Origin: Candidatus Elulimicrobium sp.
Lineage (GTDB): Bacteria > Omnitrophota > Gorgyraeia > Zapsychrales > Fredricksoniimonadaceae
Length of the DNA stretch: 42,848 nt
Direction: 5' to 3'
Assembly: GCA_020720365.1 (NCBI GenBank)
Contig: DYOU01000004.1
Coordinates: 1 to 42,848 of the forward strand
In this document: piece by piece, positions 1 through 42,848 of the stretch
How the letters are laid out: every line of letters begins with the position of its first letter
How positions within the stretch are numbered: the first letter of the stretch is position 1
Notes under the pieces: model-generated
The model's input: only the letters and a program-made list of their open reading frames with translations
The model's database searches: none
Told to the model about the DNA's origin: nothing
Position numbers and translations under genes: made by a program

Positions 1-3000
1 ACGCGGCATCCAGATCCCAGACATAAGCGATCCAGCCGGACATTCCCGCCGCAAAATTCCGGCCGGTATTTCCTAAAACAACCACACGACCGCCAGTCAT
101 ATATTCACACCCGTGATCGCCGACACCTTCCACAACCGCACAGCCACCGGAATTGCGCACACAAAAACGTTCGCCCGCAACTCCTCGAAAATACGCTTCG
201 CCACAAATCGCCCCATATAACACAACGTTTCCAACGATAATATTATCTTCGGCAACCATAGGGGACTTCCGGGAAGGATAAACAATGATCCGTCCACCGG
301 AAAGGCCTTTTCCTACATAATCGTTCGAATCACCCTCAAGCTCAAATGTCACCCCTCGGGAAAGGAAGGCCCCGAAACTCTGCCCGCCGGAACCGGTATA
401 ATTCACATGAACAGACCCTTCCGGAAGGCCTGCCATCCCATAACGCCGCGCAATGGCCGAGCTTAACATCGTCCCGACCGTACGATTAATATTCTTGACT
501 TCCATCGAAAGGCGCACCGGCTTATTATTTTCCAACGCTTCTTTACATTGTTCGATCAGAACATTATCCAACGCCTTTTCCAGGCCATGCTCCTGCTTTA
601 AACAATGATGGATCGGAATATCTTTCGATACATCCGGCCGATGCAGGATATTCGTCAGATCGATCCCCTTCAACTTCCAATACTGGATCACATCTTTTGG
701 CTCAAGCCTGTCCACACGGCCGACCATGTCTTCAAACTTTCTGAAACCCAACTCAGCCATCAACTCACGGACTTCCTCGGCAAGGAACAAAAAGAAATTC
801 ACCACATATTCCGGCTTACCGCGAAATCTCGCGCGCAAGGCCGGATCCTGTGTGGCAATACCGACCGAACAAGCATCCAGATGGCACTTGCGCAGCATCA
901 CACACCCCATCGTCACCAGGGCAATCGTCGCGAATCCGAATTCATCCGCGCCCAACATCGCGGCTATCACTACGTCACGGCCGGTCTTCAACTGGCCATC
1001 AGCCTGCACACGAATACGCCCGCGCAGATCGTTCATGACCAGGACCTGCTGTGCTTCCGCAAGCCCAAGTTCCATCGGCAGACCGGCATGTTTGATCGAG
1101 GTTTGCGGCGAAGCGCCTGTGCCGCCGTCATACCCGGAAATAAGGACATGATCGGACTTGCCTTTGGACACACCCGCAGCAACTGTCCCTACACCAATCT
1201 CGGAGACCAATTTCACACTGACATCCGCCTGAGGATTCGCATTCTTCAGGTCGTGGATAAGCTGAGCCAGGTCCTCGATCGAATAAATATCATGATGCGG
1301 AGGAGGGGAAATGAGCTGAACCCCGGCGGTTGTTCCACGGGTCTGCGCGATCTCCTTCGTTACCTTATGGCCTGGCAGCTGACCGCCCTCACCAGGCTTC
1401 GCTCCCTGAGCCATCTTGATCTGCATCTGATCGGCATTCACCAGATATTCAATATTCACACCAAAACGCCCTTGAGCGACCTGCTTGATACGGCTGCGGC
1501 GAATATCACCATTAGCATCTGGTTTAAACCGTAAAGGATCCTCTCCCCCCTCACCGGTATTCGAAAACCCGCCTAAACGGTTCATGGCAATGGCCAGCGT
1601 TTCATGCGCTTCTTTGGAAATAGACCCGTAACTCATAGCACCCGTAGCGAACCGTTTAACGATCTCGCTGGCAGGTTCTACCTCTGCCAACGAGACAGGT
1701 ATACCTTTCTTAAACTGCATTAAACCGCGGATATTGGATATCGTTCTATCCGCTTCATTAACGATCCTGGAGAACTTCTTGAACAATTGATAATCATTCG
1801 TCCGCACAGCCTGCTGCAGGGTCGCAATAACTTCAGGGTTGATCTGATGATACTCGCCGTCCTTACGCCAATGGTACCAGCCCCCCTCATCCAGCAATCT
1901 GTCGCTGGAAGGGCTTTCCGGATACCCCGCCGCATGCCGACGCAAGGTTTCTTCGGCCACAGTTTCAATATCAATACCACCGATCCGTGACGGCGTCGCT
2001 GTGAAATATTTATGGATCAACCCGTCGCCCAACCCGACCGCTTCAAAGATCTGCGCACCACAGTAAGACTGCACCGTTGAAATCCCCATCTTCGAAATAA
2101 CCTTAAAAAGCCCTTTACGCGTAGACTTAAGATAATTCTTCTCCGCGAGTTCGGCATCCAGCCCGGCGCCTTTGAAATTTCCTTTCTTCACTTCGCTCTC
2201 GATCGTCTCAAGCGCCAAATACGGATTCACCGCATTCGCGCCATATCCGATCAAGACCGCAAAATGATGCATTTCACGCGCTTCGCCCGTTTCAATAACA
2301 ATAGAAACCTGCGTACGGGTCCCCTTGCGGATCAAGTGATGATGCAAGCCCGCGCAAGCCAGCAAGGACGGCATCGCGGCATTCTTTTCATTCATTCCCC
2401 GATCAGACAAAACAAGAATGCTCACACCTTCCAAGATCGCTTTATCCACGCGTTCGAACAAGGCGATAACCGCCTTCTCCAGGCCCAAAACGCCGTCCGC
2501 GCGTTTGAACACAATAGGGAACGTCGCCGCTTTCAGCCCGCGCATATTCATATGCGCGATCTTCTCTAATTCTTTATTATTAATAACCGGACGTGACAGC
2601 CGTAAACGGCGTGCATGCCCGGGCGTCTCCGTTAAAATATTCCCTTCAGGCCCCAAATACACATTTTCCGCCATCACGATCTCCTCACGGATAGCATCCA
2701 CCGGCGGATTAGTTACCTGGGCGAAAAGTTGTTTGAAATAATTAAACAACAGTTGTGATCGATTCGACAATACAGCGACAGGATTATCCGCTCCCATGGA
2801 TCCTGTCGCTTCCTCGCCATTCTCCACCATCGGCCTCAGAACGATCGTCAGATCTTCCTGGGTATAACCGAACGCGCGTTGACGCTCCAGCAAAGTCTTT
2901 TCATTCAACCCCTGCGACTTCTTGGGCTCAGGCAGGTCCTTGATATCAACGATATTATCTTTAAGCCACTGGCCATAAGGCTTGCGGCCGGCATATGCGT

Positions 3001-4294
3001 CTTTAATCTCCTGATCATCAATAATGCGCCCTTCGAGGGTATCGATCAAAAACATTTTTCCAGGCTGCAGGCGCCACTTTCTGGCAACACGAGAAGGGTC
3101 GATCGGAAGAACACCGGTTTCAGACGCCACGATCACAAGCCCGTCTTTCGTCAGCGTATAACGCGACGGACGAAGGCCGTTACGGTCCAGCAAAGCACCG
3201 ATATAGCGGCCGTCCGTGAAACAAATACACGCCGGGCCATCCCAAGGCTCCATCAGTGTGGCATGATACTCATAGAATGCTTTTTTCTCAGGCGACATCT
3301 CTTCATTGCCCAACCACGCCTCAGGCACCATCATCATCATGGCATGCGGCAAAGGCCGGCCGGCCAAGACCAGCAACTCCAGCGCATTATCGAAACTGGC
3401 CGAATCGCTCCCGCCAGGCTCAACCACCGGATGCACCTTATGAATATCTTCACCAAAAATATCGGAAATGAACTGTTTCTCCCGCGCTCGCATCCAATTC
3501 ACATTCCCGCGCAATGTATTGATCTCACCGTTGTGGGCAATAAACCGATACGGATGCGCTAACCCCCACGTTGGAAAAGTATTCGTGCTATAGCGCGAAT
3601 GGACCAGCGCAAGAGCAGAAACCATGCTCTCATCAGCCAGGTCGCTGAAAAACGTATCTACTTGCTCGGCCATCAGCTGGCCTTTATACACGATCGTCCT
3701 AGACGACAACGAACACACATAAAAAAAGCTCTTCTGTCTGATCGCGGAAGCATTCACTTTATCTGAAATACGCTTGCGGATCACATACAGCTTACGATCA
3801 AAGGCATCCGGCGCTGTCGCCGGCCCACGCCCGATAAAAAGCATCTTGAACGCCGGCTCAACCGACCGCGCTACACGGCCGATCGTTTCACTCTTATGAG
3901 GAACATCCCTCCAGCCCAGCAGCTTCTGCCCTTCCTCATGAATAATATGTTCAAACCATTCTTCAACCGTATTGCGTTCAGAGACTTCACAAGGAAGAAA
4001 AACAATGCCGCAGCCGTAATCTCCTTCCAACGGAAGGTTCATATTCAAGGCCTGGGCCGATTTACGCAGGAAAGCATCCGGCATCTGCAGCAAAATACCT
4101 GCGCCATCCCCTGTTAAAGGGTCACATCCGCACGCCCCGCGATGAGCTAGATTTTCGAGGATCTTTATCCCCTGACGCACAATATCATGCGTCTTGCGAC
4201 CCTTGATATCGGCTATAAAACCAACACCACACGCATCATGTTCAAATTGAGGATCATACAACCCCTGTTTAGGAGGCAGCCCGCCTGTATTCAT
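1..4294 (-). CDS. gltB: Glutamate synthase (NADPH/ferredoxin) large subunit, truncated at its C-terminus by the window start
   Basis: Open minus-strand frame from ATG at 4294-4292 to the window edge, absent from the ORF track because it has no stop in the window. Reads [39 protein letters not shown]..., i.e. an N-terminal Ntn amidotransferase domain (mature Cys in DACGVGF), then the FMN-binding synthase region ([31 protein letters not shown], ...[31 protein letters not shown]) and the start of the GXGXG domain. Confidence 0.97.
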
Positions 4295-4330
4295 GAGATA
4301 AACTCCAGTTTATTTGCTATAAGGGCGACT

Positions 4331-4359
4331 ATTTTATGCTTTGCTTTATTTAAAAGCAA
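4331..4359 (-). promoter_or_regulatory. Candidate sigma70-type promoter upstream of gltB (TTGCTT, 17 nt, TAAAAT)
   Basis: On the minus strand TTGCTT(4359-4354)-N17-TAAAAT(4336-4331), about 37 nt upstream of the gltB ATG, followed by GGAG. Confidence 0.4.
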
Positions 4360-4418
4360 CTGTTTTTTCTTAACCAGAACCCGACTGCAAGGACAGCCGG
4401 AACAACAGGATCCGTAAC

Positions 4419-5114
4419 CTATATTTTAGAAACACGATACCGGACGATCCCCCAAAACATCGCTAAAGCCTTCAACCCATTAATCTTTTTGCCCTGACGA
4501 ACAGAACGCGCCCGATACCGAATAGGCACTTCCACGATCTTCACACCTTTACGTACCAGCTTAGCCGTCACTTCTGTTTCAAACATAAAATGAGATGATT
4601 CAATATCCAGAGAACGAATATTTCGCGCGCAAAATAACTTGTAACATGTATTAATATCTGTCAGCCCTGTACCAAACAACACATTAAAAACCACATTTGA
4701 AAAAATATTCGCCGCGCGATTCACCGGCTCCATCATTTCAATGCTTCCTTTGAACCGGGACCCATAAACAACATCCGCCTCGCCTTTTAATATAGGAGAA
4801 AGCAGCAAAGGATACTCGGACGGCTGATATTCCAGATCGGCATCTTGAATAAGGATCAAATCTCCCGTAGACTCTTTCAACCCTCGCCGAATAGCTGCGG
4901 CCTTTCCCTGATTCGGCTGTTGAAAAAAGATCCTGACGTACCTGTCTCCGTCAAAGCGCCCTAGAGCGCCAGCTGTTCGATCCGTTGACCCATCATTCAC
5001 GACAATGATCTCCCGATCGATCCCTAAAGGTAATTCAACGGCCTTCACCTCATTGATCACCCTCACCACGGTCTGTTCTTCATTATAAACAGGAATAATA
5101 ACTGAAAGTTTCAC
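4419..5114 (-). CDS. Family 2 glycosyltransferase (dolichol-phosphate mannosyltransferase-like)
   Basis: MKLSVIIPVYNEEQTVVRVINEV...IIVVNDGSTDRTAGAL...LILIQDADLEYQPSEYPLLLSPI...VVYGSRFKG: GT-A fold with DxD-like DAD. Start overlaps the nadE stop (ATGA). Confidence 0.9.
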   Translation of the reverse strand: MKLSVIIPVYNEEQTVVRVINEVKAVELPLGIDREIIVVNDGSTDRTAGALGRFDGDRYVRIFFQQPNQGKAAAIRRGLKESTGDLILIQDADLEYQPSEYPLLLSPILKGEADVVYGSRFKGSIEMMEPVNRAANIFSNVVFNVLFGTGLTDINTCYKLFCARNIRSLDIESSHFMFETEVTAKLVRKGVKIVEVPIRYRARSVRQGKKINGLKALAMFWGIVRYRVSKI

Positions 5115-6727
5115 TCAACCGCCTTATATCTGTTTGTCAACGGCAGCCGCCAGTCCTTGCCGAATGCCCGCTTGGAAATCTTGACGCCCGGCGGTGCCTG
5201 GCGTCTCTTATATTCGCTCTTATCCACCAACTCCGTCACCCGCTTGGCCGTTTGTATATCCCCGCAAGATCTGGCCATGGTTTCCAGCCCCTGATGATCC
5301 TCTACATACAGAGTCAAGAGAGCATCGAGTTCCGCATAAGGAGGCAGGGAATCCTGATCCCTCTGGCCATGGCGAAGCTCTGCCGAAGGCGCACGGGCAA
5401 TGATCGAGCCGGGGATCACTTCTTTTCCGGCCCGTTGATTAATATACGCGCAAAGCTCATATACTTTTGTCTTCAATATATCTTTAATAACCGCATACCC
5501 GCCGGACATATCTCCGTAAAGAGTACAATATCCCGTCGCCATTTCACTCTTGTTCCCTGTCGTCAGCACCAGCCAACCGAACTTGTTCGAGAACGCCATC
5601 AGCAGATTTCCGCGAATACGCGCCTGCAGGTTCTCTTCCGCCAGCCCGGAAGGCAAGCCCTTGAAATACGGCGCCAACGTCTTCAGAAAAACATCCAGGA
5701 TCGGCTCAATCGGGATCTCATGAAAAACTACCCCCAGATTCCGGGCGAGCCGCACAGCATCCTTCCGCGTCGCTTTAGCATTAAACCGCGTTGGCATGGA
5801 AATACCAATAACATTCTCGCGCCCCACCGCATCCACAGCGATCGCGGCCACCAGGGCTGAATCTATCCCGCCGGAAAGACCGATCAAGACTTTTCTGAAC
5901 CCGTTTTTCTGAATATAATCCCGCGTGCCTAAAAGAACCGCCTCATACATTTCCCGGGTACTATCAAGTTTGACGGGAAACGGCTGCGCTTTGCCTGCCG
6001 AAAGGTCACAGATCAAAAGATCTTCTTTGAACTGAAGGCCTGCCGCTATCACTTTTCCTTTCGCATTCACCACCAGACTGGAACCGTCAAAGACCAGTTC
6101 ATCCTGCCCGCCCACCAGATTGACATAAGCCCACACAACCCCTGTCTCCCGTGCACGCCGGGAGATCAACCGGACCCGGCCTTCTCTCTTGCCAAACTCA
6201 TACGGCGAACTGGAAATATTCACGATCAACTCCGCCCCGGCTTTAGCCTGCTCCCGATAAACACCGCCGTCAACCCAAACATCTTCACAAATATTCACGG
6301 CTATCCTGCACCCTTTCACCATAAACAGCTGAAATCCCTGGCCCGGTGTAAAATAACGTTTCTCATCAAACACACTGTAATTCGGTAATGCCTGTTTATG
6401 ATAAATGCCGCGCACCTTTCCGTCTGCTATAACCGCCGCGGCATTATAAAGGACTCCCCGGTGAGCCGGATCCACAAAACCTACAATCGCCGTAATTCCC
6501 CGGATCCGGCGGGCAATCATTTGAAGCGCTTTAACATTGCCCTTAATAAAATGATCTTTCAGCAAAAGGTCTTCCGGCGGATATCCGGTAACTGTCAACT
6601 CGGGAAAGATCACCAGGTCCGCTCCACGCGCCCTGGCGTCCATAGAAGACTGCAGGATCCTGTTCGCGTTTCCCTGCAGGTCCCCAACAATTATATTGAT
6701 CTGTGCCAGTGCGATCCGAATGTTCAT
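5111..6727 (-). CDS. nadE: Glutamine-dependent NAD+ synthase (nitrilase-type amidase + NAD synthase domain)
   Basis: N-terminal carbon-nitrogen hydrolase (FPELTVTGYPPEDLL, NICEDVW, NISSSPYEFGKREGR) plus the synthase P-loop LIGLSGGIDSALVAAIAVDA and TTGNKSEMATGYCTLYGDMSGG. Confidence 0.96.
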   Translation of the reverse strand: MNIRIALAQINIIVGDLQGNANRILQSSMDARARGADLVIFPELTVTGYPPEDLLLKDHFIKGNVKALQMIARRIRGITAIVGFVDPAHRGVLYNAAAVIADGKVRGIYHKQALPNYSVFDEKRYFTPGQGFQLFMVKGCRIAVNICEDVWVDGGVYREQAKAGAELIVNISSSPYEFGKREGRVRLISRRARETGVVWAYVNLVGGQDELVFDGSSLVVNAKGKVIAAGLQFKEDLLICDLSAGKAQPFPVKLDSTREMYEAVLLGTRDYIQKNGFRKVLIGLSGGIDSALVAAIAVDAVGRENVIGISMPTRFNAKATRKDAVRLARNLGVVFHEIPIEPILDVFLKTLAPYFKGLPSGLAEENLQARIRGNLLMAFSNKFGWLVLTTGNKSEMATGYCTLYGDMSGGYAVIKDILKTKVYELCAYINQRAGKEVIPGSIIARAPSAELRHGQRDQDSLPPYAELDALLTLYVEDHQGLETMARSCGDIQTAKRVTELVDKSEYKRRQAPPGVKISKRAFGKDWRLPLTNRYKAVE

Positions 6728-7416
6728 GTCGCCTTTATGATCTTAAGAAAATTTTCACAAACAAGCCTTCCGCTCTGATGAAAAGACCCTTTTATCCCGG
6801 CATAGCGCTCAAGCATGGCCGCTCGTTCACCCTGTTTCTTGACTGAAAAGTCTGCCGACCAATCCCGAATACTTTGATCCGTGATCTCCATATGAAACTG
6901 AAGCCCATACGCATTAAACCCATAACGAAAAGCCTGCACCGGACAAGCCGCAGAGGACGCCAAAACAACCGACTCTTTCGACGGAATACACATATCCCCA
7001 TGCCACTGATACACCTCAAGCGGTGACGGAATTCCGGCCAATAAAGGATCTCCTGATCCCTCGCGAGTCAAATCTACCGTGAACCAGCCGATCTCCGTCT
7101 CCGGAGAACGAACAACCTTTCCACCGGACGCCTTGGCGAGCAATTGAGCCCCGAGACAAATCCCCAAAACCGGAACGCGCGCCGCCAGCACCTTTTTTAA
7201 AAAAACATCCTCTTCTTTCAAAAAAGGATATTGCTCCTCTTCATACACATTCATCGGCCCGCCCAATGGAATAACAGCATCAATATCCCGAACGCTGTCC
7301 GGCAGACGATGACCCTGATGAAGGTCGATCACCTTCATGGCATATCCTTGTTCAATGAAGAAACTTCCCAGTGCCTCAGGGCCTTCAATTTCAACATGCT
7401 TAAGAAACATTATCAT
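6724..7416 (-). CDS. Class I glutamine amidotransferase (GMP synthase-like)
   Basis: VPVLGICLGAQLLAKASGGKV (nucleophile Cys) and YGLQFHMEITDQSI (catalytic His, Glu). Four-base overlap with nadE. Confidence 0.88.
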   Translation of the reverse strand: MIMFLKHVEIEGPEALGSFFIEQGYAMKVIDLHQGHRLPDSVRDIDAVIPLGGPMNVYEEEQYPFLKEEDVFLKKVLAARVPVLGICLGAQLLAKASGGKVVRSPETEIGWFTVDLTREGSGDPLLAGIPSPLEVYQWHGDMCIPSKESVVLASSAACPVQAFRYGFNAYGLQFHMEITDQSIRDWSADFSVKKQGERAAMLERYAGIKGSFHQSGRLVCENFLKIIKAT

Positions 7417-7450
7417 ATCATACCGCCCTTATAATTGTTAAACCCGTATG

Positions 7451-7479
7451 AAAAACAAGAAAGGGGATATCCTGCCCCT
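7451..7479 (-). terminator. Possible intrinsic terminator after glnN
   Basis: On the minus strand AGGGG-CAGGATAT-CCCCT followed by TTCTTGTTTTT. Confidence 0.5.
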
Positions 7480-7557
7480 ACGCGCGTCAGCCCTTTACAG
7501 CCTGCATGTACGGACCGGGTCTCCCCTTCCTTGATCAACGTTCAGCTCTCTACTTCT

Positions 7558-9657
7558 TCAATACAAGAATAACATCTCTGCGTACGTTGGCAGAGGCCAT
7601 AGATCCGACGGCACGATCCCTTCAAGCTCATCCGCGGCCGCGCGCGTCTGCAGCATAGCGGCTTTCATCTTGTCGGTGCAATGACAATCCAGCGCCGCTT
7701 CGATCGCTGCAATACCCGCCGCCAGGTCATCGGATAACTTGGTCACCTGGGACAAAAGCTTCTTGGCCGAAGCCGCCTTGGAACCAACACCTTCCACGGC
7801 CGTCACTGTTGCCGCCAAAGCCGCCTGATACTCCATTGCGGCCGGATAGATCTGCGTTGACGCGATCGTCCTGGCACATTCCGCTTCATAAGACAGAACG
7901 CTCTTGTAGTTATGCATATAGATCTCATAACGGGATAAGAGTTCTTTCTTTGAAAAAACAGAATGTTTTTCAAACAACTTGACCGTTGATTCATCCTCTA
8001 AAACCTGCAACGCTTCCGGCGTAGTCTTGAAATTCGGCAAGCCGCGGCGTTCTGCTTCCTTATGCCACTCTTCAGTATAATTATCGCCGTTAAAAAGAAC
8101 ACGCTTATGCTTCTTGATGATCGCCTGAAAGATCGCCTGAAGAGACTTGTTAAAATCCTTCTTCGCTCTCACATCAGCCTCAAGCTGTGTACACATAACA
8201 TCCAGCGCGTCGGCTACGATCGTATTCAGCGCCACATTCGCGCCCGAAGGGCTCATGTTAGAGCCAAGCGCGCGGAATTCAAATTTATTACCCGTGAACG
8301 CGAATGGTGAAGTGCGATTACGATCGGTAGCATCACGCGGCAATGTAGGAATAACGTCCACACCGATCTGAATCGTACCGCCGCTCTTCGCGGCCTTCGG
8401 TTCGCCCTTCTCTAACTGATCGATAATATCCGACAGCTGATCCCCAAGGAACACAGAAATGATCGCCGGAGGAGCTTCATTAGCCCCTAAACGATGATCA
8501 TTGCCAGGAGACGCTACCGTTGCGCGCAGCAGGGCCGCATTCTCATCAACCGCCTTGATGATCGCGCAAAGCGTGAAAAGGAACTTCGCATTCTCATGCG
8601 GATTAGAACCCGGATTCAACCAGTTTTTACCATCTGTACCAACAACGGACCAGTTATTATGTTTACCCGAGCCATTCACACCGGCGAACGGTTTTTCGTG
8701 CAACAAACAAGCCAGGCCATGCTTATCCGCGACCTGCTTCATAACATCCATACACATCATATTATGATCAACCGCCAGGTTCAACCGCTCAAAGATCGGT
8801 GCGAGCTCAAACTGTGCCGGAGCCACTTCATTATGACGCGTTTTCGCCGGCATCCCCAATTTCCAAAGTGTCTGGTCAAGCTCTTCCATGAACGCCAGGA
8901 TCCGCGGACGAATAGCACCAAAATAATGATCTTCCATCTGTTGATGGCGCGCCGGCTTACGGCCGAACAGGGTACGTCCTGTCTGAACAAGGTCCAAACG
9001 GGCATTATAAAATTCCTTGTCAATAAGGAAATATTCCTGCTCTGGCCCTAAAGTCACGTACGCCTTGGCGGCCGACTTCACACCGAATAACTTACCAGCA
9101 CGGCCCATCTGTTTGGCCAATGCGGCGATCGAACGAAGAAGGGGCGCTTTCTTATCAAGAGCCTCTCCGTGATAACCGCAGAAAATTGTCGGAATACACA
9201 AAGTTGCGCCTTCCTGGCCTTCTTTAATAAAAGCAGGACTGGTTGGATCCCAGGCCGTATAACCACGGGCTTCAAACGTAGCGCGTAAACCGCCAGAAGG
9301 AAAAGAAGAAGCATCCGGCTCACCCTGGATCAATTCTTTCGCAGAAAACTCCATCTTAACGCCGCCCTGGCCATCCGGAGAAATAAACGAATCATGCTTC
9401 TCGGCCGTAGTACCGGTCAAAGGCTGGAACCAATGGCAGAAATGCGTAGCGCCCTTGGAAACCGCCCAGGCCTTCATGGCTCCCGCCACTTCACCCGCGA
9501 TCGCCGGATCCAGCGCACCGCCTTCATTCATTGTCTTGCTCAAAGAGTCAAACGCCTTCTTTGAAAGCATCTTTTGCATAACATTCAGGCCGAACACATT
9601 CTCGCCGTACATGGCTTCGACTGCGCTGACCACCTTTTTGGTGTTCTTTGCTGCCAT
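7558..9657 (-). CDS. glnN: Glutamine synthetase type III
   Basis: About 700 aa, GSIII-like: THFCHWFQPLTGTTAEKHDSF, FPSGGLRATFEARGYTAWDPTSPAF, LGPEQEYFLID, MPAKTRHNEVAPAQFELAPIFE, NGSGKHNNWSV. The ORF-track start at 9663 is TTG. ATG at 9657 has AGGAGG 7 nt upstream and is preferred. Confidence 0.96.
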   Translation of the reverse strand: MAAKNTKKVVSAVEAMYGENVFGLNVMQKMLSKKAFDSLSKTMNEGGALDPAIAGEVAGAMKAWAVSKGATHFCHWFQPLTGTTAEKHDSFISPDGQGGVKMEFSAKELIQGEPDASSFPSGGLRATFEARGYTAWDPTSPAFIKEGQEGATLCIPTIFCGYHGEALDKKAPLLRSIAALAKQMGRAGKLFGVKSAAKAYVTLGPEQEYFLIDKEFYNARLDLVQTGRTLFGRKPARHQQMEDHYFGAIRPRILAFMEELDQTLWKLGMPAKTRHNEVAPAQFELAPIFERLNLAVDHNMMCMDVMKQVADKHGLACLLHEKPFAGVNGSGKHNNWSVVGTDGKNWLNPGSNPHENAKFLFTLCAIIKAVDENAALLRATVASPGNDHRLGANEAPPAIISVFLGDQLSDIIDQLEKGEPKAAKSGGTIQIGVDVIPTLPRDATDRNRTSPFAFTGNKFEFRALGSNMSPSGANVALNTIVADALDVMCTQLEADVRAKKDFNKSLQAIFQAIIKKHKRVLFNGDNYTEEWHKEAERRGLPNFKTTPEALQVLEDESTVKLFEKHSVFSKKELLSRYEIYMHNYKSVLSYEAECARTIASTQIYPAAMEYQAALAATVTAVEGVGSKAASAKKLLSQVTKLSDDLAAGIAAIEAALDCHCTDKMKAAMLQTRAAADELEGIVPSDLWPLPTYAEMLFLY

Positions 9658-9700
9658 AATCAATCCTCCTGTTATTTAAATACTCCCCTGAGCCCCTCTA

Positions 9701-9742
9701 AAATCAAAAATCCTCTTCCGAAAAGACAATTTTCGAAAGAGG
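9701..9742 (-). terminator. Intrinsic terminator/attenuator in the glnN 5' leader
   Basis: On the minus strand CCTCTTTCGAAAA-TTGTC-TTTTCGGAAGAGG (13-bp stem with one G-T, 5-nt loop, 9742-9712) followed by ATTTTTGATTT. Lies between the promoter (9797-9824) and glnN, not after a gene. Confidence 0.8.
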
Positions 9743-9755
9743 ACGTCAATGCCCT
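9740..9755 (-). promoter_or_regulatory. Candidate ANTAR-type hexaloop hairpin overlapping the attenuator stem
   Basis: On the minus strand AGGGC-ATTGAC-GTCCT: 5-bp stem (one G-T) with hexaloop having A at position 1 and G at position 4. The 3' arm shares bases 9740-9742 with the terminator 5' arm. Confidence 0.55.
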
Positions 9756-9796
9756 GCTTTGTTCATTTGCACGCTATCCCGCTTTTAATCCAACAA

Positions 9797-9824
9797 AGTA
9801 TATCCCTCAGCCAAAACTTGTCAA
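9797..9824 (-). promoter_or_regulatory. Sigma70-type promoter for glnN (TTGACA, 16 nt, TATACT)
   Basis: On the minus strand TTGACA (9824-9819), 16-nt spacer, TATACT (9802-9797). Confidence 0.75.
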
Positions 9825-9845
9825 CTATAAAAAATAGAGGGATTC

Positions 9846-11069
9846 TCAGGCTTTCTTCTGGAAATCTGCCATCAGCACGATCGATTCCGCAATTTCTTTC
9901 ATGGTCCGGCAGGAATCCATGCTCTTTTTATGGATCATTTTATAGGCCGCTTCCTCCGAAAGATCATTCATCTTCATCAAAATGCCTTTCGCCCGCTCGA
10001 CGATCTTGCGCGTTTCCAGCGCTTCTTTGGACTTTAATGCCTCTTCCATCAAACGGGTGTTCAATACCGCCGCCGCCGCCTGATTGGCCACTACCTGAAG
10101 GATCCCGACTTCATCGGAAGAAAATACATGCGGTTCTTTGGTATACACATTGATCACACCGATCGCCCGGTCTTTCACGACCATCGGGACCGCCACCATT
10201 GAACTTAACCCTTCTTTAACCGCCAGCTCACGATAAAAATACCGCGTTTCCTTACGCACATCCTCCACAATCAATGGACGCAGGGTTTTAACCACTTCAC
10301 CGATCAAACTGGAGTCCACCCTCAGGTTCGGTTTCTTTTTATATTCATCACTCAGGCTCTGCGTTGCCTTGATCGTCAATTCCAGGCCCTTCGCATCCAA
10401 CAGCATAACCGAACAGATCTTGGAATTCAGCATCTCCGCGGTCACAATAACGATCAGGCTCAGGATCTCCTCCAGATACTTTTCCGATATGATCGATCGG
10501 CTGACCTTGACCAGGCTGTCGAACTGCACAGCTTTTTGCCGGGTGTCACTGAATAAACGGGCATGTTCCACAACTCCACCCAATTGCCGCGCCGCCATCC
10601 CCAGAAGATCGACCACTTCCACAGGAAAATCAAAAGGTTTCTTATGCTGCAAATTAATAACGCCAACAGCTTTCCCTTTATATACGATCGGCACCGCAAG
10701 GAAAGCTTCATAATGATCTTCCGGCAGAACATCAAAAGCCTTAAAGCGCGGATCATTATAGGCATTCGCCTTGATCGCCAGCGGCTTGACATTCTTGGCA
10801 ACCCAGCCCGTCAACCCTTCACCGACCTTAAGCGCCACATTCCCCAATTCTTTCTTGTGAGGAGTCTTCGACGCGCGCAATACCAGGTTCTTGTTCGCCT
10901 CATCGAACAAATATACAAATACCGAATCCGCCGGCGCCATATCCAAAGCCACCTTAACGATCTCGCCCAACACACCTTCCAGATCCGTCTCGGAAGTTGT
11001 AATATCAACGATCCTGCGCAAGATAAGAAGTTCGTCCTCTGAAGAAAGGGCTTTTCTGACCTTCGCCAT
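9846..11069 (-). CDS. GAF-GAF-ANTAR regulatory protein (putative RNA-binding antiterminator)
   Basis: Two GAF repeats (LAVPIVYKGKAVGVINLQHKKPFDF; VAVPMVVKDRAIGVINVYTKEPHVF) and a C-terminal ANTAR domain: LMEEALKSKEALETRKIVERAKGILMKMNDLSEEAAYKMIHKKSMDSCRTMKEIAESIVLM. Confidence 0.92.
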   Translation of the reverse strand: MAKVRKALSSEDELLILRRIVDITTSETDLEGVLGEIVKVALDMAPADSVFVYLFDEANKNLVLRASKTPHKKELGNVALKVGEGLTGWVAKNVKPLAIKANAYNDPRFKAFDVLPEDHYEAFLAVPIVYKGKAVGVINLQHKKPFDFPVEVVDLLGMAARQLGGVVEHARLFSDTRQKAVQFDSLVKVSRSIISEKYLEEILSLIVIVTAEMLNSKICSVMLLDAKGLELTIKATQSLSDEYKKKPNLRVDSSLIGEVVKTLRPLIVEDVRKETRYFYRELAVKEGLSSMVAVPMVVKDRAIGVINVYTKEPHVFSSDEVGILQVVANQAAAAVLNTRLMEEALKSKEALETRKIVERAKGILMKMNDLSEEAAYKMIHKKSMDSCRTMKEIAESIVLMADFQKKA

Positions 11070-11084
11070 TCTGCTCTCCGTTAT

Positions 11085-11666
11085 TTAATTATTCCCGCTG
11101 CCGGCGCCATCTGACTCTACAGGCACAGCCGATGCAGGCGGCTTAGCCGCATAGGACTGTAAAACCTTGATCGTTTTTAACCCCAGATAACCGTCATCCG
11201 CAAGGCCTTGTGATGCCTGAAACTGCTTGATCGCCTGATGCGTACGCTTACCCCATTGGCCGTCAGCTTTCCCCGCCGGGAAGCCTGCCCTGGCTAAAGC
11301 CTTCTGAACCGCGCGTATATTCACGGCCCCCTCTTTAAAGAGCGGCCCTTGCACATAACCTTGCATTAATCCCCAGGTTGCTTTATCCACAAACCGGGTC
11401 ACCTTGATCCCTTCATCTGCCTGGAACTTCGCAACAGCCTCACGAGTGGACGCGCCGAACTTTCCATCTGGCCGGCCAATATTATAACCAAACCCCTTCA
11501 GGATCTTCTGTACCTCTTCAACCCTGGCGTTATATTCATTGAATTCAAACGCCCCGAGATTCGCGCGCTCTTCTCCGCCAGGTTTATGCAAGACCGCATA
11601 AAGCCGGTCACAGCCCATCAGAGACAAACAAAAAATGAAACATAAAAGGATTTTGACAGCCTGCAT
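11085..11666 (-). CDS. Putative lipoprotein with two peptidoglycan-binding (PG_binding_1) repeats
   Basis: Signal/lipobox-like MQAVKILLCFIFCLSLMGC. Repeats VEEVQKILKGFGYNIGRPDGKFGASTREAVAKFQADEGIKVT and IRAVQKALARAGFPAGKADGQWGKRTHQAIKQFQASQGLADDGYLG. Confidence 0.85.
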   Translation of the reverse strand: MQAVKILLCFIFCLSLMGCDRLYAVLHKPGGEERANLGAFEFNEYNARVEEVQKILKGFGYNIGRPDGKFGASTREAVAKFQADEGIKVTRFVDKATWGLMQGYVQGPLFKEGAVNIRAVQKALARAGFPAGKADGQWGKRTHQAIKQFQASQGLADDGYLGLKTIKVLQSYAAKPPASAVPVESDGAGSGNN

Positions 11667-11679
11667 ATCGATTTATAAT
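11653..11679 (+). promoter_or_regulatory. Weak candidate promoter for the plus-strand TPR gene (TTGACA, 15 nt, TATAAT)
   Basis: Both hexamers are consensus but the 15-nt spacer is short. Located 68 bp upstream of the 11747 ATG. Confidence 0.35.
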
Positions 11680-11746
11680 AATCGCATTCAATAGGGTGTC
11701 AATAAGTTCATGTCGTTTAACGGCGAACCAACATTAACCAGGTCTT

Positions 11747-13432
11747 ATGGCTCCGTGGTTTCAACACATTAGACGCCTGATCCAAAAACCATCTGCGGCC
11801 ATCCTTATTCTGATACTGGCCGGTGTGATCGTATACGTTAACTGCCTGCCGAACGAAATGTTCTGGGATGACGATGATTTCATCCTCAAGAACCAATACA
11901 TCCAGGACTGGAAATTCTGGCCCCATTTCTTTACGGATAATCTGATCGCCGGCGCTCATCTGGTCAGTAATTACTGGCGGCCGCTCCTGCAGATCATATT
12001 CGCGATCGAATGGCACCTCTGGGCTGATTGGGTTCCCGGCTGGCATGCCGTCAGCATCTTTTTTCACACCCTCGCCGGCGTGATGCTTTTCAAAGCTTTC
12101 GATGTCCTGCTTACCCACAGAACCCTCGCCTTTCTGTGTGCCATGATCTTTATTATCCACCCGGTACAAACAGAATCTGTGGTCTATCCCAACAGCATGG
12201 GTGATGCGCTCGCTGTCTCCTGTATGTTCACCAGCTTGTATTATTATACTCGCGCTAAAAGAAACCGCCAGCGCCGCTGGTGGTGGGTCTCTCTCGCCCT
12301 TTACCCGCTCGCTCTTATGTCCAAAGAAACAGGGATCCTGCTCGTCGGATACCTGGCACTGGCTGAATTCTTCATCCTCCAGGCTGCCGCGCCATTCTTC
12401 TTGAAAGCCTGGCGCACGCTCAAAGGCCTTTGGGCATTTATCGGGATTGCCGGCAGCTATCTCATCTTGCGCGCCACCGTACTTAATTTCTCAAACTCAT
12501 TCAATTTTTATAATGAGTCCACTTCTTTTACAGCGAACACGGGCTTGCGCCTCGCTTCTTTCTTTCAGACGCTCACGACCTACACGGGCCTTCTCTTTAT
12601 CCCCCATGACCTGCGCGTTGAACGTGTCATTCAACCCTCGGCAAACTTTCTGACCCCTGACGTCTTCTTCGGAGGGGCCGTCTTCACTGCACTTGTGTAC
12701 GGCATTATCCGATCCTGGACTAAACAGCCTTTGATCAGCTTTGCCCTTCTCTGGTTCTTGATCAGCATCCTTCCAACATCCAACCTGATCGTTGTGATCA
12801 ATGCCATTCTTTATGAACACTTCCTGTATACAGCGCTGATCGGGGCCTGGCTCGCCATCTTCCTGACGCTCAAAAACCAGATCCCTGTAAAGAACAAGCC
12901 GATCGCCGCCAGTATTTTAATCCTTATATTGGTTATATTCGCCGGGCGCAGCCTCTGGCGCACCTTCGACTGGCGTACAGCTGTCAATTTTTATGAACAA
13001 CTGCTCCTTACGGCACCGCACAGTTACCGCGTCATCAATAACCTGGGAATGGAATATGCCGAACATGCTCAACCGGAAAAAGCCGAAACGACCTACAAAA
13101 TGGCGATCGCGCTTGACCCTTCTAATGCTGTGGCTTTTCACAATCTCGGAAATTTATACAAAGGCGCGGGCCGCCGGGAAGAAGGGATCGCTTATTTCGA
13201 AAAAGCGATCGCCCTGCAACGGAACTTTATTTTCTCCTACACATCACTCGCCCAGCTTTACCTGGATAAGAACGATTACGCCAATGCCCGCCGGATCATG
13301 GAACAATACTTTGACTACGCCAATGAACGCGATTATACGCTCAATGTCCTGATTGAAATAGCCCGGCGTCAGAATGACCTTGCGGGAGTCCAGCATTACA
13401 CTCAAGCCCTGCTGAAACTGCGCGGACAATAA
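11747..13432 (+). CDS. Multi-pass membrane protein with C-terminal TPRs (TMTC-like / GT-C glycosyltransferase-like)
   Basis: N-terminal hydrophobic segments with VYVNCLPNEMFWDDDDFIL and WRPLLQIIFAIEWHLW...HAVSIFFHTLAGVMLF..IIHPVQTESVVY. C-terminal TPRs (NNLGMEYAEHAQPEKAETTYKMAIALDPSNAVAFHNLGNLYKGAGRREEGIAYFEKAIALQ). Confidence 0.8.
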   Translation: MAPWFQHIRRLIQKPSAAILILILAGVIVYVNCLPNEMFWDDDDFILKNQYIQDWKFWPHFFTDNLIAGAHLVSNYWRPLLQIIFAIEWHLWADWVPGWHAVSIFFHTLAGVMLFKAFDVLLTHRTLAFLCAMIFIIHPVQTESVVYPNSMGDALAVSCMFTSLYYYTRAKRNRQRRWWWVSLALYPLALMSKETGILLVGYLALAEFFILQAAAPFFLKAWRTLKGLWAFIGIAGSYLILRATVLNFSNSFNFYNESTSFTANTGLRLASFFQTLTTYTGLLFIPHDLRVERVIQPSANFLTPDVFFGGAVFTALVYGIIRSWTKQPLISFALLWFLISILPTSNLIVVINAILYEHFLYTALIGAWLAIFLTLKNQIPVKNKPIAASILILILVIFAGRSLWRTFDWRTAVNFYEQLLLTAPHSYRVINNLGMEYAEHAQPEKAETTYKMAIALDPSNAVAFHNLGNLYKGAGRREEGIAYFEKAIALQRNFIFSYTSLAQLYLDKNDYANARRIMEQYFDYANERDYTLNVLIEIARRQNDLAGVQHYTQALLKLRGQ

Positions 13433-13463
13433 GCGCTATCTCTTTCTATCCTTTAAAGAAACA

Positions 13464-13494
13464 AGCCTCCCTCTATTAAATTAGAAGGGAGGCT
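13464..13494 (-). terminator. Strong inverted repeat, likely terminator for minus-strand transcription
   Basis: AGCCTCCCT...AGGGAGGCT (9-bp arms, 13-nt loop). On minus it is followed by TGTTTCTTT. On plus the following bases (CACCG) are not T-rich. Confidence 0.6.
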
Positions 13495-13510
13495 CACCGT
13501 AAAAAAATAC

Positions 13511-13728
13511 GGGGGTCACCAGGTTGGCAAGGCACAACACAACGAGTTTGGTGGATTCGTTTTGAGGAAGGTTTACCTGACAACCCCGCATCTCGCGCCC
13601 AACCTTCTTACCGGGCAAAATATCGGGAAAATACCGAAATCCTCCTCAGGACAGAGAATCCATCCCCCCTGCCTATAGGGAGAGTATATATGATAAAATC
13701 AGGAAAACCCTGCTTCTGAAGGGTTTTT
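13511..13728. ncRNA. Candidate structured non-coding RNA, orientation unresolved
   Basis: No supported CDS. Nested long-range complementarity: 13511-13515/13665-13669 (GGGGG/CCCCC), 13550-13558/13656-13664 (9 bp), 13563-13574/13637-13648 (11 of 12), plus side hairpin 13523-13526/13535-13538. On plus it ends in AAAACCCT-gcttctga-AGGGTTTTT. Confidence 0.35.
13704..13728 (+). terminator. Possible plus-strand terminator
   Basis: AAAACCCT (13704-13711), 8-nt loop, AGGGTTTTT (13720-13728). Confidence 0.5.
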
Positions 13729-13744
13729 AAGAAAACGGTTTCTT

Positions 13745-13770
13745 GCAAAAACAGAAACTTCCCGTCTCTG
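13745..13770 (-). terminator. Intrinsic terminator of the ROK-family gene
   Basis: On the minus strand CAGAGAC-GGGAA-GTTTCTG followed by TTTTTGC, 14 nt beyond the stop. Confidence 0.65.
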
Positions 13771-13783
13771 TATGCAAGAATGA

Positions 13784-15106
13784 TTATATATGAAATAAGA
13801 TCGCACGACGATCTTGCGATATATTGTATTTCCGGACAGCATCTCTCATCGGAAGAACGCAAGGTAATATTTTCTTCTTGCGTAAATATTTCAACGCCAT
13901 CGCCGAGAATTCAGCTGATTTCTTATGACCGCAGGCAACGATCAGCACGTCCGGGCCTTTCTTGCAAATATCATCCAACTCATCATCCGTTAAATGTGAC
14001 GGGATCAGATCTCCTGGAACTTTAACCTTGCCATCCGCGCGAATATAGAACGCACCGCTCAGCACTTCACCTTTCACTCTCACCCTGCCCGCCGACACGA
14101 TCTGTACTTTGGGATAATACGAAAGATCTTTCAACTCTTTAAGATCGCATTGCTGACGGACCATCGCGACTGCCCCCAGCATAACCGCATCATCACCTAG
14201 TTTAGACGCGAGAACTTTGGGTGGATTCAACTTGGTAAAGAAAGGATCGTGCTGCAGCGCTTTCTCAATAACCGGTAAAATATAATCTCCGCACGCCTCG
14301 ATCACCCCGCCGCCAAAAATAAAGACCTCCGGATTAAAGATATGATTGAATGACACGCAGGCCGACGCCAATGCTTCTGCCGCCTTGCGGACGACCCGGG
14401 TAACTAACGGATCTTTGGCCTGCAGCGCTTTTTTTAACGCACCGCTTTTGATCTGTGACAGCCCCTTACCGGCAATATCCGCGATCAGGGACGCTTCACC
14501 ACCCTTTACGGCCGCGCGAATATCCCGCTCCATGGCCCAACGCCCCGCCAACGCCTCAAGACACCCGCTATTGCCGCAGGTGCATTTCGGCCCCTTGGGA
14601 TGCACTATTACATGTCCCAATTCCGCCGCCGCTCCCTGCGCGCCTTCCAGTAAGTGTCCGCCAACGATAATGCCGCCGCCCACACCCGTTCCGGGAAATA
14701 TTCCTACGATTGAATCTGCCCTGCGTCCGGCGCCAAGCCAGCGCTCACCCATTACACCAAAATTAACATCATTGCCAACAGCGGCGCGCATGCGGTATGT
14801 TTTGATCAGGATCTTCTTGAGCTCTGTACCGCTCAAGGAAATATTCGGCGTTATAACAACCCTTCCACTGCTATCCACAACGCCCGGAACAGCAACCCCA
14901 ATGCCCAACACACAGCTAACCGGCATCGCCGCTTCTTTTAAAAGCTCTTTAATCACCTTATGCAGAGCCGCAAGAATAGCGCCGGCCGTCGCCTTCGGGG
15001 GAGTAGCCGCTTTCAGCGAATGTACGATCTCACCACACGGGCGCACGAGCGCTCCGTATATCTTTGTTCCACCAATATCAATACCTATAAAGAATTTCTT
15101 ATCCAT
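13784..15106 (-). CDS. ROK-family sugar kinase (glucokinase-like) fused to a C-terminal Mth938-like (DUF498/NDUFAF3) domain
   Basis: ROK: FIGIDIGGTKIYGALV, GIFPGTGVGGGIIVGG, AELGHVIVHPKGPKCTCGNSGCLEALAG (Zn motif). C-terminal ~110 aa: VKGEVLSGAFYIRADGKVKVPGDLIPSHLTDDELDDICKKGPDVLIVACGHKKSAEFSAMALKYLRKKKILPCVLPMRDAVRKYNIS. Confidence 0.85.
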   Translation of the reverse strand: MDKKFFIGIDIGGTKIYGALVRPCGEIVHSLKAATPPKATAGAILAALHKVIKELLKEAAMPVSCVLGIGVAVPGVVDSSGRVVITPNISLSGTELKKILIKTYRMRAAVGNDVNFGVMGERWLGAGRRADSIVGIFPGTGVGGGIIVGGHLLEGAQGAAAELGHVIVHPKGPKCTCGNSGCLEALAGRWAMERDIRAAVKGGEASLIADIAGKGLSQIKSGALKKALQAKDPLVTRVVRKAAEALASACVSFNHIFNPEVFIFGGGVIEACGDYILPVIEKALQHDPFFTKLNPPKVLASKLGDDAVMLGAVAMVRQQCDLKELKDLSYYPKVQIVSAGRVRVKGEVLSGAFYIRADGKVKVPGDLIPSHLTDDELDDICKKGPDVLIVACGHKKSAEFSAMALKYLRKKKILPCVLPMRDAVRKYNISQDRRAILFHI

Positions 15107-15141
15107 GGCGCAATTCTATCACAGACTTTCCGTCTCTGCGT

Positions 15142-16485
15142 TCATAAATTCTTTTTCTTGATAAGGATATCAGGGCCATAAATGAAGCGGAGAAGATCAC
15201 TTTTTTCTTGAGCAGTCTGGATCTCAACGAAACCCTTCACTCCTGGCTCAGGTCTAACCGAAAGCGTCATCCGGACACGGCTGATCACAGCGCTGACCTC
15301 CGCTACACGCGCGGTATGCGTACAATCCAGGCCATCGGCAATACGCAAAAGTCCGGCTAACAGGCTTACAAGTTCTTTCTCATAAGCCGTCAGATCTTTA
15401 TACCCCTTATGAGACCCTTCTGGCAATGACTTGCGGTGATACCGGGCGATCAACGCAACCATGCTGCGCTCCCGAAGATTCAATGGCAATGTACTGTCTT
15501 TCAGGATCAAATCCCTGGAGGCTTTATGATGGCCCTCTTGCCCATAGATCCAGCCGATATCATGCAATAAAGCCGCTGTACCCAGTAAAGCCCGTTCCCG
15601 CCAGCCCAATCCATAGAATTCAGCCAAATCATCGAACAATTGCAAGGCCAGCCGCGCAACCTGAACCGAATGCCCCATTTTGGACTGCAAACTCTTGGCT
15701 AACTCTATCGCTGCCGCTAAAAGGCCTTCAACAGATTCTCGCTTCAACCCGTCGATCTCTTCCAGGCTGCGCGCCTCGATCAAGGTGCTGATCAACCTCT
15801 CCGGAAAACCTTTGTCCCGCATTATTCCCACCGAAGCGTCCAAAGAATACTCCAGCCGATACCGCTCAACCGTGATCATTCCATTCTTGATCTCAATAAT
15901 ACAATAAGACGTCCTGGGGTCTCCATCAAATGAACGCCCGGCACCGCCAGGATTAATAAACCGGACTCCATCCACCGTCCGATCCACGTATTCATGCGTA
16001 TGCCCAAAGACAACGGTATGCGCCTTTCGGCGAACAGCATCGGCCGCCAGCGACCGGTACTTTTCCGCCGCAGACCGCGGCGTCAGGATATCATCGATCG
16101 CAAAGGATGAGCCGTGGACCAGCATAAGGCTCTGCCCAGCGATATCAACCTGATCGGTCTCAGGCAACTGCTGAATAAACACTTGATTCTCGACCGACAG
16201 CGTATTCAATGTCCATTCAAATGAAAATATCTTGTCTTTATCCTTGCCCGCCGCTTTCATCCGCTCCACATGATCTTGCGATGTGCATTTAATATCATAA
16301 TTACCTGCAATATGACGAGCACATACCTGGCGCAGGGAAGCGATCACTTCATTCGGAAAAGGGCCATAACCCACCATATCCCCTAAACTCCAGTATTCAT
16401 CAACTTTTTTTCGGGAAGCATCCGCAAGGATCGCCTGTAAGGCAGGAAAATTGGCATGAACATCGGCGATCAAGGCTACTCTCAT
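15142..16485 (-). CDS. Calcineurin-like metallophosphoesterase fused to a Ppx/GppA-type HD domain
   Basis: MRVALIADVHANFPALQAIL..YWSLGDMVGYGPFPNEVI..HIAGNYD..LVHGSSF..VVFGHTHEYVDR (metallophosphoesterase motifs), then GTAALLHDIGWIYGQEGHHKASRDLI...IARYHRKSLPEGSH...LLAGLLRIADGLDCTH (HD). Confidence 0.9.
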   Translation of the reverse strand: MRVALIADVHANFPALQAILADASRKKVDEYWSLGDMVGYGPFPNEVIASLRQVCARHIAGNYDIKCTSQDHVERMKAAGKDKDKIFSFEWTLNTLSVENQVFIQQLPETDQVDIAGQSLMLVHGSSFAIDDILTPRSAAEKYRSLAADAVRRKAHTVVFGHTHEYVDRTVDGVRFINPGGAGRSFDGDPRTSYCIIEIKNGMITVERYRLEYSLDASVGIMRDKGFPERLISTLIEARSLEEIDGLKRESVEGLLAAAIELAKSLQSKMGHSVQVARLALQLFDDLAEFYGLGWRERALLGTAALLHDIGWIYGQEGHHKASRDLILKDSTLPLNLRERSMVALIARYHRKSLPEGSHKGYKDLTAYEKELVSLLAGLLRIADGLDCTHTARVAEVSAVISRVRMTLSVRPEPGVKGFVEIQTAQEKSDLLRFIYGPDILIKKKNL

Positions 16486-17381
16486 GACCGGTCGAGCGTA
16501 AAGAAACTTAACCGCGCCCAGGTTTTTTGTTTCTTGAGCTCGCTCCAGAGCTTCACAAAACGATCATGGGCATCAGCTCGACGGCGGGTACACTCATCAT
16601 TCAAGAAATTAACCGTCCTGCGGAATGACGCGTCACGCCCTGAGCTGTCTTTCAATATTCGAATAAGGCCGAGCCAAACATCAAAATTATGCATATCTCC
16701 CAAAGCACGCTGAACTTTCATCGCCGCAGCAATGAAAGATTTAACCTTCGAGCCATACAAGCATTCAAAATTCTCCAGTGTATAGCGCAAGTTCTTGGCC
16801 GCAATACGCATTTCATGAAGCTCTTTCACACAAGCCGGCTTACGCACATACGGCTCCAGGCTGAACATCTTCTCCAACCGTTCCAGGACATTGTTCTTCG
16901 CCCACTCATCCAGGGTAACCCCTGTTTCATTCAATGAAGGCTTAAGGCGGCGGATGGACTTGAAAACCTGATGCTGATGCAGCCGCGACAGATCCTTGCA
17001 GATCCGCGGCTGGATCTCTCCGCGATCTTCGCGAAGCTCATCAATGATCTCAAAGATCCCTTCCCTGAATTTCATGCCCTCAGGACTGGCGGCCAATTCT
17101 GTCAAAAAAGATATTTTTGTATCAATATCCCGTGCCTGGCCGAGAGATCTCAGGAGGCGTTTAATATTGGTTACAGCCGCCTGATATTCCCGCAGAGCCA
17201 CTGTTTCCTTATGGTCCGAAAGTGTGCTTTTCAGGCGGCGCAAGCTCACGCGCATCCGGTGCAAATGCTCAATATCCTTCGCTTTGCGGACGCCTTTCAC
17301 CTCAATCTCTACAGCCGCAATATATTTCTCCACCAGCCGGCTAAAAAAGATCTGTTCATTCATGAAGTTACCCTTATTCAA
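16482..17381 (-). CDS. CHAD-domain protein
   Basis: VRKAKDIEHLHRMRVSLRRLKSTL..LGQARDIDTKISFLTEL..VKELHEMRIAAKNLRYTLENF..LGDMHNFDVWLGLI: conserved His/Arg helices of CHAD. ATGA overlaps with both neighbours. Confidence 0.93.
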   Translation of the reverse strand: MNKGNFMNEQIFFSRLVEKYIAAVEIEVKGVRKAKDIEHLHRMRVSLRRLKSTLSDHKETVALREYQAAVTNIKRLLRSLGQARDIDTKISFLTELAASPEGMKFREGIFEIIDELREDRGEIQPRICKDLSRLHQHQVFKSIRRLKPSLNETGVTLDEWAKNNVLERLEKMFSLEPYVRKPACVKELHEMRIAAKNLRYTLENFECLYGSKVKSFIAAAMKVQRALGDMHNFDVWLGLIRILKDSSGRDASFRRTVNFLNDECTRRRADAHDRFVKLWSELKKQKTWARLSFFTLDRS

Positions 17382-19408
17382 GTATATTTCTTAATAAAAA
17401 ATTCCTGTGCATTAAAAACATCCTCATCCGCTTTAATGAACGAATACGTCCGCTGCGGCAATAATACCCTCGACCGCTGATTATCCCGCCAGGTATTCTC
17501 CAGGACAGACCGCAGCTGCTCTTTCAGTTCACCTCGATGAATCTCGAATAAAAGCTCGATCCGACGGTCAAGATTACGGCTCATCCAGTCGGCTGATGAT
17601 AAAAAAACCCTGTATTCAGAATTGTTATTGAACAGAAAGATCCGGCTATGCTCCAGAAAACGGCCGACAATACTTTTAACCGTAATGTTCTCGCTCAAAC
17701 CGGGAACCCCCGGTATCAGAACACAAATACCGCGCACGATCAAATTGATCTTGACCCCCTCACGTGAAGCCTCATACAACTTGTCGATCATCCGGACATC
17801 TTCCAGTGAATTCATTTTAGCGAACACAAAACCATTCTTGTATTTCCGCTGAAACTCGATCTCCTTGTCGATCATCTCAAAAAAGTACTCCCGCAGGTCG
17901 TACGGCGAGGAAATAACCCTTTTCCAACGTGCCGGCTGGGAATACCCTGAAATAACATTGAAGACATCCGATATATCACGGGCAAAATCATCATTCGCGG
18001 TAAAATAGCCGATATCGGTATATACCCGCGCTGTTTTCTCGTTATAATTTCCCGTCGATAAATGCACATACCTGCGCGTACGATTCTCCTCCTTGCGCAC
18101 GATCAAGGCGATCTTGGAATGGATCTTCATGCCGGCAATGCCATAAATCACATAACAGCCCGCTTCCTCCAACTGCCGCACCCAGCCAATATTGCGCTCT
18201 TCGTCAAAACGCGCCTTGATCTCCACCAGCACCGTCACTTGCTTCTTGTTCTTAGCCGCCGCTTTCAACGCCGAAATGATCTCCGAATCTTCGCTCGCCC
18301 GGTAGAGGGTCATCTTGATCGCCAATACATCCGGATCAACGGATGCCGACGCGATCAGATCTACGGTCGGCTGAAAAGACTGGTACGGCATATGCAGAAT
18401 AAAATCTTCTTCCTTGATCCGTTCAAAGATATTATCGTACTTCATTTTTGCCGGAATATACATTGGGAAAGACAGCGCCGTTCCACCGGCCTGTTCGACC
18501 AGTTTAAACAGAAAAGTCAGGTCAATCTCGCCTTCAATGCACGTCACTTCATCCTTGAAGAAGCCCGCCGCGTCCATCACGGCATCCAGAAGCGGTTCAG
18601 GGCAGGATTTCTCCATAGTCAACTGAACAACTTTGGCGCGCGGGCGTTTCTTGATCTCTTCTTCAATGGATAAAAGAAGATTAGGCGAAAATTCTTCATC
18701 AACCGAAAGCTCGCTATCCCTGATCAAACGGAACAGTGACGCGCCGGTAATCTCATAACCGCGAAAGAAACTCTTCAAATTATCCCGAATGATCTCGTCG
18801 ATCAGGATAAATTCAAACGCATCCTTGGCCGAAGGTAATTTAACCAGCCGGGGAATGCTCAAGGGTACCGGGATCACCGCCAGATGCGTGAGCTCCTTAC
18901 GGGTCAAATGCACGGCGAACGCCAGCGTCTTGGACGCCAACACAGGAAAAGGATGCCCCTGATCGATCGCCATTGGCGTAATGATCGGATACAGCGTTGA
19001 ATCAAAGAAGCGTTTAAGAAATTTTTGCTGATCGGAATTAAGGTCATTCACATGCCTGATAAAAATGTTTCTCGCGGCCAGGCCCGGTTTCAGCTGGTCT
19101 TCGTACAGGGTATAAAGCTTTTCAAACAGCCTTGACGCCTTGTCCCTGACCTGACGAAAAACGTCCTGAGGATAATATCCATAAATATCTTCACGATTAT
19201 ATTGCGCGTCCAGAAGCCTTTTCAACCCGGCGACACGGACCATAAAGAACTCATCCATATTGCTGGCAAAAATAGCCAGGAACCTTGCTCGTTCCAGGAG
19301 CGGATTCTCCGCTTCAGCCGCCTCTTCCAGGACACGCTCATTGAATAAAAGCCAACTTAAGTCTCTGTGAATAAAACGGTCTTTTTCATTCAATGCAGCT
19401 TCCGGCAT
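17378..19408 (-). CDS. ppk1: Polyphosphate kinase 1
   Basis: RFIHRDLSWLLFNERVLEEA, LARFLAIFASNMDEFFMVRVAGL, DVLAIKMTLYRASEDSEIISAL, VTVLVEIKARFDEERNIGWVRQLEEAGCYVIYGIAGMKIHSKIALIVR, YVHLSTGNYNEKTARVYTDIGYFT. Confidence 0.97.
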   Translation of the reverse strand: MPEAALNEKDRFIHRDLSWLLFNERVLEEAAEAENPLLERARFLAIFASNMDEFFMVRVAGLKRLLDAQYNREDIYGYYPQDVFRQVRDKASRLFEKLYTLYEDQLKPGLAARNIFIRHVNDLNSDQQKFLKRFFDSTLYPIITPMAIDQGHPFPVLASKTLAFAVHLTRKELTHLAVIPVPLSIPRLVKLPSAKDAFEFILIDEIIRDNLKSFFRGYEITGASLFRLIRDSELSVDEEFSPNLLLSIEEEIKKRPRAKVVQLTMEKSCPEPLLDAVMDAAGFFKDEVTCIEGEIDLTFLFKLVEQAGGTALSFPMYIPAKMKYDNIFERIKEEDFILHMPYQSFQPTVDLIASASVDPDVLAIKMTLYRASEDSEIISALKAAAKNKKQVTVLVEIKARFDEERNIGWVRQLEEAGCYVIYGIAGMKIHSKIALIVRKEENRTRRYVHLSTGNYNEKTARVYTDIGYFTANDDFARDISDVFNVISGYSQPARWKRVISSPYDLREYFFEMIDKEIEFQRKYKNGFVFAKMNSLEDVRMIDKLYEASREGVKINLIVRGICVLIPGVPGLSENITVKSIVGRFLEHSRIFLFNNNSEYRVFLSSADWMSRNLDRRIELLFEIHRGELKEQLRSVLENTWRDNQRSRVLLPQRTYSFIKADEDVFNAQEFFIKKYT

Positions 19409-19417
19409 AGATCCTTT

Positions 19418-20950
19418 TTAAAAATTCTCATTAATAACCAGGCGAATACGGCTGCCCGTGATCCGCTCAAACAACTCTTTTTTTTCAAGAAAATCATTCT
19501 TTTCCAACAGAAAATTCGCCTTGCAATCCACCTGTAAAGCAATATTATCCGTATCCCCGTGCAGGATCTTGACCGCCTTCACTTTTTGCCGATGTGAATG
19601 ATCCAGCGCATTAGCCATTCGCAGCAACGATGCCAGTTTCTGTACCGCGATCTGCCGGTCTTCCGACAGGCTGCTGTAAACCAGATGCGACTTTTGAGGA
19701 TCTCCCCGGCGGTGATAACGGGCGACACACGCGATCGTTTTGATCTCTTCGTCTGTCAGACGAAATAAATTCAATGAACTGATAATATATTCCGAATGTT
19801 TATGGTGCGACCGGTTGGAAATAAACTTTCCAATATCATGCAGATACGCCGCCAATGTTAAATATAAAAGATCCCGTTCTTCCAGCCCAAGCTGTTCAGC
19901 CAAGCCTTCATACAAGGTTTTAACCAGCTGCGCCACATGCTTGGAATGCTCAATATTCACATTATATTGTTCACAAATAGAATGCGCGACGGATACCAGC
20001 TGATTTGATTTATTATACCTTTTCGACAATTCAAGCCCCAGCACCTTGTTCGCCAAAACAGCCTCTGCCAGCGACGTTTCAAGAATATACACATGAGGAA
20101 TACCGGTCATCTTGAAGAACATTTTGAGGACGATCATGTACGGCAGGAGGGCATCTGCCGTTTCCAATGTCATATCATAATCATGCGCGATCTCTTCATT
20201 GGTCTTCAATATTAACTCTGCCACAATCTTCTCAACTTCACTAACGCTGAACTGAAAGAAATTAGTGGACACCTTCTTGCTCGGCAGGATCGCTTTCAAC
20301 AATTCCTGATTCTCATCGATCAGGAATATGTCATCCACATGCAGCCGCGGCAGGCGTGTTTTAAGATAAATAAACTCATTTTCAATATATTCCTCAACCG
20401 ACTCCACCAGCTCTTCCTTGGTGCCGTCGATCTCGCTGATCAGCTGCTTGAACCTCAATGCCCCGAGCGCAAGCCCGGTATTCATCAGCGTAAAACCCTT
20501 TTTCAACAAGGAAATGTCCAGGCTGCCGGCGCCCATCTCGGCGATCAGCAGGTTTTTGTTATGTACCGGATAGGTACCTTTGAGTTTATGCGAAATATAC
20601 GCATCAATATAATAAACAACGTCGCCCACGCTCAAGACTTCGATCTCGAACCCGGTCTTGCGCCAGACCGTATCCACAAAAATATTCCGGTTATTTGCTT
20701 CACGTACCGCGGTGGTCGCGATCACAAAGACCTGTGAAATATTATATTCCCTGAGGATCTTCCTGTATTTCTCAAGGGTATTGATCGTATGATTGATCAA
20801 TTCCTGGGAAATATTCCCCTTCAGGAAGGTGGCACGGCCAAGAGGGACCACATTCTTAAGTGATTCGAGGATCATAATATCCCCGTCGGAAGTTTCCCCT
20901 ACTAAAAGCTTGATCGTATTGGATCCTATATCAATAACGCCTGCCGCCAT
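19418..20950 (-). CDS. ppx: Ppx/GppA exopolyphosphatase/pppGpp phosphohydrolase family with C-terminal HD domain
   Basis: AAGVIDIGSNTIKLLVGE, VIATTAVREANN, NLLIAEMGAGSLDISLLKKG (Ppx motifs). HD: TLAAYLHDIGKFISNRSHHKHSEYII..IARYHRR equivalent reads VARYHRRGDPQKSH. Glycine motif EMGAGSLD replaces the usual DxGGGS. Confidence 0.9.
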   Translation of the reverse strand: MAAGVIDIGSNTIKLLVGETSDGDIMILESLKNVVPLGRATFLKGNISQELINHTINTLEKYRKILREYNISQVFVIATTAVREANNRNIFVDTVWRKTGFEIEVLSVGDVVYYIDAYISHKLKGTYPVHNKNLLIAEMGAGSLDISLLKKGFTLMNTGLALGALRFKQLISEIDGTKEELVESVEEYIENEFIYLKTRLPRLHVDDIFLIDENQELLKAILPSKKVSTNFFQFSVSEVEKIVAELILKTNEEIAHDYDMTLETADALLPYMIVLKMFFKMTGIPHVYILETSLAEAVLANKVLGLELSKRYNKSNQLVSVAHSICEQYNVNIEHSKHVAQLVKTLYEGLAEQLGLEERDLLYLTLAAYLHDIGKFISNRSHHKHSEYIISSLNLFRLTDEEIKTIACVARYHRRGDPQKSHLVYSSLSEDRQIAVQKLASLLRMANALDHSHRQKVKAVKILHGDTDNIALQVDCKANFLLEKNDFLEKKELFERITGSRIRLVINENF

Positions 20951-20970
20951 AACGCTTTCTTTGCCCCTTG

Positions 20971-23397
20971 TTAATACTCACGGATCTTGAGCAATTCACC
21001 CAAAGACTGAAACTGCTTGACCCATCTGTCCGCACCCGGAGAAGTCGCCGCTTGAGCTTTCTTCACTCTGCCGCTGGACTGACTGATCGCATAATAAATA
21101 TTCTGAGCTTTCCAGAAATCCAGATCGAACTTCAGGCCTGTCAAGACGCGCACCACCTCTGTGATCTTCTCCAGAAGAGCCATATCCTCAGGCGACCGAG
21201 CAAACTGCACCATCATCTCATTGACTTTATGCCCACCCACAAAATCCAGTTGTTCCTTGCCGCGCTTGAAAGACCAACGCTGAACTTCCAGCGCCATCCG
21301 TTGCAATGTTTCAACAGGAATATCCGGCATTTCCAGCACGCGGGTCATGTCCCGGTTAACAACAAATTCCACCACCCCCGACAAGGTTTTAGGCAGCGGC
21401 ATGTGATTTTCATTGATCATCCGGATCAGCGAATAATGGTCATCGTAAATCCGGCGGAACGACGTTTCTACCTCACGCATGGTCGATTCGAAAATGCTCT
21501 CAAAGATCGTCTGCTGTTCATGCTTGAACAAATGCCATAATGAGAAATTCTTGGTTCCGAAATACCGGTTGATCACCTGAATGGCCCGCGGAATATCTCC
21601 CTCGGAGAATACCTGCATGGCATCCTGGCGCATCTTATTAAAGAAAGCTTCATCCTTAAAGTATTCCACGCCCGTAATAAAACTGTGATCTCCCAGATGC
21701 AAGACCATAAACTGGACCTCAAAACTTGTCCAGGTGATCTGCGAAACGATCTGGGCACGGCCGGTCACCATCGCCAGCTTGCCGATCGTCTGACGGTCAT
21801 AGGCTTTTCGAATAACAGTAAAACAATACAATTGAGCTTCTCTCGGATAATCCTGATACAGCGAACTCATCGCATAATGCGCGCCGACACGCAAAATGTC
21901 AACGATCGAAGGCTCAACACGGAGCTTGTAAATACGCGCGCCATTATTCGCTTCTGGCACATTGCTATGCGCTTTTCCCAATATCTCGATAAATCCCAAC
22001 TCCAGGTCTTGCTCACAGATCCGCTGTACCAGCTGAATGACCCTGGCGGCATATTTTATGATCTGCACTGTTTCGATCCCTGAAATATCATCAAAGAACC
22101 AGCCGCAGCTGGTATACATCAACTGTGCGTTCCGCTGAATCTCCAGGCACCGTAAAATATGGTTCTTCTGCTTTTCTTCAAGGCCGGGACGAATATATTC
22201 CGTCAAAAACCGCTCCACATTCGGCCGCGACCTGTCCAGTACAACCTGAATATACAGATCCCTCAGCTTCCAGGGATCATCCGTAAAAAGTTTCATTTCC
22301 TGCTCATAAGAAACCGCCACACGGTCCCGCAGCCAATCCAGAGCCTCTCTTAAAGGCTTGCGCCACTGTTGCTGCCATCCGGGTTTTCCTCCGGAATTAC
22401 ACCCGCAGTCACTGCGCCAGCGTTCGATCCCATGCACACAACTCCAGGAACTCCCCTCCACGATCTCCACCTCATACTCCGGCGGATTACCTTCCAGGTA
22501 TTCCCCATAGACCGTTACTGTTGCGCGCTTGTTCTTTTCAATATAGTGCAAGGCATACGCTAAGGCCATATCCCCGAATTTATGATGATGGCCGTAGGAC
22601 TCTCCGTCGGTTGCAATATGAACAAGCTGATTTTTACTGCTCTTGAGATCAAGCGCGCCCAGGATACGATTGGCAAAAGCTTCGCCGCTGTGCAACACGC
22701 CTTCAAACGCCACTGACTGCGAGATCGGGCCGTCGTAAAAAAATAATGCGATCGTCCGCCCTGAAGGTAAATGGCAAAGATACGGCCGGCGCAGGTCTAT
22801 CGCCACGCTATCCCCTTCATTCCACGTCCGTCGATCAGAAAGCTTTCTTACCCGTTTAGCCTGATGCGGCGCGAGCACGGTAAATTTGATCCCGTTCTCA
22901 GCCAGAATATCCAGGCTTTCCAGGTCAACCGCTGTTTCGGCAAGCCACATCCCTTCTGGCGCCCGCTTGAACCGCGACTCAAAATCACGGATCCCCCAGA
23001 TAATCTGCGTACGCTTATCCCGCATATTGGCCAACGGCATGATCATGTGGTTATACACCTGTGCCATGGCTGAACCATGCCCCGAAAAATGGGCACAGCT
23101 CAAACGATCTGCTTCCAGCACCGATTGATACGCATCTGGATCTTTCTTCTCCATCCAGGAAAGAAGCGTCGCGCCCATATTAAAGCTGATCTTGGAATAC
23201 GTATTAATGATATCTACAATATACCCCTGTGCATCCAGAATGCGCGAAGCGCCATTACGGGCATAACACTCGGCGGAGATCCGTTCATTCCAATCATGAT
23301 AAGGATGTGCGGATTCCTGCAGCTCGACCTCTTCAAGCCACGGATTTTCCCGCGGAGGCTGATAAAAATGACCGTGAATACAAACAAATTTATTCAT
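20971..23397 (-). CDS. GH57-family glycoside hydrolase with DUF3536-like region
   Basis: KFVCIHGHFYQPPRENPWLEEVELQESAHPYHDWNERISAECYARNG; SFNMGATLLSWMEKKDPDAYQSVL; GMWLAETAVDLESLDILAENGIKFTVLAPHQA; HIATDGESYGHHHKFGDMALAYAL. Confidence 0.93.
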   Translation of the reverse strand: MNKFVCIHGHFYQPPRENPWLEEVELQESAHPYHDWNERISAECYARNGASRILDAQGYIVDIINTYSKISFNMGATLLSWMEKKDPDAYQSVLEADRLSCAHFSGHGSAMAQVYNHMIMPLANMRDKRTQIIWGIRDFESRFKRAPEGMWLAETAVDLESLDILAENGIKFTVLAPHQAKRVRKLSDRRTWNEGDSVAIDLRRPYLCHLPSGRTIALFFYDGPISQSVAFEGVLHSGEAFANRILGALDLKSSKNQLVHIATDGESYGHHHKFGDMALAYALHYIEKNKRATVTVYGEYLEGNPPEYEVEIVEGSSWSCVHGIERWRSDCGCNSGGKPGWQQQWRKPLREALDWLRDRVAVSYEQEMKLFTDDPWKLRDLYIQVVLDRSRPNVERFLTEYIRPGLEEKQKNHILRCLEIQRNAQLMYTSCGWFFDDISGIETVQIIKYAARVIQLVQRICEQDLELGFIEILGKAHSNVPEANNGARIYKLRVEPSIVDILRVGAHYAMSSLYQDYPREAQLYCFTVIRKAYDRQTIGKLAMVTGRAQIVSQITWTSFEVQFMVLHLGDHSFITGVEYFKDEAFFNKMRQDAMQVFSEGDIPRAIQVINRYFGTKNFSLWHLFKHEQQTIFESIFESTMREVETSFRRIYDDHYSLIRMINENHMPLPKTLSGVVEFVVNRDMTRVLEMPDIPVETLQRMALEVQRWSFKRGKEQLDFVGGHKVNEMMVQFARSPEDMALLEKITEVVRVLTGLKFDLDFWKAQNIYYAISQSSGRVKKAQAATSPGADRWVKQFQSLGELLKIREY

Positions 23398-25082
23398 TAT
23401 AATCCCTCAATATTCATCTCTCTCGGATACTCGACTACATAGGAAAGCGTTAGTTCCTTCTTTTCCTTCGGCTGCACCTGTAATGTCCACAAATATACCC
23501 CTTCACGATCTTGATACATTTCCGTATCCGGCTTTAAGCTGGGCATCACTTTAACCACCCGGATCTTGTCATCCTGCGCTACCGGGATCTGGTCGAAAAC
23601 TTTCACTGTAACGGCCTTGGACTTAAAGCTCTCTACCGTGATTTTATAAGTATACGTGATTTTCTTCGTTGGTGACGGAATATTCCCGATAAGGGTATCA
23701 TCGCTCTTTTGTTCGATCAACTCCCGTTTTACGCCAACCCCTTCATCCACCCCCAGATAAAGATCAAACGGAGCCCCTGGCGGGATCGTTTTAATAATAT
23801 CGGAATTCCCTACATAAGTGCCATCAAGAAAAACATTGACCCGGCCCGCCATTAACTGCTCTTCAGGGCTATTTGTCACTAATGATCTCAAATACGCATA
23901 CGTAGACAATTTGGGAGTCGCCGCATACTGCAACGAGGCATCCAGCGTCTGCACATTCAGCGGTACACGCACTTCGCTGCCGTCAGACTTGACCGTAACC
24001 GGCCGTGCCGCCTTATACGTCAATGAAACACCCGACGCATCAGCCTTGGCATAAGCTATCTCAGCCGCCTGCGGAGCCGCCGCCATCATTGATGCAGATT
24101 TATCCGAATCCATCAAAGCGTCGGAAACTACTTCCAAATTCGCTGATTTTGATCTCCGGCCTCCGTCGGCTCTCATTATAGACTGAACCTGTCGTGGCCT
24201 CAAATACCATTGGTTCAGTTCAGGCATACGCCCGCCAACCGACGGCATGGAAGTCGACAATGTCAACTGGACATCCTGCCAATCCTCTCCTGTTGTTTGA
24301 CGCACAACCGCAAAAGCGCTCAGGTTCACCTTGACTTTATCAAACTCAACCCGCGCATCATACACCGGATACCAGCCAACCGCATTCAACGTATAAGCAA
24401 CTTCGATCATAAGGTCTCCCGCCCGCTCACACTCGAGTTCCACCGACAAGATCCTCTGCTCATTCCGCGAAGACGCCATTAACTGCCCCAACTCCTGCTG
24501 CAAGGCTTGACGCTCAAGATTCTTTTCTCTTTGCTCTATCCCTACCGTCAACTGACCCTCTTCCAGGCTTTTTGTGCCCTCTTCCAGGAAAGCCATCGTC
24601 GCCTTCAATTCATCTGCTGTTGGTACTTTTGTCGCCAGATCTTTCGGCAGCTGCCCCGCAGTAAAAAGCCGGACCGAATTCAGAAAAGCCCGCTTCTCCG
24701 CAAATACTGCTGTCTCCGCTTTCAGTACAGCCAGCGCATCATCCACAGCCTGGATCTTTATCTGAAGCTCACGTACGCGCTCATCCGACGGGCGGGTCAG
24801 GAACTCTTTTTTGATCCCGGCCCCCAGGATCTTCACCTGAGCCGTCCCCTTGGCAGAAACAGAAAGAGAATTCTCATCAAAAAGTGCCTGGACACCCTTA
24901 AGCCGAACCGTTTGCAATCCCGGCTTCAGCTCAACTTTAGCCGTACGCGTCACACGTGCTGAAGAAGGATACACAATAGCCTGGCTGATAGCTGAATCCG
25001 CCTCCTGCACATCCGCCTGAACAGCTCCCGCTAACACAGACACTAAAAAGCCAACGATCAATCCTGCCTGTTTCCGCCGCAT
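23397..25082 (-). CDS. DUF4139/mucoidy-inhibitor A-like secreted protein
   Basis: Signal peptide; IVYPSSARVTRTAKVELKPGLQTVRLKGVQALFDENSLSV; YTLNAVGWYPVYDARVEFDKVKVNLSAFAVVRQTTGEDWQDVQLTLSTSMP; VKVFDQIPVAQDDKIRV; LYLGVDEGVGVKRELIEQ. Confidence 0.88.
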   Translation of the reverse strand: MRRKQAGLIVGFLVSVLAGAVQADVQEADSAISQAIVYPSSARVTRTAKVELKPGLQTVRLKGVQALFDENSLSVSAKGTAQVKILGAGIKKEFLTRPSDERVRELQIKIQAVDDALAVLKAETAVFAEKRAFLNSVRLFTAGQLPKDLATKVPTADELKATMAFLEEGTKSLEEGQLTVGIEQREKNLERQALQQELGQLMASSRNEQRILSVELECERAGDLMIEVAYTLNAVGWYPVYDARVEFDKVKVNLSAFAVVRQTTGEDWQDVQLTLSTSMPSVGGRMPELNQWYLRPRQVQSIMRADGGRRSKSANLEVVSDALMDSDKSASMMAAAPQAAEIAYAKADASGVSLTYKAARPVTVKSDGSEVRVPLNVQTLDASLQYAATPKLSTYAYLRSLVTNSPEEQLMAGRVNVFLDGTYVGNSDIIKTIPPGAPFDLYLGVDEGVGVKRELIEQKSDDTLIGNIPSPTKKITYTYKITVESFKSKAVTVKVFDQIPVAQDDKIRVVKVMPSLKPDTEMYQDREGVYLWTLQVQPKEKKELTLSYVVEYPREMNIEGL

Positions 25083-25122
25083 AAAATATCCTTTCCATTA
25101 AACTTTTCTGAAAATACTCCGC

Positions 25123-25183
25123 AAAAATTTGGGCTGAAGAGCTGGCCGCAGGGTACCTAACCCAATACGACCGCCTTCAGCCC
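25123..25183 (-). terminator. Terminator-like structure with a long structured loop between glgB and the DUF4139 gene
   Basis: On the minus strand GGGCTGAAG...CTTCAGCCC (9-bp arms, about 35-nt loop containing GGGT-TAGGT-ACCC), followed by AAATTTTTGC. Confidence 0.5.
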
Positions 25184-25195
25184 TTAACCTGTTGC

Positions 25196-27154
25196 TTATT
25201 TCTCTCTTTTAAAATATACCACGCTCAATGGAGGCAGCGTCATTAACAGCGAATGTTCACGGCCATGCGCGGACATAGGCTCCGACATGACTCCGCCCGC
25301 ATTCCCTTTATTGGAACCCCAGTACATTTCTCCATCAGAATTAAGGATCTCCCTCCAATACCCCGGACGCGGTACGCCCACGCGGTACTTTTCACGCAAC
25401 ACGGGCGTTAAATTACAACAGACCAGGATCGTATCATCCGGATCATATCCCTTGCGCAGAAAGAACAGCGTACCGCCTTCCCAATCGCCGCAATCGATCC
25501 ATTCAAACCCTGTATAATTAAAATCATCCTGATACAGCGCAGGCTCACGACGATATATCGCATTCAGGTCTTTCATCCACTTCTGAACCCCCCTGTGCGG
25601 CGGCCATTCCAGCAAATGCCAATCTATGCTCGTCTCATAATTCCACTCGTCCCACTGCCCCATCTCTCCGCCCATAAAGTGCAATTTCTTGCCGGGCTGG
25701 CCGAACATATACCCGAACAGCAGGCGCAGGTTCGCAAACTTCTGCCAGTCATCACCGGGCATTTTGCGCAATAAGGCGCCTTTACCATGAACCACCTCAT
25801 CATGAGATAAAGACATCATGAAATTCTCTGTAAAAGCATATAAGAGACCAAACGTCAACTGATCATGATGATGCTTGCGATAAACCGGATCCTTCGAGAA
25901 ATAAACCAGCGTATCGTGCATCCAGCCCATATTCCATTTCATCCCGAAGCCAAGCCCGCCGTCAAATACCGGTTTCGATACTTTGGTCCAGGCCGTAGAC
26001 TCTTCCGCGATCATTAGCGCATCCGGATGAGCCCGGTACACTGCCGTATTCAACGTTGTGATAAAATCAATCGCTTCCAGATTTTCCCGTCCGCCATAAC
26101 AATTCGGGATCCACTCGCCTTCTTCACGGGAATAGTCCAGGTACAACATGGACGCAACGCCATCAACACGCAGGCCATCCACATGGTATTTATCCATCCA
26201 GAACAAGGCGCTGGAAATTAGATAATTACGCACCTCCATGCGGCCGTAATTAAAGATCGAACTCTTCCAATCCGGATGGAACCCTTTACGGGGATCCTCA
26301 TGTTCATATAACGCCGTACCGTCAAATTGATACAACCCATGGCCATCATTCGGAAAATGCGATGGCACCCAATCCAGAAAAACCCCGATATCATTCTGAT
26401 GCATACGATCGATCAAAAACATCAGATCCTGCGGGCCTCCAAAGAAAGACGCCGGCGCAAAAAAACCGATCGTCTGATAACCCCAGGACCCCTGAAAAGG
26501 ATGTGCCAGGACCGGCATAAATTCTACATGAGTATAGCCCATTTCTTTTACATAATTAACCAGCTTGTCGGCCATCTCAACATAAGACAGTGAACGATTT
26601 CCTTCTTCACAAACGCGCATCCAGGAACCCAGGTGTACTTCATACACCGAGATCGGCTTATTTAACGCATTATTTTCTTTACGCCTGGACATCCACGCAT
26701 GATCATTCCACCCATAGGAAATATCCCATACAAGCGATGCGGATTTTGGCGGCACTTCCGAATGGAACCCTAGCGGATCTGACTTCTCAAGCTCCCAACC
26801 CTGCTGTGTACGGATATAATATTTGTACGACTGGCCATGGCCAATATGCCCTACAAAACCTTCCCAGACCCCCGATCCATCCTGACGGCAAGTCAACGGC
26901 GTTGCCATCCGATTCCAGCCGTTGCAATCAGCGATCAAAGAAACATACTCGGCATTCGGTGCCCATACCGCGAACCAAACCCCTTTAACTCCGTTGCGCT
27001 CAACAAGATGCGCTCCCATTTTGTCATACAGATTGAAATGATTCCCTTCACGGATCAAATGCAGATCAAAATCAGAAAAATAACAATTATTCGTCGATAT
27101 TTTACCAAGGTCCTGCGGAATATGAGTCATTGCTTTCGTATTATCTTTGCGCAC
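25196..27154 (-). CDS. glgB: 1,4-alpha-glucan branching enzyme
   Basis: GH13 motifs: VFLDWVPSHFPNDGHGLYQFDGTALYEHEDPRKGFHPDW, VDGLRVDGVASMLYLDYSREEGEWIPNCYGGRENLEAI, MIAEESTAWTKVSKPV, FMMSLSHDEVVHGKGALLRKMPGD. Confidence 0.97.
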   Translation of the reverse strand: MRKDNTKAMTHIPQDLGKISTNNCYFSDFDLHLIREGNHFNLYDKMGAHLVERNGVKGVWFAVWAPNAEYVSLIADCNGWNRMATPLTCRQDGSGVWEGFVGHIGHGQSYKYYIRTQQGWELEKSDPLGFHSEVPPKSASLVWDISYGWNDHAWMSRRKENNALNKPISVYEVHLGSWMRVCEEGNRSLSYVEMADKLVNYVKEMGYTHVEFMPVLAHPFQGSWGYQTIGFFAPASFFGGPQDLMFLIDRMHQNDIGVFLDWVPSHFPNDGHGLYQFDGTALYEHEDPRKGFHPDWKSSIFNYGRMEVRNYLISSALFWMDKYHVDGLRVDGVASMLYLDYSREEGEWIPNCYGGRENLEAIDFITTLNTAVYRAHPDALMIAEESTAWTKVSKPVFDGGLGFGMKWNMGWMHDTLVYFSKDPVYRKHHHDQLTFGLLYAFTENFMMSLSHDEVVHGKGALLRKMPGDDWQKFANLRLLFGYMFGQPGKKLHFMGGEMGQWDEWNYETSIDWHLLEWPPHRGVQKWMKDLNAIYRREPALYQDDFNYTGFEWIDCGDWEGGTLFFLRKGYDPDDTILVCCNLTPVLREKYRVGVPRPGYWREILNSDGEMYWGSNKGNAGGVMSEPMSAHGREHSLLMTLPPLSVVYFKREK

Positions 27155-27196
27155 GCTTACTCCCTCCGGATATTTATATCGACAAGAACCGATCGG

Positions 27197-27490
27197 TTAT
27201 AGGCCAAGCTCTTTTTTTACCAGCATTTCTGCCTCATACCAATCGCCCAGGTCGCTGCCGGCCACGCAGCCACGCACAACAAAAAGTTCATAAGCCTTAT
27301 TCTGGATCAAATCAAACATTTGATCATCGCTGATCTTCTTTGCCGAAGCAGAAACCTTCACCGGCTTTGCCACAGCTTTAACGCCAGCGGCAGGCTTTAC
27401 CAAAGCCGCAACGGCTTTCACAGCTTTCGGAAGTTTTTTTACTACCGGAGAGAACCCTTTTTTAACGGCTGTTTTCTTTACTTTTTCCAT
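27197..27490 (-). CDS. Small protein: Lys/Ala/Val/Pro-rich N-terminus + DUF2934-like C-terminus
   Basis: ATG at 27490 (97 aa): MEKVKKTAVKKGFSPVVKKLPKAVKAVAALVKPAAGVKAVAKPVKVSASAKKISDDQMFDLIQNKAYELFVVRGCVAGSDLGDWYEAEMLVKKELGL. The 217-aa ORF-track version extends out of frame into glgP. Confidence 0.75.
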   Translation of the reverse strand: MEKVKKTAVKKGFSPVVKKLPKAVKAVAALVKPAAGVKAVAKPVKVSASAKKISDDQMFDLIQNKAYELFVVRGCVAGSDLGDWYEAEMLVKKELGL

Positions 27491-27542
27491 AATCACGTCC
27501 TTTGTTGTTTTATCCCGTCTTAATAAATAACGGGTTAGTATT

Positions 27543-29981
27543 TTAAACTTTCCAGATATCCCGGGCATATTCCCGGATGGTACGGTCACTCGAAAACTGC
27601 CCGGACCTGGCCACATTATAAATCGACTTCCGGGTCCACTCTTCATGATCCTGATAAACCCGTGAAACATTTTCCTGCGCCTGGGAATAGGCTTCAAAAT
27701 CAGCGCAAAGCATATAATAGTCACCGTGATAGATCGTCTCCAGCAGCGGCGTAAAAAGCCCCTTCTGCCCGCGAGAGAAAGTATCGCTCTCCAGGGCACG
27801 AAAAACATCGCGCAGGCTGCCGGACCGTTTAATATATTCACGCGGATCATATCCGCTACTCCTCAAGGCCAGCACCTCATGAGCCTTGAGACCAAAAATG
27901 AAAATGTCTTTACCTTCCAGGAATTGCGCCATTTCAATATTAGCCCCGTCATAAGTGCCGATCGTCAGCGCTCCGTTCAGCATAAATTTCATATTCCCCG
28001 TCCCGGAAGCTTCCATTCCCGCTGTTGAAATCTGCTCGGAAAGATCTGCCGCCGGAATAATCCTCTCCGCGAGCGACACACGGTAATTTTCCAGGAACAC
28101 CAGCCGCAACTTATCACGAACAGACCTGTCCTGTTCCATCACAAGCGCCACATTATTAATGAACTTGATGATCAGTTTGGCCAGAAAATATCCGGGCGCC
28201 GCTTTACCGCCGATAATAAACGTACGCGGCTGCACAAAAATATGCGGCGCATCCTTCACCTTCAAATACTGGGAGATCACATAAAGCGCGAACAGGAATT
28301 GACGCTTATATTCGTGGATCCGTTTTACCTGCACATCAAATAACGAATTGGGATCGATCGGTACATTCATGGTCCGGCCGATATGTTCCGCCAGTGAAAC
28401 CTTGTTAGACTGCTTGATCGAACGCCAACGACGGCGAAACTCTTTATTCTCTTTATGTTGTTCCAGCCCGGACAACAGGTCCAGATTTGTTACCCAGCCA
28501 TCTCCAATAGTTTCCGTAATAAGATCTGCCAGCCGTGAATTCGCTTTCAGCAACCAGCGGCGCGGTGTGATCCCGTTCGTTTTATTATTGAATTTGTTCG
28601 GAAAGAATTCAAAGAAGTCCTTGAATAATTCCGTCTTGAGTAATTCAGAATGCAGCGCTGAAACACCATTCACAGAAAAACTTCCGACGATCGCTAGATA
28701 AGCCATACGGACTTTCTTCGGTGAACCTTCCTCAATGATCGACATCCGGCGCAACCGGTCTGTATCTCCAGGAAACCGATGGGCAATTTCTTCAAGAAAC
28801 CGGCGGTTCACTTCATAAGCAATATCCAGATGCCTCGGCAGTACCAGCCCCATCAAGTCTACTGTCCAGCATTCCAGAGCCTCTGGCATCAGTGTATGAT
28901 TGGTGTACGCGAACGTTTGCGTTGTAATGTTCCAGGCCTCTTCCCACGGCAACCCTTCCAGATCTACCAGAATGCGCATTAATTCCAGCACAGCCAGCGT
29001 AGGATGCGTATCATTCAGCTGAATACAGACTGTTTCATGCAACCGGTGAATATCATTCTTGTCGCCTTTATGCCGACGTAGAATATCCGCGATCGATGCC
29101 GCTGAAAAGAAATACTCCTGCTTTAACCGCAGCTCTTTTCCCTGGCTTACATTGTCATTAGGATATAAAACCTTGGAAATACTCTCGGAAGAGATCTTTT
29201 TCTGAACAGCCCGTTCATAATCCCCGTGATTAAAATAATCAAATTCAAACTCATCTGTTGCCCTGGCAGACCAAAGGCGCAACGTATTCACAATACCATT
29301 CTTGAACCCTGGAATAGGGGTATCATACGGAAACGCCATGACCGACTCAGCATCAACCCATGGGGACGCAAACTGAGCGCTCCTGTCAAGCCGACCATAG
29401 AACTGCACCTTGACGGTATATTCCGGCCGCGGGATCTCCCACGGATTCCCATTACGCATCCATTCATCTGGCAGTTCAACCTGATTTCCATCCTTGATCT
29501 TCTGATTAAAGATCCCGTAATCATATCGGATCCCATACCCGTGGGCAGGAATCGCAAGCGTCGCCATTGAATCAAGAAAACAAGCTGCCAGCCGTCCCAA
29601 ACCGCCATTCCCCAACCCGGCATCCATCTCCTGTCCGCGAACCGTATCTAAATTAATGTCCAACTCACGCAAAGCGGCTTCAATATCTTTCTCTTTCCCA
29701 AGATTGAACATATAGTTCCCCAAGAGCCTTCCGATCAGAAATTCCATGGAAAGATAATAAACGCGGCGTGCATTCTTTTCATGATAATGACTTTGCGTCT
29801 TCATCCAACGATCAACAATACGATGCCGAATAGTCAACGCCAAAGCATGAAAATTGTCTAAAGAAGTCGCTGTCTTTTGATCTTTGGCCAGGTAGTGGGT
29901 ACGAATATCCTGCAGGGAAGATTTAATATCCTCTTTGCTCATATCGACCTTGAAATCATACTTATCAACGGATCGTGACAT
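27543..29981 (-). CDS. glgP: Glycogen/maltodextrin phosphorylase
   Basis: RRVYYLSMEFLIGRLLGNYMFNLG; DAGLGNGGLGRLAACFLDSMATL; QLNDTHPTLAVLELMRILVD; FNNKTNGITPRRWL; VQVKRIHEYKRQFLFALYVI; EQISTAGMEASGTGNMKFMLNGALTIGTYDGANIEM (PLP site). Confidence 0.98.
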   Translation of the reverse strand: MSRSVDKYDFKVDMSKEDIKSSLQDIRTHYLAKDQKTATSLDNFHALALTIRHRIVDRWMKTQSHYHEKNARRVYYLSMEFLIGRLLGNYMFNLGKEKDIEAALRELDINLDTVRGQEMDAGLGNGGLGRLAACFLDSMATLAIPAHGYGIRYDYGIFNQKIKDGNQVELPDEWMRNGNPWEIPRPEYTVKVQFYGRLDRSAQFASPWVDAESVMAFPYDTPIPGFKNGIVNTLRLWSARATDEFEFDYFNHGDYERAVQKKISSESISKVLYPNDNVSQGKELRLKQEYFFSAASIADILRRHKGDKNDIHRLHETVCIQLNDTHPTLAVLELMRILVDLEGLPWEEAWNITTQTFAYTNHTLMPEALECWTVDLMGLVLPRHLDIAYEVNRRFLEEIAHRFPGDTDRLRRMSIIEEGSPKKVRMAYLAIVGSFSVNGVSALHSELLKTELFKDFFEFFPNKFNNKTNGITPRRWLLKANSRLADLITETIGDGWVTNLDLLSGLEQHKENKEFRRRWRSIKQSNKVSLAEHIGRTMNVPIDPNSLFDVQVKRIHEYKRQFLFALYVISQYLKVKDAPHIFVQPRTFIIGGKAAPGYFLAKLIIKFINNVALVMEQDRSVRDKLRLVFLENYRVSLAERIIPAADLSEQISTAGMEASGTGNMKFMLNGALTIGTYDGANIEMAQFLEGKDIFIFGLKAHEVLALRSSGYDPREYIKRSGSLRDVFRALESDTFSRGQKGLFTPLLETIYHGDYYMLCADFEAYSQAQENVSRVYQDHEEWTRKSIYNVARSGQFSSDRTIREYARDIWKV

Positions 29982-30031
29982 AGGTGTCCTCTGAACAAAA
30001 AGTTAATAAACTCTTGAAATATAATTAATAA

Positions 30032-30059
30032 ATTATACGCAACAGACCCATCCCGTCAA
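30032..30059 (-). promoter_or_regulatory. Sigma70-type promoter upstream of glgP (TTGACG, 16 nt, TATAAT)
   Basis: On the minus strand TTGACG (30059-30054), N16, TATAAT (30037-30032), about 50 nt upstream of the glgP ATG. Confidence 0.7.
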
Positions 30060-30138
30060 CACAATTCTGGAATGAACCTGGCGATCAAGCTGAATCCTAA
30101 GGGCTTGATACAAGAAGATTTAAGATACTTCTTCAATC

Positions 30139-31791
30139 CTAATGGAACACGGCCCCAGTAGAAGCTGAGGTAACCAGTCGGGCATAACGGCCAAGATATC
30201 CCGACATGACTTTAGGCGGTAAAAGCTTCATTGTTTTGCGCCTGACTTTAATTTCTGACGGAGTTAACCGGACATTGATCGTTTTCTTTGGAATATCAAT
30301 ATCGATCATATCTCCATTCTTAATATAAGCGATCAATCCGCCAGCGGCCGCTTCCGGTGAAATATGTCCAATACACGGGCCGCGAGTGCCGCCAGAAAAA
30401 CGCCCATCTGTAATCAGCGCAACATGTTTATGCAAACCCATGCCCACAATGGCCGCTGTGGGAGAAAGCATTTCCCTCATTCCTGGACCGCCTGACGGGC
30501 CTTCATAACGGATCACGACAACAGTTCCTTTGTTGATCTTGCCCGCAAGGATAGCGGTCATGGACTCTTCTTCTGAATCAAAAACAACCGCCTGTCCGCT
30601 AAAAACCATCATTTCAGGTTCTACAGCTGACTGCTTGACAATGCAACCCTCTTCACACACGTTCCCGTGCAATACCGCAATGCCGCCTTGTTTATGTTCC
30701 GGAGCATCTGGCGACTTGATCACTTCAGGATCGATCATTTTCACTGAACGCATGATCTTCGCGGTCGACAGGCCAGAAACAGTCGGAAGATCATGAATAT
30801 CTTTGGCCAGCATGCGCATCACCGCTGGAATGCCACCCGCATAATGCAAGTCTTCCATATACCATTTACCCGCCGGATTCATGCTGCACAAATGCGGAGT
30901 TGAGCCACTGAGTCGATCAAAATGTTTCAACGTCAACGGCACACCGGCTTCATGAGCGATCGCCATCAAATGTAATACCGTATTCGAAGACCCCCCTAAC
31001 GCCATATCAACACGCACCGCATTCTCCATTGACTGTACTGTCACAATATCCCTCGGGCGAACTTGTTTCTTTACAAGATCAACGACCCTCTGTCCGCTCT
31101 CATAAGCAATACGCTGTTTGCGCGTCAATACGGCCATCGTTGTTGCGCAATACGGCAGGGAAAGGCCCATGGCTTCCGTCAAGCACGCCATTGTATTAGC
31201 GGTGTACATCCCCTGGCAAGACCCACAAGTCGGACAAGCTTCTGTCTCAAGCAGATTGCGTTCAGCTTCTTCCATCTCACCCGCCTTGAATTTACCAACA
31301 GCTTCAAACGTATCCGTGATCAAATTAAGACGGCGCTTGTTATGACGCCCCGTCATCATGGCTCCGGCAGTAACAACCACCATCGGAACATTGACACGCA
31401 AAGCCCCCATGATCATGCCTGGCGTTATCTTGTCGCAATTGGTCAGAAGGATCAACCCGTCAAAAGCATTCGCCTGCGCTACGGTTTCAATAACATCCGC
31501 GATCAACTCGCGAGACGGCAGGGAGTTCCTCATGCCATGATGACCCATCGCGATCCCGTCGCAAATCCCCGGAACACCAAAAATGAACGGCGTTCCACCG
31601 GCATTCTCGATCCCGCGCTCGATCGAACGCTCCAGGGTCCGCATATGCGTATGCCCCGGAATAATATCAGTGAAAGATGAGGCTATTCCAATAAACGGCC
31701 TCTCCATATGCGACGCATGCAATCCGGTAGCATATAATAAAGCCCTGTTCGGCATTCTTTCCAAACCTTTTTTCATACTATCTGATTTCAT
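30139..31791 (-). CDS. ilvD: Dihydroxy-acid dehydratase
   Basis: [128 protein letters not shown]. Confidence 0.98.
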
Positions 31792-31830
31792 AACCTTCTC
31801 TTCCTTTAATTAATCAATTTAATTAATACA

Positions 31831-32175
31831 TTATTCGGCTAAACAAAGTTTTTGTCCCAGCCCAACACCCGTTCGATCAATGCTGCCTGCGACCAGCTCA
31901 ATGGCCATTTCTGCCCTCCAGAAGATCGGACTTAATCCAAAAGGCTTTATCCGACGAGTCAAGCCCACGACCATCCAATTCCGATCTACAAAGATCACAT
32001 CGATCGCGAAACACATAAAGAACATATGAATAGAATTACAGCCCGTAATGACCAGCGCTTCACCTTCGACCAGGCTTTTACGGCCCAAAAGTCCTTTCAT
32101 CCGGGACAATGGATTATCCGCTATTTCAACCTTATTGGCAATAATAACCTGTGTGAGGGGATTGGAAAGGATCAC
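31831..32175 (-). CDS. DUF192 family protein
   Basis: IADNPLSRMKGLLGRKSLVEGEALVITGCNSIHMFFMCFAIDVIFVDRNWMVVGLTRRIKPF. Confidence 0.9.
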   Translation of the reverse strand: MILSNPLTQVIIANKVEIADNPLSRMKGLLGRKSLVEGEALVITGCNSIHMFFMCFAIDVIFVDRNWMVVGLTRRIKPFGLSPIFWRAEMAIELVAGSIDRTGVGLGQKLCLAE

Positions 32176-32207
32176 TCATAACTCCGAACAACAACTGACC
32201 CGAAAGA

Positions 32208-34385
32208 TCACGGCTCAGGATAAACTCTATTGGAATTAAAAATTTCCGAACTGATCGTCAGGCCGCGCTTGGCAAAATCTTCAAAACACACAGGAACATA
32301 TCCTGTTGGAACATACTCGCCCAGGATCCGGCCGTTATCATCAATACCGCGGTGATTAAAAATAAAAACATCTTTCAATTCCGGTATACCATTCGTCAGG
32401 CTTCCGGTCAATTCTGTAATACCGATGATCTTTCTTGTGCCATCAGAGAATCGACTGACCTGCACAATAATATCGATCGCCGATGCAACCATTTCATAAA
32501 TTGCCCGTAAAGGTAACTCTATACCACTCATTAAAAATAATGAATTCAAGCGCGTGATCGCATCTCGTGTTGAGTTCGCGTGGATCGTTGTCATGGATCC
32601 GTCATGGCCCGTATTCATGGCCTGAAGCATATCAATAACTTCAGCGCCACGGCACTCACCAATAATAATACGGTCAGGACGCATACGTAATGTGTTCACA
32701 AAAAGATCGCGGATCGAGATCGCTCCTCGGCCTTCCACGTTGGATGCGCGAGACTCAAGGCGCGCCCAATGACTTTTGCTTAATTTTAACTCCGCTGCGT
32801 CCTCAATCGTAATAATACGTTCATTATCCGGAATATATTCGGAAATAATATTTAACAAGGTTGTTTTTCCGGCACCAGTACCGCCGGAGACAAGAATATT
32901 CTTGCGTGAAATAACCGCCGCCTGAATAAAGTCCGCCATCGACTGAGAAATACTCTTGAAACGATGGATCAAATCGTCCGCGCTATACCTTTCCTGAGAA
33001 AACTTGCGGATCGTTATCATCGGTCCGCCTAAAGACAGCGGGGGAATGATCGCATTAATACGAGAACCGTCCGGAAGACGGGCGTCGACCATCGGTACAG
33101 ATTCATCAATACGCCGGCCAAGAGGCGCAATGATACGGTCAATGATCATGCGCACCTGCTGATCTGACATGAATTTCTTATTGGTCTGACTGATCTTGCC
33201 GGCTTTTTCAATAAAGATATCGTCTTTATTATTCACCATAATATCGGTGACATTAGGATCGGCCAGAAACTCTTCCAAAGGCCCAAGGCCCAAAGCCTCA
33301 TTGACGATCTCTTGAACAAAATGCGCACGCTCTTCATGAGATGAAAGGAACGCCCCCGATTCATCAGCCACAATGTCTGTAATGATCTTTTTTGCTTCTT
33401 TCTTAATGATAGCCGCCTGCTCAGTATCCGCCAACTGCTCAGGTGAAGCCTTGATATTCATGCGATCAATCAGTTTTTCATGGACACGCTTCTTCAACTG
33501 GCTGATTTGATCTTCCTCTTTCTTCGAACCCGCCTTGATCTCGGTCAGTGTTCCGTCCTGAATAATGCCAAACGTTTCCCAGAAATTAATGCCCTTCTTT
33601 TCATCGGTAGACGAACGAAGGCGAAGCACTTCTGTTGTTTGAACATACAAATCTTGATTGGCCAGCAGTGTGGCCATTTCCATAAAAACCGCCGAAACTT
33701 TAGAACGCGGACTGTCCATCACACATGGTACACCGCGGTTTAACGCCACGCCAACCGTCTTTCCATCAGATGGGATCCGGGATAATATGTCCAGATTTAA
33801 TGCGGTTTTAACCTCCTGCCAGGGCACGCCTCCATGGCTTTCAGAACGATTCAATATCAACTTGACCATCCTCAACGGAAAATGCTGACTCTGAAGAACC
33901 TCAATCCCCCATTTGATCTGATAAACAGCCAGAATATCCGGGGTTGTGATTAGTAGAATCAGGTTCGACATGTCCAAGACAGACAAAAGGACATCGGTAA
34001 ATGTTTTACCAACATCAACGATAACATAATCATATTGCGGAATGATCTTCTTGAAAAAAAGCCTGGCATTATCCGACGTGATCTGGCCTGTCTGCCGCAC
34101 AGTATTCACAGCAGAAATAAAGTCCACCTTCGAAGGATGTGTCGTCACGAAATTCTTGATAATGGAGGGATCCTGAAGACGTTCAGATTCTGGCAGATAA
34201 TTTACAATAGAATTATGCGGCACTAAATTCAGCATGCGCGCCATATCCTGCCCGGACTGAAAATCAAAATCCACAAGCAAAACTTTATGGCCAGCCATGG
34301 CTAAAGCTGTTGCCGCATTAACACAAGTGAACGTTTTACCAACGCCACCCTTATTGCTAAAACCAGTAATTACGCGTGCCTTCAT
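32208..34385 (-). CDS. Tad secretion fusion protein: N-terminal TadZ/CpaE-like MinD/ParA ATPase + C-terminal CpaF/TadA secretion ATPase
   Basis: N-terminus [55 protein letters not shown]-terminus [144 protein letters not shown]. Confidence 0.93.
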
Positions 34386-34409
34386 CCTCTAGTACCATCC
34401 CATTCTCTA

Positions 34410-36125
34410 TCATTTAGCAACGTTCTTCAAAAAGGCATCAAGGCTGTATACAATAGGTAAGGTTACCGTAATCTCTTCCTGCGCTATCGTTGCTGGAAAG
34501 GATGCGTAAGGTGCCAGGATCTGAGCTGTATTTACGGCATCCTGGTCGAACACATCATACCCGGAACTCTCTTTTACAAAAACATCCCTCAGGCTGCCAT
34601 CTTTGCGAATAACCATACCCAGTTTAACGGTCCCCTGCCATCCATTCTCCTGGGCTTCATAAGGATACGCGATCCCTGATGAAACTTTCTGTTGGATCAC
34701 ATTCGCATATGGTTGCAAATTCCCAGGGATCGTTACCGGCACATTGGCGGCATTCTTCGTTATCACAGGCTTTTTACTTTCATTTCGTCCGGATTCCATC
34801 ACCAATTTTTCATCAACTGAATACTTCGCCGCTGCAGGTTTCGGCTCTACCCGCTTGACAACAGACCCCTGCTCAGGAAAAACTGCTGCACTCTTCAAAA
34901 TTGTAGCTGTTAAAGAAATGACCACTTCAGTATCTTTATCGGCAGGTGATGACGTATTGCGGAACAATACCCCGAGAACCGGGATCTTTCCAAAAAACGG
35001 AACCCTGTCCTTGGTTTCACTCTGGTGCTTTTTGATCAAACCCGCTAAAACGATCGCCTGCTTGTCATTTAACAATACTTGAGTTTGTGCCGAACGCGTT
35101 ATGAACGCCAAATTGCTCGATATCAAAAGAGCCGTTGATGCATCTATATCGCTGATTTCAGTATTCAATAAAATATCAATTTTATGATTTTTGATCGTCG
35201 GTGTTATCCCAAGGCTGATGCCATAAGGTTTAAAGGTTGTATTTTGAGTAATCTGTGTTCCACTGGAATCAGACGTAACCGTTGTGATCGGAACTTCGCC
35301 GCCAACTTGTAACATAGCTTCCTTACCGCTTCTAACCACAAGCCGAGGTTTGGATAAAACGCGGCCTTTTCCTTCAGAAATAAGCATATTCACATGGGCC
35401 ATGATCGTTCCAACCCGGTTAAAATCACCTAATTTCAAAATATCCTGGATCTTGCCTGTTTGAGGCACATTGCTTTCCTCTGCTGTCGGAGTGAACGGTC
35501 CTAACGTTTCACCTACACCATTCGTTGACCACTGCACACCCATCGCCTTATTGAGTGTTGTCGATAATTCCGTGATCTGCATATCAATCTGAATCATGTC
35601 CTCCACATCTTCCTTGGTAACAAAATTCAGAACACTTCCTGGGAATGAGTCCGCTGTTTTGATGACTGTTTCCAGCTTCTCTTCCGAAACGCTTCCCGAT
35701 AACATGACCTTGCCTTCCAGGTCATTCTGCTCAACAGTAACACCTTGTACCCCGGCCGTAGCCAGGATCGTCTTGATTCTGGCCTTAGTTAACCCCAGAT
35801 CTTCCAAGATAACACGAATAATGTAAGACCTTTTACCATTCTCATCCCAAAGAAAAAGAACAGCCTGCCCTACTTGTTGCCCGACAATAATAACTTCTTC
35901 CGGCTTGGCATCGCTGATATCTACGATCGTCGGATCAGTAATAGATACTCTCTGTAAGCTTTTGGCCGGGATCGAAAAGACATCCCCTTTAAGTAACTGA
36001 ATTTCTTCAAAAACTCCCATGGCCGCCTTAGCCTCAGGTACATAAATCGGTATTAAACAAAGAGCGGCCAATAAACAAATACTTTTTTTCATCATCTTCA
36101 TCATTATAGTCAAATTCATGATCAA
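34410..36125 (-). CDS. Tad/T2SS secretin (CpaC/RcpA-like) with C-terminal TonB_C-like domain
   Basis: CpaC N-terminus LLKGDVFSIPAKSLQRVSITDPTIVDISDAKPEEVIIVGQQVGQAVLFLWDENGKRSY; secretin core VLSKPRLVVRSGKEAMLQVGGEVPI...QTQVLLNDKQAIVLAGLIKKH...VPFFGKIPVLGVLFRN; C-terminus YPYEAQENGWQGTVKLGMVIRKDGSLRDVFVKESSGYDVFDQDAVNTAQI. True start is probably the internal MMKKSICLL. Confidence 0.92.
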   Translation of the reverse strand: MIMNLTIMMKMMKKSICLLAALCLIPIYVPEAKAAMGVFEEIQLLKGDVFSIPAKSLQRVSITDPTIVDISDAKPEEVIIVGQQVGQAVLFLWDENGKRSYIIRVILEDLGLTKARIKTILATAGVQGVTVEQNDLEGKVMLSGSVSEEKLETVIKTADSFPGSVLNFVTKEDVEDMIQIDMQITELSTTLNKAMGVQWSTNGVGETLGPFTPTAEESNVPQTGKIQDILKLGDFNRVGTIMAHVNMLISEGKGRVLSKPRLVVRSGKEAMLQVGGEVPITTVTSDSSGTQITQNTTFKPYGISLGITPTIKNHKIDILLNTEISDIDASTALLISSNLAFITRSAQTQVLLNDKQAIVLAGLIKKHQSETKDRVPFFGKIPVLGVLFRNTSSPADKDTEVVISLTATILKSAAVFPEQGSVVKRVEPKPAAAKYSVDEKLVMESGRNESKKPVITKNAANVPVTIPGNLQPYANVIQQKVSSGIAYPYEAQENGWQGTVKLGMVIRKDGSLRDVFVKESSGYDVFDQDAVNTAQILAPYASFPATIAQEEITVTLPIVYSLDAFLKNVAK

Positions 36126-36970
36126 AGCTCCCTTCCACCTCGATAGATCTGAATATATGGCTTGGCTTCCGAAACATTCTCTGTCTCAATATTCAACGCC
36201 TGATTCTCTTCCGGCAGTTCCAATAATGACTGAATATCTGCGCCGCTGTTTTCCAAAACATATTCTGCCAGTGTCGACCAGTTAGCCATCGATGTCATTG
36301 TCCGGCCTTTTTCTGTCGGAGTACGTAAAGCCAGGTCGATCTTTCCATTCTGATCAGCAAACGCCAATAAGCCCGCCTCCTGTGGATCTACGGCAAACGT
36401 AACCTTTAACGCTGTTTCTCTCTGCTGAATATCATAAGCGCCTGGTTCATCAAGATTGGTATTAACCGCCAATACCTGTAGATTCTGGAAGATCATGGCG
36501 ATCACTTTTTCTTTAACGCCTAGTTTGCTTGAAGGCATTTCCAGCTTGGCGATCACATCCACAAAATCTCCCGGATTCAACAATCCGCCGACAGCCGCCA
36601 AAGAATCAAGTCTTACGGTCAATGCCCGTTTGCCCGCGGGCGTCAGCTTGGCCAATGACGGCTTTTTCTTCGCCACAATCGCCTGAGCTGCGACTTTCTG
36701 AGCTTCGAGGCTCTTAGCTGCCGCCTCAGCTGCTTTGGTCGCACGCATTTCAACATCGCCGATCTTCTGGTTCAAGGCATTGATCTGATCATTATATTGC
36801 TGTTCTTTTTGGGCCTGCGCCTTCTCATACTGATGGGCCAATTTACGCGTTTCTTCATTCACATTCGACTGTACATATCCGCCTACTAGTACGGATGCCA
36901 CAATCCCCGCGCCTATCGCAAAAGCAATAATAATGATCTGTTTCTTGTTCTCCAGATTAACTAACGCCAT
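36122..36970 (-). CDS. cpaB: Flp pilus assembly protein CpaB/RcpC
   Basis: N-terminal TM, then RALTVRLDSLAAVGGLLNPGDFVDVIAKLEMP (SAF-type) and VIAMIFQNLQVLAVNTNLDEPG..TVKVTFAVDPQEAGLLAFADQNGKIDLALRTP-like region (ALKVTFAVDPQEAGLLAFADQNGKIDLALRTPTE). Confidence 0.9.
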   Translation of the reverse strand: MALVNLENKKQIIIIAFAIGAGIVASVLVGGYVQSNVNEETRKLAHQYEKAQAQKEQQYNDQINALNQKIGDVEMRATKAAEAAAKSLEAQKVAAQAIVAKKKPSLAKLTPAGKRALTVRLDSLAAVGGLLNPGDFVDVIAKLEMPSSKLGVKEKVIAMIFQNLQVLAVNTNLDEPGAYDIQQRETALKVTFAVDPQEAGLLAFADQNGKIDLALRTPTEKGRTMTSMANWSTLAEYVLENSGADIQSLLELPEENQALNIETENVSEAKPYIQIYRGGREL

Positions 36971-36972
36971 AA

Positions 36973-37920
36973 TTATTCTCCGGTTTTGGCATTCAACAAT
37001 TCACCATTCACATTAACCTTCACCTTCTTCGCCACTTCAGCCATCTTTTCAAGAACAATCCGCTGCTGCTTCTGCGCCGTTAAACCTTTAACAAGATCCT
37101 CTTTGATCTTATCAAACGCAACCGTCTCTCCGCCACGCACATCAGTCACTTTCACAATATAATAACCTGTCGGTCCCTGGAAAACACCCGAAAGACCACC
37201 CTTATTAAGAGTAGCCAGGGCACTTTCCATCTGATCAAACACGGGTTTATTTAAAAATCCGAGATCTCCACCATCTCTGGAGGTTTCACCCTTGGAGAGT
37301 TCTTTAGCTGTTTGCGCAAAATCCGCACCCTGTAACAATGAAACTAAAATATCCTTGGCCTCTGCCTCAGACATAACAACGATCTCACTGGCCCTCTTCT
37401 CAAGAGGTGCAACAAAAATAGTCGGATTCTGATCATAATATTCCTTGGCTTCCGTATCATTTACCTGAATATCTTTGGTCAAGCCGACAACCAACTGTTG
37501 AACAAGTATGTTGTTTTCAAAATCTTTCAACGCCGCACGGAATTCTTCCGTGTCATTCAGCCGCTGCTCACGCGCCTCATGTACCATTAACTGCTGACGA
37601 ATAAGCTCATCGATCAGCATTTTTTTTGTTTCAAGACTATTCTCATCAAACGAAGGCACCGCCTGTTTAATGTTCTTGACGCGCTCATCAAAATCAGCCA
37701 CTGTCAACCGCCAGTTTCCTACTACAGCCAACGTATCTTTAGGTAATTTTTCATCCGTGGCAAAAACAGCGCTCTCAACCGCGGCAGCAGCAACAGACGT
37801 TTTCGCCTCAGGAGCCTTGCGTTTGGACTGCAAATTATCGCACCCCGCCACACAAACGGCTGTAAACATTAAAGAAAGAACCAATCCATTCTTAGTATTC
37901 ACCAACATAATTTCCTCCAT
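36973..37920 (-). CDS. Peptidyl-prolyl cis-trans isomerase (parvulin/SurA-PrsA-like) lipoprotein
   Basis: Lipobox-like VCVAGC. SurA_N-like helices (LIDELIRQQLMVHEAREQRLNDTEEFRAAL) and parvulin ASEIVVMSEAEAKDILVSLLQGADFAQTAKELSKGETSRDGGDLGFLNKPVFDQMESALATLNKGGLSGVFQGPTGYYIVKVTD. Confidence 0.92.
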   Translation of the reverse strand: MEEIMLVNTKNGLVLSLMFTAVCVAGCDNLQSKRKAPEAKTSVAAAAVESAVFATDEKLPKDTLAVVGNWRLTVADFDERVKNIKQAVPSFDENSLETKKMLIDELIRQQLMVHEAREQRLNDTEEFRAALKDFENNILVQQLVVGLTKDIQVNDTEAKEYYDQNPTIFVAPLEKRASEIVVMSEAEAKDILVSLLQGADFAQTAKELSKGETSRDGGDLGFLNKPVFDQMESALATLNKGGLSGVFQGPTGYYIVKVTDVRGGETVAFDKIKEDLVKGLTAQKQQRIVLEKMAEVAKKVKVNVNGELLNAKTGE

Positions 37921-37927
37921 TTATTGC

Positions 37928-37966
37928 GACGTAATAAATTATATACGTCATTTGTTAAAAAAACAA
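37928..37966 (-). promoter_or_regulatory. Candidate promoter with overlapping palindromic operator upstream of the parvulin/Tad genes
   Basis: On the minus strand TTGTTT (37966-37961), N17, TATAAT (37943-37938). The -10 lies inside inverted repeat GACGTA-N10-TACGTC (37928-37949). GGAGG precedes the ATG. Confidence 0.55.
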
Positions 37967-38005
37967 GTTAGTCGCTATTTTTTTGTTAAATCTTAATAAT
38001 TAACT

Positions 38006-38977
38006 TTATACTAAAGTTTTAATCGTCTCCCGTTCCTCCAGCAACTCCCGTAACGTCACCGCAATTTTCTCTTGTGCAAAACTGTCCTGGGCAAGACCCT
38101 GAACAATCTGCCAATCTTCGCCATCCGAAACCACGGGATACCCAAACATAAGGCCCTGAGCAATACCATAACTGCCATCTGAAACAACCGCCACAGAAAA
38201 ATAATGATTCTTTTCTGTAGGCGTCCTTAATGCGCGAACGGTATCGATAATGGCGTTCGCAGCCGAAGCGGCAGATGATAATCCTCGCGCTTTAATGATC
38301 TCTGCCCCGCGCTTTTGTACCGTTTCAATAAAACACCCCTTCAACCAAGCTTCATCCAGAATCACGTCGCTAACCTTCAAGCCATTAATACAAGCATTCA
38401 TAAAATCGGGAAATTGAGTTGCTGAATGATTTCCCCAAATACCCATGCGGCTGACGGCATTAAAACCAACCCCGGCCTTCAGGGCCAGCTGAGCTGTTGC
38501 GCGATTCTGATCCAACATTGTCATTGCAAAGAAACGGCGTGGATTCAAGTTCTTTGCACATTCTTTCGCAATGAAGGCATTGGTATTACATGGATTCCCC
38601 ACAACCAGGACTCGGCAATCTTTTTTAGCCACCGCCGAAAGAGCCCTGCCCTGCGCAACAAAAACGCCGGCGTTGATCTTCAACAAGTCTCCACGCTCCA
38701 TGCCAGCCTTACGCGGAACACTTCCAACAAGCAAAGCCCAATCAACATCTGCAAAAGCCATTAACGGATCTGATGATAGTGTTACTTTCTTCAACAATGG
38801 AAAAGCGCAATCTTCCAATTCCATCTCAACGCCTTTAAGCGCGCCCAAAGCCGCATCAAGTTCCAGCAGGCTTAATTCCACCGGTGTATTTTTTCCAAAC
38901 ATTTCACCCGATGCGATCCGAAATAATAATGCATAACCGATCTGTCCGGCTGCACCTGTTACAGCGACTTTGATCAT
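38006..38977 (-). CDS. mdh: Malate dehydrogenase
   Basis: [102 protein letters not shown]. Confidence 0.97.
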
Positions 38978-39030
38978 ACAGAACTCCTCTTGAGAAGTAT
39001 TTTAAATGATTTTCCGATTTTAAACAAAAA

Positions 39031-39837
39031 CTATTCGAACTTTTTATATTCCGGGAACATGCGCCGTAATCGACCCGGTTCTTTTGGGTCCAGCACAGCA
39101 TAAATAACCTCCTCCTTATCATGTCCTGCCTGCGCCAGAATTTGTCCCCAAGGGCCGACGATCAGGCTTTGCCCCCAACATGGAAATCCCTGTGCATTAA
39201 GCCCTGTTTGATTCGGCGCCAGAACATAACTGAACGTCTCGACAGCTCTTGCCCTGACTAATAATTCCCAATGAGCTTTACCTGTTTCATAAGAGAAAGC
39301 TGCTGGCACGGTAAACAGATTGGCTCCCCGGCTGGCATACCGCTCAAACAATAAGGGGAACCGCACATCAAAACATACCGCCATTCCCAAAATAAATGGC
39401 CCTGCCTTAACCATGGCTGTTTTCTTTCCTGCATAAAACAACTTCTTTTCACAAATCTCTGCCCTTGGTAAACGCAAATGAAAAAGGTTGTTTTTACGGT
39501 ATGCGGCTTTCACACAACCCTCCGGCCCGATCAAAATCGAGGTGTTATAGGCCCTCATGCCATCTCGCGCTTGTTCATAAACAGATCCCAAAAGAATATA
39601 TACCTTATTCTTGCGCGCGACAGCAGAAAACAGTTTTACCGTCGGTCCATCTATCGGTTCAACCACCCTGGCGATCTCTTCACGCGTAGCAAGAGAACCG
39701 CGAAAGTAAAAGTATTCCGGCAAGCAGATCAAAGCCGCTCTTTCCTCAATTGCTTCTTTTGTAAAGGCTAAAGCTCTTCGGACATTGTCAATCTTGTCCG
39801 CGCTACTATTCATTTGAATAACGGCTGTTTTCATCAT
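39031..39837 (-). CDS. Carbon-nitrogen hydrolase (nitrilase superfamily, Nit-like)
   Basis: ALICLPEYFYFRGS (Glu), AAYRKNNLFHLRLP (Lys), GMAVCFDVRFPLLFERYASRGANLFTVPAAF (Cys), GQSLIVGPWGQILAQAG. Confidence 0.93.
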   Translation of the reverse strand: MMKTAVIQMNSSADKIDNVRRALAFTKEAIEERAALICLPEYFYFRGSLATREEIARVVEPIDGPTVKLFSAVARKNKVYILLGSVYEQARDGMRAYNTSILIGPEGCVKAAYRKNNLFHLRLPRAEICEKKLFYAGKKTAMVKAGPFILGMAVCFDVRFPLLFERYASRGANLFTVPAAFSYETGKAHWELLVRARAVETFSYVLAPNQTGLNAQGFPCWGQSLIVGPWGQILAQAGHDKEEVIYAVLDPKEPGRLRRMFPEYKKFE

Positions 39838-39861
39838 TTCTTCATTCCTCAGTAATTCTTC

Positions 39862-39889
39862 TTGACGGAGTTGTTCATAAAAATATAAT
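39862..39889 (+). promoter_or_regulatory. Sigma70-type promoter for tRNA-Glu (TTGACG, 16 nt, TATAAT)
   Basis: TTGACG (39862-39867), N16, TATAAT (39884-39889), 23 bp before the tRNA 5' end. Confidence 0.75.
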
Positions 39890-39912
39890 AGGGTCGCTTT
39901 ACTTGATCTTTT

Positions 39913-39986
39913 GACCCCATCGTCTAGTCTGGTCAGGACGCGAGCTTTTCAAGCTTGCAACGCGGGTTCAAATCCCGCTGGGGTCG
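39913..39986 (+). tRNA. tRNA-Glu (anticodon UUC), CCA not encoded
   Basis: Cloverleaf by hand: acceptor GACCCCA/TGGGGTC, D arm GTCTAGTCTGGTCAGGAC, anticodon arm CGAGC-TTTTCAA-GCTTG, T arm GCGGG-TTCAAAT-CCCGC, discriminator G. Confidence 0.95.
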
Positions 39987-40039
39987 TTATATTATATAAA
40001 ATCTAGGTTGATCGCCTGGATTTTTTATTCTTTATACAT

Positions 40040-40070
40040 AAAAAGACCTGCTTTATCAGCAGGTCTTTTT
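40040..40070. terminator. Bidirectional intrinsic terminator between tRNA-Glu and gyrA
   Basis: AAAAAGACCTGC-tttatca-GCAGGTCTTTTT, perfect 12-bp inverted repeat with T-tracts on both strands. Confidence 0.85.
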
Positions 40071-40094
40071 ACTATAACACAACCTCAACAAAAA

Positions 40095-42563
40095 CTATTC
40101 CGCGACTTCCTCTTCTTCATCGCGTGCGATTACATTGGCGATCGAAGATAAGGTATCGCCATTATCCAGCGAAACAAGTTTTACACCCATGGCACTGCGC
40201 CCTGTTAACCGAACATCTTTAGGAGTACAACGAATGATCGACCCCTGCTTTGTAACAGCCATCATCTCATCATCCTCATGAACTGTAAGGACTCCTACCA
40301 CAAACCCATTCTTCTCGGTACACTTCAGGTTAATGATCCCCTTGCCGCCGCGCGACTGGATCCGGTAATCTTCAAATTTAGACCGCTTCGCAAAACCAAG
40401 CGAAGAACATGTTAATAGCGTATTCCCTGTCTTATCCACATCCGGCGGAAACACGATCATCCCGACAACAAAATCATCCTTCGCCAGGCTGATCCCGCGC
40501 ACCCCCATGGCAGAACGCCCCGTATCACGGATCTGCGTATCCAAAAACCGCAATGACTGACCATTTTTGGTTGCCAACAAAACATTCTGCTTTCCTGCGA
40601 TCAACGAAACTCCGATCAGGTCATCTCCAGCTTCAAGGGTAATACCAATAATCCCCCCTTTACGCGGATTGCTATAAGCCGACAGCTTCGTCTTTTTGAT
40701 GGTTCCTTTGGCTGTAGCCATGATCAGCGACTGCTCATCATTAAACTCTTTTACCGCCACGATCGCCCGAATGCTTTCATCATTCGCAAAAGAAAGCAAA
40801 TTCACAATAGCCTTCCCCTTCGCCTGGCGCGAGGCTACCGGGATCTCATACACTTTCAGCCAACGAACGATACCTTTATTAGAAAAGATCAAAAGATAAT
40901 CTTTAGATGATGCCACAAAAAGCCGCTCCACAAAATCTTCTTCTTTTGTGGTCATTCCGGTCACACCTTTACCGCCGCGTTTTTGTTTCCGATAAGCGTG
41001 CACCGGTGTCCGTTTGATATATCCGGTATTTGTAATGGTGATCGCCATGTCTTCTTCAGCAATGAGATCTTCCATTTCAATTTCTTCAGCATTACCAGCG
41101 ATCTCGGTACGGCGCTCATCACCAAATTTAGCCTTAAGATCAGCTAATTCCTTCTTGATGATCGCATCCACACGCTTGGGATCGGCTAAAATAGCCCGAT
41201 ACTCATCAATTGCTTTTAATAACTCTTGATACTCCTGCTCAATTTTATCTCGCTCCAAGCCCGTCAACTTTTGCAGCTGCATTTCCAGAATAGCCTGTGC
41301 CTGGATCTCGGTCAGGCCGAACTTTTTCATTAACGCGATCTTGGCTTCAGGAGTTGATGCCGACTTGCGAATAGTTGAAATAATTTCATCAATATTATTA
41401 AGAGCGATCTTTAACCCTTCAAGGATATGCGCCCGCCTTAACGCTTTATCCAGGTCATGCTGCGTACGACGTCTGACAACGATCCTGCGATGCTCAATAT
41501 AATGCGCCATCAATTGTTTCAGGTTGAGCACGCGCGGATGATTGTTCACAAGCGCCAGATTGATAATACCGAACGTTGTTTCAAGCTGTGTATGCTTGAA
41601 CAGGTAATTCAAAACGATCTGCGCTTCCACATCCCGGCGCAGTTCAATAACAACCCGGATCCCGTCTTTATCGGATTCATCACGAATATCCGTTATGCCG
41701 TCAACGCTCTTGTTTTGCACAAGATCAGCGATATTCGCTACCAGATTAGCCTTGTTCACCTGATACGGCAATTCCGTAATAATAATAAAATCTTTGCCAT
41801 TCTTCTGCTTTTCAATAGCGGCCCGAGCTCGCAAGATGATCTTGCCGCGCCCGGTCGTATAAGCATCCTTAATGCCTTCACGCCCGCAGATGATCCCGGA
41901 CGTTGGAAAATCCGGCCCGGTCACAAATTTAGTAAGGTCTTTTATTTCCGCTTCAGGATTATCGATCAAATACACGATCCCGTTCACGATCTCCGTCAAA
42001 TTATGCGGCGCCATATTCGTTGCCATACCAACCGCAATACCGCTGGACCCGTTCACGAGAAGATTCGGCAGGATAGACGGCAGGATCACCGGCTCTTCAA
42101 GCGTCGAATCAAAGTTTGGAGCAAACTCAACGGTTTCCTTATCAATATCCGCCATGACCGCTTCTGCGATCGACGCCATTCTAGCTTCGGTATAACGCAT
42201 TGCCGCCGCAGAATCGCCGTCGATCGAACCAAAGTTTCCCTGACCGTCGACCAATGGATAGCGCAGAGAGAAACTCTGCACCATACGCACCATCGTATCG
42301 TAAACAGCCGTATCACCATGAGGATGGTATTTACCTAACACTTCACCAACGATACGCGCGCTTTTCTTATACGCCTTGTTATGCTCTAAATGCAGTTCCT
42401 TCATGGCAAAAAGCACGCGCCGGTGTACCGGCTTCAACCCATCGCGGACATCCGGTAAGGCTCGGCCCACAATAACGCTCATGGAATACGCCAAATACGA
42501 ACGCCGCATTTCTTCTTCGATCGGAACAGGAATAATTCTTTCTTTTTTAGTAAAGTCTTTCAT
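40095..42563 (-). CDS. gyrA: DNA gyrase subunit A
   Basis: [74 protein letters not shown] and C-terminal beta-pinwheel with GyrA-box-like [12 protein letters not shown]. Confidence 0.98.
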
Positions 42564-42611
42564 CGATCCTTTGCCTTTTTCCTAAGATTCCAGGGACAAT
42601 ATTATTAATGA

Positions 42612-42848
42612 TCAAATATCCAGATCTCTCACCGTATGAGCATTTACTTCAATAAACTCACGGCGAGGAGCTACTTCATCACCCATCAGGATTGTGAATG
42701 TTTTATCCGCTTCAACGGCATCCTCCAACGCAACCTGAAGCAATGTACGATGATCAGGATCCATAGTCGTATCCCATAACTGACGAGGATTCATTTCACC
42801 GAGACCTTTATACCGCTGTATATGCATACCTTTTTGCGCATATTCTTT
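42612..42848 (-). CDS. gyrB: DNA gyrase subunit B, C-terminal fragment (runs off the window end)
   Basis: [78 protein letters not shown], the conserved GyrB C-terminus. Open to the window edge. Confidence 0.96.

Follow-up and report, generated by a model that had tools for sequence, protein, structure and literature searches.

Several described systems come close to the RNA that we analyse here. RybB and MicA are base-pairing sRNAs that control envelope-protein families; RybB uses a seed at its 5' end together with Hfq, and it is not derived from its targets. The Rickettsia palindromic elements (RPE) are palindromic segments found both inside and between genes. Furthermore, FtsO is an sRNA internal to the open reading frame (ORF) of Escherichia coli ftsI that sponges another sRNA (PMC7815308). 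For Omnitrophota, we found no paper on a small RNA in the literature collection searched.

We analysed an intergenic locus in a stretch of Omnitrophota DNA of 42,848 nucleotides (in the following, the window). With moderate confidence, we favour the explanation that the locus encodes a minus-strand sRNA that stems from a member of a large protein family, here called gene X, and whose loop pairs with the 5' ends of the mRNAs of gene X paralogues and so regulates the family. Like FtsO, the window RNA has its sequence in common with a protein-coding gene and is predicted to act by base pairing, and in both cases there is nucleotide-level conservation inside a coding frame. However, the FtsO gene stays coding whereas the coding function was lost in eight of 11 genomes here, and FtsO targets an sRNA whereas the window RNA presumably targets the 5' ends of mRNAs from paralogues of its own parent gene. 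The likeness to RybB and MicA is that one short seed would face many mRNAs of surface or envelope proteins, the difference from RybB being that the proposed seed is a hairpin loop. As with RPE, the palindromic segment is both genic and intergenic, but it is single copy per genome and native to the protein family, with no insert. If our explanation is true, a bacterial regulatory RNA was born from a protein gene and still controls the relatives of that gene, and sister lineages show the coding, the half-decayed and the RNA-only stage. This would be a bacterial counterpart of a pseudogene that becomes a regulator of its parent family, and it would offer a way into the regulation of a family with 25-80 giant secreted proteins per genome in the uncultured phylum Omnitrophota.

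The locus and its conserved hairpin

The locus comprises the following features:

13433-13783: intergenic stretch between a convergent membrane-protein gene and the ROK-DUF498 gene
11747-13432, plus strand: 561-aa membrane protein with TPR-like C-terminus, convergent, stop at 13432 (ORF list)
13784-15106, minus strand: ROK-family protein with fused DUF498 domain, stop at 13784, syntenic anchor (Pfam)

The synteny comparison shows that ROK adjoins gene X or the RNA in relatives. In the ROK protein of the RNA-bearing lineage, the DUF498 domain is C-terminal (Pfam; window 13784-15106), and the ROK of distant relatives matches over the first 320 residues only. The form of ROK splits the genomes into two groups, 440 aa versus 320 aa, for core-carrying versus core-less genomes.

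The region 13495-13740 contains no credible ORF, and the search against Rfam 15 at gathering and permissive thresholds found no match in this region of the window or at eight homologous loci. Both results agree with the original prediction, whose proposal of a structured non-coding RNA candidate outside known families has been borne out. Elsewhere in the window, Rfam finds a tRNA gene (39913-39986, plus strand).

All genomes compared are metagenome assemblies. A DNA search of 55 relatives resulted in four matches that were restricted to about 85 nt. In three of the five aligned sequences this stretch lies within a long ORF, which is gene X; in the window and its congener G001 it lies outside any ORF and the frame is broken. 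A wider search combined with a covariance model detected 11 strong members, all from one Omnitrophota family. Three of these are coding (G002, G015 and G006) and eight are non-coding (G000, which is the window, G001, G005, G009, G010, G014, G017 and G019). Weaker matches of the search and the model are coding gene X paralogues, and there is one structured core copy per genome. When all GTDB contigs were scanned for the core motif, the result was seven Omnitrophota contigs, whose lengths fit genomes already detected, and four chance matches that are unrelated and have no stem. In the 11 Omnitrophota genomes, the conserved core corresponds to window 13512-13587 on the minus strand. The core has a mean pairwise identity of 0.71 versus 0.49 and 0.47 in the flanks (G000 and G001: 0.81 versus 0.49 and 0.43). 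The RNA and its parts are:

13500-13675, minus strand: predicted small RNA, start at about 13675 and end at a U-run at about 13500, with a promoter-like word upstream and a stem and U-run downstream
13588-13675, minus strand: RNA leader with low conservation (about 49% identity) that stems from the gene X 5' region and is complementary to the loop in the window's genome
13576-13587, minus strand: 5' arm of the closing stem (GGGGTTGTCAGG on the minus strand), 12 bp (pairing, covariation, RNAalifold)
13512-13523, minus strand: 3' arm of the closing stem (CCTGGTGACCCC on the minus strand), 12 bp (pairing, covariation, RNAalifold)
13524-13575, minus strand: loop of the core hairpin (alignments)
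13564-13574, minus strand: C-rich loop segment AAACCTTCCTC, CCCTCCC in most relatives (alignments)
13548-13561, minus strand: near-invariant loop stretch (R)ACGAATCCACCAA, the proposed seed (alignments and peak of leader complementarity)

When applied unaided to the eight non-coding copies, RNAalifold returned a single 12-bp helix, 13512-13523 with 13576-13587. Within these copies, 94.8% of the stem cells are paired and four of the 12 stem pairs show changes on both sides. The covariation score was reached by none of 500 shuffles, and sliding the partner by 1-3 columns reduced stem pairing to 43-58%. The stem is also kept in the three coding copies. Thus, both the covariation and the conservation in relatives (11 genomes) that the original prediction had proposed to look for are found. 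The loop contains CCCTCCC and RACGAATCCACCAA; its stretch GACGAAUCCACCAA is near-invariant across the 11 genomes, and ACGAATCCACCA is present in ten of them, with one T-to-A change in G019. In predicted folds the proposed seed stretch has an unpaired probability of 0.19-0.85. The minimum free-energy fold in the window's genome hides the loop in pairing with the leader (z -3.7); we rejected this pairing as a conserved fold, as it is not consistent among relatives.

The original prediction had differed in fold and strand: it proposed a plus-strand RNA in which 13511-13515 and 13665-13669 close a three-way junction. The complementary strings are present where it had placed them (GGGGG at 13511-13515 and CCCCC at 13665-13669, GGTGGATTC at 13550-13558 and GAATCCATC at 13656-13664), and they pair in the window sequence. 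However, the 5' and 3' partners lie in unconserved flank, and the long helices join the core to the leader, whose identity of about 49% equals the flank background. Comparative support for these helices is absent, with the leader part 13637-13669 at background identity, and the partner that phylogeny supports for 13512-13515 is 13584-13587 instead of 13665-13669. A folding signal was recovered on the plus strand, where it is modest compared to shuffled sequences (z -1.86); it is clearly better on the minus strand (z -2.75, for a stretch that also took in the terminator hairpin at 13464-13494). Because the promoter-like words, the terminators and the gene X homology with its reading frame all read minus in the homologues, we assign the RNA to the minus strand and regard the plus-strand model as extremely improbable. 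The extent changes as well: the predicted minus-strand RNA is about 175 nt long, and the part of it that is conserved consists of one 12-bp hairpin that closes a long invariant loop. Nor is the RNA an orphan, given its homology to the 5' coding part of a large protein family.

Probable origin from gene X

In G002, G015 and G006 the core sequence occurs in frame inside gene X, and gene X lies downstream of ROK in several relatives. In the congener G002, gene X begins 120 nt after ROK and hence at the same locus as the window RNA, which indicates that the RNA occupies a former gene X site. The 5' region of this gene is alignable to the non-coding RNA leader of G001 (TTTTTATAGGRTATGCTTTYAATTAGGC), and the copy in G017 still resembles the gene X N-terminus. 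Judged by these alignments, the predicted RNA is a derelict gene X with a retained hairpin. We conclude that a structured and conserved RNA derived from gene X is very probably encoded on the minus strand.

Gene X has no match in Pfam or NCBIfam. Its paralogues form a very large family; their starts resemble signal peptides, and their open frames reach nearly 5000 aa. There are 8-80 copies per genome (32 in the window's genome, 80 in G001), and 25-80 in most genomes of the core-bearing family. One example of this secreted-looking family is L002:1296-2849 (FDFIVDPGD...ESTKLIKYFLASLT...DLWVNLSPYE). The hairpin segment is native to the gene X paralogues (ESTKLIKYFLASLT), most of which do not have the hairpin stem. 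A palindromic repeat or mobile element (RPE-like or MITE) was rejected, as there is a single structured copy per genome, no insertion, and the segment is native to gene X.

The clear homology to gene X, the broken frame in the non-coding copies and the syntenic position would also fit a mere decayed remnant of gene X, in which the conserved stretch is the part that has not yet eroded; the upstream part in G017 still has the appearance of a recent pseudogene. Yet what is conserved across five genera is the stem-loop alone, with flanks at background. Furthermore, the stem changes are compensatory, the 3' boundary is identical in all copies, and the loop is near-invariant despite the loss of the frame. 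We thus consider a mere remnant quite unlikely.

Predicted transcript and neighbouring signals

The minus-strand transcript is predicted to run from about 13675 to 13500 (about 175 nt). The signals around it are:

13731-13737, minus strand: CGTTTTC word, possible operator common to gene X promoters (enrichment upstream of paralogues)
13705-13710, minus strand: possible -35 GGGTTT, spacing 16 (inferred from relatives, NNGTTT upstream)
13683-13688, minus strand: -10-like word TATACT (comparison with relatives)
13500-13509, minus strand: U-run TATTTTTTTA, which follows the closing stem immediately, as in G010 and G019
13464-13494, no single strand: additional terminator hairpin AAGCCTCCC...GGGAGGCT that could serve either gene; a part was found on the minus strand by the scan (13488-13469)

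A TATACTT-like word is found about 70-290 nt upstream of the core on the minus strand, with TATACTT or a close variant ahead of the RNA in the other seven genomes. TATACTT is also among the top enriched words upstream of gene X paralogues. For the -10-like word TATACT, the promoter scan gave no match to the sigma-70 consensus. CGTTTTC occurs upstream of 25 of the 128 gene X paralogues compared to four of 409 other genes. The RNA gene also has the word CGTTTTC(C/T), which may be one half of a palindromic operator. Its occurrence at both gene X and the RNA gene suggests a shared transcription factor.

At the other end, an intrinsic terminator or U-run follows the core in most non-coding copies; in G014, there is no obvious terminator or U-run after the core. 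As the U-run adjoins the stem in the window, G010 and G019, the core hairpin may itself be the terminator there.

The order of promoter, hairpin, terminator and gene could alternatively describe a cis-acting leader or attenuator of a downstream gene X paralogue, and such a paralogue does come next, with the same orientation, in G001, G017, G014 and G019 and perhaps also in G005 and G009. However, no gene X lies downstream in the window or in G010, so that the regulated gene is not directly downstream in all members as expected for an attenuator or riboswitch. Where examined, the downstream gene has a promoter-like TATACTT word of its own, and the complementarity described below reaches unlinked paralogues. 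A cis-acting role is therefore unlikely.

Complementarity to gene X mRNA leaders

We compared the hexamers in the upstream regions of 128 gene X paralogues to those of 409 other genes from the same genomes, where start sites, promoters and start codons of gene X are predicted. Apart from the promoter words and CGTTTTC, the most enriched hexamer was TGGTGG (25 of 128 versus 13 of 409, p 1e-8), and in a sliding 14-nt window the differential complementarity to the leaders of gene X peaked at GACGAAUCCACCAA (difference -1.9 kcal/mol, p 6e-8), where both p-values overstate independence because the paralogues share ancestry. The scan of the whole core gave no comparable peak outside the invariant loop, and the complement of TGGTGG is present in all eight non-coding cores. 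The motif words had been suggested by a first look at the leaders; the unbiased hexamer and window scans and the core-less genomes served as checks. Within 28 nt after the -10 word, GGTGG occurs in 27 of 89 gene X copies versus none of 88 other genes. It occurs in none of 37 gene X copies in related core-less genomes, but genomes with and without the core seem to belong to separate lineages, so that the co-occurrence of core and GGTGG may be a single phylogenetic contrast.

The best duplexes predicted for the window's genome have energies down to -20 kcal/mol, and the predicted complementarity extends to unlinked gene X paralogues. The complementarity to the presumed target mRNAs goes beyond chance, as expected for a trans-acting base-pairing sRNA; taken singly, it is not significant in G014, G019, G010 and G015, and in one case from G014 the 'UTR' match falls in a glycine-rich coding stretch. 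Pairing of gene X leaders with their own coding region was rejected as the general reason for TGGTGG, since in 23 of the 25 TGGTGG genes the matching position in the gene's own CDS shows no CCACCA (for some genes, this position was not located).

The words sit 4-22 nt (median 10) past the -10 word in all but one case. Such an operator-like position of GGTGG could mean that gene X promoters use it as an element at the level of DNA or of initial transcription, with an incidental match to the loop. This would leave aside that the match peaks exactly at the invariant loop within the whole core, and that GGTGG is absent in lineages without the core, and we regard it as rather unlikely. The RNA might also be a decoy that mimics the gene X mRNA hairpin and titrates a protein or RNA binding there. 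It is a same-strand copy of a gene X coding segment, and coding-derived sponges do exist (FtsO, PMC7815308). However, most gene X paralogues have no hairpin stem to be mimicked and the specific complementarity to mRNA 5' ends would be left unexplained, which makes a decoy improbable.

We return to base pairing and lean towards the view that the RNA is a base-pairing regulator of the gene X family, as suggested by the match of its invariant loop to the start of many gene X mRNAs. The gene X copy downstream of ROK would have lost its reading frame and kept its promoter together with a single hairpin (12 bp, 50-nt loop), two steps that rest on the comparison of genomes. From the complementarity, the loop GACGAAUCCACCAA would then pair with a sequence of the type GGTGG(A)/GGATTCG at the very 5' end of gene X mRNAs, and this pairing may regulate many members of the secreted-protein family at once. 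The effect could be blocked ribosome access, a change in 5'-end decay, or activation. In the three genomes with the hairpin in a translated gene X, this role could fall to the mRNA itself or to a piece of it. Only tentatively do we propose that a gene X member turned into a regulatory RNA that controls its own paralogues' mRNAs via a seed matching their first transcribed bases. The idea that the stages of this change are visible, with coding copies in three genomes, a freshly broken one in another and pure RNA in the others, is part of the same reading and is just as tentative. As the prediction that gene X is the target comes down to a single 14-nt sequence, it is directly testable.

Lastly, gene X leaders of the core-less genome G008 (loci L228-L247) are enriched for another word, ATGGTA (8 of 26 versus 1 of 65). 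Another seed and RNA might exist in this lineage.
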